Program-made: the position numbers and the translations under genes
Part shown: positions 1-64,000 of the stretch, one piece after another
Position numbering within the stretch: the stretch's first letter is position 1
Layout: each line of letters opens with the position of its first letter
Source: Cyclobacteriaceae bacterium
GTDB taxonomy: Bacteria; Bacteroidota; Bacteroidia; Cytophagales; Cyclobacteriaceae
Assembly (NCBI GenBank): GCA_028281285.1
Contig: JANQKF010000034.1
Coordinates: forward strand, 186,001-250,000
Direction: 5' to 3'
DNA: 64,000 nt
Notes under the pieces: model-generated
What the model was told of the DNA's origin: nothing
Database searches by the model: none
What the model saw: the letters and a program-made list of their open reading frames with translations, nothing else

Positions 1-236
1 CACCTCTTGTGGTCATATCGGGTGGGAATAAACCGGACAAAGAAGGAGACGATAATTGGACAACTGAAGCATTAAAAGAACATTCTGAACAATTGCAGAA
101 GGAGCTGCTCAAATTATCAAATGATAGCCGTCAAATTGTTGCCAGAAAAAGCGGACATCAAGTCCATATCGATCAACCAAAATTGGTAGCTAAGGCTATA
201 AAAAGTGTTTACAGAAAGTTAAAAAACAGAAAGTAG
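1..236 (+). CDS. alpha/beta hydrolase, C-terminal fragment
   Basis: The reading frame is open to the left edge, so only the last part of the protein is present. The visible end reads as the final strand and helix of an alpha/beta hydrolase: a hydrophobic strand (PLVVISGG), an acidic loop, then a His in the motif SGHQVHIDQP followed by a helix (KLVAKAI). That His is in the place of the catalytic His of the family. Substrate cannot be told. The nucleophile and the acid lie outside the window, so activity is not shown. A GTG at base 9 is in frame but is inside the gene and unlikely to be a start. Confidence 0.6.
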   Translation, partial: PLVVISGGNKPDKEGDDNWTTEALKEHSEQLQKELLKLSNDSRQIVARKSGHQVHIDQPKLVAKAIKSVYRKLKNRK

Positions 237-377
237 AGTTAATTTCTGTTAATCGCTGAAAGAATATGCAACATTTTTTCAACTCGTGGCATCTATATAA
301 CAAAGGTCAAAAAAAGTAAAGGTCTGAGAGTAACGTTTCCACGAGAAAGCAGTCTTTTAGACAGAACAAGAATAAAA

Positions 378-674
378 ATGTTTTCATCAACCCTATATAT
401 CGGAATCATGGACGGTCATCACAAGATTAGTATCAGTGGGGTTGTGTTCTATGTAGAAGAAAGCTGCCGAAACCTGCTGATGAATCATTTAAAATGGATT
501 TATAGAAATAATACGCTCGACAATCACGTTGAGAGTTATGAATCCAGCGAAGAAGAGGTAGCTGAGATTCTTTTAGAAGAACTTAAACAAGGTAAAGAGG
601 TAATTACGAGCGCAGAGGTAAACCAACTCATTGAAAAAACAACACAGAAATTCAACCGTGACGAATTGAGATAA
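378..674 (+). CDS. small protein like the N-terminal segment of Bacteroidota PspC-domain proteins
   Basis: 98 residues, soluble, no signal peptide. The pattern 'ISISGVVFYVEESC...L..HL..I' followed by an acidic run, 'EVAEILLEEL' and 'EVITSAEVNQLIEK' resembles the roughly 90-residue segment that precedes the PspC domain in many Bacteroidota membrane proteins (ISINIGGxxFxIEEDAY..L..YL..I...DIEARIAELL...VVTxxDVxxVI). Here that segment stands alone: no PspC domain and no membrane helix follow before the stop. Function unknown; it may act as a small partner or regulator of an envelope-stress protein encoded elsewhere. The stop codon lies inside a hairpin (AATTGAG/CTCAATT). The family call is from pattern memory and needs a profile search. 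Confidence 0.55.
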   Translation: MFSSTLYIGIMDGHHKISISGVVFYVEESCRNLLMNHLKWIYRNNTLDNHVESYESSEEEVAEILLEELKQGKEVITSAEVNQLIEKTTQKFNRDELR

Positions 675-679
675 GCTCA

Positions 680-780
680 ATTGTCAAGGTTGCCCTGACA
701 AAGTGATCAAGGATCCTTTCGTCAGCCCGAAAGGGAAATACAACTGAAAGTGTATTTGGTCAAGACAACCTGATTTAGTT
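680..780 (+). ncRNA. possible structured 3' UTR or small RNA
   Basis: Between the small PspC-like gene and the terminator at 826 there is no ORF, but several nested inverted repeats are visible: AGGTTGCCCTGAC pairs with GTCAAGACAACCT (11 of 13 positions), enclosing the palindrome AAGGATCCTT, a CCC-GAAA-GGG hairpin and AAATACA/TGTATTT. Such density suggests a folded RNA, either the 3' end of the upstream transcript or a processed small RNA ending at the 826-858 terminator. No known family was recognised. Confidence 0.35.
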
Positions 781-825
781 TTTGGTTTGAGGTGATTTAA
801 TTAAATACAGGTGTTTTCTATCCAC

Positions 826-858
826 AAGCCCTGACTGGAGAGTCAGGGCTTCTTTTAT
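826..858 (+). terminator. Rho-independent terminator
   Basis: An 11-bp perfect stem (AAGCCCTGACT/AGTCAGGGCTT) with a GGAG loop is followed on the + strand by CTTTTATT. It also lies directly behind the stop of the minus-strand sulfatase, so it may serve both converging transcripts, though the T-tract favours + strand use. Confidence 0.8.
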
Positions 859-2408
859 TGTTGAGGTCTTGCTGCTCTCCATCCCCTCCATAATTTTTTG
901 GATAAGGCAGCCACATTTTCCTTTTGTGTCGGCTCGTTCGCGATATTACGATTCTCATCAGGATCAATTATCAGATCATATAGTTCGACAGCCTTAAATT
1001 CCCCTTTTTCGCCTTTAATATGATCCCATTCATACCATTCGATATAATGCTGTGTGGTCGTCTTCATTGAGTAGCCCATATATCTACCCTTGTCCGGAGT
1101 ATGTTGTGGCCTTCTATGAAATTGGCTGAATGCAGCCGTTTTCCAGTCCTGGTAAGGATTTTCAAGGAGTGGAACAAAACTGGTTCCCTGCATATAGTCG
1201 GGCACATCAATTCCTGCCAACTCCAGGAGTGATGGGAACATATCGATCAGTTCGGTGAGCGATTCTGTCTTGGCTCCGGCATTTTGCTGTCCTGGGACAC
1301 GAATCATCATGGGCACGTGTGTATCGATATGATAGTTGGTTTGCTTGCTCCAGCTATTGTGTTCTCCCAGCTTCCACCCATGATCTCCCCAGACTATTAT
1401 GATTGTGTTGTCATAAACTCCAAGGTCCTTCAGATGTTGAATCAACTTTCCGAACTGCGCATCGACATAGCTAACACTCGCATAATACCCTTGCTTGAGA
1501 AGGCGTGCGGTATCTTCCGGAATTTTAAATCCGGAAATGGGTGTGCCGATATGATGAAACCCATTATAATGACGGAGCTCATAGTTAGAATTCATTGTCC
1601 AAACTGGTGCACCTTCGGGGTGAAAATCGTTTTTAGCTAGTGGCAATTCGTCAGGATCGTACAAATCCCAATACTTTTTTGGGACGGTGAATGGCATATG
1701 AGGTCGGAAGTAGCCCATTCCAAGATAAAATGGTTCATTCCTTTTGGTGATGCGTGTTAGCGTTCTTTTTGCCAATTCAGTTTGTGCACCATCGTAGTAA
1801 AGAGAATCATGGACGTCTTCCCATTCCCAAACCGGTCCGTTGTTCCAGCCGTCTGCATACCTTACCGGGCGAAGTTTGACGAGTGAATCCCTTGCTATTT
1901 TTTGAAGTTGATTTGTCTCTTCATTCACATAAAAAGTCTCTCCGTCTCTTTTATGCATTTCCGGAGCGCTGTATTGAGGAGGTCTCAGATCTGGTTCGTC
2001 CCAGGAAATGGAATCTGGCATATAATTATGAAAAATCTTGCCAATGGAGACGGTGTGATAGCCATGCTTATCAAAGTATTGCGGCATAGTAACCACATTA
2101 GGCATCAGTTCCCTGAATTTATCACCCAAGTGCCATACCCTGGTGGAATCCGGGCGTAAGCCGGTCATCAAGCTCGCCCTTGAGGGAGCACAGACTCCAG
2201 CTTGGCTGTAAGTCCTTAGGAAAGTCAAACCGGTACTAGCGAATTCATCCAGGTGTGGAGTAACAGCATATCGGTCACCATAGGCTCCGATAGTAGGTTT
2301 TAGATCGTCTATCGAGACAAATAGTATGTTGGGCCTTTTACGATCATTTTCAGGAGCGCTGCAGGCTACAAACAAAAAGATCAGTAAAAGAGATATAGAA
2401 AGCCTCAT
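855..2408 (-). CDS. sulfatase lipoprotein, iduronate-2-sulfatase-like
   Basis: 517 residues of the type I (formylglycine) sulfatase family. A short hydrophobic leader ends in a lipobox with Cys16 (LFVACS), so the enzyme is probably lipid-anchored in the outer membrane or periplasm. The metal-site Asp pair is in 'VSIDDLKP' (about 34-35), the formylglycine motif is CAPSR with Cys73 followed by 'MTGLRP', and a C-terminal metal motif is 'WGDHGWKLGEH'. The C-x-P-S-R form needs an anaerobic-type or Cys-type maturase not seen here. The wording around 'SVSYVDAQFGKLI' is typical of iduronate-2-sulfatase-like enzymes that remove sulfate esters from marine or host polysaccharides. No other polysaccharide-utilisation gene is adjacent. 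Confidence 0.88.
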   Translation of the reverse strand: MRLSISLLLIFLFVACSAPENDRKRPNILFVSIDDLKPTIGAYGDRYAVTPHLDEFASTGLTFLRTYSQAGVCAPSRASLMTGLRPDSTRVWHLGDKFRELMPNVVTMPQYFDKHGYHTVSIGKIFHNYMPDSISWDEPDLRPPQYSAPEMHKRDGETFYVNEETNQLQKIARDSLVKLRPVRYADGWNNGPVWEWEDVHDSLYYDGAQTELAKRTLTRITKRNEPFYLGMGYFRPHMPFTVPKKYWDLYDPDELPLAKNDFHPEGAPVWTMNSNYELRHYNGFHHIGTPISGFKIPEDTARLLKQGYYASVSYVDAQFGKLIQHLKDLGVYDNTIIIVWGDHGWKLGEHNSWSKQTNYHIDTHVPMMIRVPGQQNAGAKTESLTELIDMFPSLLELAGIDVPDYMQGTSFVPLLENPYQDWKTAAFSQFHRRPQHTPDKGRYMGYSMKTTTQHYIEWYEWDHIKGEKGEFKAVELYDLIIDPDENRNIANEPTQKENVAALSKKLWRGWRAARPQQ

Positions 2409-2482
2409 TTCACTAGAATTGTTCAGTAATATAGTGAATTCGAGAGGCTGTGAGAAAGTGCTTAATTTGAATGGTGGTCCGT

Positions 2483-2971
2483 TTAGTCAACCCGGAGAAA
2501 AGACAAGATATTCCGGTTTATGATGCTACCATTGCCACTTGGGGTGGTGTATTCTATAGTTTCGGTCCAAAGAACACGTAATTCCATTCTGGTCAGGTCA
2601 ATGATTGACCAGCTGATTTCATGGGTTTGATCGATACTGGTCATCCTTATTCCATTCCCGACTTCTTTTATCCAGTCAAATTCAAAACGAATTTGATCCG
2701 GATCGAAGCAAACACAATCAAAGTTTATCATTCCGGTAAGGTCTTCATTCAAGGAGATTTCTCCAGTTTTTAGGACCGACCCATTGGTACTGAAGACAAA
2801 ATTGGTGATCAGATTGCTTCCGTTCGGGCGAGTATGGTCACGTGTTTGATCAATTTCCTGAATTGACCAATTTCCGATTTCGGTGAGATTTGGCTCGGTG
2901 TCGGATGAGTCCGAACAAGCAAAAAGAAAGGTAGTTAAGGTGAGGGTTAATAATGAAGTCAGTTTTTTCAT
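2483..2971 (-). CDS. small lipoprotein, lipocalin-like, unknown function
   Basis: A longer frame opens at 3025, but the Met at 2971 begins a typical lipoprotein signal (MKKLTSLLTLTLTTFLFACSDSS) with the lipid-modified Cys at about residue 19, so 2971 is chosen. The mature part (about 140 residues) starts with an acidic linker and reads 'GNWSIQEID', then alternating strand-like segments ending in 'IINRNILSFLRVD', the pattern of Bacteroidota lipocalin-like small lipoproteins. Ligand and role unknown. Confidence 0.65.
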   Translation of the reverse strand: MKKLTSLLTLTLTTFLFACSDSSDTEPNLTEIGNWSIQEIDQTRDHTRPNGSNLITNFVFSTNGSVLKTGEISLNEDLTGMINFDCVCFDPDQIRFEFDWIKEVGNGIRMTSIDQTHEISWSIIDLTRMELRVLWTETIEYTTPSGNGSIINRNILSFLRVD

Positions 2972-3042
2972 GTAGGTCAAGTTTCTAAAGCTAGAAACAA
3001 GAACCAAGCCATAATTAACTGACAATCAAAAGATATAGCTTC

Positions 3043-3549
3043 CTAGAAACCTGTGGAAAAGGATTCGCCATACATGGATTCGTATTCGAGATCCAGGTCA
3101 ATGCGACTAAGATAAACATTCATGGAATCCAATACGAGCTTCATATTTGAACCTTCTCCTTTTAAGAAAGTGAGAATCCTTGCTTGATCTCCAGGTAGTA
3201 TAGTTGTGGTGTTCACTATTGGATCAAAGTCCATAGGTAGACTATCCAGTCCCATAATTCTCGCCAAATCCAAGACTGCTCGGAACGAAACCTTATCTAG
3301 CAGTTTGTCATCCAGTTTTACATCGAACCGTTTGATATTTGCTGGTCCCAAACCATCATTTCTCACAATGAAGCCTGCATCTCCTTGAGGGTCGGCACGA
3401 AATATGATCTGTAGCTTTGGTCGAACAGACAAGCGATTATGTCTTCGGTTGTCCATTCCTTGCCATACAGAAATCCCTATAGCTGCAATCGCAACAATGA
3501 TTGCGGCAATTGATGTGATCTTATCTGAGGAACGTTCTCTTTTTGCCAT
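3043..3549 (-). CDS. membrane-anchored protein of unknown function
   Basis: 168 residues. A basic start (MAKRERSSDK) precedes one hydrophobic helix (about 12-30, ITSIAAIIVAIAAIGISVWQ), then a soluble beta-rich domain with 'RPKLQIIFRADPQGDAGFIVRNDGLGPANIKRFDV'-type segments. Proteins of this plan occur widely in Bacteroidota with no assigned role; the soluble part resembles an immunoglobulin-like strand order. It lies between a lipoprotein gene and a divergent aminotransferase with a 56-bp shared upstream region. Confidence 0.6.
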   Translation of the reverse strand: MAKRERSSDKITSIAAIIVAIAAIGISVWQGMDNRRHNRLSVRPKLQIIFRADPQGDAGFIVRNDGLGPANIKRFDVKLDDKLLDKVSFRAVLDLARIMGLDSLPMDFDPIVNTTTILPGDQARILTFLKGEGSNMKLVLDSMNVYLSRIDLDLEYESMYGESFSTGF

Positions 3550-3605
3550 AACTTGGATGCGCTATAAATATAGTTAAGTTAGACAACCGAAGATATAATT
3601 GGTAT

Positions 3606-4784
3606 ATGTTTAGTAGTGAAGATATTATAAGATTCAGAGAAGATACGGAAGGAGTGAATCATGTAATTCATTTGAATAATGCCGGAGCATCACTGCCCCC
3701 AAACCCTGTAAGAAGGAGGGTCGTGGAATATTTGGAGGAGGAGATGACTCTCGGTGGCTATGAAACTCACACCAAATACTTCGAAGAAATTGAAGGGACT
3801 TATGGTTCAATTGCACGGTTGATCAATGCTGATGAATCGGAAATAGCGCTTGTTGAAAACGCCACGGTGGCATGGAATGCAGGATTCCAGGCCATCGATT
3901 GGAAGGACGGAGATGTGATTTTGGTAACAACTGCCGATTATGCGAGTAATTATCTCTCTTACCTGCATCTTCAGCGAAAGGTAAATGTAAAGATAGAGGT
4001 AATACCTAATGACGAATTTGGTCAACCTGACATTGGTGCTTTACCATTAATGCTCAACGAGCAAGTGAAAATGGTCTCCGTGACACATATGCCAACAAAT
4101 TCCGGTTTATTGGTTGATGCTGAAGGAATCGGAGCAGTAGTTCGAGAACATCCCTGCATTTATTTGCTGGATGCCTGCCAAACGGTTGGACAATATCCAT
4201 TAGATGTGGAAAGAATAGGTTGTGATTTACTCTCAGCTACAGGACGGAAATATTTAAGAGGTCCGCGAGGCACCGGTTTTCTTTTCGCGAGCAACAATAT
4301 TCTTGATCAATTGACCCCGGCATGGATAGATTTACATTCCGCTGAATGGACTGGTAAGAATGAGTATATAATTCGTTCCGATGCAAGAAAATTTGAGAAT
4401 TGGGAAGGTAACAGGGCTGGCACTGTCGGACTTAAGACTGCTGTAGACTATATTCTGGAGATTGGGATAAATAATATCTGGGAGCGAATTCTTGAACTAG
4501 GTGCTTATACCCGAAAGCGACTTGCCGAAATCGATGGAGTCACTTTAAGAGATATCGGAAAAGTAAAGGGAGGGATTGTCTCGTTTACGGTCGCAGGAAA
4601 GACCGCGGAAGAGGTAAAAGTGTATTTGCACAGCAAGGGTATAAACGTCTCATGGAATGGCCGAGCAAACACATTTCTGGACATGAGTGATCGTGGTCTT
4701 GACGAGATTGTACGTGCCTGCGTCCACTATTATAATACTAAAGAGGAGGTCAACATTTTCTGCAAGGCACTTTCTGAAATATAG
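3606..4784 (+). CDS. class V aminotransferase-fold PLP enzyme
   Basis: 392 residues, the usual size for the class V fold. The PLP-binding Lys is Lys215 in 'SATGRKYLRGPRGTGF', preceded by the cofactor Asp and Gln of 'LLDACQTVGQYPLDV'. The early 'HLNNAGASLPP' is the substrate loop. The active-site Cys of SufS/NifS cysteine desulfurases (RSGHHC-type) is missing: the corresponding region reads 'VSWNGRANTFLDM'. That argues for a lyase, epimerase or aminotransferase rather than a desulfurase, for example the isopenicillin N epimerase or hercynylcysteine sulfoxide lyase groups. Substrate cannot be told from context; the next genes encode secreted amidohydrolases after an 89-bp gap. Confidence 0.82.
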   Translation: MFSSEDIIRFREDTEGVNHVIHLNNAGASLPPNPVRRRVVEYLEEEMTLGGYETHTKYFEEIEGTYGSIARLINADESEIALVENATVAWNAGFQAIDWKDGDVILVTTADYASNYLSYLHLQRKVNVKIEVIPNDEFGQPDIGALPLMLNEQVKMVSVTHMPTNSGLLVDAEGIGAVVREHPCIYLLDACQTVGQYPLDVERIGCDLLSATGRKYLRGPRGTGFLFASNNILDQLTPAWIDLHSAEWTGKNEYIIRSDARKFENWEGNRAGTVGLKTAVDYILEIGINNIWERILELGAYTRKRLAEIDGVTLRDIGKVKGGIVSFTVAGKTAEEVKVYLHSKGINVSWNGRANTFLDMSDRGLDEIVRACVHYYNTKEEVNIFCKALSEI

Positions 4785-4873
4785 CTATCGTAGGCAATCC
4801 TCTGGCAAACAAAGCGCTTTCTCGCTCCAGTGAAATCTTCTATATTAAGGAAGCAACCTTTAACTATTTGAAG

Positions 4874-6220
4874 ATGAAACGTCCTATCAGGCTTAATCTG
4901 TCCTTTATTCTTCTCCTTCTAATGAGCTATGGTCTGATAGCCCAAAACAACATGAAAGCGCTTGTAGGTGGAACACTCATTGATGGCTTCTCGAGTACAC
5001 CCATTCAAAATAGTGTGATAATAATTGAGGGAGAGCGAATTACAGCTGTAGGTACTATTAAAACATTACCTATTCCTGAAGGGGCTGAGGTGATTTCCAC
5101 CGAAGGAATGAGTGTACTTCCCGGGCTTTGGGATATGCATGTTCATCTAATGCTTACCGGCCATAGTAATTACAGCTACTGGGATCGCACTTACCCGCCT
5201 TTATTTAAAGATGTTATCATGCCGGCATCGGCTCATCAGTTGTTGTTGGCTGGAGTTACAAGTGCGCGAGATCTGGGTGGCCCACTGGAGGAAAGTCTGG
5301 ACGTGAGAGACCGCATAAACCGGGGAGAAATTCCGGGCCCGACACTGTATGTTTCCGGACCTTTTATTCAAAAGGCGCCATACCCCGATACTGAGCAATT
5401 CAGGTGGGGTGTTGATGGAGAAAAAGACGCTAGGAACAAAGTCAAGACTCTGGCCGATGCTGGGGTTGATGTCATAAAACTTATTGATCAGGATCAAATG
5501 ACGATGGAGGAAGTTCATGCAGTGGTAGATGAGGCACATGCCAACGGACTTAAGGTGGTTGCACATAGCCATCGACCGGAAGAAATTAGGAGAGGCCTAA
5601 TAGCAGGAGTAGACAACTTTGAACATACGGGACTCTCATCAGCTCCAAGGTATCCGGATGATGTGATGGAGATGATCAAAGAGCGGACTGCACAAATGAA
5701 TTTGGGTCCAATGTTTTGGACTCCGACAGTTGAAGTACTATACAACTACGAATATATCAGGGATAATCCTGAAGAGCTTGACAACGACTCGTGGCATCTT
5801 GGGCTGCCTGACTCTGTGGTGGCCGATATCAAACGATCGATTGCGTATCCTAATCGACTTCCGTACTTTCAATTGACTCCCGTAAGACGTCCGACTCTGG
5901 AAACCAAGTTCAATCAATTGAAAAAATCCGGTCTTGTTCTTCTCATTGGAACCGATAGTGGTGTGCCTATGAAATTTCATAGTCAATCCACCTGGCATGA
6001 GCTTGATGTTTGGGTAAATGAGTTCGGGGTTGATCCAATGTATGCACTAAAAGCAGCTACTTACTGGCCTTCTGTAATGCAAGGAGTGTCCGATCAGGTA
6101 GGTACGGTCAGCGAAGGAAAGTATGCAGATATTATTGCGGTTAAGGGTGATGTCTTAAGACATATCAGTATTCTTCAGGATGTAGACATTGTAATCAAGC
6201 ATGGTAAACGCTTTAAATAA
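4874..6220 (+). CDS. secreted amidohydrolase, imidazolonepropionase/prolidase-like (copy 1)
   Basis: 448 residues from the ATG at 4874; an in-frame TTG at 4868 is two codons earlier. A Sec signal peptide (about 1-25, ending LIAQNN) is followed by a short beta domain (ALVGGTLIDG) and the metal-dependent amidohydrolase barrel. Metal ligands visible: HxH in 'WDMHVHL', Lys in 'VIKLIDQDQ', His in 'VVAHSHRPEE' and 'NFEHTG', and Asp in 'LIGTDSGVP'. It belongs to the subtype III group that includes periplasmic Xaa-Arg/Xaa-Pro dipeptidases. The next gene is a close paralog only 6 bp downstream, so the two are co-transcribed. Confidence 0.87.
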   Translation: MKRPIRLNLSFILLLLMSYGLIAQNNMKALVGGTLIDGFSSTPIQNSVIIIEGERITAVGTIKTLPIPEGAEVISTEGMSVLPGLWDMHVHLMLTGHSNYSYWDRTYPPLFKDVIMPASAHQLLLAGVTSARDLGGPLEESLDVRDRINRGEIPGPTLYVSGPFIQKAPYPDTEQFRWGVDGEKDARNKVKTLADAGVDVIKLIDQDQMTMEEVHAVVDEAHANGLKVVAHSHRPEEIRRGLIAGVDNFEHTGLSSAPRYPDDVMEMIKERTAQMNLGPMFWTPTVEVLYNYEYIRDNPEELDNDSWHLGLPDSVVADIKRSIAYPNRLPYFQLTPVRRPTLETKFNQLKKSGLVLLIGTDSGVPMKFHSQSTWHELDVWVNEFGVDPMYALKAATYWPSVMQGVSDQVGTVSEGKYADIIAVKGDVLRHISILQDVDIVIKHGKRFK

Positions 6221-6226
6221 GGCAGT

Positions 6227-7567
6227 ATGAAAAAAATACTAACACTCCTTACCGTTTGCGTTTGCTTGACTCTCCAAACCAATGCTCAGAACAACATAAA
6301 GGCATTAGTAGGTGGCACATTGATCGATGGCTTTAGTAGTATTCCTATTAGAAATAGCGTAGTGATTATTGAAGGAGAAAGGATCAAGGCCGTGGGAACC
6401 GTCAACACCCTAACCATTCCCGAAGGGGCAGAAGTGATATCTACTGAGGGTATGAGCGTTCTTCCCGGCCTGTGGGATATGCACGTTCATTTGAGGATTA
6501 ATGGCCATAGTAATTACGGGCGCTGGAATCAACCTGATTATCTGGCGATTTTGGGAGATGTGATCATGCCGGCCTCTGCCCATCAGTTGCTAATGGCCGG
6601 GGTCACTAGCGTGCGTGATCTAGGTGGAAATCTGGAAGAAAGTATACGGGTTCGAGATAGGATCAATAGTGGAGAAATACCAGGACCAACGATGTATGTG
6701 TCTGGTGCATTTATTCAAAAAAGAGTTCCCGAAAACCTGCGATCCTATCGCTGGGAGGTCCATGGACCTAAGGACGCCAGATCCAAAGTGAAGAAACTTG
6801 CCGATGCTGGGGTCGATGTGATCAAGATGATTGATCAGGATCAGATGACTTGGGAAGAATTGGAAGCTGTAGTGGATGAAGCCCATAGGAATGGACTTAA
6901 AGTAGCAGCGCATAGCCATCGACCTGAGGAAATCAGAAGAGGCTTGAAGGTGGGGGTTGATAGTTTTGAACATACGGGATTAGCATCTGCACCCGAGTAT
7001 CCGACTGACGTCATGGAATTGATCAAAGAGCGGACTGCACAAATGAATTTGGGCCCATTGTTTTGGACACCAACCGTGGAGGGTTTGTATAATTATGAAT
7101 ACAAACGCGACAATCCTGAAGAACTGGATAACCCTTCCTGGCATTTGGATATGCCTGACACCGTGATTCAAGACATAAAGAATTCCTTGAAACACCCTGA
7201 TAGGATGGGATATTTTCAGCTTACTCCTGTGAGAAAGCCAACATTGGAGCGAAAATTCAATCAGTTAAGGGAGGCCGGAGTAGTCTTGTTGGTGGGGACG
7301 GATAGCGGAATCCCAATGAAGTTTCATAGCCAGTCTACCTGGCATGAGCTTGATGTTTGGGTAAATGAATTTGATGTTGATCCTATGTATGCGATAAAAG
7401 CAGCTACCTATTGGCCCTCGGTGATGCAAGGTGTGTCAAGTGAAGTTGGTACGGTCAGTGAAGGAAAATATGCCGACATTATTGCCGTAAAAGGTGACGT
7501 GCTTCGCCATATTGAAATTCTTCAAGACGTTGGCATCATCATTAAACATGGGAAGCAATACAAGTAA
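6227..7567 (+). CDS. secreted amidohydrolase, tandem paralog (copy 2)
   Basis: 446 residues with the same plan as the upstream copy: signal peptide (about 1-20, ending TNAQNN), HxH in 'WDMHVHL', metal-bridging Lys in 'VIKMIDQDQ', His in 'VAAHSHRPEE' and 'SFEHTG', Asp in 'LVGTDSGIP'. Most residues align without gaps to copy 1; differences gather in the loop after 'HVHL' and around 'PFIQKAPYPD' versus 'AFIQKRVPEN', where substrate selectivity is likely to be set. This is a recent tandem duplication, suggesting two related substrates (N-blocked amino acids or dipeptides), by inference only. Confidence 0.87.
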   Translation: MKKILTLLTVCVCLTLQTNAQNNIKALVGGTLIDGFSSIPIRNSVVIIEGERIKAVGTVNTLTIPEGAEVISTEGMSVLPGLWDMHVHLRINGHSNYGRWNQPDYLAILGDVIMPASAHQLLMAGVTSVRDLGGNLEESIRVRDRINSGEIPGPTMYVSGAFIQKRVPENLRSYRWEVHGPKDARSKVKKLADAGVDVIKMIDQDQMTWEELEAVVDEAHRNGLKVAAHSHRPEEIRRGLKVGVDSFEHTGLASAPEYPTDVMELIKERTAQMNLGPLFWTPTVEGLYNYEYKRDNPEELDNPSWHLDMPDTVIQDIKNSLKHPDRMGYFQLTPVRKPTLERKFNQLREAGVVLLVGTDSGIPMKFHSQSTWHELDVWVNEFDVDPMYAIKAATYWPSVMQGVSSEVGTVSEGKYADIIAVKGDVLRHIEILQDVGIIIKHGKQYK

Positions 7568-7587
7568 TAACTCCAAAGGTCATAACC

Positions 7588-8217
7588 TTATTGACCCGTT
7601 TTTTTGACTAAAGACAGCATCAAACCACTAAAGATCAAAAGTACCCCGACTATTTTGTTTTGAAAATGGACCTTGTCATTGTTTTCCAAATAGCTTTTTA
7701 ATCGTGCAGCGAAGATGGAATAAGTCAGAAGAGATAGTCCGTCAATACAGATAAATGTGATACACAATACCAGAAACTGAGGGAAAAATTCTCTGCCAGG
7801 ACTTATAAAAAGTGGGAATAAGGCGGCAAAGAAAATAATGGCTTTGGGGTTTGCCGCTGACATCAAAAATCCTTCCTTGTACAAGCTCCAAGTACCTCTT
7901 GGTCCTTTCTTTCCGGTATTCTTATCTAAAGAGGGCTTGATTACAATTTTCTTGATCCCAACAAGAATTAGGTAGCCCACGCCCAGCCATTTGATCACTT
8001 GGAAGATTTCTCCGGATGAAATAATAATTGAAGCGAGACCCAATGAGGCCAAGCTCATCTGAATAAGATTGGCTGATAAGTCACCCAGTATAGTGCCGAA
8101 AGTCTTTCGAACTCCATAATTCAAACTGTTGGCAGAAGCCAACAGAACACTAGGGCCGGGAGTTATGGCCAGAATTACAACTGTTCCGACAAACGACAAC
8201 CAAAGCTCAAAACTCAT
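7588..8217 (-). CDS. LysE/RhtB-family amino acid exporter
   Basis: 209 residues with about six hydrophobic helices. The N-terminal helix contains the family motif 'ITPGPSVLLASANSLNYGVRKTFGTILGD' region (G-P-x8-G motif) and a central 'SAANPKAIIFFAALFPLFI' typical of LysE/RhtB exporters, which move amino acids or homoserine-like compounds out of the cell. It converges with the amidohydrolase pair (20-bp gap), so the two are separate transcripts. Substrate unknown. Confidence 0.88.
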   Translation of the reverse strand: MSFELWLSFVGTVVILAITPGPSVLLASANSLNYGVRKTFGTILGDLSANLIQMSLASLGLASIIISSGEIFQVIKWLGVGYLILVGIKKIVIKPSLDKNTGKKGPRGTWSLYKEGFLMSAANPKAIIFFAALFPLFISPGREFFPQFLVLCITFICIDGLSLLTYSIFAARLKSYLENNDKVHFQNKIVGVLLIFSGLMLSLVKKTGQ

Positions 8218-8314
8218 ACTCTCGTAAACTCAAAAAAATCGACCTCTCAAAAAAGATTGGTCACAATGGTGGTTAATTTACATTAAATTCCCTCTAATTA
8301 TTGACTTATTCATT

Positions 8315-9574
8315 ATGAAGCCTCGGATTCTAACCCTCCTTATTCTCTCATTTCTTCAATTTCCACTTCAGTCCCAGGAATTCCGACAAACACAAGTAGA
8401 CAGCTATACGCGCTATGAACTTCTCAGCCCGGATAGCCAAAGTTTTAGGATAATTTATGATGTAAGTGCTACCACGGCCGGTGCAACAAAGTACTTTAAT
8501 ACACTTCGAGCGGGAAGTGAACATTTGGTGGATGCGGTTTGGGATTTGGCTTCCGGCAAAGAACTGAATTGGGAAATAGTGGATGGCAAAGAGGCCAGGA
8601 AAAACGGACATTACTATGCAAATGAGAACGGAGAATACCTAATGGTTGATCTGGCACGACCAGTTGCTGAGGGAGGACAGGCTCGGCTTCGAATTGACAA
8701 GACTTATAAGGACGTCAAGAGCTATTATAAGGAAGATGGTTCGATAGTGTTTGATCGTTCCCTGGGTATAAAGAGGAATTCAGTCGTATTACCCAAGGGC
8801 TATGAGTTGATAGGGGCAAATTACCCTTCACAAGTAGAACATGAAGAGGACGGCAGAATAAAAGTAAGCTTCATGAATGATGGGCCCGCTGGAGTACCCT
8901 ATAAGGTAGTAGCCCGGCCGGCAAAGAACATGAAGTTCAGGTCGAGGCCTCAAAACCCTTGGCCCGATTACAAACCGACTCCTCAAGGACGAGATAAGTC
9001 CAAAGCCCGGGTTCGTTATTCAATCAATGAAAGATCATTTCAAAATAGAGATATTGTCTATTTCCTTCAACAACCGGAGACTAATTCATTCTTTCTATAT
9101 CATGATTATACCGAGGAAAGAGTAGGAATGGACAAATATGTTAATATCGTAAGAGCAGGAAGTAAGGCCTCAGGGCCATCTGCCATTCTTTTGGACACCG
9201 GTGAAAAGCTCAAGGTGGAGACTCTGGTGGGGAAAGAGATTTCAGACAAAGGTATTGAGGTCAACAATCTGAGCGATGAGACCGAAGCAGTGGTAATTTG
9301 GTATGATCCGGTAAAAGAAGGAGAGAGTAAACGATTGAGAATTTCAGAAACTTATACTGACCCTAACCGGTATCTTTTGGTTGATGATCAGCTAATTTGG
9401 GATCGTAGTTTCGGACGTAATCGCAATACGGTCATTTTACCCGAAGGATGGATGCTAACCACCAATTCTATTCCAGGAAGAATTGATTTAACGGATGATG
9501 GAAAAATCAGGATCCGTTATGTGAATGGAAGACCTGACAATATCGATGTGTTTATTAAGGCTGTCCGTAGATGA
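8315..9574 (+). CDS. secreted protein with two tandem repeats, unknown function
   Basis: 419 residues with a signal peptide (about 1-20, cut after LQS). The protein is an internal duplication: 'YFNTLRAGS' (60-68) matches 'YVNIVRAGS' (275-283), 'VFDRSLGIKRNSVVLPKGYEL' region (145-165) matches 'IWDRSFGRNRNTVILPEGWML' region (361-381), and each half ends in a 'G.P....K.V.RP/AVRR' strand. Linker 205-235 is rich in Arg, Pro and Lys. No enzyme motif was recognised; each half looks like a beta-sandwich, perhaps a periplasmic binding or chaperone module. Monocistronic, divergent from the LysE gene. Confidence 0.75.
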   Translation: MKPRILTLLILSFLQFPLQSQEFRQTQVDSYTRYELLSPDSQSFRIIYDVSATTAGATKYFNTLRAGSEHLVDAVWDLASGKELNWEIVDGKEARKNGHYYANENGEYLMVDLARPVAEGGQARLRIDKTYKDVKSYYKEDGSIVFDRSLGIKRNSVVLPKGYELIGANYPSQVEHEEDGRIKVSFMNDGPAGVPYKVVARPAKNMKFRSRPQNPWPDYKPTPQGRDKSKARVRYSINERSFQNRDIVYFLQQPETNSFFLYHDYTEERVGMDKYVNIVRAGSKASGPSAILLDTGEKLKVETLVGKEISDKGIEVNNLSDETEAVVIWYDPVKEGESKRLRISETYTDPNRYLLVDDQLIWDRSFGRNRNTVILPEGWMLTTNSIPGRIDLTDDGKIRIRYVNGRPDNIDVFIKAVRR

Positions 9575-9665
9575 GTTTTGCTTTGGACACATTTTCTTAA
9601 CATGATTTGTTTGGCATTGCCGAACTGAGGTTTCAAATTGAGTTCAACCTTCAACATTATCAACA

Positions 9666-11045
9666 ATGAATCAGTCAAAAAGCTCGCGTAGAGAATTTAT
9701 TAAGAAAACATCCTTAGTCAGTTTGGGATTTATTGCGCTGTCGAGGTGTACCATGACGTCATCAACAGACGAAAAGACAAAAGCCGTTATTAGTCTGATT
9801 AAAGATGCCAATGGTTATCTGGATTTACCGGAGGGTTTTACTTACAAAGTCATTTCGAAAGTAGGCAATGAAATGTCTGATGGGTTTCTTGTTCCTGGTC
9901 GTCCTGATGGAATGGGTTCATTTTTAGGTACTGGAGGTAAGGTGATTTTAATCCGAAATCATGAGAACAGCCCAAGGAGATTAGAAGACAGTCCCTTTGG
10001 AAGGGAGAACGAATTGTTAGGTGAATTTGATGCAAAATTATTGTATGATGCCGGTAAAAGTCAATTTCCGGGAATAGGAGGAACTACTACTCTGGTGTAC
10101 AATGAAGAAACCCAGGAGGTAGAGAAAGAATACTTGAGTTTGGTGGGGACCTATCGAAATTGTGCGGGAGGGGTAACACCTTGGAATACTTGGTTGACCT
10201 GCGAGGAAGATGTGAGCCCTGCCTCCGGAGATATTGAGAAGGATCACGGCTATGTATTTGAAGTGCCCGCATCAGCCGAAGGGCCTACTCAGCCAATCCC
10301 ATTAAAAGCAATGGGGCGGTTTAATCATGAGGCAGTTGCAGTGGATCCTAAAACAGGAATCGTTTATGAGACTGAGGATCGTCATGATGGATTGATTTAT
10401 CGATTCATTCCCAGGGTAAAAGGAGATCTTCAACAAGGAGGTAAACTTCAAGCGCTTGCGGTCAAAGAACAGCCTCAATTGGATACGCGAAACTGGGAGG
10501 AGAGAAAGGTGGACCTAAGAGATAAACTGGAGGTGGAATGGATCGATATGGATGATGTGGAAGCTCCAAAAGATGATTTGAGGTATCGTGGTTTTGAATC
10601 CGGTGCGGCAAGATTTGCAAGGGGAGAAGGAATCTGGTTCGGCAATGGAGAATTGTTTTTTGCCTGTACCAACGGTGGCCCTAAGAATTTTGGCCAGGTA
10701 TTCAGGTACGAACCATCGGAACACGAAGGGACTGAAGAAGAGAAAAATCAGCCCGGAATATTAGAACTTTACGCAGAATCTGAAGACAAATCGGTACTTC
10801 ATATGTGCGATAATCTCACCATCGCACCATGGGGTGATGTGATCTTATGTGAGGACAATAGTGAATCGAATCATATTCGTGGCATTAATAAAGATGGTGA
10901 ATTGTATGATTTTGGTAGAAATACCAGCTCCAAATCGGAGTTTGCTGGTTTGTGTTTTTCACCCTCCGGAAAAACCCTTTTCGTGAACCTTCAAGAGAAC
11001 GGTGATACTGTAGCTATCACCGGCCCATGGGAAAATCTATCTTAG
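9666..11045 (+). CDS. PhoX-family (DUF839) Tat-exported protein
   Basis: 459 residues. The N terminus has a twin-arginine signal (SSRREFIKK) and then a hydrophobic stretch ending in 'ALSRC', which may also be lipidated at Cys28. Family motifs follow in order: 'IRNHENS', 'GGTTTLVY', 'CAGGVTPWNTWLTCEED', 'GRFNHEAVAVDP', 'ETEDRHDGLIYRFIP', 'GEGIWFGNGELFFACT' and 'CDNLTIAPWGDVILCED'. PhoX enzymes are calcium/iron alkaline phosphatases of the periplasm that release phosphate from organic esters. This copy is shorter than classical PhoX (about 650), so it is the compact DUF839 subgroup and the phosphatase role is inferred. Confidence 0.83.
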   Translation: MNQSKSSRREFIKKTSLVSLGFIALSRCTMTSSTDEKTKAVISLIKDANGYLDLPEGFTYKVISKVGNEMSDGFLVPGRPDGMGSFLGTGGKVILIRNHENSPRRLEDSPFGRENELLGEFDAKLLYDAGKSQFPGIGGTTTLVYNEETQEVEKEYLSLVGTYRNCAGGVTPWNTWLTCEEDVSPASGDIEKDHGYVFEVPASAEGPTQPIPLKAMGRFNHEAVAVDPKTGIVYETEDRHDGLIYRFIPRVKGDLQQGGKLQALAVKEQPQLDTRNWEERKVDLRDKLEVEWIDMDDVEAPKDDLRYRGFESGAARFARGEGIWFGNGELFFACTNGGPKNFGQVFRYEPSEHEGTEEEKNQPGILELYAESEDKSVLHMCDNLTIAPWGDVILCEDNSESNHIRGINKDGELYDFGRNTSSKSEFAGLCFSPSGKTLFVNLQENGDTVAITGPWENLS

Positions 11046-11085
11046 TCTACTGAACGACTTTTTTCATTGAAACAAATTGATTTAT

Positions 11086-11115
11086 TTTGCATTGTTTATA
11101 ATAAGTCTAAATAAA
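11086..11115 (+). promoter_or_regulatory. promoter/leader with Fur-like inverted repeat before the NarL-type regulator
   Basis: The 30 bases here match 11823-11852 (upstream of the receptor) at 25 of 30 positions, both starting with TTTGCATT and ending TCTAAATAAA. Inside, 11095-11111 is a 17-bp inverted repeat with a 1-base centre and two mismatched pairs (TTTATAATAAGTCTAAA). Its form, shared half-site TCTAAA, and place at the expected transcription start suit a Fur-type repressor. Confidence 0.55.
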
Positions 11116-11120
11116 AACAA

Positions 11121-11738
11121 TTGCTCAAAGCAGCTATATATGATCCGCAGTTTCTTTCCAGTGCCGGAATAGAGGCTGTTTTGAAAACAAGTAATAAACC
11201 CTATTCTATTAAGGTTCTTGATCCCGAGAAGAAGCTGATCAACCAGATAGCAAATCAAGATATCGACCTTTTAGTTCTGGAGTATGTTGGGAAGAATCCG
11301 GTAAGTTCAGAGGTGCTTAAACAGGTAAGGAAAGAATTCCCCTTGCTAAAAGTCCTCATTATCTCGGAGGACGATGACACGATTGAGATAAAAAGAAGGA
11401 TAGCACTAGGTATTCATGGGTTTCTTACAAAGAAATGCTCTGCCGAGGAGATAAAAATGACCATCAACACGATTAGTGAGGGAGGTAAGTTCTATTGTCA
11501 GCGTGTGATCGATATTATGACCAATCAGGAGGATGTGATGTCAGTCGAACTTACGGATAGAGAACTTCAGATTGTGCGTCTAATCGGAAAAGGGCAGTCT
11601 TCTACTGAGATTGCTGACAAGCTTAATCTGAGCATTCATACTATCAATTCTCATCGAAAGCGAATACTCAAAAAGCTGGATTTCAAATCCCCTGCAGAGT
11701 TGATTGCCTATGCGATTACCAAAATGAAAAACGATTAG
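11121..11738 (+). CDS. NarL/LuxR-type regulator with non-canonical receiver
   Basis: 205 residues. A TTG start is used: an in-frame TAA lies three codons upstream and no ATG fits. Residues 1-120 form a receiver fold, with Asp8 in 'AIYDPQ', Ser in 'VLIISEDDD' and the conserved Lys in 'GFLTKK'. At the phosphorylation site (strand 3, 'DLLVLEYV') residue 54 is Glu, not Asp, so phosphotransfer is unlikely and the protein may be locked in an active-like state. Residues about 138-200 are the LuxR/NarL helix-turn-helix (LTDRELQIVRLIGKGQSSTEIADKL). It heads a heme-uptake locus and probably acts on the receptor promoter. Confidence 0.88.
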   Translation: MLKAAIYDPQFLSSAGIEAVLKTSNKPYSIKVLDPEKKLINQIANQDIDLLVLEYVGKNPVSSEVLKQVRKEFPLLKVLIISEDDDTIEIKRRIALGIHGFLTKKCSAEEIKMTINTISEGGKFYCQRVIDIMTNQEDVMSVELTDRELQIVRLIGKGQSSTEIADKLNLSIHTINSHRKRILKKLDFKSPAELIAYAITKMKND

Positions 11739-11795
11739 CCAGCACTAGTGAATGATTAACTAGTGATGGTGAATCAATTTGACCAGCACTAGCGA
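11739..11795. promoter_or_regulatory. three direct repeats ACTAGYGA, candidate operator of the NarL-type regulator
   Basis: CCAGCACTAGTGA (11739-11751), ACTAGTGA (11759-11766) and CCAGCACTAGCGA (11783-11795) repeat in the same direction, with core starts 15 and 29 bp apart (about 1.5 and 3 helical turns). The last copy ends about 36 bp before the predicted transcription start of the receptor gene, an activator position. The adjacent NarL-type gene is the obvious candidate to bind. Confidence 0.55.
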
Positions 11796-11818
11796 TTTCC
11801 CGACCGAATTTGCCACTC

Positions 11819-11848
11819 TACCTTTGCATTATTAAGAATGATTCTAAA
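11819..11848 (+). promoter_or_regulatory. -7 box TACCTTTG and Fur-like palindrome before the heme receptor
   Basis: 11819-11826 is a perfect Bacteroidota -7 box (TAnnTTTG). Directly behind it, 11832-11848 (TTAAGAATGATTCTAAA) is a 17-bp inverted repeat around a central G with one mismatched pair, covering the expected start of transcription. A repressor bound there would block the promoter. The layout is repeated before the regulator gene. Confidence 0.65.
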
Positions 11849-11851
11849 TAA

Positions 11852-14125
11852 ATGAATAGGTGGGCACTTGGAGTGATATTATGGTTGTGGATGGGGCTTC
11901 ATGCCTACAGCCAATCGGTAACCTTTGTGGTAGAAGGGTCCGAGGAATCAATTCCGGGAGTAGTCGTCAAAGTTCGTTCCTTGAGTGCTGATGAATGGGT
12001 GGGACAAGTTACGAACGACCAGGGCCGATTGGTTATTTCTGAAGAATTTCCACTTGTTATTGAAACGAGTCACCTGAGTTATGAAACTCTGATTGATACT
12101 CTATTTACACGGAAAGAGTATCGAATTCCTTTAGTACCCTCCATCAATCAACTTGACGAAGTGGTAGTTACCGGTCAGTTTAGTCCCCAATCGATAAGGA
12201 ATTCGGTTTTCAGAGTGCAGGCGATCAATTCCGAAGAAATTCAGTCGAGAGGTTCCAATACACTTCAAGAGGCTTTAGCAAGTCAATTGAATATTCGACT
12301 GAGTCAGGACTTGGCTTTGGGTAGCGCTACAATCAGTCTACAGGGAATTTCAAGTCAGAATGTCAAGATACTAGTTGATGGCGTTCCTCTGGTTAACCGT
12401 GTGGGCAATGGTAACGGAGCCGATCTAAGTCAAATCAATCTTCAGAATATAGAGCGCATTGAATTGGTGGAAGGCCCTATGGCCGTGAACTATGGTGCGA
12501 ATGCTCTGGCAGGAGTTTTGAACCTGATTACCAAAAAGGACTTCATCAACAAAACCGAAGTTCAGCTTAGCGCCCAAACGGAAAGTGCCGGATCTGAATA
12601 TGGGTTGGACAGGGGGAGACATATACAATCTTTCAACCTTAATCATAGACTTAATAGTCAATGGTCGTTGTTGGTAGGAGCACAGCATAATGACTTTTTG
12701 GGCTATCAGGGAGGAGCTGCTCTAAGACAGCACGAATGGAATCCTAAAGAGCAATGGTCGGGTAATGCCCTGATCAAATTCGAAGATCAAACGAACAGCT
12801 TTCATTATCGACTGGACGCATTTGATGAACTAATCCAGGATTTTGGAACATTGCAGAATAACTTTCTCCCATCCGGAGAAAATCAACCTTTTGCCATTGA
12901 CGAGACCTACGATTCGAAGCGGATGAGCCATCAAATTCAGGCGGAGGGTAAACTCTCCTTTCTGGATAGATATAGTGCTTTTGTCTCCTATTCCGATTTT
13001 GAAAGACAAAAGAGGCGGTTTTCGAAAAATGTAGTAACTGGTATTGAAAACCTTACTACAGGAGCGGGTGATCAGGACCTAAGCACCTATCGGGTCTGGG
13101 AATTTGGCGGAACAGGTTACCTGAATTCAGGTGAGTCATTAGCAATTCAAACGGGCTATCAAATCTCACTGGAAACAGTGGGCGGAGGAAGAATTCTGGA
13201 TGAAGAACAGTCCATTCAGGAATATGGCATCTATGGGGCATTAGAGTGGAACCCTGTCGAAAAGTTCACAATCAGACCTGGTGTGCGATATACTAATAAC
13301 AGTGCCTTCGGAGATCAGTTAATTCCTTCCGTTCAACTCAAGTACAATCTTTCCAGATCAACTCAATTCAGGGCTTCTTATGGAAAGGGCTTCCGATCGC
13401 CTTCAGTCCGAGAACTATACTTCGAATTTGTAGATTCCAACCACCGGATTTTTGGCAATCCGGACCTGTTGCCTGAAAAATCAAATCATTTTAGTGTCAA
13501 TGCGCGAAGTGATTATACGATTAACGGGTTGAGGATTCAGGGTGACTTAAATCTGTTCTTCAATGACATTGAAAACCAAATAGGTATAGGTCAAAATATC
13601 AACGATGTTACGAGTACCACCTATTTGAATATATCTCGATTCAAAACGTTGGGGGCTACTTTTAGTCAAAAAGCAACTATTGGAAATTGGTCAGGAAGCT
13701 TGGGATTTTCCTATATCGGGAGATTCAATAGGATATCAGAAACCGAGGAGAACTTATCGCAGTTCTTTTACTCTCCGGAACTCAGCTCAAACATTACTTA
13801 TACCTTTCCTGGCAAGGCGACTTCAGTCAATTTCTTTTATAAATATGCCGGTCGCATTCAGTCTTATTTCACCGAAATCAATACTCAGAATGAAGAGGTG
13901 ATCAGTATCGGTGAAGTCGCTGGCTATCACTGGATGGATGCAACCATCACACACAGTTTTGGTGAACGATTTAACGCCACTTTAGGCGCAAGAAATTTAT
14001 TCAATATCAGGAGAATCAATAATTCAGGCCTCTCTGGAGGTGCTCATTCTGGAGGCCCTTCTGTGCCTGTCTCTTACGGAAGGTCTTATCTATTAAAACT
14101 AAGCTATAATCTAAATTTCAAATGA
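11852..14125 (+). CDS. TonB-dependent receptor, HmuR-like heme receptor
   Basis: 757 residues. Signal peptide about 1-21, a CarboxypepD-like beta-sandwich to about 105, the plug with 'LDEVVVTGQF' and 'GISSQNVKILVDGVPLVNRVGNGN' and 'IERIELVEGPMAVNYGANALAGVLNLIT', then a 22-strand barrel ending in an aromatic residue (KLSYNLNFK). The heme assignment comes from the next gene, an HmuY-like lipoprotein, which overlaps it by 4 bp. It would bring heme or a heme complex across the outer membrane using TonB energy. Regulation is likely double: a Fur-like box at the promoter and upstream direct repeats for the adjacent NarL-type protein. Confidence 0.87.
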   Translation: MNRWALGVILWLWMGLHAYSQSVTFVVEGSEESIPGVVVKVRSLSADEWVGQVTNDQGRLVISEEFPLVIETSHLSYETLIDTLFTRKEYRIPLVPSINQLDEVVVTGQFSPQSIRNSVFRVQAINSEEIQSRGSNTLQEALASQLNIRLSQDLALGSATISLQGISSQNVKILVDGVPLVNRVGNGNGADLSQINLQNIERIELVEGPMAVNYGANALAGVLNLITKKDFINKTEVQLSAQTESAGSEYGLDRGRHIQSFNLNHRLNSQWSLLVGAQHNDFLGYQGGAALRQHEWNPKEQWSGNALIKFEDQTNSFHYRLDAFDELIQDFGTLQNNFLPSGENQPFAIDETYDSKRMSHQIQAEGKLSFLDRYSAFVSYSDFERQKRRFSKNVVTGIENLTTGAGDQDLSTYRVWEFGGTGYLNSGESLAIQTGYQISLETVGGGRILDEEQSIQEYGIYGALEWNPVEKFTIRPGVRYTNNSAFGDQLIPSVQLKYNLSRSTQFRASYGKGFRSPSVRELYFEFVDSNHRIFGNPDLLPEKSNHFSVNARSDYTINGLRIQGDLNLFFNDIENQIGIGQNINDVTSTTYLNISRFKTLGATFSQKATIGNWSGSLGFSYIGRFNRISETEENLSQFFYSPELSSNITYTFPGKATSVNFFYKYAGRIQSYFTEINTQNEEVISIGEVAGYHWMDATITHSFGERFNATLGARNLFNIRRINNSGLSGGAHSGGPSVPVSYGRSYLLKLSYNLNFK

Positions 14126-15210
14126 TACAGAAACGTTTATTTTTCTTTTTGGCACTGATTGGATTTGTGGGATTCAGTGCGTGTTCGGATGATGATACCC
14201 CATCGGTGGATCCACCAGCAACCGGGTCAATAGTTGATCCAAATGTAGGTGGGGAGAATCAGCCGAACCAGGTCTTTGTTGACCTTTCGACAACTACGCA
14301 AACTTCGGTCTCCAGGAATTCCTGGGATTTGGGTTTTTATACCGGAACTGAGTTTAGGGTAATTCTCAACAATTCAGCAAGCGCACTTGCAAGAGCAATT
14401 GATGCCACTGATTTGGACGCGGTGACTGCAGCTGATACGGTAGGTTTTGCCAGCCAGCTGGACATTGATGCGATCTTCGGTGCGCTATTTGGACCTCCTC
14501 CTGCTTGGTTACCGGAAGCGGCTTCCTGGACGGATGACCCTTCAGGTGACCTCACGAAAACTGCTATAGCAGAAGTCAATGCAACCGCTTCAAACAACCA
14601 GGTATATATAATTAATAGAGGTAAAAACCCTGATGGCACTCAGCGAGGTTGGATGAAGATCCGTGTCATTCAAAACTCCGGAGGGTATACCCTTCAGTAT
14701 GCCAGCATTGGAGCATCTACATTCAGCGAGTTGGATATTACAAAGAACACTGATTTCGACTTTGTTTTTGTAAATCTTGACAACGGCATGGTATCAGTAG
14801 CACCTGAGGCTGATGACTGGGATTTTTCTTTCACTGTTTTCACCAATCTATTGCAGGTTGATGCAACCACTTCCATCCCCTATGCTTTCAAAGACTTCAT
14901 TCTTACCAATGCCAATCGGGTAGATGTAGCTACCGTTGAAATCACCTCAGACATCACCTATGAGAATTTTGCTTTTGGAAGTATCGCGAGCTTGGAATTC
15001 TCAAACTCTGCCACGGCTATTGGTAGTGGTTGGAGAACAGTGGCCCAACCAGGCTCAGGGCAAGAGACCGGTGTAAAAGACGACATTTTCTATGTGATTA
15101 AAGACACAGGAGATAATTACTACAAGTTGAGGTTCACTCGATTGGTAGATGCAACCTCAGGTGAGCGAGGAAATCCTCAATTCCAATATGAATTGCTGAA
15201 CAATGAATAA
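14122..15210 (+). CDS. HmuY-family heme-binding lipoprotein
   Basis: 362 residues. Lipobox with Cys21 (GFSACSDDD). The segment 'FVDLSTTTQTSVSRNSWDLGFYTGTEFRVILNNSASALA' region is the hallmark of the HmuY family, and a second 'DDWDFSFTVFTN' repeats it near residue 233. HmuY captures heme at the cell surface and hands it to the HmuR receptor in Porphyromonas; here the order receptor-HmuY is the same set. The protein is longer than P. gingivalis HmuY (about 216), with the central part (110-230) duplicated or expanded. The start overlaps the receptor stop (ATGA), showing translational coupling. Heme ligands cannot be named from sequence alone. Confidence 0.82.
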   Translation: MIQKRLFFFLALIGFVGFSACSDDDTPSVDPPATGSIVDPNVGGENQPNQVFVDLSTTTQTSVSRNSWDLGFYTGTEFRVILNNSASALARAIDATDLDAVTAADTVGFASQLDIDAIFGALFGPPPAWLPEAASWTDDPSGDLTKTAIAEVNATASNNQVYIINRGKNPDGTQRGWMKIRVIQNSGGYTLQYASIGASTFSELDITKNTDFDFVFVNLDNGMVSVAPEADDWDFSFTVFTNLLQVDATTSIPYAFKDFILTNANRVDVATVEITSDITYENFAFGSIASLEFSNSATAIGSGWRTVAQPGSGQETGVKDDIFYVIKDTGDNYYKLRFTRLVDATSGERGNPQFQYELLNNE

Positions 15211-15679
15211 AACGAAAGCGATTAAGTACTTCATCATTGCGGTTAGGTTGGCTCTAGGCTTACTCTTTGTTTATGCTGGAGTTCAAAAGTTTAAAAAGGA
15301 AGAGCTCAAGCCCAAGGTGCAGACCGAGCAAAGCGCTGAAGTGAAAAGAGTACCCGAGCATGTGGTCGAGATACGTGCCTATATTGGGGGACTAAAGCAA
15401 ACAGATTTCTTTTGGCCAATGTTGGGTATTGCGGAGCTGATCTGTGGGCTTTTGCTGATTAGCCAAATCTATTCATTGCTTGGTGCAGTGATGTTGGTCC
15501 CATTGACCCTGAATATCTTCTTGTTCGAAGTATTTCTGGGAGGGGGTAACATAATGGAAATCATTACCCATGGCCTTTACTTCTCAGGAAACCTGGTCAT
15601 AATCGCCTACGGATACAAGCGACTACGACTCGCATTTTTAACAACTGATAAACAATTTAAAAACGCCTTAATTCAATGA
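15203..15679 (+). CDS. DoxX/MauE-like four-helix membrane protein
   Basis: 158 residues with four hydrophobic helices (about 10-25, 70-88, 92-112, 118-138). Helix 1 'RLALGLLFVYAGVQKFKK' is the DoxX/MauE signature. A charged loop (32-60) separates helices 1 and 2. The family has been linked to redox partner maturation and quinone-linked membrane complexes, but the role beside heme-uptake genes is unknown. Start overlaps the HmuY-like stop by 8 bp and its own stop overlaps the next gene by 4 bp, so it is a full member of the operon. Confidence 0.72.
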   Translation: MNKTKAIKYFIIAVRLALGLLFVYAGVQKFKKEELKPKVQTEQSAEVKRVPEHVVEIRAYIGGLKQTDFFWPMLGIAELICGLLLISQIYSLLGAVMLVPLTLNIFLFEVFLGGGNIMEIITHGLYFSGNLVIIAYGYKRLRLAFLTTDKQFKNALIQ

Positions 15680-16590
15680 ACAAATTAGGAATTATTGTCT
15701 TATGCCTGATTAGTGTGAACGCGCTGGGACAAAACAAAAAGAAACAGGATAGAGCTGCTATCAAAGGAATGTGTGGCTGCTATGAAGTGACCTTCAATTT
15801 TGCTGAAACCTTCGCCCCTGATAAAGATTATAAGTTTCATAAAAACTATCGATCCGGAGGCTTAGAGTGGGTCCAGCTTGTTGAAGATGAGAAGGACAAA
15901 ATCTCCATGCAACATCTATTGATTGTCGGTGATGACATGATCGTTAAGCATTGGAGACAAGACTGGCTTTATGAAAACACTTCACTTTATGAATATGATA
16001 AGGACAGAAGTTGGAAGTCAGTAGAGTTACCAAAATCCAAAGTCAAAGGTCAATGGACTCAGAAAGTATTCCAGGTAGATGATGGCCTTCGCTATGAAGG
16101 CTCAGCAAGTTGGGTGCATACCGATGGCAGACATTATTGGGAGAATACAGCCGATTCTCCGCTTCCTCGTAGAGAGTTTTCAAAGAGGAGCGACTATAAT
16201 GTAATGATCAGAACAAACCGTCATGAGCTGACAAATTATGGATGGCTACACGAGCAAGACAATGATAAAATTGTTCGGAATGATAATGGTGACAAACTCT
16301 TAGCGGAAGAGAAAGGCTACAATACCTATGTTAAGGTTGACGATGCTAAATGCAAGGCTGCGCAGGACTGGTGGGCCAAAAACCAGCAATACTGGTCGGA
16401 TGTTCGTCAGGCATGGGATAAAATCTATGCTTCCAAAGAAACTCTGACATTCAAGGGTAAGGTAGACGATAAAGTGATGTTTCAGAAAATATTTGCGCTT
16501 GGCGATGAAGTAGCTACCGCAACTGACTATAATAGCGAGGCAGTACAGAAGCAGGTCGTAGAAATCATCTCAAAATATCGCAACGATTAG
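15676..16590 (+). CDS. DUF6607-family secreted protein
   Basis: 304 residues, signal peptide about 1-19 (NALGQN). Near the N terminus is 'IKGMCGCYEVTFNFAETFAPD', the conserved opening of DUF6607 proteins, with a CxC pair (about 33 and 35) that could bind heme or metal. The rest is rich in Trp, Tyr, Lys and Asp and reads as a beta-barrel-like domain (GGLEWVQLVEDEKDKI, YEGSASWVHTDGRHYWEN). Function is unknown in the literature I know. It closes the heme-uptake operon with a 4-bp overlap, so a role in heme or iron handling is a fair guess. Confidence 0.7.
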   Translation: MNKLGIIVLCLISVNALGQNKKKQDRAAIKGMCGCYEVTFNFAETFAPDKDYKFHKNYRSGGLEWVQLVEDEKDKISMQHLLIVGDDMIVKHWRQDWLYENTSLYEYDKDRSWKSVELPKSKVKGQWTQKVFQVDDGLRYEGSASWVHTDGRHYWENTADSPLPRREFSKRSDYNVMIRTNRHELTNYGWLHEQDNDKIVRNDNGDKLLAEEKGYNTYVKVDDAKCKAAQDWWAKNQQYWSDVRQAWDKIYASKETLTFKGKVDDKVMFQKIFALGDEVATATDYNSEAVQKQVVEIISKYRND

Positions 16591-16611
16591 GTCAGTTTAT
16601 CAGGTCCTTCG

Positions 16612-16732
16612 AAGGTATGTCAAAAGATAGAAAGCGTCATTCCCGACTTGTCGGGAATTTTCCCCTGGGTTTCGAGTAAATGTTAGTAGATTCCGTCTGC
16701 ACCAGGATGACGAAGAAATTTTGACATACCTT
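16612..16732. repeat. nested inverted-repeat element between convergent genes
   Basis: The ends are a perfect 14-bp inverted repeat (AAGGTATGTCAAAA at 16612-16625, TTTTGACATACCTT at 16719-16732). Inside lie CGTCAT/ATGACG (16635-16640 and 16707-16712) and a tight hairpin ATTCCCGAC-TT-GTCGGGAAT. It fills the gap between two converging genes and could serve as a transcription end for both. The inner part resembles the other GTCAT-ended repeats of this window. Confidence 0.7.
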
Positions 16733-16736
16733 TTGA

Positions 16737-17555
16737 CTATGCCGTTAACAGGGAAATAAACTCCTTCACAACCTTGGCTGCCACCATGGCGGTCATTCCG
16801 TTGATATCCCGGTCAGGGTTATATTCTACCACGTCTATACCTACTATGTTAAGGTCAAGCGATTGAATGATGGAGAGGACTTCCCGCGTGGTGAAGCCCC
16901 CAGGCTCATGATGTGAGATTCCAGGAGCAAAAGCAGGGTCAAGCACGTCCATATCAAAGGAGATATAGACTGGTCCATCTATTTTAAATGCCATACCAGG
17001 CTTCCAATCCTTCATTTGAATGATCTCCACATGAAACCGCTCGGCTTGTTCGTTTTGGTGAGTATTGAGTGTTCTGATCCCCACCTGGGTAAGATTTTTA
17101 GCAAGTCCATTCTCCATGATCCGGGCAAATGGACAGGCGTGAGAATGTTTATTCCCATCCAATTCATCATAGAGATCAGAATGGGCATCAAAATGGAGAA
17201 TACTAAGATTTGAGTACTTCTCGGCCATGGCTATCATCACCGGATAAGTAATGGAATGATCCCCGCCTAATGTGAATGGAATTGCCTTCTTATCTAGAAT
17301 TTGCCTGACTGGGTCTCCCAATTTCAGGTATTCTGATCCCAATTGATTTTCACACCAGAAAACCTGAGGGTGTTCGTTCAGATCTTTGAGATCTTCGGTA
17401 AAATAATTGGCTGAATCGGATTCAGTGGCATTGATAATCAATTCAGGTGCTTTTGCCGGGCCGGTAAGAAAGCTGGAATGGTCGTCAAAGGGAATGCCGA
17501 TTAAAGCAATATCACCTTGGTTTAAATCATCAATTGCCTTTCGACTTAGTGCCAT
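16737..17555 (-). CDS. arginase/agmatinase-family ureohydrolase
   Basis: 272 residues, a typical size. The binuclear Mn site is complete: His100 in 'LGGDHSITYP', Asp123/His125/Asp127 in 'HFDAHSDLYD', and the Asp pair in 'YISFDMDVLDPAFAPG'. The closing 'EYNPDRDINGMTAMVAAKVV' is agmatinase-like, so agmatine to putrescine plus urea is the favoured reaction; formimidoylglutamase or guanidine hydrolase remain possible. Its ATG shares one base with the stop of glnS (TAATG), so it is translated as part of the glnS transcript. Confidence 0.82.
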   Translation of the reverse strand: MALSRKAIDDLNQGDIALIGIPFDDHSSFLTGPAKAPELIINATESDSANYFTEDLKDLNEHPQVFWCENQLGSEYLKLGDPVRQILDKKAIPFTLGGDHSITYPVMIAMAEKYSNLSILHFDAHSDLYDELDGNKHSHACPFARIMENGLAKNLTQVGIRTLNTHQNEQAERFHVEIIQMKDWKPGMAFKIDGPVYISFDMDVLDPAFAPGISHHEPGGFTTREVLSIIQSLDLNIVGIDVVEYNPDRDINGMTAMVAAKVVKEFISLLTA

Positions 17556-19228
17556 TACTTATTCTGTTTGGCCCAGGTATCCCTCAGTGTAACGGTACGG
17601 TTCATAACAAGTTTGTTGCCTGTGCTGTCCTGATCAACGATGAAATATCCTTGTCGTTCAAATTGAAACTGATCGCCTGGCTTCGCATTTGCTAATGAAG
17701 GTTCCAGCATAGCGTTTTCAACTATCGTCAGAGAATCAGGGTTTACATGATTTAAAAAGTCGTCCTCAATATCATTGAGATTTTCAGTCACAAATAAGCG
17801 ATCGTACAATCTCAATTCTCCTTTAACTGCATTATTTGCAGAAACCCAGCCAAGGGTCCCTTTTACTTTTTTACCACTCGTATCCTGGCCGCTTCTGGTT
17901 TGTGGGTCATATTCGCAGTGAAGTTCAGCAATATTGCCATCATCATCCTTCTCAAAACCAACACATCTAATAATGTATCCGAATTTTAATCTGACCTCTC
18001 TGTCTGGCCCCAACCGATACCATTTCTTGGGTGATGGAGGGTTTTCCAGAAAATCACCGCGTTCTATGTATAGTTCGCGAGTAAAGGGCATTTCTCTGGT
18101 TCCAGCCGATTCATCCCCCGGGTTATTGACGGCCTGCATCATTTCCACCTTATCCTCAGGCCAGTTAGTAATAACGACTTTTAAAGGATCCTGAATTCCA
18201 AAAACTCTGTTGGCTTTTGCATTCAAGTCTTCGCGAATACTATGTTCAAGGAGGGCAACATCAGTCAGGCTATTCCGAGTGGCTACTCCTACCTTATGAA
18301 CAAAATTCCTAATAGCGTCTGGAGTGTAGCCCCTTCTTCGGAATCCGGAGAGTGTGGGCATCCGTGGATCATCCCATCCGGTTACATGTCCTTCTTCAAC
18401 CAGTTGAAGGAGTTTTCGCTTACTTACTATAGTATAGCCCAAATTTAAGCGCGCAAATTCGGTCTGTTTGGAGGGGAAGATCTCGAGTTCTTCAATAAAC
18501 CAATCATAAAGTGGTCTGTGGTCTTTGAACTCCAAAGAACAAAGGGAGTAAGTCACATGCTCTACCGAATCAGACTGCCCGTGTGCAAAATCGTAGTTAG
18601 GATAAATTGGCCAGTCAGTTCCTGTTCTATGATGAGTAATCTTTTTGATGCGATACATAATGGGATCTCGCATATGCATATTCGGTGAGCTCATGTCGAC
18701 CTTGGCTCTAAGTACCAACGAGCCCTCTTCATATTCTCCACTACGCATGCCTTCAAATAATCGAAGATTTTCCTCAATGGGCCGACCTCGATTAGGGCTA
18801 TTGATTCCTGGTTCCGAAGGGGTTTTTCGGTCTGCATTGATCTGCTCGGCACTTAGATCGTCTACATAGGCTTTCCCTTTTTTAATTAGCTTAATGGCCC
18901 ATTCATAGAGCTGCTGGAAGTAATCAGAGGCGTAGAGTTCCTTATCCCATTCATAGCCCAACCATTTGATGTCTCGTTTGATGGCATCAATGTATTCCTG
19001 ACTTTCACGTTCCGGATTAGTGTCGTCAAATCGAAGGTTACACCTACCATCGTATTTTTCTGCAAGACCAAAATTGATCACAATGGCCTTGGCATGACCA
19101 ATATGCAAATATCCATTTGGGTGAGGAGGGAAGCGAGTCTGAACAAAGTCGTTGACGCCTTCCGCCAATTCTTTTTCTATCTTCTGTTCAATGAAATTCA
19201 ATGATTCTTTGCCCTCGTTGTCACTCAT
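17555..19228 (-). CDS. glnS: glutaminyl-tRNA synthetase
   Basis: 557 residues, close to E. coli GlnS (554). Class I motifs are present: 'PPHPNGYLHIGHAKA' (HIGH at 42-45) and the KMSKS equivalent 'TIVSKRKLLQL' near residue 272. 'RFDDTNPERESQEY' and 'SLCSLEFKDHRPLYDWF' distinguish GlnRS from GluRS. The C-terminal anticodon-binding beta-barrels are complete. It charges tRNA-Gln directly in the cytoplasm, meaning the organism need not rely on GatCAB for Gln-tRNA. Confidence 0.95.
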   Translation of the reverse strand: MSDNEGKESLNFIEQKIEKELAEGVNDFVQTRFPPHPNGYLHIGHAKAIVINFGLAEKYDGRCNLRFDDTNPERESQEYIDAIKRDIKWLGYEWDKELYASDYFQQLYEWAIKLIKKGKAYVDDLSAEQINADRKTPSEPGINSPNRGRPIEENLRLFEGMRSGEYEEGSLVLRAKVDMSSPNMHMRDPIMYRIKKITHHRTGTDWPIYPNYDFAHGQSDSVEHVTYSLCSLEFKDHRPLYDWFIEELEIFPSKQTEFARLNLGYTIVSKRKLLQLVEEGHVTGWDDPRMPTLSGFRRRGYTPDAIRNFVHKVGVATRNSLTDVALLEHSIREDLNAKANRVFGIQDPLKVVITNWPEDKVEMMQAVNNPGDESAGTREMPFTRELYIERGDFLENPPSPKKWYRLGPDREVRLKFGYIIRCVGFEKDDDGNIAELHCEYDPQTRSGQDTSGKKVKGTLGWVSANNAVKGELRLYDRLFVTENLNDIEDDFLNHVNPDSLTIVENAMLEPSLANAKPGDQFQFERQGYFIVDQDSTGNKLVMNRTVTLRDTWAKQNK

Positions 19229-19292
19229 TTTAGTCGCCTTCGAAATTGAAATGCAATTTTAGTGAAAAGGCCGGAATTAAGGGTATAAATGA

Positions 19293-19841
19293 TCAATTAA
19301 TAGGGACTGAAACCTTGGTCAGGTCCCAACTCAAGTATAAGACAGGCTTCCCAGCGACTTCCTCAAAATCAATGGTAAACATCTCTACTACTGAAGAAAG
19401 CTGCTCTGTAGGTACTTCGATAGTCAGAACATCATATTCGGCTTCTCTGGTCGGACCGTTCCGGTCGATACCCCATGAATACTGTTTGCCATTAAAGATG
19501 ACTTTCCATGAAGTTTCACCAGGGATAGTCCATAGTGTGTATTTTCCTGCTTCTAACGTCTGCCCATTTATTTTAAGATCAGAAACGGATTCAAAGGTTG
19601 TAGCTTCATTAGCACCGGTTCTCCAGACGCGGCCATAGGCCACTAAGCCTCCAAATATGATTCGACCTTTTTTTGAAGGGCTATTGTAAAACACCTCGAT
19701 GTCATAGTTTCCTTTGTTGTAATTAGAGATTTTTTCCGGACTGGCCTGTTTGGTTTGGAAGATCATAAATTGGTAGCCCCCATAGCCGATTGCGGCAAGT
19801 ATTAATACCACTATGATTATCCGTTTTGCGATTTTGTTCAT
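19293..19841 (-). CDS. DUF2911-domain protein with N-terminal membrane anchor
   Basis: 182 residues. A hydrophobic helix at about 7-26 (RIIIVVLILAAIGYGGYQFMIF) looks like an uncleaved anchor. The DUF2911 domain follows: 'NYDIEVFYNSPSKKGRIIFG', 'YGRVWRTGANEATTFE', 'GKYTLWTIPGETSWKVIFN', 'QYSWGID'. This domain is common in Bacteroidota envelope proteins and has no known activity. It lies 64 bp downstream of no other gene on its strand and 18 bp downstream of the radical SAM gene, so it may be the last gene of that transcript. Confidence 0.85.
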   Translation of the reverse strand: MNKIAKRIIIVVLILAAIGYGGYQFMIFQTKQASPEKISNYNKGNYDIEVFYNSPSKKGRIIFGGLVAYGRVWRTGANEATTFESVSDLKINGQTLEAGKYTLWTIPGETSWKVIFNGKQYSWGIDRNGPTREAEYDVLTIEVPTEQLSSVVEMFTIDFEEVAGKPVLYLSWDLTKVSVPIN

Positions 19842-19859
19842 TTGGTTGAGTTTTTGAAT

Positions 19860-20759
19860 CTATTTGTCCAACGGGATAATTCGGTTTCTTACTCCAAACT
19901 TCTGTCCGAGTTCTGACATTTTTCGATAAAATGCCTTCTTATAAAATGAGGGCATGTCTATGCTATTGTCGAAGTACTTTTGGTATTTATCGATAAGGTG
20001 GGGGTAGTGTTTTTCAATTGCTCTAAAGACCAGCGTTTTACTTGAAGAAGGTTCGTTCCCAAAGAGCGTCAGATGTGCGGGAAAAATGTAATCTGCCCCT
20101 TGTTGTTTAAACTCGGCAAACATCTTTTCCAGGCTTTCTGTAGTATCTGAAATCCATGGTAAGAGGGGCATCATACTGACACCAGTCAGAAAGCCTTCTT
20201 TTTTGCATTTCGACATAGTCTCAAGGCGAATTTGAGGGCTTGTTGCGCCTGGTTCAAATATTCGCGAAACGGATTCTTCGATAGTTGAAAATGAGAAGGT
20301 CATGAAAGCACCTCGGTTTAATCCAGCAAGTTCTTTAGGAATGTTCTTACGGGCTCGCCTATCAATTTCGTTGATTAATTCGAGGTCTCTCAGAATAAGA
20401 TCCGATTTAGTGATTATGTGGACCGGGAATTCATACTTCAATATGATTTCTAAAAGTTGACGTGTCAGGCCTATTTCTTTTTCGATTTGCAGGTAGGGAT
20501 CTGTGGCTGATGAAAATACAATGATCCCATGCTGGCCTTTTTTGGCTTTGGTATGCAGGGCTTTTTCCAGAAGCTCCGGTGCATTCACCTTGACGCCCAG
20601 CTTTCTTTCCATATGCTCCCCATATTTACTTCCTCTTATATAACAGTATAGACAGTTGAATGAGCATCCACTATAAGGGTTTAGGGTATAGTCATCCAGA
20701 AACCAAGGATCTCTGCGCTTGGTTTTGTTCAGGATCGACTTTACTGTAATCTCATTCAT
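19860..20759 (-). CDS. SPL-like radical SAM protein
   Basis: 299 residues. The iron-sulfur motif is 'CSFNCLYC' (Cys32, Cys36, Cys39), placed as in the spore photoproduct lyase-like (Rv2578c-type) radical SAM proteins, with 'NPYSG' before it. Later motifs 'IVFSSATDPYLQIEK', 'IITKSDLILRDLELI' and 'TFSFSTIEESVSRIFEPGATSP' fit this family. It should bind a 4Fe-4S cluster and cleave S-adenosylmethionine. Non-sporulating members have no proven substrate; DNA repair is a guess supported by the upstream HEAT-repeat DNA alkylation repair-like gene, with which it overlaps by 4 bp. Confidence 0.85.
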   Translation of the reverse strand: MNEITVKSILNKTKRRDPWFLDDYTLNPYSGCSFNCLYCYIRGSKYGEHMERKLGVKVNAPELLEKALHTKAKKGQHGIIVFSSATDPYLQIEKEIGLTRQLLEIILKYEFPVHIITKSDLILRDLELINEIDRRARKNIPKELAGLNRGAFMTFSFSTIEESVSRIFEPGATSPQIRLETMSKCKKEGFLTGVSMMPLLPWISDTTESLEKMFAEFKQQGADYIFPAHLTLFGNEPSSSKTLVFRAIEKHYPHLIDKYQKYFDNSIDMPSFYKKAFYRKMSELGQKFGVRNRIIPLDK

Positions 20760-21532
20760 CTACTGAGCGATTTGGCATTAGCCATTGACAATCCAATATC
20801 AATCTTTTTCAGGAACCATCGGGAAAGTTTAGGGGTCTGGGAAATTTGAGCTTGGTTTCTGTGAATGATGTCAGGATGAAACTTGGCAATAGTCTTGGCT
20901 GCCCATCCAATTCCTTTCTTTATATATAGTTGAGTTTTGTGCCCGTTCTCCAAGATCAACAAAAAGAGCTCTTCGACATGGCCTTTTGGTAACCCTTTCT
21001 TAGTGGCATAATGGGCTGCAATTCCGACCGAACGTTGGACCCAAAGGTTTGGATGACTAGCCATTGATCGTAATTCTGTCAGGCTGTTTTTGAAATCGTA
21101 TAAGTTGCCCTCACCAAACACCCGTTCAGCAATGATGTCACAGGCATACCACTCATCTCCCTGGATGATGTGTTCGCGTGCCTTAGTGTATGCAGACGAA
21201 AGTCCTTCAGGCAGCTGCAATTGGATGATCTTGCCGATCAACGGATATGCAGAAATATGTCGAGCCTGAGCAGCTCGCTGAATAATGTATTCATTGATAT
21301 CAGGTGGCAATAGACGATGGAATTGAACGGCTAGTTTTTCTAACACGGGGAATTTCACTTTGTGACTCAGAATGTTTCCCTCTAATAAGCTCCACCCTTT
21401 ATTGAAGTCACCTGCCTGAAGCCATTTAATGCTGGTGGATAAGTCGGCTTCGATCGACTTGAAGGAAGTAGTAGTATGAATCACAAAAAAACGTTGGACA
21501 CCAAAAAAATTGAATAAGCAGCTACAAATCAA
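20756..21532 (-). CDS. AlkD-like HEAT-repeat DNA repair protein
   Basis: 258 residues, nearly all helical, with HEAT-like repeats (for example 'LRSMASHPNLWVQRSVGIAAHYATKKGLP' region and 'LENGHKTQLYIKKGIGWAAKTIAKFHPD' region) as in the DNA alkylation repair (AlkC/AlkD) superfamily, which removes alkylated bases without base flipping. The ATG at 21532 gives an odd hydrophobic start (MICSCLFNFF); a GTG at 21484 would start near 'IHTTTSFKSIEADL' and is an alternative. Stop overlaps the radical SAM start, so the two form a repair-like pair. Catalytic residues are not certain. Confidence 0.7.
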   Translation of the reverse strand: MICSCLFNFFGVQRFFVIHTTTSFKSIEADLSTSIKWLQAGDFNKGWSLLEGNILSHKVKFPVLEKLAVQFHRLLPPDINEYIIQRAAQARHISAYPLIGKIIQLQLPEGLSSAYTKAREHIIQGDEWYACDIIAERVFGEGNLYDFKNSLTELRSMASHPNLWVQRSVGIAAHYATKKGLPKGHVEELFLLILENGHKTQLYIKKGIGWAAKTIAKFHPDIIHRNQAQISQTPKLSRWFLKKIDIGLSMANAKSLSR

Positions 21533-21582
21533 TCACTTAGTTGAAGTAGATCAATTTAAAAGCAATCAAAGATAAGAGAAAC

Positions 21583-21626
21583 TGTGGATAACCATGTGTA
21601 TAACCCTGTGGATAACACTGTGAATT
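21583..21626 (+). promoter_or_regulatory. array of DnaA boxes at 12-bp period
   Basis: TGTGGATAA (21583-21591), TGTGTATAA (21595-21603) and TGTGGATAA (21607-21615) are three perfect matches to the DnaA box TTATNCACA read on the other strand, followed by a partial fourth (TGTGAATT, 21619). The starts are exactly 12 bp apart. An A+T-rich stretch (21520-21580) lies on one side. This could be part of oriC, a DnaA-titrating site, or DnaA control of the RNA that follows. Confidence 0.6.
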
Positions 21627-21639
21627 GAGACGTGGGAAA

Positions 21640-22291
21640 CTTGTTGAAAACTAGAGGGTTACAAAGTTTGCATGTAAAGTTATTGATAGTACCTTAGACA
21701 TACCAAGTGAGGGATAAAGAACAGAAGGTAAGACTTCTAATCTCTCTCCGGGGGAAGCTCGGAAAATTGTAGTGCAAGGTTCGAAGTCGACAGACAACGA
21801 TCTGAAACAGTAAGTCATCAAGTCATTGCTTGGGTATTTGACTTGAGGCTGGTTAAAGTTACTAAGGATCCTTCGGGTGAGTGGGTAACGGAACCCAACC
21901 GGGAGGATATTCTTCGGAAAATCCTTCGATGACCGAGCTGCCAGGGTATGGTGTCACCACCATCTCTGTACAGTTGATGAATCTTCGATTGGCCTTCGGG
22001 CGGGTCGGAGAGGACCAACTGTCGAACACCGCTGATCGCAAGTGAAACGGTAGGGCGTGGCTCGCAGAGATTGACCTTATGGGACAGTCTTAAGCTGCAT
22101 GCTACATTTTAATTGCCATCGTACGAAGTACAGGCATAGGGCGAAGCCGGAGTCAGGTAGATTCCCGAAACCAGTAGCTTGGGCCACTGGGCTTAGGATG
22201 AAGTTCTTAACAGTAGCTTGGCGTATTGCAGTATCTACGGATAATGCAAAACGAGTGGGGGCGAGTCAAATCGTCCCCCGCTTTTGTTATT
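21640..22291 (+). ncRNA. large structured RNA of unknown family (candidate)
   Basis: This is the only long gene-free stretch (21533-22347). It is richer in G+C than usual intergenic DNA here and is full of local hairpins: TCAAGTCA/TGACTTGA (21818-21846), TGGGT/ACCCA (21882-21897), GGATaTTC-TTCG-GAAaATCC (21905-21924), ATGGTG-TCAC-CACCAT (21948-21963). It ends in an intrinsic terminator at 22255-22291. RNase P landmarks (GAGGAAAGTCC), tmRNA ends, SRP RNA motifs and group I or II intron cores were looked for by eye and not found. The 5' end is not defined; 21640 is a guess after the DnaA boxes. ORFs in it are short and unlike proteins. Confidence 0.5.
22255..22291 (+). terminator. intrinsic terminator of the candidate RNA
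   Basis: Stem GTGGGGGCGA pairs with TCG-T-CCCCCGC (one bulged T) around a GTCAAA loop and is followed by TTTTGTTATTT on the + strand. Confidence 0.8.
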
Positions 22292-22314
22292 TGGGGGTAT
22301 TTTTAAAATACTGG

Positions 22315-22342
22315 AAAAAGCCACTGGGGAGTGGCTTTTTTT
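22315..22342. terminator. bidirectional intrinsic terminator
   Basis: Perfect 11-bp stem AAAAAGCCACT/AGTGGCTTTTT with a GGGG loop, T-runs on both strands. It lies just after the minus-strand thioredoxin-fold gene and also backs up the terminator of the RNA candidate. Confidence 0.85.
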
Positions 22343-22347
22343 ATGAA

Positions 22348-22818
22348 CTAGTCTTCAATCTTCTTCATTTCATCCATCAGCTTCCGAACCGCCTTTTTGT
22401 TCAGAAATGCATCATACTGAAATAGGATGTCGTATCTTGAATTTAGAACAACTAAGGTAGGGTAGTTAAGTACTCCATTTATCGTACCAAGCGTCTCAGC
22501 AAGTTCATGAATACCGGTAGTTGGTCCTGAAGGTTTGAATTTGAAGGTGTATCCCCGAAACTTGATAGGTTCTTCCTGCTCGGCATTCAATTCTATAAAG
22601 TAGTACTCATTGTCCAATCGTTGTTGAATGCTCTCTTCTTTGAATACCTTGTTTTCCATAGTCTTACAGTAGTTACACCAATCAGTGTGTATAAAGACCA
22701 TTACTTTTCTCTGTTCTATCCTTTGAAGACTGTCCAAATCTTCAAACTGTCGATAGATCTGAGCCTGCGTTAGATATGAGGAACCCAGTAGGCCGAAAAT
22801 GAATAAAATCCTTTTCAT
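22348..22818 (-). CDS. thioredoxin-fold periplasmic protein
   Basis: 156 residues, signal peptide about 1-19 (YLTQAQI). Active-site motif WCNYCK (Cys-x-x-Cys, about 48-51) after 'KVMVFIHTD', and the cis-Pro in 'LNYPTLVVL'. This is the DsbD-gamma/thioredoxin-like plan, so it can reduce or isomerise thiols in the periplasm. Its start shares one base with the stop of the TonB-dependent receptor, so the two are translationally coupled. The receptor has a CxxC pair in its plug, a plausible direct substrate. Confidence 0.82.
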   Translation of the reverse strand: MKRILFIFGLLGSSYLTQAQIYRQFEDLDSLQRIEQRKVMVFIHTDWCNYCKTMENKVFKEESIQQRLDNEYYFIELNAEQEEPIKFRGYTFKFKPSGPTTGIHELAETLGTINGVLNYPTLVVLNSRYDILFQYDAFLNKKAVRKLMDEMKKIED

Positions 22819-25103
22819 CAGTCGATTGTGATTCTTATTCCAAGAAAGCCCCGAATTCCCTGATTTGGAGCATAAGCATAGGTGGGGTCGAATGTGAGTG
22901 CATAGGGGTTATTGGCAGTCGGAACCGCTTGTCCGTTTCCATCGAACTGGACATTTTGATCAAATGGATCATTGGTCCTTGACAATAGGAAAGGGATATT
23001 CCTGTTGGGAGTCCAATTCAATAAGTTCTTTACTCCACCATAGATTTCAACCTTGTTGAACCCATCGTAGGTGAACTGGATATTCTGGATGCTCCACCAG
23101 GGTGAATTTTCAGGACGTGGATCCAATTCACCAAGAAGAGGCAGCCGCATCGGACTATATAAATTACCAGTATAATCAACCGTGAGATTAGCCAACAAAA
23201 ACTTGTAGGACAGAGCCCATGTGGCTGTAAATCTTTCGGTCAGTATTTGTCTTTCCTTTACTCCGTTCTCTTCGCTGAAAACATCTTGGTAGGTTGCTCC
23301 GGCCAACAGCTTAAGCCCATTTGGAAGTTCTATGTCGAGGTTGGCGCTGATGCCTTGACTCACCGCAAACCCATCTATATTGTCATAGATAATTTTATTG
23401 GGATCAGAATCATAGTCTGGAATGATGCGATTGTTGAAATAGGTATAGAAAACGGAAGCATCAAAGCCAATAAACGTTTCTGAATCAGTGTAGAACTTAC
23501 CGATATAGTTCAAATTGAAATTATAGCTCTTTTCCGGTTTAAGGTCCTCCAGAACATCCACCTCCCTGGCTCCGGTTAATGCCGCATGGTCCTCAGTGAA
23601 TAGATTGACGACTCTAAATCCGGTACCGGCATTAAATCTCAAACTGCTATTTCCATCCAAGGCTAGTTTGTAAGCAACTCGAGGGGTAAATATACTTCCG
23701 TGATCACTATTGTAGTCATAACGCATTCCTAAAAGCAGCTTATCACTCCGTCTTATGGTGATCTGGTCTTGGACAAAAAGACCCGGGAGCCAAACCTGAT
23801 CGGGATTGTTGGTGCCATCTTCTATGGATGATGTGGCCGGTGTGTTATCATCATAATAGGTGTACCTGAGTGCGGCACCGATCAGAAAATCGTGTTTTTC
23901 CAACGTCTTGTCCCAAGTCAACTGGCTGAAGGCAATCCGTTGACGTGCATCATACGGAGTATCTCCATATCGACTGTTCTGATCATGATCGTTGTAGGAA
24001 AAGGAGAGGAGCAGCTTTTCGGAAGTAGGTAGTTGATAGTTCCCTATCAGCTCCCATCGATTGGTGAATATACTTTCTCCATAAATCTCATCACCCCCTC
24101 GAAACGATTTGTCCCACCGAACATCACCACCCCATCGATTTTCATAATAGTAACGACCGGCTAACGAAAATACTTTGTTGTCGCGTCTCGAAATGTTCCA
24201 CTTCTGAAATACAGAGATGCGATCCTGCAAGGTGACATCGGTGAAATTATCATTGTTATTGTCGATGACATTTTGATAGTTGAAATAGTTAACTCCGGTT
24301 AATACAGAACTATTTCCTGCATTCAGTTTAATTCCCAAATCCGCATTGTATTCGCCCCAGGAGGTGCCAAAGACATCTGCAGCCAGTAGAGGAGCGTTTT
24401 GAGGTTTCTTGGTAATTATATTGATCAAACCACCAACTGCCTCAGAGCCATAAAGTGTGGAAGCCGGACCTTTAACTATCTCGATTCGTTCCACTAATGA
24501 ATTCGGTATCCCGGATAATCCGTAAACTGTAGAAAGCCCACTTACAATAGGCATTCCATCAATCAATACAGCCGTATAAGGGCCTTCCAATCCATTAATA
24601 TGTATATCCCCTGTGTTACAAATATTACAGTTCAATTGGGGACGAACGCCATTTACATTTTGTAAAGCATCATAGATATTAGGAGTCGGGTTCTTTCTAA
24701 AGAATGTTGGGCTATAGACTTCTACCGGAACCGGACTTTCCAGACGGTTCACCTCTTTGAGTGTTCCTGTGACTACCACATCCTGCAATTGTCGTTCGTC
24801 CACTTTTAATGAAAGATTGACAATCAATTGCTGACCTTTTTCTAATGTGACCTTTCTTTTTTGAGAAATGAATCCCACAAATGAGATCTTCAATTCATAT
24901 TCGCCAGCTGGAAGATTGGAGATTAGGTAATTCCCCGACTCAGTCGTGATACTCCCATAAGAAGTACCGACAAGTCCCACATTCGCAAAACCCACAGGTC
25001 CTGCTGAGGAAGTGATTTGCCCTTTTATGGAAGCTGTCTGGCCGTTAAGGTTGGCTGAAACCACAACCAGGATTGCTAAGAGTAGAGTTTTTAGATAATT
25101 CAA
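22818..25103 (-). CDS. TonB-dependent receptor with CxxC plug motif, metal uptake candidate
   Basis: 761 residues. Signal peptide about 1-21, CarboxypepD-like domain 24-102, TonB-box-like 'LQDVVVTGTL', plug about 115-235 with 'YDALQNVNGVRPQLNCNICNTG' region and 'INGLEGPYTAVLIDGMPI', then the barrel. Cys159 and Cys162 in 'NCNIC' are unusual for a plug and could hold a metal ion. A DtxR-family metal regulator is divergently encoded and a 16-bp palindrome overlaps this gene's promoter, so the cargo is probably an iron, manganese or copper complex. The C terminus ends in 'GFLGIRITID' without the usual terminal Phe. Confidence 0.85.
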   Translation of the reverse strand: MNYLKTLLLAILVVVSANLNGQTASIKGQITSSAGPVGFANVGLVGTSYGSITTESGNYLISNLPAGEYELKISFVGFISQKRKVTLEKGQQLIVNLSLKVDERQLQDVVVTGTLKEVNRLESPVPVEVYSPTFFRKNPTPNIYDALQNVNGVRPQLNCNICNTGDIHINGLEGPYTAVLIDGMPIVSGLSTVYGLSGIPNSLVERIEIVKGPASTLYGSEAVGGLINIITKKPQNAPLLAADVFGTSWGEYNADLGIKLNAGNSSVLTGVNYFNYQNVIDNNNDNFTDVTLQDRISVFQKWNISRRDNKVFSLAGRYYYENRWGGDVRWDKSFRGGDEIYGESIFTNRWELIGNYQLPTSEKLLLSFSYNDHDQNSRYGDTPYDARQRIAFSQLTWDKTLEKHDFLIGAALRYTYYDDNTPATSSIEDGTNNPDQVWLPGLFVQDQITIRRSDKLLLGMRYDYNSDHGSIFTPRVAYKLALDGNSSLRFNAGTGFRVVNLFTEDHAALTGAREVDVLEDLKPEKSYNFNLNYIGKFYTDSETFIGFDASVFYTYFNNRIIPDYDSDPNKIIYDNIDGFAVSQGISANLDIELPNGLKLLAGATYQDVFSEENGVKERQILTERFTATWALSYKFLLANLTVDYTGNLYSPMRLPLLGELDPRPENSPWWSIQNIQFTYDGFNKVEIYGGVKNLLNWTPNRNIPFLLSRTNDPFDQNVQFDGNGQAVPTANNPYALTFDPTYAYAPNQGIRGFLGIRITID

Positions 25104-25121
25104 TGCAAATTATTTAGAATG

Positions 25122-25152
25122 CAAAAATATAAAAGTTAGATATATCTAACAA
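25122..25152 (-). promoter_or_regulatory. receptor promoter with DtxR-type operator between -33 and -7 boxes
   Basis: On the minus strand a TTG (25152-25150) is followed by 20 bases and a -7 box TATTTTTG (25129-25122), an ideal Bacteroidota promoter. The perfect 16-bp palindrome GTTAGATATATCTAAC (25135-25150) fills the spacer. Its TTAG...CTAA ends are those of DtxR/IdeR operators. The DtxR-family gene starts 35 bp away on the other strand, so binding there could also control the regulator itself. Confidence 0.75.
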
Positions 25153-25184
25153 TTTTAATTTAGTCTTTTTCATATCTTCACCAT

Positions 25185-25847
25185 GTGTATACACAGGCGG
25201 AAGAAAATTATCTCAAAGCGCTTTTTAGCATCACCCTTGAAGTGGGAAATGAAGAGGGTGTGGGCACCAATGAATTGGCTGACTATTTAAAGTTGACCCC
25301 ACCGACTGTCAACAACATGTTAAAGAAGCTTAAGACCAAGGAATTGGTGAATTATGAGAAGTATGGCAAGATCACGCTCTCCGATTCCGGACGTGCTCAT
25401 GCTGTCTATGTGATTCGCAAGCACCGACTCTGGGAAACCTTTCTTTGCAAAAAGCTGGACTTCAATTGGAATGCAGTACATGAGATTGCCGAACAATTGG
25501 AGCATATTGATTCTCCTGAGTTAATTGACCGGCTTGATAAATTCCTTGACTATCCTTCGTTTGATCCACACGGTGACCCAATTCCTGATGCCAAGGGCAA
25601 GATCAAAACCGGATCACGAAAATTACTTTCCGAATTGAAGCCGGGTGCGCAATGCCGACTAGTAGCCGTAAAGGATGATTCGACTGCATTTCTTGATTAC
25701 GTTAATCGCCTTGGGCTCAAGATAAATTCCTTGATTGAGGTGGTTGATACTGTTGATTACGATCATTCTATGCACATTGTGGTTGATGGTGGTTCCCATA
25801 CAGTCAGTAAAAAATTCACAGATTCCATACAGGTTTTGGCAGTCTGA
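25185..25847 (+). CDS. DtxR-family metal-dependent regulator
   Basis: 220 residues from a GTG start (MYTQAEENYLKALFSI is the standard opening; the ATG two bases earlier is out of frame). Winged helix about 8-62 (NELADYLKLTPPTVNNMLKKLK), dimerisation and metal-binding region about 65-128 (HRLWETFLC, HEIAEQLEHIDSPELIDRL, 'PSFDPHGDPIP'), and a C-terminal FeoA/SH3-like domain about 147-220. Full-length members such as IdeR and MntR repress uptake genes when iron or manganese is bound. The divergent TonB-dependent receptor with a palindrome in its promoter is the obvious target. Confidence 0.9.
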   Translation: MYTQAEENYLKALFSITLEVGNEEGVGTNELADYLKLTPPTVNNMLKKLKTKELVNYEKYGKITLSDSGRAHAVYVIRKHRLWETFLCKKLDFNWNAVHEIAEQLEHIDSPELIDRLDKFLDYPSFDPHGDPIPDAKGKIKTGSRKLLSELKPGAQCRLVAVKDDSTAFLDYVNRLGLKINSLIEVVDTVDYDHSMHIVVDGGSHTVSKKFTDSIQVLAV

Positions 25848-25947
25848 ATCATGACTTTCTTGTTCAACGTTAATCTAACCATGCGTTTAGTGGTGTCAAT
25901 TCCTGAAAATGGAGCGTCCATTGTCCTATTGTGGAAATAATTGCAGT

Positions 25948-27078
25948 ATGGATTCTTTGAAACTATTGTTCTCTTTCTTGCTCGCGACCACAGCCTTTTA
26001 CGGCCTAACCTTGGCAGTTGTACTTACAGTCAGGAAGAACTATCAGCCCAGAGCAAATCGGACGTTAGCCTTAATTGTCGGAGGGATCTCCTTGCTGCTC
26101 CTTCAATATAGCATTACCAGATCCGGGGTTTATCCTCAATTCATCCGATTTAGTCCAATTATTGGTGCTACCTGGTATGTTATTCCGGGATTGATCTTTA
26201 TACATGCCACATTTCTGATCAAGCCCAAAGCCAAACCAAATATAGTTTGGTTGTTGCATCTAGTTCCTCTAGTCATATATGCCATCAATGTTTTACCCTT
26301 CTATATCCAGCTGGATGCCCGGCAGCAGATGAATTGGATTGCCGAGGGTGGACAAGGGAACTGGCTGAATGAACTAATGCGATCTGGATTTGTATTATTG
26401 GCTACCTTTTTGGTTTACCTACCTTCCACGATTTGGAAGCTAAATCGATTCATAAGTATCAATAAAAAGAGTCTGTCGAATTCGGGGATAAACAGAATTA
26501 TCTATACCAGGAATTGTTATGTTCTTTTTACTCTGATTGCGGTCACAATGGAAATGCTGGTGGTGTTGAAAGTGCCTGGGAATTGGTATATCATCGTTCT
26601 GTTAAGCTTCGTTGTGGTCATATTCAGTCTTGCCTACCTTTCAATGGCTCGACCATCCACTTTATTCAGCCAGGCCCCATTTAGTTGGTCGTTTCGTTCT
26701 CGAAACCTTCCTGAAGACGAGCTGGAGTTATATAGTTCCTTGTTGATCGAACAGATGGCCAATCGGTTGTATCGAGACCCCGAACTGAGCCTGAATAAGC
26801 TGGCTGTGTTGTTAAAGCTTCAGCCTCGACAACTTACCGGATTGATTAAAACAAAGTTTGGCAGAAGCTTTCCTGACTTTGTCAACCAATATCGTGTTGA
26901 TGAAGCTGAACAACTACTGGTAGACCCAAAGTTCAAGCACTGGAGTATATTAGCCATTGGCCTTGAGGTGGGTTTCAATAGTAAGAGCACTTTTAACCGG
27001 GCTTTCAAGAAGATCAATGGACAAACCCCTTCTCAGTACCAGGAATCTTTGAATGAAGCAGAGAGCTATCAACTCTGA
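25948..27078 (+). CDS. AraC-family regulator with N-terminal membrane domain
   Basis: 376 residues from the ATG at 25948 (an upstream ATG at 25909 adds a polar, Cys-containing 13 residues and is less likely). Seven to eight hydrophobic helices (about 1-240) precede a two-helix-turn-helix AraC domain (about 265-370) with 'LSLNKLAVLLKLQPRQLTGLI' and 'WSILAIGLEVGFNSKSTFNRAFKKINGQTPSQY'. Such membrane AraC proteins, common in Bacteroidota, are thought to sense an envelope or membrane signal. The next gene, 38 bp downstream, encodes a large secreted esterase-like protein, probably co-transcribed. Confidence 0.87.
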   Translation: MDSLKLLFSFLLATTAFYGLTLAVVLTVRKNYQPRANRTLALIVGGISLLLLQYSITRSGVYPQFIRFSPIIGATWYVIPGLIFIHATFLIKPKAKPNIVWLLHLVPLVIYAINVLPFYIQLDARQQMNWIAEGGQGNWLNELMRSGFVLLATFLVYLPSTIWKLNRFISINKKSLSNSGINRIIYTRNCYVLFTLIAVTMEMLVVLKVPGNWYIIVLLSFVVVIFSLAYLSMARPSTLFSQAPFSWSFRSRNLPEDELELYSSLLIEQMANRLYRDPELSLNKLAVLLKLQPRQLTGLIKTKFGRSFPDFVNQYRVDEAEQLLVDPKFKHWSILAIGLEVGFNSKSTFNRAFKKINGQTPSQYQESLNEAESYQL

Positions 27079-27116
27079 ATCCACTACTTCTTATTGTTCA
27101 ATTTAAAATCTAAATC

Positions 27117-28988
27117 ATGTTTCTTAGGAATCTCCTTTTCCTCAGCTTATTGCTGGCTGTTAACTTTTCCCAACTCAATGCACAATTTGACGTGCCGGAT
27201 ATGAGTCGAGCAAATACCTTGTTGAGTGCTGGAAAGATTACTGAACTCAAGCAACTATGCGATTCTGTTTTGAACTACGTACCCGGTAGCCTTTTAGCTG
27301 GGATTTGGTCGGGTGTAGCCCATTCTATATCCGGAGAGTCGGATCAAGCAGTACGAATTTTTGAAAAACTTTCATTTTCAGGGGCGAGAATGATGGCCAT
27401 TCAGGAAAGAATGGGTAGGGCGGTTATGGGTGCTGGAAATCACAAAAGAGCCCTTGCCATCTTCAGCTACTTAGTTGAGGGTGGTTTGTTGACGGCAAAC
27501 GATTTGAATACGAATCCGGTGTACGACCCAGTTCGTGAGTTGTCCGAGTTTGAGGAATTGACCCTACTCGCAAAAGCTGTCGAAAAATCCAAGATTGAAG
27601 ACCTGGATTTGGAAAAACATCAGCTTAACTTGACAGCAAGGCTGGGCAGTGTGTGGAAGGACAACTGGCCACAGTATGATCTAACCTCAGTTGTTCATGT
27701 CAGGCCAGGAAAAACATCAGGCAAGTCCCCATTACTCATTTGGCTCAATCCCGGAAGTGGCCAAAATGCTGCCAAGTCATTAGAAACATTTCATAAACAA
27801 ACCTTCGATATCTGGGCCAAAGCATTGCCGGAAGATTGGACAATTGCTTCTGGGTCTGTCCTTAATCTGAGTAAAATCGATTTTGAGAATTGGGGCCTCT
27901 CTAGTGGGGAGGGAGTAATTATGGTAGAAGAGGTGCTCAAATTCTTGAAAGACAGCTATGCCATCGATGAACGAAAGGTCTTCCTGGGTGGCTATGCTGA
28001 TGCAGCTCATATGGTGTTTCATTTTGTCCAATCCATGCCCGATCAATTTGCAGGATTTGTCTCCTTTGGTGGTCATCCTGCTGCCTTGGATGCCATCAAA
28101 CTGAACAGCTATGTGGTCAACTATCGTCATGCCAATTTGCTCGCATACAGCTCCAAAAATGATACGTATTCGAATGAAAGTTATGCACCTTATCGGAATA
28201 CGATCTCCCGAATTGCTCCGAATGTGGTCTGGAATATCCAGGAGCAACCTACTAACCTCAAAAACCTGGGGGTTAAGGCAGGTGAGATATATGAATGGAT
28301 GACTCAACAGGAACTGGATCATTTCCCACACATTATTGACTGGCAAACAGGCAACTCTTTTCTAGATCGCAAAAAGGCCTTTTGGGTAAGGATAGATGAG
28401 TTGTCCAATCCAATCAAAGGAGGAGTTTTCGATAAACCGAATTTACCCTCGGTTGAATTTAATCCTAAATTGATTTGGGTGTACAGGCAATTGGCAGACA
28501 GTACAGTGCCATTGATCCGTGTATTTGAACATGGCGCCTTATATAGGGCAGGTCTTCGAAGAGGAGATGCATTGGTCTCAATAAATGGACATCCGCTATC
28601 AAGCGAGAACTTCTACTTGAATACGGAATACTTTTATTCCGAAAACCAAACAAAGACCGTTCCGATCAAATTTATTCGGGATGGAATTATCAAAGAATCG
28701 AGCTTAACTCTGGGTTCTAAAACAGCGATCCCTTTTTATAACTCAGACAAAGGTTCCAGAATTCGGGTTGAAAAGAAGAAGAATGATATTGAGGTAAAGG
28801 CCGAAGGGATTGGCAGGTTCACACTCTTTATTAGTCCGGAAATGTTTGATATAAATCAAATCATTAGAGTAACTGTTAATGAAAAGGTGGTATTTGGGGC
28901 AACGGTTACTCCCTTAAGCCAAATTGTTCTTGAGAATGGCGAATTGTTAGAAAATACCGCCTTGATCAAAGTAGACGTGACCAAATAA
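27117..28988 (+). CDS. secreted esterase-fold pseudoenzyme with PDZ domain
   Basis: 623 residues. Signal peptide about 1-22 (SQLNAQ), a helical TPR-like region (25-150), an alpha/beta hydrolase core (about 185-430) and a PDZ domain (about 455-545; 'VFEHGALYRAGLRRGDALVSINGHPL'), then a final beta segment. In the core the nucleophile elbow after 'YAIDERKVF' reads L-G-G-Y-A-D-A, so the serine expected of G-Y-S-x-G is Ala294; the typical catalytic His is also not evident. The protein is therefore likely a binding or scaffold protein. It follows the membrane AraC gene. Confidence 0.7.
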   Translation: MFLRNLLFLSLLLAVNFSQLNAQFDVPDMSRANTLLSAGKITELKQLCDSVLNYVPGSLLAGIWSGVAHSISGESDQAVRIFEKLSFSGARMMAIQERMGRAVMGAGNHKRALAIFSYLVEGGLLTANDLNTNPVYDPVRELSEFEELTLLAKAVEKSKIEDLDLEKHQLNLTARLGSVWKDNWPQYDLTSVVHVRPGKTSGKSPLLIWLNPGSGQNAAKSLETFHKQTFDIWAKALPEDWTIASGSVLNLSKIDFENWGLSSGEGVIMVEEVLKFLKDSYAIDERKVFLGGYADAAHMVFHFVQSMPDQFAGFVSFGGHPAALDAIKLNSYVVNYRHANLLAYSSKNDTYSNESYAPYRNTISRIAPNVVWNIQEQPTNLKNLGVKAGEIYEWMTQQELDHFPHIIDWQTGNSFLDRKKAFWVRIDELSNPIKGGVFDKPNLPSVEFNPKLIWVYRQLADSTVPLIRVFEHGALYRAGLRRGDALVSINGHPLSSENFYLNTEYFYSENQTKTVPIKFIRDGIIKESSLTLGSKTAIPFYNSDKGSRIRVEKKKNDIEVKAEGIGRFTLFISPEMFDINQIIRVTVNEKVVFGATVTPLSQIVLENGELLENTALIKVDVTK

Positions 28989-29118
28989 ATCAGGGACATA
29001 GCCTTGACATGATACTTAAGAGGTCAAATCAACAGTCTGCTGATTGGAAACATTATAAATAGAAATCAGGTTTGGTACTCATGGTTCTTCCTACTAATTT
29101 TCCGACCCCAATAAATAA

Positions 29119-29676
29119 ATGACTATGGAAACGCAAAGAGTAACGGCAAAACGATCATTAACCGAGGAAACAGAAAAACTATTGAATAGGCAAATTGTAA
29201 TGGAAGGTGGTTCTTCCGCAGCTTATTTGTCCATGGCTTCCTGGTGTGAAATGATGGGTTATGAGAATTCAGCTGAATTCTTATATATGCATTCTGAAGA
29301 GGAGCGAATGCATATGTTGAAGCTTTTCCATTATATCAATGACGCGGGCGGACATGCCCTACAGCCCGAGATCAAGAATATCAAGCACAACTATGGCTCT
29401 TTGAGAGAGGTGTTCGAGGATGTCCTGGCACATGAAATCGAGGTAACCAATTCAATCAATGAGCTCGTCAATCATTGCTATGGCATCAAGGATTTCACTA
29501 CGATGAACTTTCTGAACTGGTACGTGGAAGAACAACGTGAAGAAGAGACCCTGGCGAGAAGAGCAGTAGAGTTGTTCGATTTGATTGGTGAAGATGGTGT
29601 TGGATTGTGGACCATTGACAAGGAAATTCTAAATCTTGGCAAAGCTGCTGCGGCTGATGCGGACCAACAGGCCTAA
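29119..29676 (+). CDS. ftnA: bacterial ferritin (non-heme)
   Basis: 185 residues (a second ATG at 29125 is equally good). Four-helix ferritin with ferroxidase residues Glu29 (VMEGGSSA), Glu62 and His65 (EERMH), and Glu106 (HEIEVTNSINELV), plus Gln in 'EEQREEE'. It oxidises ferrous iron and stores it as a mineral core in a 24-mer in the cytoplasm. The C-terminal tail (AAAADADQQA) is disordered. Own transcript: 130 bp from the gene before and 88 bp before SQR. Confidence 0.92.
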   Translation: MTMETQRVTAKRSLTEETEKLLNRQIVMEGGSSAAYLSMASWCEMMGYENSAEFLYMHSEEERMHMLKLFHYINDAGGHALQPEIKNIKHNYGSLREVFEDVLAHEIEVTNSINELVNHCYGIKDFTTMNFLNWYVEEQREEETLARRAVELFDLIGEDGVGLWTIDKEILNLGKAAAADADQQA

Positions 29677-29700
29677 CAACTGAGAAAAATCAGGTTTCTG

Positions 29701-29716
29701 TGTAACTAATATCACA
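29701..29716. promoter_or_regulatory. Crp/Fnr-type operator before SQR
   Basis: TGTAACTAATATCACA has the same half-site pair as the operators before the SulP gene (54098) and the persulfide dioxygenase gene (55867). Its centre lies about 41 bp before a plausible start of transcription, the position of a class II activator. The likely binder is the Crp/Fnr protein encoded at 53391. Confidence 0.65.
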
Positions 29717-29764
29717 CAGTCTTAACGGTAATATGACAAACTTGAGGTGATAACCTTAAGCGTC

Positions 29765-30958
29765 ATGAACGTACATCAGATTCTAATTATTGGAGGTGGC
29801 AATGCCGGTATTTCTGTGGCCTCACAGCTACTTATCAAAAACAAACAACTCGATATAGCCATTATCGAGCCCTCCGAAAAGCACTATTATCAACCCGCCT
29901 GGACCATGGTTGGAGGTGGATTCTTCAAGGCTAAGAAAACAGAAAGATCCGAAGCCGAGGTAATGCCTAAAGAGGTGACTTGGATTAAACAAAGGGTCAC
30001 TTCCGTTTCCCCAGAAGAAAAACACCTGGTTTTGGATGATGGTGAACTAGTGCGGTATGAATACCTGATTGTCTGTCCTGGTATTCAGATAAACTGGGAT
30101 GGTATAAAGGGTCTTAAGGAGAATGTCGGAACCAATAACATCTGCAGTGTTTATGCCTATGATCAGGCACCGTACGTCTTTGAAGTAATTCAATCTCTGA
30201 ATGGAGGGACTGCTTTATTTTGTAGTGCTGCTACACCTGTCAAGTGTGGCGGAGCTCCACAAAAAATCATGTACCTGGCAGCGGATTATTGGAGACGCAA
30301 TCGGACATTAGGAAGTATAGATATACGGTTCATGAATGCTGGAAAGATACTTTTTGGCATTGAAAAATACAGAAACGCACTGCAAGGCGCATGTGATCGA
30401 TATGGGCTGAAACAGTTTCACCGACATAATCTTATAGAGATTGATGCTGAAAACAGGAGGGCAACCTTCGAGGTCAAAGATGAAGAAGGAAGCAAGTCTC
30501 TTGAAACCCTTGATTATGATATGATCCATGTTACACCGCCACAAAGTGCTCCTGATTTTATTGGTGAATCAGGACTGGGTAATGAGAGAGGCTGGCTTGA
30601 AGTAGACAAAAACACCTTACAGCATGTTCGATATCCTGATGTATTTGGGTTGGGTGATTGTCTGAATACTCCGAACGCAAAAACTGGAGCTGCAATTAGG
30701 AAACAGGTCCCGGTAGTGGTAGAAAACCTTCTAGCCTTGATTCAAAATAAAGATATAGCCGGCAGTTACAATGGGTATGGTTCCTGTCCATTGCTCACTG
30801 CAAAGGGCAAGGTGGTATTGGCTGAGTTTGACTATAGTGGAGAACCAAATGAGACGTTCCCAATCAATCAAGGTAAGGAGCGATGGAGTATGTACATTCT
30901 TAAGAGATACATCCTTCCATGGTTGTACTGGAATAGAATACTTAAAGGTAAAGCCTGA
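29765..30958 (+). CDS. sqr: sulfide:quinone oxidoreductase
   Basis: 397 residues from the ATG at 29765; an in-frame GTG at 29747 is six codons earlier. FAD-binding GxGxxG-type motif 'IIGGGNAGISVASQL' at the N terminus, 'YYQPAWTMVGGG' of the type II (eukaryote-like) SQRs, redox Cys in 'TPVKCGGAPQKIMYL' and in 'GLGDCLNTPNAKTGAAI', and an amphipathic C-terminal end (ILPWLYWNRILKG) for membrane contact. It oxidises sulfide to a persulfide or polysulfide and feeds electrons to quinone. An operator like those of the sulfur cluster at 54-59 kb lies upstream. Confidence 0.92.
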   Translation: MNVHQILIIGGGNAGISVASQLLIKNKQLDIAIIEPSEKHYYQPAWTMVGGGFFKAKKTERSEAEVMPKEVTWIKQRVTSVSPEEKHLVLDDGELVRYEYLIVCPGIQINWDGIKGLKENVGTNNICSVYAYDQAPYVFEVIQSLNGGTALFCSAATPVKCGGAPQKIMYLAADYWRRNRTLGSIDIRFMNAGKILFGIEKYRNALQGACDRYGLKQFHRHNLIEIDAENRRATFEVKDEEGSKSLETLDYDMIHVTPPQSAPDFIGESGLGNERGWLEVDKNTLQHVRYPDVFGLGDCLNTPNAKTGAAIRKQVPVVVENLLALIQNKDIAGSYNGYGSCPLLTAKGKVVLAEFDYSGEPNETFPINQGKERWSMYILKRYILPWLYWNRILKGKA

Positions 30959-30973
30959 TGAGACAGTTTCGAA

Positions 30974-31666
30974 TTACTCAAATATAGCGACAGCCCTGAC
31001 GGGAGATCCGGTTCCTCCTCTGATTTTCAAGGGAAGACCAACGAACCGAAAGCGCCCACGGCCTGGAAGTTGATGAAGGTTAACCATATTTTCATAGTGT
31101 GTAAAGCTCATTTCTCCACAGATATGGTGTACTTCCTTGTTAGAAATACCCGGTACACCTGGCGACATCGTTTCTACACCAAATGCAGCAATACCTTGAT
31201 TTCCTAACCATCGAGCAGCTTCAACGGTAATACCTGGCCCGTTACTCCAATTTTCTGTATTGAAATGCTTCCGATAATGATCAGTATAGATCAAAACGGT
31301 GTCATTTGTTTTGATCACTTCATTTGCTTTTTGACAAGCCTCCTTTATTTCCTTCGCATCGATTAACTCCTTTAAGCCCTTATGAGAAAAATCGAGACAA
31401 ATTCCTTCAGTATAAAACATAGACAGTGGCATGGTGTCAATTGATTTTCCAACATGCTCTTTGGCCATGTGATTCAGCGCATCCACATGGGTTCCCGTGT
31501 GTTCGCCCATTTCTAGCTTATATGTGGCAGGTGTTTGAGTGGAAGAGTTTTCAATTCCTTCCCATTCCTCGTGAGTATTGTGTACCCTCATTTTGACTTG
31601 TGCCAAACTCTTATATACAGGCATACCCTCATAAATTTCCTGACTCAGATCGATGATTTCCGGCAT
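30974..31666 (-). CDS. cyclase-family metal hydrolase (kynurenine formamidase-like)
   Basis: 230 residues. The metal motif HxGTHxDxxxH reads 'EHTGTHVDALNHMA' (about 54-64), with a second His near 'YTDHYRKHF'. N-terminal 'IDLSQEIYEGMPVYKS' is typical. Members hydrolyse N-formylkynurenine or cyclic amides using zinc or manganese; no other tryptophan-breakdown gene is here, so the substrate is open. It lies one base after an NTF2-like gene, forming a two-gene operon. Confidence 0.85.
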   Translation of the reverse strand: MPEIIDLSQEIYEGMPVYKSLAQVKMRVHNTHEEWEGIENSSTQTPATYKLEMGEHTGTHVDALNHMAKEHVGKSIDTMPLSMFYTEGICLDFSHKGLKELIDAKEIKEACQKANEVIKTNDTVLIYTDHYRKHFNTENWSNGPGITVEAARWLGNQGIAAFGVETMSPGVPGISNKEVHHICGEMSFTHYENMVNLHQLPGRGRFRFVGLPLKIRGGTGSPVRAVAIFE

Positions 31667-31667
31667 G

Positions 31668-32024
31668 TTAATCTGGAATTGGTAAGTCGTGTAATCTCAA
31701 GAACGAAAGTTTGTCCCAGTACCCCCGTTGAAATTTAATCTTTCCCTCGACTATGTGAAAGAAACCACACCCTCTTAATCCAAGTGGATCCTTCCATTCC
31801 AGAATGGCCCATTCACCATCTTCGAAGAGGTTTTCAGGAATACAGGTCATTTCAGCATTCGCAAATTCCAGACTGAACATCTCATGGATGGCGTCTCTAC
31901 CTTTAACCGGCTCATTGGCAACCTGATGATTAATGGCATCCTCATGATAGAGGAGCGCTAAGGCCTGGGCATTACCTTGATTGAAAAATTCAATCCATTG
32001 CTTTACGAGTACCTTTGGAGACAT
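31668..32024 (-). CDS. SnoaL/NTF2-like small protein
   Basis: 118 residues. 'VKQWIEFFNQGNAQALALLYHEDAINHQVANEPVKGRDAI' region is the standard SnoaL-like opening of the cone-shaped NTF2 fold, which binds small hydrophobic ligands or acts as a hydrolase or isomerase. Adjacent to the cyclase-family gene (one-base gap), with which it is likely co-transcribed. Exact role unknown. Confidence 0.8.
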   Translation of the reverse strand: MSPKVLVKQWIEFFNQGNAQALALLYHEDAINHQVANEPVKGRDAIHEMFSLEFANAEMTCIPENLFEDGEWAILEWKDPLGLRGCGFFHIVEGKIKFQRGYWDKLSFLRLHDLPIPD

Positions 32025-32057
32025 GCAAACAAGTTAGCAGAAAGGAATTTCATTTCC

Positions 32058-32177
32058 TCACTCACATTTGAAGTTGTGGAATTCTGCCAGTTGATGACAC
32101 ATATATTGAATTCCCTTCCAGGAAAATCGACCAAGTGCCTGGAATAGTTTTAATAGAAATACGAAAGTGAATTGCAT
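32058..32177 (-). CDS. possible 39-residue small protein
   Basis: An ATG at 32177 opens a 39-codon frame ending in TGA at 32058, just 17 bp after the stop of the MDR gene. The peptide has a hydrophobic start (MQFTFVFLLKLFQALGRF) then 'SWKGIQYMCHQLAEFHNFKCE'. No relative recognised. Its place at the end of an operon makes it plausible but unproven. Confidence 0.35.
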   Translation of the reverse strand: MQFTFVFLLKLFQALGRFSWKGIQYMCHQLAEFHNFKCE

Positions 32178-32194
32178 GATAGTGTTGTTTTGAA

Positions 32195-33175
32195 TTATGA
32201 ATTGACCTTGACAATGACTTTACCTCTGGCGTGGCCTTTTTCCTGGTAGGCAATGGCTTTGGGCAAATCCTCAAAAGGATGCTCCGAATCTATGACCGAC
32301 TTGATTATTCCGGAACTTAGTAGCTCTTCCAAAGTCGACAGATCTTCCGTTTTGACTTTGGCAGTAATGCTCCCAAAGACCTGACCATCCTTTGATGCTG
32401 ATTTGGATTGCATAGAGTACTTCATCATTTTACCGATTCCACCAAAACCAATCATTACCACACGTCCATTCCGGCTTAGTACTCTTTTCATGGATGTGAC
32501 ATCACAGTTGCCGACAGCTTCGTAAATGACATCGTACTTATGCGTTCCCCGGCTAAAATCTTCCTTTGTATAGTCGATCACATGATCAGCTCCAATGGAA
32601 GTCACCAATTCCAGGTTTTTTGTACTACAGACTCCCGTGACTTCAGCACCAAGCCATTTTGCTATTTGCACCGCATAAGTGCCAACTCCTCCTGAGGCAC
32701 CATTAATGAGAACTTTGTTTCCTTGTTTGACCTGACAAAAATCCCGAAGACCTTGCAAGGCGGTTAAGCCGGCTACTGGCATGGCCGCAGCGTTTACATC
32801 AGAAGCCTGACCCCCGATCTTTGTTATTGATTTCACCTTGGTGACTGCATAATCTGCATAGGCGCCTGATTGCTCTTTTGGAATGGCTCCGAAGACTCTA
32901 TCACCGACCTGATAGTCATGGATATTATTGCCCACTCCAGCAATTTCTCCTGCGAAATCAGCACCAAATTGTTTGTTTTTTGGGCCAAATACCCCGGTAA
33001 TGAATCGAATGAAATAAGGTGTGCCCCTCATGATATGCCAATCCAATGGATTGATGGACACCGCTTTCACCTTGATCAGGACTTCGTCTTCTTTAGGCTC
33101 AGGTTTAGGTAATTCTACCAATTGTAACCTTTCCGCACCGCCATATCTTGTTCTGATATAAGCTCTCATTTTCAA
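32195..33175 (-). CDS. zinc-independent MDR oxidoreductase (quinone reductase-like)
   Basis: 326 residues of the medium-chain dehydrogenase/reductase superfamily. GroES-like part about 1-120 ('VKAVSINPLDWHIMRG'), NADPH-binding Rossmann part with 'NKVLINGASGGVGTYAVQIAKWLGAEVTGVC' region. The zinc ligands of alcohol dehydrogenases are absent, so it is in the quinone oxidoreductase/enoyl reductase branch. Its ATG overlaps the stop of the 72-residue gene upstream by 4 bp. Confidence 0.87.
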   Translation of the reverse strand: MKMRAYIRTRYGGAERLQLVELPKPEPKEDEVLIKVKAVSINPLDWHIMRGTPYFIRFITGVFGPKNKQFGADFAGEIAGVGNNIHDYQVGDRVFGAIPKEQSGAYADYAVTKVKSITKIGGQASDVNAAAMPVAGLTALQGLRDFCQVKQGNKVLINGASGGVGTYAVQIAKWLGAEVTGVCSTKNLELVTSIGADHVIDYTKEDFSRGTHKYDVIYEAVGNCDVTSMKRVLSRNGRVVMIGFGGIGKMMKYSMQSKSASKDGQVFGSITAKVKTEDLSTLEELLSSGIIKSVIDSEHPFEDLPKAIAYQEKGHARGKVIVKVNS

Positions 33176-33390
33176 TCCGTAAGTTCTTCACAATGAATTC
33201 CGCAAGTTTGGACAAGTTTGATCACTTCTTTTTGACTGGTGTCGTCTTGGGCTTCAATCCTCAGGACCTTGTCGATATCTTCCATATCAACCGACCAATC
33301 GGTGATGGAAGGGTAGAAGGTGAACAGCGATTTCACAGCTCTGACCATGCTATGTGTCGCGATATCGGTTTTTAGAATAAAGAGTTGCAT
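33172..33390 (-). CDS. small HMA-like (ferredoxin-fold) protein without CxxC
   Basis: 72 residues. 'LFILKTDIATHSMVRAVKSLF' then 'WSVDMEDIDKVLRIEA' and 'EVIKLVQTCGIHCEEL' follow the beta-alpha-beta-beta-alpha-beta order of heavy-metal-associated domains, but the metal-binding CxxC loop is replaced by THSM. Similar orphan proteins occur in Bacteroidota. It is translationally coupled to the MDR gene and lies 35 bp after the XRE gene. Function unknown. Confidence 0.65.
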   Translation of the reverse strand: MQLFILKTDIATHSMVRAVKSLFTFYPSITDWSVDMEDIDKVLRIEAQDDTSQKEVIKLVQTCGIHCEELTD

Positions 33391-33425
33391 GTTGTTGTCG
33401 AGTTTTGATTTTGGGCTCTCTTGAA

Positions 33426-33659
33426 TTAACTGTTTTTGTTGTCATCGTATGAGAATACTTCGTTCAACGGTACCTCGAATACATTAGCGATTCGAAACGC
33501 CAGCTCAAGTGTAGGAGAGTACTTACCTTTTTCTATCGCTACGATTGTCTGACGAGTTACCCCGACTAATTCAGCTAATTGTTGCTGAGTCATTTCCTCC
33601 TTCATAAAGCGAAGTGTCCTGATATTGTTGCTGATCTTATGTTTTGTCTGCTTTGCCAT
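33426..33659 (-). CDS. XRE-family small repressor
   Basis: 77 residues, one helix-turn-helix (about 18-70; 'MTQQQLAELVGVTRQTIVAIEKGKYSPTLELAFRIANVF'), the YozG/Xre-like single-domain form. Its start shares one base with the stop of the upstream membrane-protein gene. This pairing of a small membrane protein with an HTH protein is common and suggests the membrane protein senses a signal for the repressor. The operator is probably the palindrome at 34163. Confidence 0.88.
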   Translation of the reverse strand: MAKQTKHKISNNIRTLRFMKEEMTQQQLAELVGVTRQTIVAIEKGKYSPTLELAFRIANVFEVPLNEVFSYDDNKNS

Positions 33660-34102
33660 TAGAATCCTCTTCGGTAATACCTCAGTTGAAGCAAATTCTC
33701 TATCACTTCAGACATGATTCCACCTCCTATAATGGCGATGAACATTAGGTTGACACTTTTGTCCATGGCCAGAAATACCATAGCCAAGACGAAACTCAAT
33801 CCAAAGACCATTTGACCCACGTATTTGGTCTTAAGCTCTATCATCTTGTCTCGCTCATCAGTCCCGGGAATGTTTTCTTTCGTGATGATAGTATTCGATA
33901 TACCGAAGATGATATGAATGACTATCCTTGCTATGATGGCAATGGGAATACCAATGATGATCGTTTTGCCCCAGAACTTAAGTAGTTCATCAGTATTCAT
34001 ATCTGCTCCGGGGTTATCCCTGAATACATACCAGTAATAGATGCCACTGACCAAAATAGCACTGACCAGATTGACGAGGCTTTTTTTCTCTTGATACGTC
34101 AT
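33659..34102 (-). CDS. four-helix membrane protein paired with XRE regulator
   Basis: A longer frame opens at 34150, but the promoter -7 box lies at 34155-34148, so the ATG at 34102 (MTYQEKKSLVNL) is the real start. 147 residues with four hydrophobic helices. No enzymatic motif; 'GTDERDKMIELKTKYVGQMVFG' in the middle is the signature of the small membrane proteins found next to YozG-like HTH genes. Probably a membrane partner in sensing. Confidence 0.75.
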   Translation of the reverse strand: MTYQEKKSLVNLVSAILVSGIYYWYVFRDNPGADMNTDELLKFWGKTIIIGIPIAIIARIVIHIIFGISNTIITKENIPGTDERDKMIELKTKYVGQMVFGLSFVLAMVFLAMDKSVNLMFIAIIGGGIMSEVIENLLQLRYYRRGF

Positions 34103-34147
34103 GATTAGTTGTATATAAAATTTGACCTTGTGTAAAAGATTACGTAC

Positions 34148-34179
34148 CAAAGGTATATAAAGTTTTACATAATGTTAAA
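34148..34179 (-). promoter_or_regulatory. promoter with XRE-type palindromic operator
   Basis: Minus-strand -7 box TACCTTTG at 34155-34148. Just upstream, TTTTACATAATGTTAAA (34163-34179) is a 17-bp palindrome with one mismatched pair, in the -14 to -30 region. A related half (TTTTTTACATTAAA) follows at about 34181-34194. Autorepression by the XRE protein is the simplest reading. Confidence 0.65.
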
Positions 34180-34232
34180 AATTTTTTACATTAAATTATA
34201 AAATAAACACTAATCCATTGACTATGAAATAC

Positions 34233-34778
34233 TTACAGGGAATACCTTTCTTTGATTATGTTGAAGTGTCTCAGTTCATGACCGGCAATATGGTACGCCA
34301 AGCCTCTTACTGAACGCCTATTGACCACACTTCCATCATGGTCAATTCCGGAGCCACCCCGAGTGAAACTCTCTTCAGGTAAATGCTCAAACAGTGCTAT
34401 TGTAGACCTCCTTACAGCCTCGTACTCTTCAAATATGCTGTCAAGACTTCTTTCATTGGCGTTGGAAAAACGGGTATAACTTTCCTGGTCGAAACCATGG
34501 AGTGGAGTCTCATCATTTCTTGCAAAGCGGAGTGCGCGATAGGAGAATATGCGTTCATCATCAATATTGTGGACCAGAATTTCCTTTATCGTCCATTTTC
34601 CTTCTTCATATCGATAATATAGCCGCTCTTCGGGTAGTGCATAGACATATTCTTTTATATCGAGAAAATTCTGCCAGAGATGTTCGAGAACTTTGCCGTC
34701 ATCTTCAAGCAGATCGAGGTAAACACTCGAGTAGGTCGGGTATTCTCCGACTTCGGGCTTCTTTATATATCTCATCAT
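34233..34778 (-). CDS. DinB-family protein
   Basis: The ATG at 34778 overlaps the stop of the HxlR gene (ATGA), so it is preferred over the one at 34814. 181 residues, four-helix bundle. Metal-site His residues are in 'ILVHNIDDER' and 'HIAGHELRHFNII', the DinB/YfiT pattern. Such proteins act as thiol-S-transferases or hydrolases with bacillithiol or similar cofactors. Translational coupling to the HxlR regulator suggests a thiol- or electrophile-stress role. Confidence 0.85.
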   Translation of the reverse strand: MMRYIKKPEVGEYPTYSSVYLDLLEDDGKVLEHLWQNFLDIKEYVYALPEERLYYRYEEGKWTIKEILVHNIDDERIFSYRALRFARNDETPLHGFDQESYTRFSNANERSLDSIFEEYEAVRRSTIALFEHLPEESFTRGGSGIDHDGSVVNRRSVRGLAYHIAGHELRHFNIIKERYSL

Positions 34779-35107
34779 TGCTTTTTGAAATTTTTTGACC
34801 AACCCTTTGCCCAAAGACCAAGTGGCTCTATCAACCCGTATAATTCTTTTCCCTGCTCTGTAAGCGCATAACCATCAATCGTTTTCACAATCAGGTAACT
34901 GTCTCGGAGTTCTTTGATGCGTTTATTGAGGCTGGTAGGTGATATGCTCTCACAATAGGTTTGGAGCCCTCGAAAAGTGCTGGGGCCTTTAGCCAGATGC
35001 CAAATGATGCCCATTGCCCAACTTCTACCGAGAAGATCGAAAAGAGCCATGATAGGTTGGCCGGTCTTTGACCCCCTAACTGGTTGTCCTGGAATTGGTA
35101 AATTCAT
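34775..35107 (-). CDS. HxlR-family regulator
   Basis: 110 residues, winged helix (about 20-105; 'LLGRSWAMGIIWHLAKGPSTFRGLQTYCESISPTSLNKRIKEL'). The HxlR family includes redox- and quinone-sensing repressors such as YodB and HypR. The usual sensing Cys near the N terminus (about residue 6) is absent; the one Cys is at about 52 in the recognition region. Two palindromes just before its start are probable autoregulatory sites. Confidence 0.88.
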   Translation of the reverse strand: MNLPIPGQPVRGSKTGQPIMALFDLLGRSWAMGIIWHLAKGPSTFRGLQTYCESISPTSLNKRIKELRDSYLIVKTIDGYALTEQGKELYGLIEPLGLWAKGWSKNFKKQ

Positions 35108-35144
35108 TGCTACAAATTATGTAGCAATACTACAAAAAACGTAG
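35107..35144. promoter_or_regulatory. two CTAC-N7-GTAG palindromes before the HxlR gene
   Basis: 35110-35124 (CTAC-AAATTAT-GTAG) extends to TTGCTAC/GTAGCAA arms at 35107-35127; a second copy, CTAC-AAAAAAC-GTAG, is at 35130-35144. Starts are 20 bp apart, two helical turns. The form fits known HxlR-type operators (for example TACT-N7-AGTA of YodB). One site begins at the start codon, so binding would block transcription. Confidence 0.7.
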
Positions 35145-35227
35145 CAAAAATCTAAACCTTCTTCTTTGGTAATCATATCTCGTTGTGTTTATTATGCCTC
35201 TGTGTGTAAGACTTATGGAATATGGTT

Positions 35228-36448
35228 TTACTGGTTTTTCACTTTGGATTTTAAGGTTTCAATCCTCCTTTTGTGATAGTCACTTCTACTTAATTCATAG
35301 GCCCTGGTCACGTTTTTCAAGGCATTTGTATAATCCTGTTGCGCTTCATAATAATCTGCTAGTGAGTCGAATGCATTAGCGCTTTCGGGATAGTACTGTG
35401 TGTTAAACTGAAAGTACATTAGCGATTTCTCAGGGTAACCCATTTCCAAGTTCATATATCCTTGGGCATTCAATAAATCTTCAGGTAATGGTGGCATATT
35501 GTACCCCAAATAGGATGCAAGTTTCTTTTCCCTTTTCAGAATTAGTCCCTTGAGTTCTTCCATTGGGGTATCCTGGCGATTGTATTTGTCGGTGTTTTCC
35601 AGTTGATACCAATCGAAAAGCTGTATTAGTCCATCCATAATGGAGGGAAGAGGTACTGTACCATGTAAATCGTTAGGATAATACTTCCAATGAAAATTCA
35701 GAGCTGTTTCACTTGATCCAACTAGGTCTCTGAACCCAATTTTGCTTCGAGAACTTTGTGTCAGAAAAGAAGAATCTTTCATCACTTCATCTATTCCCAT
35801 CTCGCTGTCCTGCATATTTAAAGGCCCCGCTAAAGAAATAAAGAGCGATTTTCCGTAATAACTGTCTTTAATCAATAAGTCACGGGCCGCATTCAAGAGC
35901 TTTTCGTTGTCCCAATCAAGACTTGGATCGATTGCCAGGTAATTCTGAAACAGGTCTGGTGTGTACAATAGTGTATTAATAGCAAATAGTCCTCCATAGG
36001 AATGACCAATCAGTGTTCGATAGGGTGCTGAGGGATACTTATTGTCGACAAATGGGATTAGTTCGTTTTTTATGAAGTTGGTGAATTTCTCCGCCTCCCC
36101 GGAGGTCGGGTCCCATGCTACTTTGGAAATCGTCAGATCGCGATTCCTATTTTTGGAGTTGGAAATTCCTACCACTATCATTTCCGGCATAAAGCCACCC
36201 CAATAATATTCCAGTACTGTGGCAGCGGCAGATGCGTGAACCTCTCCATCTAAAACATATGCTACCGGATATATAGTTGCTTTTTTAGGGTCATAACTGT
36301 GGGGGAGGTGGACAAAAATCTCCCTGGATTCACCAAGAATCTCGGAACCCAAACTATCTCTGATTGCAGCCTTCAAAGCAAAAGACTGAGCAAGAACGTT
36401 TTGTGATAGATAAAAAAGAACTAATGAAAGCAAAAGGAATTTTTTCAT
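35228..36448 (-). CDS. secreted esterase (Fes/IroE-like) with C-terminal TPR
   Basis: The ATG at 36448 begins a clean signal peptide (MKKFLLLSLVLFYLSQNVLAQ), so it replaces the longer frame from 36475. 406 residues. Esterase D-like alpha/beta hydrolase (about 25-300) with the nucleophile elbow GHSYGG, acid and His expected near 'DPSLDWD' and 'DLHGTVPLPS'. Two TPR-like helices close the protein ('AFDSLADYYEAQQDYTNALKNVTRAYEL' region). Related to siderophore esterases, but the substrate here is unknown. Confidence 0.83.
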   Translation of the reverse strand: MKKFLLLSLVLFYLSQNVLAQSFALKAAIRDSLGSEILGESREIFVHLPHSYDPKKATIYPVAYVLDGEVHASAAATVLEYYWGGFMPEMIVVGISNSKNRNRDLTISKVAWDPTSGEAEKFTNFIKNELIPFVDNKYPSAPYRTLIGHSYGGLFAINTLLYTPDLFQNYLAIDPSLDWDNEKLLNAARDLLIKDSYYGKSLFISLAGPLNMQDSEMGIDEVMKDSSFLTQSSRSKIGFRDLVGSSETALNFHWKYYPNDLHGTVPLPSIMDGLIQLFDWYQLENTDKYNRQDTPMEELKGLILKREKKLASYLGYNMPPLPEDLLNAQGYMNLEMGYPEKSLMYFQFNTQYYPESANAFDSLADYYEAQQDYTNALKNVTRAYELSRSDYHKRRIETLKSKVKNQ

Positions 36449-36563
36449 GGGATTTCGGTTCAAACCAGAGAGCAATATGAACCTATTTTTGACAAAACAC
36501 CAACAATCACCTAATTATTTAGTTAGTCGATTTAAAAGCTGCACTTTGATGTGCATTTCGGGT

Positions 36564-36604
36564 TTAAATAAAAGACAAAAGGGTTCACCCGTCCGGGTGA
36601 GCCC
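36564..36604 (-). terminator. Rho-independent terminator after the NmrA-like gene
   Basis: Stem GGGCTCACCC/GGGTGAACCC (minus strand, 36604-36581, one G-T pair) with a GGAC loop is followed on the minus strand by TTTTGTCTTTTATTT. It lies 18 bp after the NmrA-like stop. Confidence 0.82.
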
Positions 36605-36621
36605 TGTAGTTTTCCGGAATT

Positions 36622-37452
36622 TCAAGTTGCGGGATTCCATACTCCACTTGATACTGTTTCATCGACATATTGAGAAAAATTCTTTGGCTTTCTGCCTAGC
36701 ACCTTTTCGATATCGTGACTTATCTCATTATTACCTTCAGCATCTAAGACGTTGGAGAAGAGGTAGTTGATTAACCAGATATAATCTTCAGGTACCTGAT
36801 GCTGTCTTAAGGTTTCTATGTACTCTGAGATAGAAATCGGTATGAATTCAAGATCCCTTTGCGTCCGGTTAGCTATTTCTTTGATTACTTCCGGAAAGGT
36901 CAAGCCCTTAGGTCCTGTCAATTGATATAGCTTGTCATTGTGTTGATCATTATTGAGCACTTCAATAGCCATTTCTGCAATGTCGTCAGTGTCGACATAG
37001 GGCACTAAGGCTTCTGGCTTGGGTAAGGCAATCTGCCCTGATAAAATCGCATCCAAAAAGAAACTCTCACTGAAATTCTGATTGAACCAACTGCACCGTA
37101 GTATAGTGAAATCAATTCCTGAGTGAATGATCACTTGTTCACAAAGTTCAGCTTCTTTTTCACCTTTTCCGGAAAGCAAAACAATTTTTTTAATTCCCGC
37201 ATTTTTGGATTGTTTTACTAATTCCTCAATAGCTTCCAATGCTCCGGGGATAGCAAGGTCCGGTTGGAAAGTCACATAGACTTTGTCCATCCCGTCCAAT
37301 GCCGTTGCCCAATTTGATGGATCTTGCCAATCGAAAGCTGGATCGGCACTTCTAGATCCTATTCTTACATTATGACCCTGATCTTGAAGACCTTTGGCGA
37401 CTTTTCTTCCGGTCTTACCGGTTCCGCCAATTACTAATATGTTGCTTTTCAT
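36622..37452 (-). CDS. NmrA-like NAD(P)-binding protein
   Basis: 276 residues of the atypical short-chain dehydrogenase group. Rossmann motif 'ILVIGGTGKTGRKVAKGLQDQGH' with GxxGxxG, 'VYVTFQPDLAIPGALEAIEELV', and 'YVDTDDIAEMAIEVL' as in the ergot-alkaloid-like/NmrA family. The classical YxxxK pair is lacking, so it may act as a redox sensor or NAD(P)H-binding reductase. It lies 11 bp after a DUF1772 gene. Confidence 0.82.
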   Translation of the reverse strand: MKSNILVIGGTGKTGRKVAKGLQDQGHNVRIGSRSADPAFDWQDPSNWATALDGMDKVYVTFQPDLAIPGALEAIEELVKQSKNAGIKKIVLLSGKGEKEAELCEQVIIHSGIDFTILRCSWFNQNFSESFFLDAILSGQIALPKPEALVPYVDTDDIAEMAIEVLNNDQHNDKLYQLTGPKGLTFPEVIKEIANRTQRDLEFIPISISEYIETLRQHQVPEDYIWLINYLFSNVLDAEGNNEISHDIEKVLGRKPKNFSQYVDETVSSGVWNPAT

Positions 37453-37463
37453 TTTGTTGTTGT

Positions 37464-37973
37464 TTAAAAGTTAATAATTGAAATTGATGTCTTTGAAAGA
37501 GAAGAGGCGACCAGACTAAGGAGAAAAGCCATAACTGAAAAAACAGTGCGTATCAAGTGTAGTCGATTCCACTTTGTTTCGTAAGCCTCCCTAACGCGTT
37601 GAATTGAAACACCGGATTCCATTGAAATAGACACCTTATCAAAGGCTTCATTCAATGGGATATTCCCAAATGCGGTAGTACCAATGGTTCCTATCAAGTA
37701 AACAATTCCGGCTGTCAGGATTATTGTAAATGTTTTGATATCTCCGGCTTGGAACCTATTGACGGCTGACAACCCATAAAATAGGACTGGCCCAAGAAAG
37801 ATCACGATGAACCAAGGGTTGATTATCGCACGGTTTATGGATTGCATAGTTTCAACATAGGCCATATCGCCAATGCGCTTGGTTCCGGGTATTACCGATA
37901 CGGCCCAGGCATAAAATAGGCCAGAAGAAAGTCCGGTTAAGAATGTTGTGATCAAAAGTGTATATCCTTTCAT
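37464..37973 (-). CDS. DUF1772 (anthrone oxygenase-like) membrane protein
   Basis: The ATG at 37973 (MKGYTLLITTFLTG) is preferred over 38000 because it starts the first helix. 169 residues, four hydrophobic helices; 'GLSSGLFYAWAVSVIPGTKRI' and 'MQSINRAIINPWF' are the DUF1772 signature. Fungal relatives are anthrone oxygenases. Paired with an NmrA-like gene, a combination common in bacteria. Confidence 0.8.
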   Translation of the reverse strand: MKGYTLLITTFLTGLSSGLFYAWAVSVIPGTKRIGDMAYVETMQSINRAIINPWFIVIFLGPVLFYGLSAVNRFQAGDIKTFTIILTAGIVYLIGTIGTTAFGNIPLNEAFDKVSISMESGVSIQRVREAYETKWNRLHLIRTVFSVMAFLLSLVASSLSKTSISIINF

Positions 37974-38061
37974 GATGCTATCGTTTAGTTGATAGCTCAA
38001 ATGTCAGGACATGCTTAACCATTTATTTGTCGCAAATGGAGCCTGATTTGTTCGAAAAGGA

Positions 38062-38919
38062 TTACTGCTTGATTGCGCTGGGACGAAAGCCAAATTTGTC
38101 GGCAAAAGCATTGGAGAAGGAGCTGAGACTGTCATACCCTACTTTCCAAGCGGCCTCCTGAATACTCAGCTCTCCGTTTCTGATTAGTTCGTGAGCTGTA
38201 TTTAAACGTTCATTTTGGAGGTATTTGAAGACCGGTACTCCGAAAAGGGCTTTGAAATTTTTCTTGAGTTTGTAACTATTTAATCCAATTTCTTTGGCCA
38301 ATTCTGTCAATGATGGTGGGTTGTCCAATTTCTCTGACAAAATTTCTTTGGCAAGGTTAAGCTGAACTCTTTCCCTTTCCGGAATTTTCGATTCTTTCAT
38401 CAAACTCAATTGACCGAAGAAATGAGAGAGCAACACGGTCATTTGACTACGGAAGAACATCATTCTGGCCTTTCCCTCATATCGGTTGTGAAATACCTGG
38501 TCAATGATCAATTGCATTTCTGGAGTCATAAAAAAACTAGGGCCTTCAACATAGTGATCGCTCGGATTTACGAGTTCATTTAACAATTCACCGAAAAGTT
38601 CACCTTCTTGATTAGGCAATTTTGCCAGACTTGTAATGGATGTGGCCACAACAATGCACTCCAGCGGCTTGTCGGGTCTGACAGTATGGATGAATTCTAC
38701 CTTATTATCGGCATAAAATGATAATGCCAGTCCCTTGGTATGATCGAAACCTCTTTCCTGTTGAGGATATTTCACTCTCAGATTGACATTGCCTGAACCG
38801 TAAAAGGCCACAGCAATGACGGATTCGTCAAACAAACAGGAATCAATAGTTGGAACAGTTGAATTAGCTTCTTCCACCAATATGATGAAATCATTGATAT
38901 TGATGATATCACGAGTCAT
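38062..38919 (-). CDS. AraC-family regulator (cytoplasmic)
   Basis: A longer frame begins at 38988 but overlaps the MFS gene by 80 bp; the ATG at 38919 (MTRDIININDF) is preferred. 285 residues. N-terminal sensing part resembling cupin-like AraC domains (about 1-175) and a C-terminal double HTH (about 190-285, 'PSLTELAKEIGLNSYKLKKNFKALFGVPVFKYL', 'SIQEAAWKVGYDSLSSFSNAFADKFGFRPSAI'), of the PchR type. Likely controls the MFS operon or iron-related genes. Confidence 0.85.
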   Translation of the reverse strand: MTRDIININDFIILVEEANSTVPTIDSCLFDESVIAVAFYGSGNVNLRVKYPQQERGFDHTKGLALSFYADNKVEFIHTVRPDKPLECIVVATSITSLAKLPNQEGELFGELLNELVNPSDHYVEGPSFFMTPEMQLIIDQVFHNRYEGKARMMFFRSQMTVLLSHFFGQLSLMKESKIPERERVQLNLAKEILSEKLDNPPSLTELAKEIGLNSYKLKKNFKALFGVPVFKYLQNERLNTAHELIRNGELSIQEAAWKVGYDSLSSFSNAFADKFGFRPSAIKQ

Positions 38920-40159
38920 GCTTAACGACTTTTCCAAAGAGGATTGATGATAAAAACCCAATAACTCCAAACACCACGAGTACTGCAAACAAAATCTGAT
39001 GTCCTGATTCTCCCGGATTGTTGTCCAAAATCACACCCATCAGCGGCCCCATAAAGACATCCGGGGTATACCCAATCACAGAAATAAGACCAATGGCACT
39101 ACCGGTAATTGCTAATGGAATTTTAGATTCCTGGAAGAGAGCATAGTACAATCCTCTGAGTGCATAGATTCCAAGGCTGGTGGTAGCAATAACTACGGCA
39201 ACAAATGCAATCATTCCTGGTCCTAAGAAGCCCGAACTCAACATGCCACTGCCGAGGATTAAAATGACAAAGCTGATGGAGGTCATTTTGGAGTGACCAT
39301 AGCGATCTCCCAGGAATCCTGCCGCAATTGCTGCAATCGGCCTCATCCAAAATGAAATTGTGGCCATATGAGCTGAATTGACATCATTGAATCCAAATAC
39401 ATCACTGGCATACAGCCCGAAGTCATCAGTACACTTATAGCCGACATAGGCGCATAAGACGATTAATGCCTGAAGCCAAACGGACCTTGATTTCATTGAT
39501 GCTTTAACGCCATCCAGGCTTAGCTTTTCATTGAGTGTTCTTTTCTCAGGACCTTCATTGGGAAAAATAAACCAGACCAGTAGCGCCCCAATTGCGGTGA
39601 CACCACAGAAGATGAATATTATTTTACCCAATGCATTGGACAGTTGCTCGAGTGAAGCAGCTTCTACCTGATTAGGAAGAAAAACCCCTAGTAAAACTGC
39701 AGATCCTGAGGCAATTGCCGCAGCAATAAATCCTCTGCCCCCGTCCACAAGCCCATATGATCTTCCCTGTGTATTCTCACCACCGAATTGTCTGATGGCC
39801 TTGATATATCCCGCCCAAAAGAGGAGGATTGTGCTTAATCCCCAAAACCCATAGAGCAGAGTAAGCGTGGCCAGAGAAGGAATTAAACCCATAATCACTC
39901 CTGCAGCAGCCGTCATGAGCAACGAAACAATCAGTAGTTTTTTTGGCGAAAAACGATCGGCAATTGGGCCACCTGCGAAGTAAGCGACCATAGCAACAAT
40001 TCCATAAAGAGAAAAGGCAGTACCCAGTTCGAGGTTAGTAATATCAAATACCTTAAGAAATGTAGGTCTGAAAACCCTCGTCACCACGAAAGGAAGAAGG
40101 AAGACCCCTTCACCAATGAGCATAAGGGTAAAGAGTACCAAGGCCTTTTTAAGCTTCAT
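38909..40159 (-). CDS. MFS transporter
   Basis: 416 residues, 12 hydrophobic helices. The loop 2-3 motif 'GGPIADRFSPKKLLIVSLL' is the MFS signature A and the second half repeats it as 'AGFLGDRYGHSKMTSISFV'. Substrate unknown; members of this plan take up organic acids or sugar phosphates. Its stop overlaps the AraC start, suggesting co-expression with that regulator. A DUF6090 gene lies 14 bp upstream. Confidence 0.88.
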   Translation of the reverse strand: MKLKKALVLFTLMLIGEGVFLLPFVVTRVFRPTFLKVFDITNLELGTAFSLYGIVAMVAYFAGGPIADRFSPKKLLIVSLLMTAAAGVIMGLIPSLATLTLLYGFWGLSTILLFWAGYIKAIRQFGGENTQGRSYGLVDGGRGFIAAAIASGSAVLLGVFLPNQVEAASLEQLSNALGKIIFIFCGVTAIGALLVWFIFPNEGPEKRTLNEKLSLDGVKASMKSRSVWLQALIVLCAYVGYKCTDDFGLYASDVFGFNDVNSAHMATISFWMRPIAAIAAGFLGDRYGHSKMTSISFVILILGSGMLSSGFLGPGMIAFVAVVIATTSLGIYALRGLYYALFQESKIPLAITGSAIGLISVIGYTPDVFMGPLMGVILDNNPGESGHQILFAVLVVFGVIGFLSSILFGKVVKHDS

Positions 40160-40173
40160 TGAGGGGTGAGTTG

Positions 40174-40911
40174 TTAATTTTTGAGATGGTCGAGTTCGGC
40201 CTCAATTTCTGAAACCAGGTTGAATAATTTTTCCTTTGTGGGCTGATAAAGCTGCTGCAACAAGGTTTTTATCGAGCCAATGCTCGAGGCAATTTTAAAG
40301 TTAAGCACCTCGTCATTCAGCAGCTTTCTATAATTTTCTTTGCTGATATTGGGGCCTTGAGCGTTTAGCCCCACATAAGGTGTTACGAATGGCTGCAAGT
40401 TCTTATAGGAATCGAAGGGCTCAAGACTATTTTCCGCCTGACCCAGCAATTGATAATCAAACTCATAGAGTTGACTAATAGAAGCCCTTAATTCAGGGTT
40501 GGAGATAATGGCAAGCCCTTTGGTTTTGGCCTCATCAAAGCGTGCTCTTCGGAAGTTGATCACCAAATCACCTGATGAAATGCTGAGCAGCCGGAATACG
40601 AAACTATTGTTATCGGGCTTTTTATTGATGAGATGATCCAACACTTCCTCACCCACTTCTATGGACCTTTCGTACGCCCTGATGTTAGAGTTTATGTCCA
40701 GTGTATCTTGATAGAGGTCGTTTTTTATTCCCTCCAACAGATCGATTTCAACCTTTCTTAGCTTTTTTGCCTCATTCCAATTATTGATCCATAGTGCAAT
40801 TAGAATACCCACAACTACAAGTGCAATCTCGCTGATCGCATAAATGAAATAACGTCCGGTGAATTTGCTAGATACTTGCTCCTGTCTTTTTTTGCGCAAT
40901 GGACTGAACAT
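40174..40911 (-). CDS. DUF6090-family membrane-anchored protein
   Basis: 245 residues. Basic N terminus then one helix with 'GRYFIYAISEIALVVVGILIALWINNWNE', the signature of DUF6090 proteins, which are frequent and of unknown role in Bacteroidota. The remainder is helical (coiled-coil-like) and likely periplasmic or cytoplasmic. It is placed before the MFS gene with a 14-bp gap. Confidence 0.82.
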   Translation of the reverse strand: MFSPLRKKRQEQVSSKFTGRYFIYAISEIALVVVGILIALWINNWNEAKKLRKVEIDLLEGIKNDLYQDTLDINSNIRAYERSIEVGEEVLDHLINKKPDNNSFVFRLLSISSGDLVINFRRARFDEAKTKGLAIISNPELRASISQLYEFDYQLLGQAENSLEPFDSYKNLQPFVTPYVGLNAQGPNISKENYRKLLNDEVLNFKIASSIGSIKTLLQQLYQPTKEKLFNLVSEIEAELDHLKN

Positions 40912-40984
40912 AATTCTGGAAGTTGGTCAAAACTTTGAGGATTACCAATTTGTCTGCCAGAATATACCTATTGGACCTGCTGGA

Positions 40985-42586
40985 TCAATGGTGATTGTTA
41001 GACCTGTTTTTTATCCGGACTAATTTGCCGTTGTCCTCATCAGTTAGAATGTACAATTGACCATCAGGTGACATAACTGCTTTTCTAATTCTCACACGAT
41101 CGTTAACGAAGATTTCTTCCGTACTGATGACCTTTTCGTTTTCAAGCACAATTCTCCATAAGTTTCCTCTACTTAGCCCTGGTAATATTATGTTCCCTTG
41201 CCATAAGGGAAATTCTCGACCATTGTAAAAGGCAAGCCCGGTCGGGGCAACGGTTTGTGGAAAGGAATAAACAGGATCAGTGAAAATCAAACCGTCAGGA
41301 ACTTCAGGCTTATAATTGTTGGTTCGATACCTTCCTGTGGTTTGATAAGGCCAGCCATAATTAGCCGAAGGAGTCAAAATATTGAGCTCATCACCCTGAT
41401 GTGTTCCGTGCTCACTGAACCAAATTTTTCCCGTACTCGGATCAATGGCCAAACCTTGTGAGGCACGTATACCCAAAGCATATAGTCCGGGGGTGGCTCC
41501 CGGGCCAAAATCAGGGTTGTCTTCCGGAATTGATCCATTTGGGTTTAGTCTGATGATTTTGCCTCGTTTGTCTTTAAGATTTTGTGCTACAGGAAGGGCT
41601 GGGTTGAGATGCTCATAGTAATTTCTCTCACCAATAGTGATATACAGTTTACCGTCTCTACCAAAGATCATCCCGCCTCCGTAGTGAAAAAGGCCATGAC
41701 TATAGGGTTCTGCCAAATAAAGTATCTGGACCTCAGTCAATTGATTACCGTAGAGCCTTCCCCTAATTACTTTGGTGGTGCTGGCCCTTTCTTCGTTTTC
41801 AGCTGCATAGGAGATGTAGATATATTGATTATTTGAAAAATCCGGATCAAGCAAAACCTGGAACCAACCTGCATTAAAGCTCATTGTTCGTCCATGGGCT
41901 TGATGAGGAAATGTCCCATTTCTATGTTCAGTGGTGTCAATTTTTATTGCCCTCGCAACATCAGTCGGTAAACCTTTAATGGGCTTTCTGGTCTTTAGCT
42001 CAAGATCTACCAATAGTAGGTCCCCGTCCTTTTCTGCAATGATGGCCTGTTGAGGTGAAATAAAAGCCATGCTCCAGGGATGATTGAGGTTTTCCATTAC
42101 AACCTCCTTAACTGGTTGACTAAGCATGTCTGAGGGCCATTTTGGAATGGGCTCAGCAGAGGCTGCTTTCGATATTATTTTCCATTGACCTTCGATTTTT
42201 TTGAGCAAAACCAAATCGATGAATCGTTTACCAAAGGAAGGCATTAGGGTTTCTATTTTGGCTGACGCAATATCTCCGGCAACATCAATTCCGAGAATTT
42301 TTCCATGTCTATTGTTAGTGGTGCCGGGAGCCTTTCTCGAGTACCAGGAGGCATACAATTCAGCGGAAACAACAAAAAGTGTGTCCGCATCATTTTGCAG
42401 ATACATTGGTGTATTAGGATGAAATGCGCTTAGGATCTTTTCCGGGTAGTTGAAACTAGTACCTTCGATGAAGTTGCTGAGGACGGCTTGAATTTGTTGT
42501 TGATCAGACTGACCAAAGATTCCGGAACTAAAGATTACGATGAATAGTGTGGACAAGGAAATGCGTTTCATTGTTGAATTTTTCAT
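40985..42586 (-). CDS. PQQ-dependent sugar dehydrogenase fused to NTF2-like domain
   Basis: 533 residues. Signal peptide about 1-25, an NTF2/DUF4440-like domain (about 28-145, 'IQAVLSNFIEGTSFNYPEKILSAFHPNTPMYL' region) and then a six-bladed glucose/sorbosone dehydrogenase propeller (about 165-530) with 'LNHPWSMAFISPQQAIIAEKDG', 'MSFNAGWFQVLLDPDF', 'HYGGGMIFGRDGKLYITIGERN' and 'LYALGIRASQGLAIDPSTGKIWFSEHG'. PQQ-linked members oxidise aldoses in the periplasm. The fusion to an NTF2-like domain is unusual; no PQQ synthesis gene is seen here. Confidence 0.85.
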   Translation of the reverse strand: MKNSTMKRISLSTLFIVIFSSGIFGQSDQQQIQAVLSNFIEGTSFNYPEKILSAFHPNTPMYLQNDADTLFVVSAELYASWYSRKAPGTTNNRHGKILGIDVAGDIASAKIETLMPSFGKRFIDLVLLKKIEGQWKIISKAASAEPIPKWPSDMLSQPVKEVVMENLNHPWSMAFISPQQAIIAEKDGDLLLVDLELKTRKPIKGLPTDVARAIKIDTTEHRNGTFPHQAHGRTMSFNAGWFQVLLDPDFSNNQYIYISYAAENEERASTTKVIRGRLYGNQLTEVQILYLAEPYSHGLFHYGGGMIFGRDGKLYITIGERNYYEHLNPALPVAQNLKDKRGKIIRLNPNGSIPEDNPDFGPGATPGLYALGIRASQGLAIDPSTGKIWFSEHGTHQGDELNILTPSANYGWPYQTTGRYRTNNYKPEVPDGLIFTDPVYSFPQTVAPTGLAFYNGREFPLWQGNIILPGLSRGNLWRIVLENEKVISTEEIFVNDRVRIRKAVMSPDGQLYILTDEDNGKLVRIKNRSNNHH

Positions 42587-42666
42587 TGGTTCAAAGAACG
42601 CATTGCATAAAGTTCTGGGACTAAAATAATGTCTGGAATGAGTTCTGGATGATAATTCTGGAGTAG

Positions 42667-43710
42667 TTAGGCTTCTTTTAATGCCGATTGTGACTGTTTA
42701 AAAGCAGATGGCGTTTGGTTGGTAATCTTTCTGAAGGCCTCAAAAAAAGCCGATTTGGAGCTAAACCCAGCCTCAAAACCGATGCCTTCCAATGACAGTT
42801 CATGTCTAACCTTTATTAAGTTCTTGGCTTCGTTGACTCGGTGTGTATTGATGTAGCGAGCAAAGCCTCCTTCAAATTGTTCATTTAATACCCTCGATAG
42901 AAGGTGCCTGGACATATTGTTCATTTTAGCCAATTCCTCCAATTTTAGTCCCTTTTTGGTATAAGGCTTTTGAGAAATCATCAGTTCTTCGATCTGTCGA
43001 AAAAGTGCATTTCCGTTTGGAAGAGGGGAATTGTGTTCTGCTTTTGGAGTCAGCGACTTTTTATTGATCAATGTGCGAATACCCAGATAATAGAAGCTGG
43101 CAGAAAATGCTATAGCTCCCCAGATGTAGGTAAAACCTTTCACGAAGAGGGCAAACTGGTAGGTGACAGTGATAAAGGCCGTGCTAATAATGATACCAAG
43201 AATATAGCGCTCACGATTACCGAGCTGTTTAAAACTCTTGAAAGCAGTAATCACTATGGTTCGTGAGCTATACAATCCCAAAAGGAAAAAAGCACTCCAA
43301 ATGACATAAATACCTTGAACGATATAAGTATTCCAAATTTCTGGTTGCGCTCTATATGGCCAAATAATACCGACAGTAATTATTGAGAAGAATAGCAACA
43401 ATAAGATGGCTTGATCCCCTTTGGTGGCTTTCAGGCTCCCGCTTTCCAGTGATTTCAGAAATAGGTAGAAAAAGGGCCCGATAAAAAGACAGGCTGAAAG
43501 ACCTATTTGCAAAATAAGCTGATCAACATCCCGATCGAAGTAGAAAAATACCGACTTACCGATCCTTACACTTAAAGAAAAAATCAAGCCGCTAAAGTAG
43601 ACGTCCGTGATACCACGTTGCTTCTTTAGGAGCAAGTAAATGCTCAAAATGAAACCATTAATGGCTCCGAGGCTTGCGAGAAGAAAGAGTACTGGCATGG
43701 TTAAATTCAA
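42667..43710 (-). CDS. AraC-family regulator with N-terminal membrane domain
   Basis: 347 residues. About seven hydrophobic helices (1-210), then AraC HTH pair (about 240-340; 'KLEELAKMNNMSRHLLSRVLNEQFEGGFARYI' and 'SLEGIGFEAGFSSKSAFFEAFRKITNQTPSAFKQ'). Same plan as the 25.9-kb regulator. It lies 81 bp upstream of the PQQ-type dehydrogenase gene on the same strand and is divergent from the NSS symporter. Confidence 0.87.
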   Translation of the reverse strand: MNLTMPVLFLLASLGAINGFILSIYLLLKKQRGITDVYFSGLIFSLSVRIGKSVFFYFDRDVDQLILQIGLSACLFIGPFFYLFLKSLESGSLKATKGDQAILLLLFFSIITVGIIWPYRAQPEIWNTYIVQGIYVIWSAFFLLGLYSSRTIVITAFKSFKQLGNRERYILGIIISTAFITVTYQFALFVKGFTYIWGAIAFSASFYYLGIRTLINKKSLTPKAEHNSPLPNGNALFRQIEELMISQKPYTKKGLKLEELAKMNNMSRHLLSRVLNEQFEGGFARYINTHRVNEAKNLIKVRHELSLEGIGFEAGFSSKSAFFEAFRKITNQTPSAFKQSQSALKEA

Positions 43711-43763
43711 ATATCATTGATTCCCCGTATATTCGCCAATTCGCTTCAACCAAAATCTGGCCC

Positions 43764-45101
43764 ATGGCATCTTCTTCTCGCGGTGAATTCACCTCATCAT
43801 TTGGTTTTGTAATGGCAGCTGCCGGATCGGCAGTTGGTCTCGGTAATATTTGGGGTTTTCCCACTCAAACGGCTGAAAATGGAGGAGCGGCCTTTGTATT
43901 AATCTACTTGATTCTTGCCTTTCTGGTGGGTTATCCCGTGTTGATGGCCGAGTTTACTATTGGTAGGTACACCCGTCTGGCCCCACCTGATGCCTATAAG
44001 AAGATGGGAGGAGGGAAGTCCTTCTTCTGGATTGGAATTCTTGGATTAGTGACAGTCGGATTTATCCTAAGCTTCTATTCTATTATAGCCAGTGGGATGA
44101 TTGCCTACTTCATTGAACCTGTAGGAAGACTCCTTGGATTGGAAGCTTTCTCCGATTGGGTGATTTCCCAAGGGGCCAGCAGCAACATGGTTTTCACTTC
44201 GATCTTCTTTCTACTGACCATTCTAATCGTTTCAGGTGGCGTGAGCAATGGAATTGAAAAATGGTCGAAGCGGTTCATGCCTATCTTATTTGTGCTGTTT
44301 GCCGTCTTGGTCGTTTATGTACTGACCCTGGAAGGTTCTGCGGAAGGGCTGTCAGTCTACCTTGTGCCTGACTTTGATAAGATCTTTGAACCAGGCCTTT
44401 TGACTAGCGCCATGGGGCAGGCTTTCTTTTCACTTTCACTCGGAGTAGGGGGTATGCTCGTTTACGGATCTTATGTAAACAAAAATGCTAATATGGTGAA
44501 ACTAGGCTGGTTAGTCACTTTATGCGATATTGGGGTTGCCTTTATTGCTGGTCTCTTGATTATTCCGGCCATGTACGCTGCTGCGAATCAAGGCACTGAA
44601 ATCTTTGATGCAAGTGGAGCGTTGATTTCGGGTCCAAACCTGATCTTCCAGGTATTACCAAGTCTTTTCCAATCGATGGGGTCGATAGGATGGGTAGTTG
44701 CTTTTGTATTTTTCTTGTTGATGAGCATTGCTGCTCTGACCTCTTCGATCGCTATGCTAGAGCCTGTTGTTGCCTATGTGGTGGATAGCAAGAAGGTGGT
44801 AAGAAAAAAGGCGAGCTGGATGACGGGTGGTTTCTTTTGGATTGTGAGTTTATTGATCGTTTTCAATTTTGAACGCATCTTCGACTTGGTGGTCACAGTC
44901 ACAACGGTGTATAGTCAGCCATTTCTTGGTTTGGCCATTGCGATTTTTGCCGGATGGGTGATTAAAAAGAATATGCTGCTAAATGAGCTCAAGAATGGCT
45001 ATCCGGAAATTGAAGGCACGTTCTTCTATAAAATCTGGCCGATCTTTTTGAAGGTGGTTTGTCCGATTTTGATCCTAGTTGTCTTCTTGCAGTCGTTTTG
45101 A
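43764..45101 (+). CDS. sodium-dependent neurotransmitter-type (NSS) symporter
   Basis: A longer frame opens at 43674 inside the divergent gene; the ATG at 43764 (MASSSRGEFTSSFGFVMAAAGSAVGLGN) is the standard start. 445 residues, 11-12 helices. 'GSAVGLGNIWGFPTQTAENGGAAFVLIY' carries the Na1/Na2 and substrate-binding residues of the LeuT fold. It takes up an amino acid or amine with sodium. Likely monocistronic. Confidence 0.92.
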   Translation: MASSSRGEFTSSFGFVMAAAGSAVGLGNIWGFPTQTAENGGAAFVLIYLILAFLVGYPVLMAEFTIGRYTRLAPPDAYKKMGGGKSFFWIGILGLVTVGFILSFYSIIASGMIAYFIEPVGRLLGLEAFSDWVISQGASSNMVFTSIFFLLTILIVSGGVSNGIEKWSKRFMPILFVLFAVLVVYVLTLEGSAEGLSVYLVPDFDKIFEPGLLTSAMGQAFFSLSLGVGGMLVYGSYVNKNANMVKLGWLVTLCDIGVAFIAGLLIIPAMYAAANQGTEIFDASGALISGPNLIFQVLPSLFQSMGSIGWVVAFVFFLLMSIAALTSSIAMLEPVVAYVVDSKKVVRKKASWMTGGFFWIVSLLIVFNFERIFDLVVTVTTVYSQPFLGLAIAIFAGWVIKKNMLLNELKNGYPEIEGTFFYKIWPIFLKVVCPILILVVFLQSF

Positions 45102-45102
45102 T

Positions 45103-45468
45103 TCATTCATGATCACGGGAGGACTCCCAGGAGATTGGGCTGACATCATCATGATCAAGCACTCGAATGGATTCTCGGTCTATCCGCATCACCAGTTTAC
45201 ATTCCGGATCAGGGCAGATTACTCTTGCGTCCGTCTCCATCCAATCTGCGGGGTGATTTTTTCGCTGTTTGGCGGGGAGAAGCGGTAGCGTGGATTGCAT
45301 GGCATAGACACAGAAATCTTCAGGCATGGATATTTTTCCACCTTTTAAGTGAAAGCAGTCTCCAACTTTCATGGCACAAGTACAGTTTCCATCAATCTTT
45401 TCAACTACTACTTTCAAGTCGTAGAGTTCAAATTGATCGGGACGAAGTTCTTTATTATCCATGGTCAT
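45103..45468 (-). CDS. TIGR04076-family protein
   Basis: Start at 45468 (MTMDNKELRP) or 45462; the longer frame from 45498 overlaps the antiporter further. About 121 residues, Cys-rich: 'CTCAMKVGDCFHLKGGKISMPEDFCVYAMQSTLPLLPAKQ' region carries the family pattern, with further Cys in 'VICPDPECKLVM'. The Cys set suggests metal or iron-sulfur binding. It overlaps the end of the NhaC gene. Function unknown. Confidence 0.78.
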   Translation of the reverse strand: MTMDNKELRPDQFELYDLKVVVEKIDGNCTCAMKVGDCFHLKGGKISMPEDFCVYAMQSTLPLLPAKQRKNHPADWMETDARVICPDPECKLVMRIDRESIRVLDHDDVSPISWESSRDHE

Positions 45469-46870
45469 CTGGTTTCGATGAATCGGCTTGACGGCCAAAA
45501 CCGAATATAACTACAATGATCGCCAACAACAACAAGGCCCATGAAAGGAAATTGTGCATCCCCACCTCGAGAGGTGAAACCGTGGGTATTCCAAAGTCGG
45601 CACCTGATGAGGTCATATTGGCCATCAAAATGGTGGGTATAAAATAGGGCAGAAGAAAAGGTAATACACAGGCCATTAAGCTTAAGAGATTCGCTCTACG
45701 AACACCTGAAATACCATTCTTTTCACCAGTTTGATTGGAGAAATCGGAGATCATCAAAATTGCAACGATACTATGGGTAGTGAGGAGCAAAGCGGCCCCA
45801 ACAACACTTGCGATCCATGTTTCTCCTTGTCGCTGGTTTTTAATACGATTGGAGGCGAAAACAATTACCTTGTCAATCAAACCGCTCGCTCGAAGCGTGC
45901 CGACTAGCCCCATGAGTAGAATGGTAAAAAAGCTAATTCCAACGGCCCGGCTAATACCATCCACGATAAAGCTCTTGGCGGTGAAATTCTCCAGGTCAAG
46001 TGAGATCAATTGATCAACAGACAGAAGCCCTAATATCAAGCCAAGCACAATCCCGAAAATCAACCCTGTCAACAGACCATGTAGTAGATGTTTTTTCTTT
46101 AAAAACATATAGATGATGACCACCGGGATCAATAACATGGGTAAACCTTTTGGACTCCCCTCGGGGAGTTGACCCGCGGAAAGCCTGGTAGGTTCAGCCA
46201 AAAAGCCAAAGGTTGAATAGGCGATTAATGCCAGGGCTGCAGCGGGGATGATGTATTTAATTCTGCTCTTGACAGTAGCCCCAATATCGGCCCTTTGACT
46301 TAGCGCGCTGGCGATGGTCGTGTCAGAAATCGGGGCTGTGAAGTCACCAAAAGTTGCACCGCCCAGGATGACTCCTGCCAGGGTTGGAAGATGTGCTTCG
46401 AGCAGGCCACCTGCCGGATATAGAATCGGTCCGCAAATCAGGATGGTGGCAAAGCTCGATCCTGTCGACAATGAAACCAATGAACAAATCAAAAAACTGG
46501 CGATGATAAAACCGACTGACCTTAGGTTCAATTGCACGGAAATCCAAATCAGTGCATCCACCAGGCCGGTAATCGACATTAGTATGCCTACCGTTGATGC
46601 CAGAATCCACGCAGTGATCATAATCATCACAATCCGGTTCGACATTCCATCAATTACGGTTTCAGAAAAAGCAGTTTTATCTTTTGAAAGAAATAGTCCG
46701 ACAGCTAATGCGATAACAAGCACAGGCCAAAACCCTTTTTCATCGGGTGCACCGGATAAGGCAATCGTGATAACTCCACCAACAAAGACCACGAAGGGGA
46801 GCAGTGCTCCGAATGAGCCTCCATGGAATGATAGAGATCTCTTTGGTTTATCTTCTAAATCTAGTTTCAT
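45455..46870 (-). CDS. nhaC: NhaC-family Na+/H+ antiporter
   Basis: 471 residues, about 11-12 helices. 'FGDFTAPISDTTIASALSQRADIGATVKSRIKYIIP' region is the NhaC signature with charged residues in the pore. It swaps sodium for protons or a carried amino acid or malate/lactate pair. Located next to an NSS symporter on the other side, fitting a sodium-using marine lifestyle. Confidence 0.88.
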   Translation of the reverse strand: MKLDLEDKPKRSLSFHGGSFGALLPFVVFVGGVITIALSGAPDEKGFWPVLVIALAVGLFLSKDKTAFSETVIDGMSNRIVMIMITAWILASTVGILMSITGLVDALIWISVQLNLRSVGFIIASFLICSLVSLSTGSSFATILICGPILYPAGGLLEAHLPTLAGVILGGATFGDFTAPISDTTIASALSQRADIGATVKSRIKYIIPAAALALIAYSTFGFLAEPTRLSAGQLPEGSPKGLPMLLIPVVIIYMFLKKKHLLHGLLTGLIFGIVLGLILGLLSVDQLISLDLENFTAKSFIVDGISRAVGISFFTILLMGLVGTLRASGLIDKVIVFASNRIKNQRQGETWIASVVGAALLLTTHSIVAILMISDFSNQTGEKNGISGVRRANLLSLMACVLPFLLPYFIPTILMANMTSSGADFGIPTVSPLEVGMHNFLSWALLLLAIIVVIFGFGRQADSSKPDDHG

Positions 46871-46890
46871 GTACTGCTCTTTTTCCCGTG

Positions 46891-46972
46891 CATTATCCTG
46901 AACCTGTCTGCTGACAGGCAGGCTCGTTTCAGGACCTGTTAGATTCTGAAATAAATTCAGAATGACTTCTCG
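46891..46972. repeat. dispersed intergenic repeat with hairpins
   Basis: Contains TCCTGAA/TTCAGGA (46896-46902 and 46928-46934) enclosing CCTGTCTG/CAGGCAGG, then ATTCTGAA/TTCAGAAT (46943-46963) followed by GAC. Same building blocks as the elements at 57369, 58493 and 59645. It separates two minus-strand genes. Confidence 0.65.
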
Positions 46973-46990
46973 ATATTATTTTTAGGGTAT

Positions 46991-48037
46991 TCATTCCGAT
47001 TTATTCAAGTTATACCGCATAATTGCCGCATGTTTTCCACCTTTGTCCCTTTCCAAAGCGTAGAACGGGCCTTTTGGACCATAAGACTTGTCCACCACTT
47101 TCTTAATTTCGAGCAGATCATTCTCATCAAGATTAAATTCCGATAGCTTCTTGAGTTTTTCAAGATGATTCCGATTTCTGGCACCCACAATCACAGCTCC
47201 CACCATGGGTTTTTGGAGGAGATATCGACAAGCCACCTCGGCAATGCCAACCTCATGTTTGTCTGCAACTCGCTTCAATGCCTGGAGGGCTTCTTGAAAT
47301 AGATCGTAACCTCCAAATTCATCAATGATCAACCGGTATTTGGTTAAAGATCTATTTTCATATGGAGGAGTTGGGTCCTGAGCATTGAGATAGCGATCAC
47401 TTAAGAACCCCCCAGCAACTGATCCATAGCAAAGAAATGGGATGTCATGTTCTTTTGCTAAAGCCTGCATGTCGAGTTCAGCCCGATGGTCTAGTACTGA
47501 GTACTGAACCTGGTTGGCAGCAACAGGCACTCCTGTGTCCAATATTTCCTTTAATCGTTGCCCGTCAAAGTTGGTGACACCAATATGCCTGATCTTTCCT
47601 TCCTGTTGAAGCTCAGCCAAGTGTTGAGCTGTTTCTACGTAGTTATTGAAATCATAATCCCACCAGGAGAATTGAACTAGGTCAAGTCGCTCAACACCTA
47701 ACCGCGTCAGCGACCTTTCAATGATCTGGGCAGTTTTCTTTTTCGTGAGTGATCCCAGGGCATCCAGGTCAGGCACGTATTTGGTATGCACCTGAACATA
47801 GGGGAGGCCACCACTTTTGAAAGCATCTTGATGTTGTTTCAGAAATTTTCCAATGAGCTCTTCAACACCGGTGTAGATATCCGCACAATCAAAGGTTGTG
47901 ATGCCCGTTTCTACAAAGGCACGCATATCGGCAATGGCATCTCGTTCATCAATGCTTCCATGACCACCAGCGAGGTGCCATCCACCTTTGATTACTCGTG
48001 ATATTGAATAACCCGGTCTGATTTCAATTCTTTCCAT
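46991..48037 (-). CDS. aldo/keto reductase
   Basis: 348 residues. TIM barrel with catalytic tetrad candidates Asp and Tyr in 'TFDCADIYTGVEELIG', Lys in 'VHTKYVPD' and the His replaced by 'FSWWDYDF'. NADPH-binding end 'VGAVIVGARNRNHLEKLKKL'. It reduces aldehydes or ketones of unknown identity. Its start overlaps the TPR lipoprotein stop by 14 bp. Confidence 0.87.
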   Translation of the reverse strand: MERIEIRPGYSISRVIKGGWHLAGGHGSIDERDAIADMRAFVETGITTFDCADIYTGVEELIGKFLKQHQDAFKSGGLPYVQVHTKYVPDLDALGSLTKKKTAQIIERSLTRLGVERLDLVQFSWWDYDFNNYVETAQHLAELQQEGKIRHIGVTNFDGQRLKEILDTGVPVAANQVQYSVLDHRAELDMQALAKEHDIPFLCYGSVAGGFLSDRYLNAQDPTPPYENRSLTKYRLIIDEFGGYDLFQEALQALKRVADKHEVGIAEVACRYLLQKPMVGAVIVGARNRNHLEKLKKLSEFNLDENDLLEIKKVVDKSYGPKGPFYALERDKGGKHAAIMRYNLNKSE

Positions 48038-48872
48038 TGGTAATCTGTTGTTCCAATCTTGCTTTCATACCAACTGCAATCAAATGATTGGAATCGGCTT
48101 CTATTACTTGATTCATCAATATAAGTGCCTCTTCTAATTTTTGTTCAGCCTGAAGAATTTGAGCTTCCAGTACCATTGGACTCAAATAAGAGGGATTGGT
48201 GTGAATGCTTTTGTATTCGGCCAATAGTTCTTTTGCTTTGTCTACATTTCCCAGTTCGAGGTTCAAGGCTGCCTGATATGTGATATAGAAGCCAAGTTTT
48301 AATTGATTCGGAAGTGCTAGTAATTTCAAGGAATCTAATGCCATTTGTGCACCGTGATTGGCATGAAGAAACTCAATATACTCCGCTTTGAAATAGTTGT
48401 CCTCAGGAAATTTACGGGCAAAGGCGCCAAAGTTCTTTTCAGCCAGTACTCTTCTTGACTGATTGAATTCCTGAGAGTTTGGCATGCCTTGATCACGGTT
48501 GTTGGCGGCAATATGGCTTAAGATATTGACATCCAACAGCATGCGTTCGTCCGGATCTACTTGATCTATATTCTGAAGGAGAAATTCCAGAATTTCTTTT
48601 CGTTCGTCAAGGTCTCGTGTGATTCTTGCGACCATGCTTAGGCCTAAAAGCCACTCCATATCAAAATCAGAGGCCTTTCTGAAAGCGATCTCTGATTCAG
48701 TCCAGCGACCATTGTCCAGAATTTCTTCCCATCCTTTGAGGAAGTAGTACCTGGCCGAATCGCTTTGCGAACCATAATCAAACCCGATGTTGGTGGTAGG
48801 TGAAGAACAACTTGCTGTAAGGAGAACTATTAAAAAAGAACAACTACCTACCTGGAAAGACCTGAGCATCAA
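48024..48872 (-). CDS. TPR lipoprotein
   Basis: 282 residues. Signal peptide ending in lipobox 'LLTASC' (Cys about 22). The mature part is helical with TPR-like repeats ('[28 protein letters not shown]' region, '[32 protein letters not shown]' region). Likely a periplasmic scaffold. Start overlaps the stop of the DUF885-like gene by 4 bp, so it is in one operon with it and the aldo/keto reductase. Confidence 0.78.
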
Positions 48873-50512
48873 TTCTGTGCAGTGATATTTCTGATCTCAG
48901 TGTCCACACCGGTCATTTCCCAATGACTGAGTGCCATTGGAATACAGCCAATCAAATTGAGTTTGTCGAAAAAGTCTTTGAGTTGGAAACCGGCTTCATC
49001 GTTTTTGGCGTATTCCGCCATTGCCGATTCGAGGAGATATTTTCCGGTAATATAGCTAGTGCCATAGCCTGGTTGGCGCAGGTAGAGGTGTTGTTCGAAA
49101 ATCAACAATTCTTTCTCGGTTTTCATCCATCCTCTCGGAGTCCATTCAGAATGGATTCCGCCAGCTTCTTCCATGGTCATTTCATTCGCATGAGCATAAA
49201 GAGAACCCAAGCCTCTGGCCGCTCGTTGGGCAATCATGATGTAGACGATTTCCCGAACTCTGGGATCATCTTCATACATGCCCGCGTCCATAAACATTTC
49301 TTCCACAGCTGTAGCCACACCCTCATTTCTTGAATCCCAAATGTTGTAGAGAAGAGGCTCTTTTCTAATCGGGCTCATATGAGGTTCGAGATCCATTCGT
49401 GCCAATTCGAACCAATGATAAAAATGGCAAAACAAAGGGCGCTGATCATAATGCCTTCCAATCACAAAGAAGTTTCGTTTTTGTTCTGGGGTGAACGAAC
49501 CAAAATGCGGCCGCAAAGCAGGTCCGAAATAGTTTTTCACGGTTACGATATTGTCATTCTCCAGAAAATTGAGAAAGCTGCGTGCGGCACGTTCTGACAT
49601 GGCATCATATTCGGAAGCATTCTGAACAGGCTTCAATTCTGGAAGATCCCTGTTGCGGTGTTCCTCCAACTTCAAGGCCGACCAGGCTCGGGCCAATTCT
49701 CTTTTTAGAATCATCACCTCATCTTCCCACGTTAGCGGCACCAAGTGCACGTTTTGCATGTACCAGGTATAATTGTCTTTCCCTAAACCTGAGGGACCTG
49801 TCTTGCTTGCACTTTGCGCTTCCAACCAGGAGGCCAAGTCGTCAGTGGAAGTAATGGCGGCATCAATGGCTGCTTCTAAACCTTGATCTCCCTTAATACC
49901 ATTCCATTCTTTTATCGTTTTTAAGTTGGCCGATTGCGTGTGAAAGTCACGAATTCCGGCAATCCATAGGTCTCGTGCGTTTCCGGTTAAATTTCCTTTG
50001 GCTTGTTCATTCAAAGTCGGAATGATCCCGAGCTCATTCAATAATTTAGTTCGAGTTTCCTCTGTTAATGGGAATTTGTAGGTCCAGATTTCTGTGGTAC
50101 CATGATGCGTAGGCCCCTCATGAGCCGGTACATCGCTTCTTGCCATCCATAATGATTTGTAAAATGATGGATCCCGAACCCATGGTTTAAGGATATTATG
50201 ATTGAAATCATAACCATTCATTTCAGCCCAGACTATGTGATAATCCACTTGATTTGGAATTGACCATCCTGAGGTGTCCATGGCTAATAGTCTGGCTTGC
50301 AACTTTCTAAATTCAGGCCAGCGCTTTTCAAATGTCGCAGCGGTATAGTCAGGTGCTTCATTGAGCTTGGGAGGGTTTTCAAATTCTCGCCATTCCTCGA
50401 AGAGCGACACTAAGTCTTGATAGTCACGAGTAACAGGAGCATCAGGAGTATTTTCTGACGGCTGGCAGCCAAATACAAGAACAGCCAGGCAAAGAAGCAA
50501 AATGCGATTCAT
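48869..50512 (-). CDS. DUF885-like lipoprotein lacking the zinc motif
   Basis: 547 residues. Lipobox with Cys16 (LVFGCQPS). The C-terminal part follows the DUF885 order: '[16 protein letters not shown]', '[13 protein letters not shown]', '[15 protein letters not shown]', '[20 protein letters not shown]'. In DUF885 peptidases a HExPGH-type zinc motif precedes the first of these; here the matching stretch ([19 protein letters not shown]) has no HExxH. It may have lost peptidase activity or use other ligands. First gene of a three-gene operon. Confidence 0.75.
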
Positions 50513-50615
50513 AGGAATTCATTAAGGTTGATTCCTTAAGATAAGGAATCTCCCTTTTCTGACCTATATAGTCTGGCTACCCTTATATAAGAGGTAATAT
50601 GTGAACCAATGATGT

Positions 50616-51059
50616 TTAGCCTCCCTCTTGATTATGATCGTGGCTAATCATCCAGGCAATACCGAATTGATCAACGCACATGCCGAAATAAGAACCCCAG
50701 AAGGTGTCGGCCATTGGCATTTCAACCCGTCCACCCGCTGAGAATTCAGCCATCAATCGATCGGCCTCTTCCTTGGAATTTGTGGAAAGAGAAATTGAAA
50801 AATTGTTTCCTTCCTTGTATCCAGATGCCCAGGGTCCAGCTGTATCGCTGCCCATGAGGACAGAATCACCACTCAATGGCAATGAAACGTGCATAATTTT
50901 GTTCCCGTCTTCTTCGGGCATTGGAGGCATACCTTCCTGAGGAGGCATCTCGCTGAAGCGCGACATCATCTGGAATTCACCACCTAGAATCGATTTGTAA
51001 AAATTGAAAGCTTCTTCGCAATTGCCATTAAAGGTCAAATAGATATTTGCTGTGGTCAT
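50616..51059 (-). CDS. PhnB-like VOC-family protein
   Basis: The ATG at 51059 (MTTANIYLTFNGNCEEAFNFYKSIL) is the standard start; the longer frame from 51104 adds a low-complexity tail. 147 residues with the beta-alpha-beta-beta-beta modules of the VOC fold, and the PhnB-type 'MPPMPEEDGNKIMHVSLPL' and 'FWGSYFGMCVDQFGIAWMI' segments. These enzymes are often called 3-demethylubiquinone methyltransferase-like without proof. Substrate unknown. Confidence 0.85.
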   Translation of the reverse strand: MTTANIYLTFNGNCEEAFNFYKSILGGEFQMMSRFSEMPPQEGMPPMPEEDGNKIMHVSLPLSGDSVLMGSDTAGPWASGYKEGNNFSISLSTNSKEEADRLMAEFSAGGRVEMPMADTFWGSYFGMCVDQFGIAWMISHDHNQEGG

Positions 51060-51158
51060 GATTGGGTTGTTAAGAGTTTTTGTGGAGGAAGACATTACCT
51101 CCATTCATGGAATAAGATACCAGTTGTAGACGTGAATTGAAAATGCCTCGATTAAGAA

Positions 51159-51980
51159 TTATAAACGAGCGATCATCTCATTAAAACGCTTAGTAGCGAT
51201 TTCACTGGGCTTTCCTTTTCTACAAAGATTCATTTTGGCCAATCGTCTATTTGGGTTTTCCACAATCATATTGCCCTCAACAAGTTTTTTCTTCAATGCG
51301 CTCAAGGCTTCCAGAAAACGACTGTCATTTTTCGCTTTATTATAGAAAGAGAGAGTGTGGCAATAATAGAACAGGTTGTACCTTAGAAATGGAAATTCGG
51401 TTTGCATAAATAAGGTGCCGATACCGAAAGAACAGGGTCCCAATGGCCGTTTTAACTCCCAATGCTCCAATAGAAATTCTACAGCCTCATCTAATCGATC
51501 ATCATTGTTTAAATAAGGGGTGTGCCTTAAGACATCGAGAGCTTCTAGCGTAGTTCCCGGATTGGAGGCATCTGAATAGGGGTTTTTACCCAACTTGGCC
51601 GCTTTACATCGCCAGGCCCCATCCATATGGAGATCATCCAGAAGATAGGCTAATGTTGGTTCTAATCTGGAATCTCCGACATAGCCCATGGCATGCAGAA
51701 CCCGGGCCATAGTGATGGTATAGCATACATAATGCGTTCCGCTGGGGGAGATTCTGAACTTACCATCCTCCCGTTGGGTCTTGAAGATCGTTTCGGCAAT
51801 TCCCTTGATGTATTTGTTCTCTTTGGTAAGCCCCAACTCGGATAAGAGTATGCCAGCATCTCTTGTGGAAAAAGGGCTTCCTTTTCCAACTCTTAAATCG
51901 GGAGTGGTCCAATGGTCACCGCCAAGATGGTTAATCTTGGACAGGATGAATTCAATATCTTCCTGAGCTTTGGAATTCAT
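51159..51980 (-). CDS. alpha/alpha-toroid protein (prenyltransferase/terpene cyclase fold)
   Basis: 273 residues, cytoplasmic, all helical. Repeats such as 'IAETIFKTQREDGKFRISPSGTHY', 'LAYLLDDLHMDGAWRCKAAKLG' and 'ALDVLRHTPYLNNDDRLDEAVEFLLEHW' have the QW-like 'DG.W' turns of prenyltransferase and squalene cyclase repeats. It is too short for a cyclase and lacks DxDD. A role as a binding or regulatory protein is possible. No relative recognised by function. Confidence 0.6.
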   Translation of the reverse strand: MNSKAQEDIEFILSKINHLGGDHWTTPDLRVGKGSPFSTRDAGILLSELGLTKENKYIKGIAETIFKTQREDGKFRISPSGTHYVCYTITMARVLHAMGYVGDSRLEPTLAYLLDDLHMDGAWRCKAAKLGKNPYSDASNPGTTLEALDVLRHTPYLNNDDRLDEAVEFLLEHWELKRPLGPCSFGIGTLFMQTEFPFLRYNLFYYCHTLSFYNKAKNDSRFLEALSALKKKLVEGNMIVENPNRRLAKMNLCRKGKPSEIATKRFNEMIARL

Positions 51981-52093
51981 GGACCATTAAGTTCTTGAAA
52001 TTGAAATGAAGAGTCAATGCTTTACTGCATGCTCTGCAGGAATTAACTTATTGATCCATAACCTCATCTCTCATTCGGTGATTCAAACACCAA

Positions 52094-52687
52094 TTAACTA
52101 CCCGGTGGAGGGTTGATTACCGCAGCCGGCACAGCATTGTCCACTGGATCGATCGACATAAGATACCTATAGATAGCTTCAATTTCAGAGTCCTTCAAAT
52201 GTTTATGTCCTGGCCACGGCATGGGGGGCAGCAATGGCCTGGTATTGTCCATTCCCTTATATTTTCCTTCACGTAAAGCTTTCGTAAAGTTTTCGAGAGT
52301 CCAGTTACCGATCCCTGTTTCATGTGGTGTAAGGTTGGCTGAATAAGAAACACCCCACGGACCCACAGCTGCAGTGAGATGTCCGTTAAAAAGGACCCAT
52401 TGTCCTGAGGTGATCATTGAGACGTCATATGGCCCGAGTGGCATGTCTGCTGGATGCCCGGACAATCTACGGTTCTGATCTGGCATTGGTCCTTGAGGGG
52501 TCATGACTTTTGGCGAGTGGCAATCATCGCATCCCATAATCAGGACGAGTCGGCTTCCTTCTTTGATTATCTCCTCTTGACTGAGCTGGGCTGTTTCATG
52601 TTCAGTACCCTGATCATGAGTTGCCGAATTGCATGCGAGAATCAGGAAGGCAGTAAACACTGCCAACAATATAGGTTGAAGTTTCAT
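52094..52687 (-). CDS. monoheme cytochrome c lipoprotein
   Basis: 197 residues. Lipobox 'LILACNS' (Cys19). One heme motif, CDDCH (about 54-58), followed by a long 'SPKVMTPQGPMPDQNRRLSG' insert, 'YSANLTPHETGIGNWTLENFTKALREG' and Met ligand candidates near 'PPMPWPGHKHLKDSEIEAIYRYLMSI'. This is the diheme-like cytochrome plan seen in electron-accepting subunits of sugar or alcohol dehydrogenases, here with a single heme. Partner unknown; monocistronic. Confidence 0.83.
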   Translation of the reverse strand: MKLQPILLAVFTAFLILACNSATHDQGTEHETAQLSQEEIIKEGSRLVLIMGCDDCHSPKVMTPQGPMPDQNRRLSGHPADMPLGPYDVSMITSGQWVLFNGHLTAAVGPWGVSYSANLTPHETGIGNWTLENFTKALREGKYKGMDNTRPLLPPMPWPGHKHLKDSEIEAIYRYLMSIDPVDNAVPAAVINPPPGS

Positions 52688-52790
52688 TTTGGTTAAGGTT
52701 GATTAATAACTCCCATAAAATACACATTAATTGAGAGTCTGTCAATCGAAAAATCGATCAAAGTAATTGATTATAAGCTAATTATGGAAA

Positions 52791-53300
52791 TCATTGGTTG
52801 TTTTTCAGCTTATAATAGTGATGCTCGTCCCAAACCTTATCATTCTTGATCACTGCCTTTTTGAAGATACCTTCTCTTTGAAAACCATTTTTTTGGAGGA
52901 CCTTGATTGATCCTTGGTTAAATTCAAAAACCCCAGCGAATACCCGGTTCAGGTTTAGTTCATTAAAGGCATATTCGGTAATCAATCGCACTGCCTCAGT
53001 GGCAATTCCTTTTCCCCAATAGGGTTCTCCAATCCAATACCCCATTTCACCTGAGAGTCGGTAGACATCTTTTTGAAGGATTACTCCAATGACCCCGACT
53101 AACTCGCCATTATACTCAATTCCAAAATTCTGGTAGGGGTCTTCTTCAAGCGTGAGATTTATGAAGAAATCAGCATCAGTGACGGCATAAGGATGTGGCA
53201 GAAGGTCCCGGAGGTTATCCCATACCTTTTTATTGTTAGCAAGAAGTGTAAGCTGGTCCCTGTCGTTGGGCTGTAGTCTTCTTAATTGGATATTTGCCAC
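52791..53300 (-). CDS. GNAT acetyltransferase (RimJ/RimL-like)
   Basis: 169 residues. 'MGYWIGEPYWGKGIATEAVRLITEYAFNELNLNRVFAGVF' region contains the acetyl-CoA P-loop (Q/RxxGxG/A type, here YWGKGIAT). N-acetylates a protein N terminus or small molecule. Divergent from the Crp/Fnr gene. Confidence 0.88.
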   Translation of the reverse strand: MANIQLRRLQPNDRDQLTLLANNKKVWDNLRDLLPHPYAVTDADFFINLTLEEDPYQNFGIEYNGELVGVIGVILQKDVYRLSGEMGYWIGEPYWGKGIATEAVRLITEYAFNELNLNRVFAGVFEFNQGSIKVLQKNGFQREGIFKKAVIKNDKVWDEHHYYKLKNNQ

Positions 53301-53360
53301 CTCTAAATATATCTATTCGATTCTAAGACTTTTGAATCAATTTATATCTAAGGTTGTTGG

Positions 53361-53378
53361 ATTTGATAAGACTCAAAT
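53361..53378. promoter_or_regulatory. inverted repeat ATTTGA-N6-TCAAAT before the Crp/Fnr gene
   Basis: Perfect 6-bp arms ending 12 bp before the ATG at 53391. It differs from the TGTAAC operators of the cluster and could be an FNR-like or autoregulatory site. Confidence 0.4.
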
Positions 53379-53390
53379 GGTAATTCATAC

Positions 53391-54020
53391 ATGACTACAA
53401 GTTTTCAAGATTTGTTGACCTCCATTGGTTTTGAAGAAGGGTTGATTGCTGAAGTTCTTCAGAATGGATATTTGCTTAAGGTAAAATCTGATATGCCCTT
53501 GATAAGTCCGGGAACCAAACCAGAAGATATGCCAATGGTAATCTCCGGGACCTTAAGGATCATGCGTGAAGACGAGGAAGGAAATGAGCTTTTCCTATAC
53601 TACCTCGAGGGAGGTGAGGCATGTGCCATGTCGATTTCCTGTTGCATGAGTGCTCAAATGATCCAGTTCAAGGCTGTGGCGGAGACGGATGCCGAACTCT
53701 GGATGGTACCAATGCAACTCATAGATGAATGGATGTCGAAATATCGGAATTTTCGAAAATTCATCATCGACTCTTATCAATCCAGGTTTGACGAACTTCT
53801 CCAAACTGTTGACAGTATTGCATTTATGAAAATGGATGAGCGCTTGTTAAAGTACCTTTTGGATAAAAAGCAGAGTGCCGGGTCCTTTGAAATTCATAAG
53901 AGTCATGAGCAGATAGCTAATGAACTTAATACATCCAGGGTGGTTGTTTCACGACTCCTTAAGAAATTGGAGAAAGCGGACAGAGTGTTGCTTCACCGAA
54001 ACAAGATTGAAATTCTTTAG
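53391..54020 (+). CDS. Crp/Fnr-family regulator with Cys cluster, candidate sulfur regulator
   Basis: 209 residues. Cyclic-nucleotide-type beta-barrel (about 20-115), dimer helix (about 125-150) and winged helix (about 165-209; 'KSHEQIANELNTSRVVVSRLLKKLE'). Three Cys in 'EACAMSISCCMS' (Cys78, Cys84, Cys85) sit where the effector pocket of Crp lies, so sensing by persulfide, redox change or an iron-sulfur cluster is likely rather than cAMP. It precedes the sulfur genes, and TGTAAC-type operators before SulP, the persulfide dioxygenase and SQR fit its family's binding mode. Confidence 0.88.
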   Translation: MTTSFQDLLTSIGFEEGLIAEVLQNGYLLKVKSDMPLISPGTKPEDMPMVISGTLRIMREDEEGNELFLYYLEGGEACAMSISCCMSAQMIQFKAVAETDAELWMVPMQLIDEWMSKYRNFRKFIIDSYQSRFDELLQTVDSIAFMKMDERLLKYLLDKKQSAGSFEIHKSHEQIANELNTSRVVVSRLLKKLEKADRVLLHRNKIEIL

Positions 54021-54097
54021 TAACCAGAGATTTTAGTGCTCTTGTAATCAAAATTTCTCAATCCATTTACTCTACCATTTTGCTATGCTGATCCTTG

Positions 54098-54142
54098 TGT
54101 AACTTTGGTCACATGTTGAGTAAGGCGCTTTTCTTTCTTTTG
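54098..54142 (+). promoter_or_regulatory. Crp/Fnr-type operator and -7 box before the SulP gene
   Basis: Operator TGTAACTTTGGTCACA at 54098-54113; -7 box TTCTTTTG at 54135-54142. The operator centre is about 41.5 bp before the expected transcription start, the class II activator position. Confidence 0.7.
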
Positions 54143-54152
54143 CACTCAGTAT

Positions 54153-55871
54153 ATGAATCGCATTAAATCACTAATCCCAATTCTTAGCTGGCTTCCGTCA
54201 TATAAAAGGAATCATCTCAATGGTGATGTATTTGCAGGAGTCACTGTAGGCATCATGTTAATTCCACAAGGAATGGCCTATGCCCTGATTGCGGGTTTAC
54301 CTCCTGTTTATGGATTATATGCTTCTATTGTTCCTCAAATAATTTATGCCATTCTGGGGACTTCAAGGCAACTATCAGTTGCGCCAGTTGCCATGGACTC
54401 CTTACTTGTAGCATCCGGAGTATCCGTGCTGGCAACTGAAGGCACTGATGCCTATATCAGTTTTGCGATTCTGCTGGCTTTCTTCATGGGTGTTTCTCAG
54501 TTCTTACTTGGGACATTGCGTTTGGGGTTTATCACCAATCTCTTGTCCAAACCAGTTATCAGTGGATTCACCTCGGCTGCAGCTTTGATTATAGGCCTAA
54601 ACCAACTCAAATATCTTGTCGGAACCGATATTGAGAAGAGTAATCGCATCTATGAAGTATTGGTGAATGCATTCAATAAAATTGATGAAACCCATCTTAC
54701 TACTCTGATCATCGGGATTGTTGGAATAATCTTGATCAAGGTAGCCAAACGAATCAATAAGAAGATTCCCGGGGCGTTGATAGCCGTGGCCTTTGGAACC
54801 ATTCTGGTCTATGTTATGGGGTTGGATAAAAATGGTGTAAGTATTGTCAGAGAAATACCCGAAGGTCTTCCTCCATTTTCATTACCTGATTTTTCCTTAG
54901 GTCAATTTGGGGAACTGATTCCGTTAGCCCTGACAATTTCCGTTGTTGCCTTTATGGAAGCCTTTTCAGTTGCTAAGGCAATCGAGGCCAAGAAAGGAGA
55001 TCATAAAGTCATTCCCAACCAGGAACTACTGGCTTTGGGAGCTTCGAATATAGTAGGTTCATTATTTCAATCTTATCCAGTGACCGGAGGGTTTTCCAGA
55101 TCGGCTGTTAACTATCAGGCGGGAGCAAATACACCGCTCTCATCAATTATTAGTGCTGTTTTAGTGGCACTTACACTCATTTTCCTCACTCCAGCCTTTT
55201 ATTATCTACCACATGCCATTTTAGCCTCGGTCATTATGGTCGCAGTTGCCGGCTTGATTGACATTAAATATGTCATTGAATTGTGGAAAGTGAGTAAAGT
55301 TGAGTTTGCCCTCTTAATGGTTACTTTTCTGGTAACAATAAACTTCAGTATGGTACCCGGTATAGTTTCGGGCATTGTCTTTTCCATACTAATATTGATG
55401 TTCCGTACAGCTAATCCACATGTGGCAGTGTTGGGAAGGGTCAAAAACTCTATCGAGTTCAGAAACCTCAACCGGTTTGATCAATTAACACAGTGGAAGA
55501 ACTTGTTGATCATCAGAATTGATACGCCCTATTCTTTTATTAATATTCAAACGATTCGAGAGCGCATTCTCAGGGAATCAGAAAAAAAAGGGAAAGAACT
55601 GACTCATGTCATTTTAGATGCTAGTTCGGTGAATTATATTGACGCCACGGCAGTACAGGGCATAAAAGAACTAATTAAAGATTTAAAAGATAGAGAAGTT
55701 CAATTGGTATTTGCCAGTGTTATCGGACCAGTTAGGGACGGATTCAAAAAGAACGGTATCATGGAAGAAATTGAAGGGAACATCTACCTCAATACACATC
55801 AGGCGGTCAAAGCCGTATTGGGCGAAGATGTTTATCTTCACAGCGATTTTGCTGTTCAGAGCAATCTGTAA
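54153..55871 (+). CDS. SulP-family anion permease
   Basis: 572 residues. About 14 membrane segments (1-420) with the SulP signature 'GDVFAGVTVGIMLIPQGMAYALIAGLPPVYGLY' region, then a STAS domain (about 440-560; 'VILDASSVNYIDATAVQGIKEL'). Members carry sulfate, bicarbonate or other anions. Placement between a Crp/Fnr regulator and a persulfide dioxygenase suggests export of sulfur oxyanions or uptake of sulfate or thiosulfate. It is driven by its own promoter with an operator. Confidence 0.9.
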   Translation: MNRIKSLIPILSWLPSYKRNHLNGDVFAGVTVGIMLIPQGMAYALIAGLPPVYGLYASIVPQIIYAILGTSRQLSVAPVAMDSLLVASGVSVLATEGTDAYISFAILLAFFMGVSQFLLGTLRLGFITNLLSKPVISGFTSAAALIIGLNQLKYLVGTDIEKSNRIYEVLVNAFNKIDETHLTTLIIGIVGIILIKVAKRINKKIPGALIAVAFGTILVYVMGLDKNGVSIVREIPEGLPPFSLPDFSLGQFGELIPLALTISVVAFMEAFSVAKAIEAKKGDHKVIPNQELLALGASNIVGSLFQSYPVTGGFSRSAVNYQAGANTPLSSIISAVLVALTLIFLTPAFYYLPHAILASVIMVAVAGLIDIKYVIELWKVSKVEFALLMVTFLVTINFSMVPGIVSGIVFSILILMFRTANPHVAVLGRVKNSIEFRNLNRFDQLTQWKNLLIIRIDTPYSFINIQTIRERILRESEKKGKELTHVILDASSVNYIDATAVQGIKELIKDLKDREVQLVFASVIGPVRDGFKKNGIMEEIEGNIYLNTHQAVKAVLGEDVYLHSDFAVQSNL

Positions 55872-55882
55872 CATTGGTTACA
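55867..55882. promoter_or_regulatory. perfect palindromic operator TGTAAC-N4-GTTACA
   Basis: TGTAACATTGGTTACA is a perfect inverted repeat and overlaps the stop region of the SulP gene. Its centre is about 51 bp before a start predicted from the -7-like AAGTTTTG (55914-55921), one helical turn further than at the SulP promoter. Confidence 0.7.
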
Positions 55883-55944
55883 CAACGGATCGACAAATGA
55901 ACCGATATTGAAAAAGTTTTGTAGTAGAGAAGAAGTCGGAAAAA

Positions 55945-57354
55945 ATGAAAATAGAACAGATTTATACAGGGTGTTTGGCGCAAGGCGCATATTACATTGA
56001 GAGTGAAGGTGAAGTGGCAATCATCGATCCATTAAGGGAAACGAGCCCTTATATCGAGAAGGCTGAAAAGGAGGGTGCCAAGATAAAATATATCTTTGAG
56101 ACCCATTTCCATGCAGATTTTGTATCCGGGCATGTAGAACTAGCGGAGAAGACTGGAGCGACCATCGTTTACGGGCCTGGTGCCAGGGCTGATTTCGATT
56201 TTCATGAGGCAAAAGACGATGAGATATTTGAGCTGGGTAAGATTAGCATCAAGGTACTTCACACTCCGGGCCACACTCAGGAGAGTTCGACTTTTCTCTT
56301 AATTGATGAAAACGGTAAGGATCATGCAATTTTCAGTGGAGATACACTTTTCATTGGAGATGTAGGAAGACCGGATTTGGCTGTAAAAACGGACTTGACA
56401 CAGGAAGATTTGGCAGGCATGCTTTACGATAGTCTTAGAAATAAGATCATGACATTAGCCGATGATGTTATTGTTTATCCTGCTCATGGTGCCGGTTCTG
56501 CTTGCGGGAAAAATATGAGCAAAGAGACCACTGACCTATTGGGAAATCAAAAACAGATGAATTATGCCTTAAGAGCGGATATGACCAAGGATGAATTCAT
56601 CAAAGAGGTAACGGATGGTATTCTACCACCACCACAATACTTCCAGAAAAATGCAATGCTCAATAAAACCGGAGCAGGTTCATTGGATGTGGTTATGGAA
56701 AAAGGCAATGTGGCACTTGATGTGGACACCTTTGAGGCTATTGCCAATCACGAAGGTGCACTTGTGCTGGATACAAGGGACAGGTTTCAGTTTGCAGAGT
56801 CACATATCCCAAATTCGATTTTTATTGGTCTTGATGGGAGTTTTGCACCTTGGGTAGGGGCCTTGATCACGGATCTGAATCAGCCAATTATCTTTCTAAC
56901 CGATGAGGGTAGAGAAGAGGAAGTAGTAACAAGACTATCAAGGGTTGGCTATGACAATACGCTCGGGTATTTGAAGGGTGGTATTGTTGCCTGGAAAGCA
57001 GCCGGTAAAGAAGTAGATAGTATCGAATCGATTTCTGCTGAGACCTTGGCAGGTAAGGTGGCTACCGGTCCTGTGGATATTTTGGATGTGAGAAAACCTA
57101 CAGAATGGGAGGCTGAACATGCTGAAGGAGCCGAAAATGTGGCACTCGATTATATTAATGAGAATATGGACAAAATATCAGCCGATAAAGACTATCATGT
57201 GCATTGCGCTGGAGGTTATCGCTCTGTTATTTTCTGCTCAATACTGAAGTCACGAGGCTTTGATAATGTCACCAATATAGAAGGTGGAATGGCCGATATG
57301 CTTAAAACGGATATTCCAATGACGGAATATGTTTGCCCGACAACTGGTAAATAA
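55945..57354 (+). CDS. CstB-like persulfide dioxygenase fused to two rhodanese domains
   Basis: 469 residues. Residues 1-230: metallo-beta-lactamase fold of the ETHE1 persulfide dioxygenase type, iron ligands in 'THFHADFVSGH' (His54, His56, Asp58), His110 (HTPGH) and Asp133 (SGDTLF). Residues about 255-355: a rhodanese-like domain whose catalytic Cys is replaced (FLTDEGREEE, Asp320). Residues about 365-455: an active rhodanese with Cys421 in 'VHCAGGYRS'. This dioxygenase, pseudo-rhodanese, rhodanese order is that of CstB, which turns persulfides into thiosulfate in the cytoplasm. Operator upstream; transporter genes follow. Confidence 0.9.
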   Translation: MKIEQIYTGCLAQGAYYIESEGEVAIIDPLRETSPYIEKAEKEGAKIKYIFETHFHADFVSGHVELAEKTGATIVYGPGARADFDFHEAKDDEIFELGKISIKVLHTPGHTQESSTFLLIDENGKDHAIFSGDTLFIGDVGRPDLAVKTDLTQEDLAGMLYDSLRNKIMTLADDVIVYPAHGAGSACGKNMSKETTDLLGNQKQMNYALRADMTKDEFIKEVTDGILPPPQYFQKNAMLNKTGAGSLDVVMEKGNVALDVDTFEAIANHEGALVLDTRDRFQFAESHIPNSIFIGLDGSFAPWVGALITDLNQPIIFLTDEGREEEVVTRLSRVGYDNTLGYLKGGIVAWKAAGKEVDSIESISAETLAGKVATGPVDILDVRKPTEWEAEHAEGAENVALDYINENMDKISADKDYHVHCAGGYRSVIFCSILKSRGFDNVTNIEGGMADMLKTDIPMTEYVCPTTGK

Positions 57355-57368
57355 TTAGAACCAAATCA

Positions 57369-57480
57369 TGTCATTCTGAACTTGATTCAGAATCTATTTC
57401 TCGAAGAGTAGATTCTAAAATAAACCTGTCTGCCCTGCCTATGCCGGCAGACAGGCGACAAAGGCAGGTTCAGGATGACT
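57369..57480. repeat. dispersed intergenic repeat, GTCAT...ATGAC ends
   Basis: Starts TGTCATTCTGAACTTGATTC and ends CAGGATGAC. Internal hairpins: ATTCTGAA/TTCAGAAT and CCTGTCTGCC/GGCAGACAGG. It lies between the dioxygenase and the first YeeE-like gene and may weaken their co-transcription. Confidence 0.7.
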
Positions 57481-57490
57481 ATAATAAGTT

Positions 57491-58057
57491 ATGCTCGAAT
57501 TTCTAAGTCAACCCTGGCCGTGGTGGGTGGCAGGTCCAATTATCGCAATAGTAATGTTTTTGCTGTTGTACTTCGGTAACAACTTTGGTTTATCTGCCAA
57601 TTTCCGAAATATGTGTTCCATCTTAGGAGCCGGTAAATCATGCGAATTCTTCGATTTTGATTGGAAAAGGCAAACATGGAACCTGGTGTTTGTAGCAGGC
57701 ACAGTCATCGGAGGTTTTCTTGCCGTCCAATTCCTAATGCCCGATACACAGATCGGTATTAGTGAAGTAACAAAATTGGAATTGGCCGAACTTGGCATGC
57801 CAAATGCTGGTGAGGAGATTCTGCCTCCTGAGATTTTCAACTTTGAATCTCTTCTAACCTTAAAGGGCATTATCATCATTGTGGTTGGCGGATTCCTAGT
57901 AGGCTTTGGGACACGCTATGCCGGAGGGTGTACTTCAGGACATGCCATCAGTGGTCTAAGTGATCTCCAACCTGCCTCATTACTAGCCGTTATCGGATTT
58001 TTTGTGGGTGGTCTCTTAATGACTTGGTTAATCGTCCCTTCACTTTATACACTCTAA
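57491..58057 (+). CDS. YeeE/YedE half-transporter 1
   Basis: 188 residues, about five membrane helices. Conserved Cys in 'FRNMCSILGAGKSCEFFDF' and 'YAGGCTSGHAISGLSDL'. In the full-length thiosulfate transporter TsuA (YeeE) single Cys residues in the pore relay thiosulfate; the half-size genes of many Bacteroidota and proteobacteria come in pairs as here. Likely imports or exports thiosulfate or another sulfur compound. 3 bp before the second half. Confidence 0.87.
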   Translation: MLEFLSQPWPWWVAGPIIAIVMFLLLYFGNNFGLSANFRNMCSILGAGKSCEFFDFDWKRQTWNLVFVAGTVIGGFLAVQFLMPDTQIGISEVTKLELAELGMPNAGEEILPPEIFNFESLLTLKGIIIIVVGGFLVGFGTRYAGGCTSGHAISGLSDLQPASLLAVIGFFVGGLLMTWLIVPSLYTL

Positions 58058-58060
58058 GTC

Positions 58061-58474
58061 ATGAAGTATTTCAAGTATTTGGTGCTAGGGACAATATTCG
58101 GTATTGCACTTACAAAAGCCGAGGTGGTTTCATGGTATCGCATCTATGAGATGTTTAAGTTTCAGTCATTTCATATGTATGGTGTTATTGGGTCAGCCGT
58201 TGTATTGGGCATTATTTTCACCCAAATCATCAAGCGGATCAGAATGAAATCGATGTCTGGTGATGTGATTGATATTCCACCGAAGAGATTCTCCTATCCC
58301 CGCTATTTAATAGGGGGCGCAATTTTCGGATTGGGTTGGGCAATGACCGGAGCGTGCCCTGGGCCAATGTTTATCCTGGTAGGTAACGGTTACCTTGTAG
58401 TATTGGTGGCGATCGCCTCCGGTCTTTTGGGTACCTATGTCTATGGCCGAATTCGGCACAAGCTTCCTCATTGA
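58061..58474 (+). CDS. YeeE/YedE (DUF6691) half-transporter 2
   Basis: 137 residues, four membrane helices. 'GGAIFGLGWAMTGACPGPMFILVGNG' holds the pore Cys of the second half of YeeE/YedE transporters. It starts 3 bp after the first half, so both halves are made together and should assemble into one channel for thiosulfate-like ions. Confidence 0.87.
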   Translation: MKYFKYLVLGTIFGIALTKAEVVSWYRIYEMFKFQSFHMYGVIGSAVVLGIIFTQIIKRIRMKSMSGDVIDIPPKRFSYPRYLIGGAIFGLGWAMTGACPGPMFILVGNGYLVVLVAIASGLLGTYVYGRIRHKLPH

Positions 58475-58492
58475 TACCTGGGAGTCATCCTG

Positions 58493-58564
58493 AACTCGGT
58501 TCAGGATCTTTCCATTCAACCCTCGGATTCTGAAATAGATTTATATTCAGTCGGGTTCAGATGG
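58493..58564. repeat. dispersed intergenic repeat, GTCATCCTGAAC type
   Basis: GTCATCCTGAACTCGGTTCAGGAT forms a near-perfect hairpin (ATCCTGAAC/GTTCAGGAT), followed by GATTCTGAAATAGATTTATATTC. Shares its modules with the elements at 46891 and 57369. Confidence 0.6.
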
Positions 58565-58619
58565 CTGAATTAATTCCTTAGGGAACCCTATTTTTAATTT
58601 CTCGTACTATCTTGGCGAT

Positions 58620-59639
58620 ATGCGAATAGACAAGGAGTTGGGAGCACTTACAGGAATTGTGAAGGCGATATTCGCACTTACAGTGCTCATCTTTGTTGCA
58701 CTGGTTATTTTATGGACCAATCCTCAATCCTTTATCTCCAAAAAAGTCTCTCCGGAAGATTGGACCCCAAAGAATCCCGAAACAGATATCCCGGCTGATG
58801 AGAAGTTAGTGAAGTACGGCTACCAACTAGTAGTTGAGTCTTCCAAGTATATGGGACCACTGGCCAAGAACCCGAAAGTCCGCTATGCTGGTAATAATCT
58901 GAGTTGTCAGAATTGTCATTTGAAGGCCGGAACAGTGAGGGGTTCTGCATCCTTTGTTGGTGTTTCTAACCGCTTTCCGCAATTCAGAGGTAGAGAGAAC
59001 AAGATGGGTACACTTGCGGAGCGTATTAATGGCTGTATGGAACGGAGTATGAACGGGAAAGCTATGCCAGAAGAGAGTACCCAGATGAAGGCAATTATTG
59101 CTTATATGGATTGGTTGAGCGAAGATGTTCCGGCTGAAAGAGAAGCAGAATACAAAGGATTTGTAAATGTTGAAATCCCGGATTTCAAGGCTGATTTGGT
59201 CAAAGGCAAAACGGTTTTTATCGAGCAATGCATTCGCTGCCATCAGGAAGATGGTCAAGGGATGCGACCTGACCCGAACGAAAAACACGTCTATCCACCT
59301 TTGTGGGGTGAAGACACCTATAATCACGGGGCTGGAATGCACAGGATACTTACGGCCGCTCAGTTTATCAAAGCGAATATGCCTTTTGAAGAAGCGACAT
59401 GGGACAACCCAAAATTGACGGATGAAGAGGCTTATCACGTAGCGGCTTATATCAATAGCTTTCAAAGGCCACAAAAGTCTGACCCTGAAGCTGATTTTCC
59501 GAATAAAAAACTAAAGCCTGTTTCGACCCCCTATGGCCCTTGGGTGGACGACTTTTCCGCTGAGCAACATAAATACGGGCCATTCCCGCCCATAATTGAA
59601 TGGTACGAAAAGGAACTGGGGATTAAGAAAACTAAATGA
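58620..59639 (+). CDS. diheme cytochrome c, TsdA-like thiosulfate dehydrogenase
   Basis: 339 residues. N-terminal helix about 13-32 as an uncleaved membrane anchor. Heme motifs CQNCH (96-100) and CIRCH (204-208). Between them, 'RINGCMERSMNGKAMP' (Cys139) is the TsdA/SoxA signature, where a Cys acts as heme ligand in thiosulfate dehydrogenases. C-terminal half is a class I cytochrome with 'YPPLWGEDTYNHGAGMHRI' and Met candidates. It would couple two thiosulfates to tetrathionate on the periplasmic side, using thiosulfate made by the CstB-like enzyme. The next gene is on the other strand. Confidence 0.85.
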   Translation: MRIDKELGALTGIVKAIFALTVLIFVALVILWTNPQSFISKKVSPEDWTPKNPETDIPADEKLVKYGYQLVVESSKYMGPLAKNPKVRYAGNNLSCQNCHLKAGTVRGSASFVGVSNRFPQFRGRENKMGTLAERINGCMERSMNGKAMPEESTQMKAIIAYMDWLSEDVPAEREAEYKGFVNVEIPDFKADLVKGKTVFIEQCIRCHQEDGQGMRPDPNEKHVYPPLWGEDTYNHGAGMHRILTAAQFIKANMPFEEATWDNPKLTDEEAYHVAAYINSFQRPQKSDPEADFPNKKLKPVSTPYGPWVDDFSAEQHKYGPFPPIIEWYEKELGIKKTK

Positions 59640-59644
59640 CATTT

Positions 59645-59719
59645 CGTCATTCAGAGCGAAGCGATGAATCTCCTTTTGCGATAAAGAGATTCTTCAGTTG
59701 TTCCTCCCTCAGAATGACG
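59645..59719. repeat. dispersed intergenic repeat, CGTCATTCAGAGCGAAGCG type
   Basis: Begins CGTCATTCAGAG and ends CTCAGAATGACG, with GAATCTC/GAGATTC arms inside. This form (GTCATTCTGAGCGAAGCGAAGAATC) is well known as a scattered intergenic repeat in Bacteroidota genomes. It may end both converging transcripts (diheme cytochrome and VOC protein). Confidence 0.72.
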
Positions 59720-59724
59720 AGAGG

Positions 59725-60093
59725 CTATACGTCCTGCACAATAAAAACTGCATTATTATTGAGGTCGTAAAACCCAAATTCATGGGTGCCCCAAGGCGTG
59801 TTTTTCTTTAGCTTATCTGGGGTAATGGTGCCTCGTTCCACAAATTCTTCAAAATAGGGTTCAATGTTTTTAACGAATATCTTCATGACCCCAGGATGAA
59901 CGGGGTCTTGCTCATTATTATGATGCCACTGAAGGTGAAATTCAAGGTTGTCCCGTGTAAATCCTGCATAACCTTCATCTCCAAAGTAATACTTAAATCC
60001 TGTATATTCTTCATACCATTCTGCATCACGTTTGATATCGGAAGAAGAGAGAACAGGAATAATATAAAGCGTAGAGGACGGTGTTGAAGACAT
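59725..60093 (-). CDS. VOC-family (glyoxalase/bleomycin resistance-like) protein
   Basis: The ATG at 60093 (MSSTPSSTLYIIPVLSSSDI) is preferred over 60126. 122 residues with two VOC modules: 'RDAEWYEEYTGFKYYF' and 'GVMKIFVKNIEPYFEEFV', ending 'EFGFYDLNNNAVFIVQD'. Metal ligands candidates His (LEFHLQWHH) and Glu (HEFGF). Substrate unknown. Confidence 0.82.
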   Translation of the reverse strand: MSSTPSSTLYIIPVLSSSDIKRDAEWYEEYTGFKYYFGDEGYAGFTRDNLEFHLQWHHNNEQDPVHPGVMKIFVKNIEPYFEEFVERGTITPDKLKKNTPWGTHEFGFYDLNNNAVFIVQDV

Positions 60094-60246
60094 GATGAGT
60101 TTCGTTTTCTTAAGAAGTAATAACACCTTGAAAATATCAAATTAACTTATGAATCGTTTTTTTGACCTTTCTCACTTTTCAATTTGAGTCCTATTTTTCC
60201 AAATCCATTTCAGAGCTTGTTCAGAGCTTCGATTGATTTCATTGTA

Positions 60247-60279
60247 ATACTTGACAGGTAACAGAGACCTGTCAAGTAT
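60247..60279. repeat. hairpin with 13-bp perfect arms
   Basis: ATACTTGACAGGT (60247-60259) and ACCTGTCAAGTAT (60267-60279) with a 7-base loop. It lies 9 bp after the SDR stop (minus strand) but no T-tract follows, so it looks like a dispersed palindrome rather than a classic terminator. Confidence 0.65.
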
Positions 60280-60287
60280 AAAGCGGC

Positions 60288-61163
60288 TTAGCCAAGGAAC
60301 ATCTCCAGGAACTTTTTTTGAAGTGCTTCAGCTTCGTTGTTGTAGGGTTTATATAGTGTTTCTGTCATGGGGTCAGCTACGACACGTATAGGACGCTCTC
60401 CATAAGGGGTGTTGACCAACTTCAAAATGGCATCGGCCACCAATTGAGGATCATTGAAATTCCCGCTTTCAATCATTTGGGCCACCTTCTGACCAAAAGC
60501 CTGAGGCATATTTGCTAGATCTCCGTAATCACTATTCACTACTTCATTCGGGGCGGGTGAGTTCGACTGCAATTTCTCAAAGAAGTGAGTAGTTGGATAG
60601 ATTCCGGGCTCGACAATCACTGAATCAACGCCAATTGGAGCTAGCTCGTACTTCCAGGATTGGGACATGCCCTCCACTGCAAACTTGCTTGCACAGTACA
60701 TGCTGAACATCGGAAATACCGCTCTACCCACTATACTCGAAATATTGATAATGAGACCGCTCCGTTGTCTGCGCATATTTGGGAGCACAGCCTTGGTAAC
60801 ATTGAAGAGACCAAAGACATTTACTTCAAATTGGTTCTTGGCCAATTCCAATGAATAGGTTTCAATAAAACCCAGACCACCCCACCCCGCATTGTTTACT
60901 AATATATCAATACTACCAGATCGAGATATAATCTGCCCGATTGCATTCTGAATTGAATCTTCATCGACCACATCCATTTCTAAGGTTTGAAGATTGACCT
61001 GTGCTTCGCGAGCCCAAGCATTGAGGGCCTCGGCTTTGACGGAATTTCTTGCACTCATTTCACGCATTGATGCATAGACGATGTATCCGTTTTGTGCTAG
61101 GGTTTTGGCCGTGATTTCTCCAAAACCGCTGCTACAACCTGTAATTAGGACTACTTTACTCAT
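60288..61163 (-). CDS. short-chain dehydrogenase/reductase
   Basis: 291 residues. 'LITGCSSGFGEITAKTL' (cofactor GxxxGxG), 'LVNNAGWGG', Ser in 'INISSIVGRAVFP' and YCASK (catalytic Tyr-x3-Lys). Fits classical SDRs of the retinol/steroid-like group using NADP(H). Followed on the same strand by no gene; preceded 42 bp away by an NTF2-like and a cupin gene, probably one operon. Confidence 0.9.
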   Translation of the reverse strand: MSKVVLITGCSSGFGEITAKTLAQNGYIVYASMREMSARNSVKAEALNAWAREAQVNLQTLEMDVVDEDSIQNAIGQIISRSGSIDILVNNAGWGGLGFIETYSLELAKNQFEVNVFGLFNVTKAVLPNMRRQRSGLIINISSIVGRAVFPMFSMYCASKFAVEGMSQSWKYELAPIGVDSVIVEPGIYPTTHFFEKLQSNSPAPNEVVNSDYGDLANMPQAFGQKVAQMIESGNFNDPQLVADAILKLVNTPYGERPIRVVADPMTETLYKPYNNEAEALQKKFLEMFLG

Positions 61164-61204
61164 GATGTTAGAGTTTATTTTAAATGATTTGTGAATAAAT
61201 CTGT

Positions 61205-61591
61205 TTATTGAGCGGGGCGATTACTATTGAAAATATCTTTGCTAATTTTCCATTGACCAGCCACTTGTTTCCAAATCGCTAGGTGATTACCATTGTCTAT
61301 TATTGATGGCCCTGGCCCAATCAAATTGAAATCAGAGATTTCAATCACTATGTCTTGTACAATTTCCATTTCAGAAACCTGCATACCGATGGTTTCAATA
61401 CCCATATCCATGAGCGATTGCCAAAAATTCTGAATGGCATCATTTCCCTTTATAGGGCTACTATTTGGAGGTAGAATCAGACCATCCGCTGTATAGAAGG
61501 AGGTAAGTGCAGCAGAGTTTCCTTGCCGGTAATAGGCAACAAAATCATTCTTTGCTGTGGCAATAGCAGCCAAAACAAGCTCACCATCCAT
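61205..61591 (-). CDS. SnoaL/DUF4440-like small protein
   Basis: The ATG at 61591 (MDGELVLAAIATAKNDFVAYYRQGN) matches the usual family start; the frame also opens at 61627. 128 residues of the NTF2-like fold ('AALTSFYTADGLILPPNSSPIKGNDAIQNFWQSLMD' region, 'SDFNLIGPGPSIIDNGNHLAIWKQVAGQWKISKDIF' region). Ligand unknown. Between cupin and SDR genes. Confidence 0.8.
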   Translation of the reverse strand: MDGELVLAAIATAKNDFVAYYRQGNSAALTSFYTADGLILPPNSSPIKGNDAIQNFWQSLMDMGIETIGMQVSEMEIVQDIVIEISDFNLIGPGPSIIDNGNHLAIWKQVAGQWKISKDIFNSNRPAQ

Positions 61592-61610
61592 TATGCTGTA
61601 CTCAATGTGA

Positions 61611-61916
61611 CTAAGGCATTCTTTCAAAGAGGATGGCTAGTACCGTGGTATCTCCAATGTTTTCAACACGGTGAGTCCATGGACCATGGTGCATTACATG
61701 ACCATCCGGAATCTCAGCTTCCATAGGATCATTTCCTTCAGTATGAATACGCAACTTTCCACCTTGAATGAAATAGACAGTTTCATCTGGATGAGAATGC
61801 TCATTATCTATTTGGCCTGGTTCCAAACGCATTTCTACCACCCGAACCTTGCCTTCCTGTGAAAGCAGCTTGTAGTTTTCGGATGCTGCTATAACTGGGT
61901 CAATGTACTTTTCCAT
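61611..61916 (-). CDS. small cupin-domain protein
   Basis: The ATG at 61916 (MEKYIDPVIAASENYKLLS) is preferred over 62024, which would add a hydrophobic tail. 101 residues, one cupin: motif 1 'NEHSHPDETVYFIQGG' (His, His, Glu metal ligands) and motif 2 'HVMHHGPWTHRVENIG'. Likely binds iron or manganese; substrate unknown. First gene of a putative cupin, NTF2-like, SDR operon. Confidence 0.82.
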   Translation of the reverse strand: MEKYIDPVIAASENYKLLSQEGKVRVVEMRLEPGQIDNEHSHPDETVYFIQGGKLRIHTEGNDPMEAEIPDGHVMHHGPWTHRVENIGDTTVLAILFERMP

Positions 61917-62067
61917 AATTTCGTTTTGAGGTTTATAAATTGATACTCCTCGAAATTCAGAATAAGTGAGAATGAAGAAATTCACATATGTTCCAAAAAG
62001 ATAGACAAATGTTCCAATCATCAATTAGGTGGCGTATGGACAGCTTTTCAGAATAGAATATGATGGA

Positions 62068-64000
62068 CTAGCTATTGATTTGATATGACGTCATGGCGTC
62101 CTTTGGAGGGAATCCAAACTTTTCCTGGAAGCATCTCGAGAAATAAGTCTGGCTATTGAAGCCTACGGTATAAGCCACTTCGGTGACATTACCTGCGCCA
62201 TTCTCCAACAGCTGTTTGGCGGTTTTCAAACGGATATCTCGTACGAAACCGGTGGTCGATTGATTAGTAAGAGCCTTCAACTTACGATGCAATTGCGTTC
62301 GGCTCATTCCCATTTCACTGCAAAAGGCCTCCACATCAAAATTCGGGTCATCCAGGAATTTCTCCACAACTCCCTCTGCTCTGGTTAGATAGGTCTGCTC
62401 ACGACTTACGGTAAGAGAATCATCATACCGATCACCAATTGCACCTGATCGTTGATACTTTTCCTGTAGCAATCTTCGTACTTCGAGAAGTTTGCGAATT
62501 CTTAAAAGAAGCTCTTCCTTGTTGAAGGGTTTGGCAAGGTAAGCATCGGCACCCTCTTCCAAGCCTTGCAAACGGCTTTCCAAGGTAGATTTAGCCGTAA
62601 GCATAATCACAGGAATGTGACTGGTTCTTTCATCCTGCTTTATTTTTTTACAGAATTCATAACCATCCATTTCAGGCATCATTACATCAGTAATGATCAT
62701 GTCAGGGACGTATCTCTGGGCGTTTTCAAGTCCTTTTTTCCCATTTTCTGCCTCAATAATGGTGTATTGCTGATGCAGCTGATTTTTAATGAAGTCACGG
62801 AGCTCTTGATGATCTTCTACCAACAAGACCATATCTAAACCCTCCTCAATTTCTATTCCCTCTATATTTTCTTGTTCCGGTTTGTATGACTCTTCAATGG
62901 GTGGACTTTGAACTAGAGGTTTTGGTATAGTAGTGGGGGGTGTGCTTTCTTCCAGAATGAAAGGAATGATCAGCGTGAATTCACTTCCTTTTGATTTTTC
63001 ACTACTCACTAAAATGTCTCCGCCCATCAATTCCGCAAGCTCTTTCGAAAGTGCAAGGCCTATACCTGTGCCTTCAGTGTGATGTTCTTGGGTGCTTTCA
63101 GCTTGATAAAAACGATCAAAAATATGTTCAAGTTCTTTCTTTGGAATGCCTAGACCCGTATCTGCAATTAATAGTTTTATGTGCGGCTCAGGATCGCGAA
63201 TGACTTGCGAAAGCTGCACTGTTACCAAGCCTCCCTTAGGTGTGAATTTGAGGGCATTGGACAATAGATTGTGTATTATCTTTTTAAGTTTCTCGGGATC
63301 AAAATCGAATATTGGGATTTGGTGCAGTGCTTGGAATGAGAGTTCTATTCCGCATCGGTGGGCCATTTCGCGAAATGAGTTGGTGATGTCACCAACAAAT
63401 ACCTCCAGGTTTCCGCGACTCAATTCTACGGACATACCTTGATTTTCAAGCTTACTGATGTCCAGCAGTTGATTAATGAGACGTAATAAGTGCCTGGCCT
63501 GCCGTTGAATTGACCGCAATGACCCTTGGCTTTTGGCTTCTCCATTCTGCTTTAAAAGCTCTTCAACGGGCCCTAAGATGAGTGTAAGGGGAGTCCTGAA
63601 TTCATGAGTGACATTCGAAAAGAATCGACTTTTGGCTTGCTCCAGTTCCCTAATGCTTTCTGCATTTTGCTGTTCAAGCCGGAGCTGATTTCTGAGCCGG
63701 ATTCTGCGCATCTGTATCAACGTGATGGTAACTCCAATCGATAAGAAGAGGAGGGTGTAGATGGTATATGCCCACCAGGTCTGCCACCAAGGAGGATTTA
63801 TGACTATTCTGATCGAAGTACCCTCTTCATTCCAGACGCCATCATTGTTGGAACCTTTGACGCTGAAGGTATAGGTACCCGGATCCAGGTTTGTGAAATT
63901 GGCCACACGGCTGTTTCCGGCCTGTATCCATTGGTCGCTCAAACCTTTCATGCGATAGGCATACTGGTTTTTACCTGGGTTTACATAATCCAAAGCAGCA
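62068..64000 (-). CDS. hybrid two-component system protein (HTCS), C-terminal part
   Basis: The frame is open at the right edge, so the N-terminal sensor propeller is missing. Visible order from the edge: Y_Y_Y domain (about residues 1-65 of the visible part), one membrane helix (72-95), HisKA with His in 'FFSNVTHEFRTPLTLILGP', HATPase ('NLLSNALKFTP', 'DTGLGIPKKELEHIFDRF', 'GTGIGLALSKELAELMGG'), receiver with Asp in 'MIITDVMMPEMDGYEF', and AraC helix-turn-helix at the end ('VTEVAYTVGFNSQTYFSRCFQEKFGFPP'). Such one-piece regulators sense oligosaccharides or other periplasmic ligands in Bacteroidota and control nearby operons, probably outside this window. Confidence 0.93.
   Translation of the reverse strand, partial: AALDYVNPGKNQYAYRMKGLSDQWIQAGNSRVANFTNLDPGTYTFSVKGSNNDGVWNEEGTSIRIVINPPWWQTWWAYTIYTLLFLSIGVTITLIQMRRIRLRNQLRLEQQNAESIRELEQAKSRFFSNVTHEFRTPLTLILGPVEELLKQNGEAKSQGSLRSIQRQARHLLRLINQLLDISKLENQGMSVELSRGNLEVFVGDITNSFREMAHRCGIELSFQALHQIPIFDFDPEKLKKIIHNLLSNALKFTPKGGLVTVQLSQVIRDPEPHIKLLIADTGLGIPKKELEHIFDRFYQAESTQEHHTEGTGIGLALSKELAELMGGDILVSSEKSKGSEFTLIIPFILEESTPPTTIPKPLVQSPPIEESYKPEQENIEGIEIEEGLDMVLLVEDHQELRDFIKNQLHQQYTIIEAENGKKGLENAQRYVPDMIITDVMMPEMDGYEFCKKIKQDERTSHIPVIMLTAKSTLESRLQGLEEGADAYLAKPFNKEELLLRIRKLLEVRRLLQEKYQRSGAIGDRYDDSLTVSREQTYLTRAEGVVEKFLDDPNFDVEAFCSEMGMSRTQLHRKLKALTNQSTTGFVRDIRLKTAKQLLENGAGNVTEVAYTVGFNSQTYFSRCFQEKFGFPPKDAMTSYQINS

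Follow-up and report, generated by a model that had tools for sequence, protein, structure and literature searches.

The window that we analyzed, a stretch of 64,000 nucleotides, contains two minus-strand ORFs (20756-21532 and 22348-22818) that flank exactly 815 bp (21533-22347). This is the largest interior gap between ORFs of at least 100 aa, ahead of a runner-up of 483 bp at 33176-33658, and the window edge at 1-854 is likewise free of ORFs of that size. The ranking ignores one 108-aa plus-strand ORF inside the gap (22099-22425), which we judged unlikely to be coding and attributed to chance because the region is full of indels among relatives, where compensatory changes are also found. With this ORF set aside, the gap limits confirm the gene-free 815-bp stretch of the original prediction, and the raised G+C content that had also been reported is indeed seen at 21800-22249 (0.51, against 0.37-0.46 around it). 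The fold of 21702-22342 has a minimum free energy of -244.1 kcal/mol (z = -6.65), and none of 20 shuffles was as good.

Comparison with homologs leads us to assign the following features to this stretch:

21583 to 21627, plus strand: array of DnaA-box-like sequences TGTGNATAA on the RNA strand, with boxes at 21583-21591, 21595-21603 and 21607-21615, a degenerate fourth at 21619-21627 and a 12-bp period
21632 to 21653, plus strand: near-invariant block GTGGGAAACTTGTTGAAAACTA between the array and the promoter, from the alignment
21667 to 21670, plus strand: putative promoter -33 element TTTG, 19 bp before the -7 element
21690 to 21697, plus strand: putative promoter -7 element TACCTTAG, of the Bacteroidota-type consensus TAnnTTTG
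21702 to 22342, plus strand: predicted RNA, 641 nt long to the second terminator and about 587 nt to the first, from covariance models R1 and R2
21703 to 21708, plus strand: 5' strand of the closing helix P1, CCAAGU, which pairs with 22216-22221 and covaries across the class
21709 to 21746, plus strand: 5' domain, in which helix P2 (21709-21715/21740-21746) encloses helix P3 (21724-21727/21734-21737), with the conserved core GAGRGAUA
21748 to 21762, plus strand: hairpin P4, with double-sided changes at 2 of 5 pairs
21808 to 21811, plus strand: 5' strand of the long-range helix PL (partner 22094-22097), here CAG/CUG plus one U-G, which closes the variable domain
21812 to 22093, plus strand: variable domain, which differs among lineages and includes the example hairpins of the original prediction
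22210 to 22221, plus strand: 3' core ACAGUA, then the P1 3' strand GCUUGG, from alignments of homologs
22222 to 22253, plus strand: hairpin P6, with a CUACGG (UNCG-type) loop in many homologs
22254 to 22288, plus strand: first intrinsic terminator, in the form seen in other genera
22297 to 22311, plus strand: hairpin after the invariant UUUGGGGG, in Roseivirga only, which never varies and so speaks neither for nor against itself
22315 to 22342, plus strand: second intrinsic terminator, in Roseivirga only, with double-sided changes at 6 of 10 pairs and 98.8% of cells paired

The RNA had originally been drawn from 21640 onwards. We read 21640-21701 as its promoter, so that the transcript is expected to start near 21702; the structured RNA itself stands, ending at about 22288 or 22342, and the terminal and second terminators that had been announced correspond to the two terminator-like hairpins at 22254-22288 and 22315-22342. 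Among 39 homologs, a TTG lies 18-21 bp before the -7 element in 31, against a mean of 4.3 and a maximum of 9 in 500 shuffles, and the exact TAnnTTTG is found in 11, a looser -7 element having been a selection criterion for these 39. According to passages of PMC9723704, the flavobacterial TAnnTTTG box sits at -12 to -5, and we therefore placed +1 at 21702, one base before P1. A first promoter reading, TTG-N19-AAAGTTTG, one step upstream, was dropped, with other genera showing TAnnTTTG directly before the 5' end; under the adopted reading, AAAGTTTG holds the -33 element.

Distribution and pairing of the predicted RNA

When 39 genomes were searched by BLAST, the region was found in its own genome and in 17 of 18 congeners, usually split into a 5' block and a 3' block, and the 20 genomes from other genera gave no match. 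The one congener that was missed (G017) is 80% complete, and covariance model R1 also matches 17 of these 18. A pattern scan returned 14 contigs, assigned to Roseivirga pacifica, R. echinicomitans, R. spongicola, R. ehrenbergii, R. seohaensis, R. thermotolerans, unnamed Roseivirga and two MAGs labelled Cytophagales/Cytophagia. The NCBI taxonomy puts Roseivirga in Roseivirgaceae, Cytophagales, Cytophagia; our genome samples follow the GTDB taxonomy, which we take to place the host in the family Cyclobacteriaceae, class Bacteroidia.

Model R1, which was built from the 5' domain alone and holds nothing of the 3' domain, matches 39 of 390 genomes of the host family. Besides the host genome, these are 17 congeners and 21 genomes that belong to 14 further genera. 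In 20 of these 21, the 3' part (ACNGYA core, CUUGG-like strand and hairpin) follows about 140-530 nt downstream, and the terminator is also present in those 20 loci wherever the examined stretch reaches far enough. The converse model, R2, was built from 29 sequences of the 3' domain with nothing of the 5' end, its automatic structure keeping only P6. At E<=0.001 it matches 183 of the 390 family genomes (44 of 84 genera) and 8 of 345 genomes of the phylum sample, whose non-class share is not given, 7 of the 8 lying in the host family and 1 elsewhere in the class. At E<=0.01 its matches cover 59 of 390 order genomes and 40 of 395 class genomes; the order, class, phylum and family samples overlap. 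The 5' core lies upstream in all 20 R2 loci retrieved from other families (L179-L198), where it was located by script in 16 and by eye in 4. The script asked for 4 of 6 P1 pairs and some of its rows are chance ones, for which reason its output does not serve as a pairing test here. In one comparison of homologs, both ends were obtained for 32 of 34 entries, the exceptions being L082 and the second copy in L103. Since 207 of the 390 family genomes gave no R2 match at E<=0.001, either some genomes lack the RNA or some of its forms escape the model.

One R1 match (G072, locus L080), without a downstream 3' core and hairpin, was judged not real, and so was one R2 match (G615, L165). In G290 (L082), where the listed R1 match lies within the RNA, the 5' end of the RNA gave 20.2 bits and the core was read by eye.

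Members are about 230 to 700 nt long across the family and class; the originally estimated size of 600-650 nt thus holds for Roseivirga, whereas members measuring about 230-300 nt occur in other genera. Some genomes give 2-4 matches, some of them in tandem (G104, G116, G255, G019), and paired copies of the RNA gene lie close together at L097, L103, L106, L161, L164 and L174. The host genome carries a second, shorter copy near 291,740-292,010 of G000:C25 (L157, 290200-293000), at a distance of about 84 kb downstream from the copy in the window; congeners G001 and G014 have such a copy as well (L158, L159).

The conserved neighbor had been expected to be a thioredoxin/TonB receptor pair. By tblastn it is instead the glutaminyl-tRNA synthetase side that is shared: in 13 of 16 Roseivirga loci the RNA is preceded by this synthetase or by the two genes that adjoin the RNA in the window; in L004, L005 and L010, neither the synthetase nor those two genes were found within about 1.5 kb upstream. 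In the window, a probable radical-SAM gene (read by eye) and the next gene, at 19860-21532, lie between the synthetase and the RNA, and this pair also precedes the RNA in 4 of the 16 congener loci (L002, L003, L006, L009), the synthetase having been found in nine others. The gene downstream of the RNA is convergent, and other genera have different neighbors. In one genome (L077), a run of GGCTCACAGATTACACAGATTTGCACAGATTT-like repeats extends just downstream of the RNA, from about 1830 to at least 2300.

The original prediction had proposed a search for compensatory changes among relatives, and such changes are found, together with conservation of the RNA, among the Roseivirga homologs. When 17 Roseivirga sequences were aligned, near-identical blocks appeared joined by hairpins whose bases differ yet still pair. 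Over 62 pairs in 9 helices, 92.0% of cells are paired (shuffles 82.7, sd 0.6), 29 pairs show a double-sided change (shuffles 20.8, sd 2.3) and covariation reaches a score of 0.393 (shuffles 0.196, sd 0.011), all figures that are biased in favor of the structures, which were derived from the same sequences. None of 500 shuffles reaches the pairing, the double-sided count or the score, 18 reach the count of further pair types, and sliding the partners by 1-3 columns cuts the pairing to 40-51%.

Individual helices contribute unequally. P6 shows double-sided changes at 14 of 14 pairs, both in the 17 Roseivirga and in 29 family members, with a covariation score in the 29 sequences of 0.864 against 0.308 when shuffled (0 of 500 shuffles reach it). 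PL shows them at 4 of 5 pairs, with 82.4% of cells paired in the 17 Roseivirga. The 5' domain taken alone is weaker: its 8 double-sided pairs compare with 5.1 in shuffles and are matched or exceeded in 7 of 500, its number of pair types is reached by 199 of 500 shuffles, and its covariation score is 0.298 against 0.174, which none of 500 reaches. P2 is near-constant in Roseivirga, so that the pairing is its sole support, and P5 is 50.6% paired in the full 17-sequence alignment (A6) and 91.8% in a shorter one (A1).

The example hairpins given originally fall in the most variable part of the RNA; those at 21818-21846 and 21948-21963 were recovered as described, and the one placed at 21905-21924 sits at 21911-21932 in the fold. 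By eye, the variable domain of genus g96 (L075, L076, L105) contains repeated modules of the form GAAGGGG-hairpin-CUGAGACGGGAAACCGCAGAA, from which we suppose that the middle of the RNA may grow by duplication.

The closing helix P1 was compared over a wider range. The 5' end, (C/U)CAAG(U/C) with variants, is complementary to the strand after ACNGYA. Loci with a -7-like element, the core and a terminator-like tail were kept (57) and thinned to 39 at 90% identity, with no criterion on pairing. In these 39 nonredundant loci, 95.3% of cells are paired against 89.0% with the 3' strands shuffled (sd 0.9, maximum 92.3; 0 of 2000 reach it), counts that kinship inflates and in which L185 and L197, given a wrong 3' strand by a first-match rule, are scored as mismatches despite a fully paired alternative. 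The paired types include CCAAG/CUUGG, UCAAG/CUUGA, CCAAA/UUUGG, CCAAU/AUUGG and CAGUU/AACUG, and several distinct types of this kind appear hard to explain other than by pairing. The sixth, innermost pair fails in 7 of the 17 Roseivirga. When a lone sequence is folded, its 5' end pairs elsewhere, with UUAUUUGG in a 3' stretch present only in Roseivirga; we prefer the P1 partner because four Roseivirga with UCAAG have CUUGA yet keep UUUGG.

Relation to known RNA families

The scan of all Rfam models that the original prediction had called for returned no family at its gathering score in the window (Rfam 15; best E in the region 0.84), and in 38 homolog loci searched at E<=0.5 we saw no credible match, only four weak ones (best E 0.02) plus one neighboring tRNA. 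With no credible Rfam match, with conservation and with covariation, the earlier claim of a large structured RNA of no recognized family is upheld, and the locus almost certainly encodes a member of a new structured RNA family, as judged by comparison of homologs. What is new here is an RNA family without a relative in Rfam, not a function.

It is very unlikely that the RNA is a diverged form of a known housekeeping RNA, be it 6S RNA in particular or RNase P RNA, tmRNA or SRP RNA. The absence of a 6S match from the host genome (RF00013, E<=1, locus included) does leave room for a 6S-like role, the model finding 6 of 14 control genomes and missing the Bacteroides control. Like 6S RNA, our RNA would be a stand-alone noncoding RNA with pairing between its 5' end and its 3' region; its predicted fold is, however, branched, with a P1 of 5-6 bp in place of the long 6S-like rod with a central bubble, and RF00013 does not match here. 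The other candidates are opposed by the lack of a credible Rfam match in the 38 loci and by their own whereabouts. RNase P RNA lies elsewhere (G000:C6:192834-193147), and RF00010 gives no match at the locus. A full tmRNA lies elsewhere in 5 of 5 relatives; in the host genome, RF00023 yields six sub-threshold matches only, one of them a tRNA-Ala and one at a contig end, and ARAGORN detected neither a tmRNA nor a tRNA at any of the 18 loci that it scanned. For SRP RNA, Rfam gave no match at threshold at the locus.

OLE, GOLLD and ROOL belong to the large ornate bacterial RNAs (PMC12286853). They are elaborately folded and have their own transcription units; their families, which we take to be included in Rfam 15, gave no covariance-model match at the locus or at the homolog loci. 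The RNA described here is like them in being large, elaborately folded and apparently its own transcription unit. It differs from them in matching no Rfam family, in measuring about 230-300 nt in some members from other genera and in having an upstream DnaA-box array. The flavobacterial small RNAs Rfp1-89, such as Rfp18, belong to the same phylum and share the TAnnTTTG promoter type; compared by description only, they differ in that Rfp18 is conserved in its genus, that their median length is 176 bp and that 'DnaA' occurs 0 times in the main text of the paper (PMC9723704). Our full-text searches of open-license PMC papers did not find the family, which does not imply its absence from print, and the strings 'Bacteroid-' and 'Cytophag-' are absent from the main text of two surveys of bacterial structured RNAs (PMC11109978, PMC8632094).

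The tandem copies in some genomes and the variable middle would also suit an RNA of a mobile element (a group II intron, a retron or an IS200/IS605 guide RNA) or a leader or riboswitch of a neighboring gene. We consider this extremely improbable, given that no reverse transcriptase or transposase was noticed by eye among the neighboring ORFs, that the upstream neighbors are common to 13 of the 16 Roseivirga loci, that the downstream gene is convergent and that the RNA appears to have its own terminator.

The upstream array of DnaA-box-like sequences

The array at 21583-21627 had been absent from the original prediction. Its three boxes are exact matches to TTATNCACA and read TGTGGATAA, TGTGTATAA, TGTGGATAA at 12-bp steps upstream of the RNA, followed by the degenerate fourth, and it could be aligned with 16 Roseivirga homologs. 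In the 154 bp before the RNA of 39 nonredundant homologs, the RNA strand carries 57 boxes with at most one mismatch and the opposite strand carries 2, against a mean of 2.6 and a maximum of 7 in 30 dinucleotide shuffles of these regions. Nine Roseivirga sites account for 25 of the 57, and 30 other sites for 32. At least one box is present in 28 of the 39 sites (19 of the 30 outside the nine Roseivirga sites), and none within one mismatch was found in the other 11. These are the second Roseivirga copies L157-L159, L172, and seven loci from other families (L184-L188, L194, L197), a few of which by eye carry TGTTAATAA- or GTTCATAAG-like repeats with an equal period. Across genera, the boxes lie about 60-140 bp before P1, and their commonest spacings, at up to two mismatches, are 12 (37 pairs), 24 (21), 11 (16) and 23 (13). 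The triple-box pattern, at up to three mismatches, occurs only at the RNA locus in all four Roseivirga genomes searched, and no instance of it turned up in the two other genera that were scanned.

According to passages of PMC11317965, E. coli DnaA prefers, by ChIP-seq, boxes that are 2 or 3 bp apart. The 11-12 bp period of the array is the geometry of such gaps, and by its sequence the locus thus has at least two DnaA boxes that stand 2-3 bp apart close to a putative promoter. The likeness to the double DnaA boxes of E. coli lies in this spacing outside oriC; the differences are that the target here would be a structured RNA gene, that three or four boxes stand in a row and that the arrangement recurs across genera. 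DnaA control is the simplest reading of the array, and it is rather likely that most members of the family are under such control.

A locus with DnaA boxes might instead be oriC, in which case the boxes would be its core and the adjoining conserved sequence would be origin DNA rather than RNA. This would agree with the triple-box pattern occurring nowhere else in the four Roseivirga genomes, and with the lack of a three-box cluster (at most one mismatch, within 150 bp) in the 280 kb that were sampled near the origin indicated by the GC skew of G001 (G001:C1:3320001-3600000, L214-L227). In the GC skew sampled along that genome, however, an arm of mostly positive values starts near 3.4 Mb and runs past zero to about 1 Mb, the remainder being negative; the negative-to-positive switch falls at about 3.36-3.40 Mb, and the RNA locus lies at 0.504 Mb between positive stretches; it is also off the skew switches in G223 and G116, at coarse sampling. 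Several genomes have 2-4 matches, and the compensatory changes and the promoter and terminator signals fit an RNA. The locus being neither at a GC-skew switch nor single-copy, and varying in position, we discarded a replication origin as highly improbable. One mixed-orientation three-box cluster was seen in the sampled stretches of G001, at 1.8095 Mb.

An array that is oriented, has double-box spacing and lies outside the skew-derived origin could also be a DnaA-titration or DnaA-reactivation locus, comparable to datA or DARS of E. coli, with the RNA being separate or a secondary function. We regard this as quite unlikely, since the distance between array and promoter is kept across genera and each tandem copy in L097 and L103 has upstream boxes of its own, both of which fit gene control better.

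A last alternative is that the array binds another regulator with a DnaA-like site, the RNA then being an ordinary stress- or nutrient-regulated small RNA. It draws on the repeats TGTTAATAA or GTTCATAAG found in some other families and on a different palindrome at the second copy in the same genomes; against it, TGTGGATAA is the DnaA box TTATCCACA read on the opposite strand, and the 2-3 bp gaps match the preference of DnaA. We hold it to be rather unlikely. The repeats were noted by eye upstream of L184-L188, L191 and L193, all from other families, with a similar 11-12 bp period, and look as if a binding site had drifted, which would be unusual for DnaA. The second copies (L157-L159) have no DnaA boxes and carry a GTCATCG...GCGATGAC-like motif upstream instead, and the two copies may therefore answer to different regulators.

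A proposed mode of action

Comparison of homologs shows an RNA family, its predicted structure, its promoter and terminator signals and the box array. We propose that the locus is a stand-alone noncoding RNA gene that would be transcribed from a housekeeping-type promoter of its own. For most homologs we picture DnaA binding the oriented boxes upstream of this promoter and activating it, so that expression would be set by the replication state of the cell. The extreme 5' end of the transcript would fold back onto the 3' domain, and the GAGRGAUA and AACNGYA strands would be held together beside P1. The RNA would then act in trans rather than as an antisense RNA, offering this core to a protein or a protein complex.

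Action in trans seems most likely because promoter and terminator signals belong to the RNA itself, the downstream gene is convergent and the neighbors change among genera. A core presented to a protein is suggested by the conserved bases, which sit beside P1, and by a middle that differs among homologs in sequence and in length, with about 140 to 630 nt separating the two core strands. The protein partner, and a role in growth or cell-cycle control, are put forward as hypotheses only. Taken as a whole, the explanation by a trans-acting stand-alone RNA of a new family, probably under DnaA control, appears to us somewhat likely; a protein-binding regulatory role tied to replication or growth is a possible but decidedly tentative part of it.

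A bolder version, which we think unlikely, is that of a class-wide RNA in a replication-control circuit, driven by DnaA at initiation, whose core would bind DnaA, the replisome or the transcription machinery and feed back on growth or initiation. If this is true, it would be, to our knowledge, the first case of a structured RNA whose dedicated role is to link the activity of DnaA with the cell cycle. The family reaches 183 of 390 sampled genomes of one bacterial family and beyond, yet it is without an Rfam 15 match, and its natural size variants point to the parts that may be essential. Since the array is unique in the four Roseivirga genomes searched, the proposed link between replication and a noncoding RNA would be directly testable in culturable marine bacteria.
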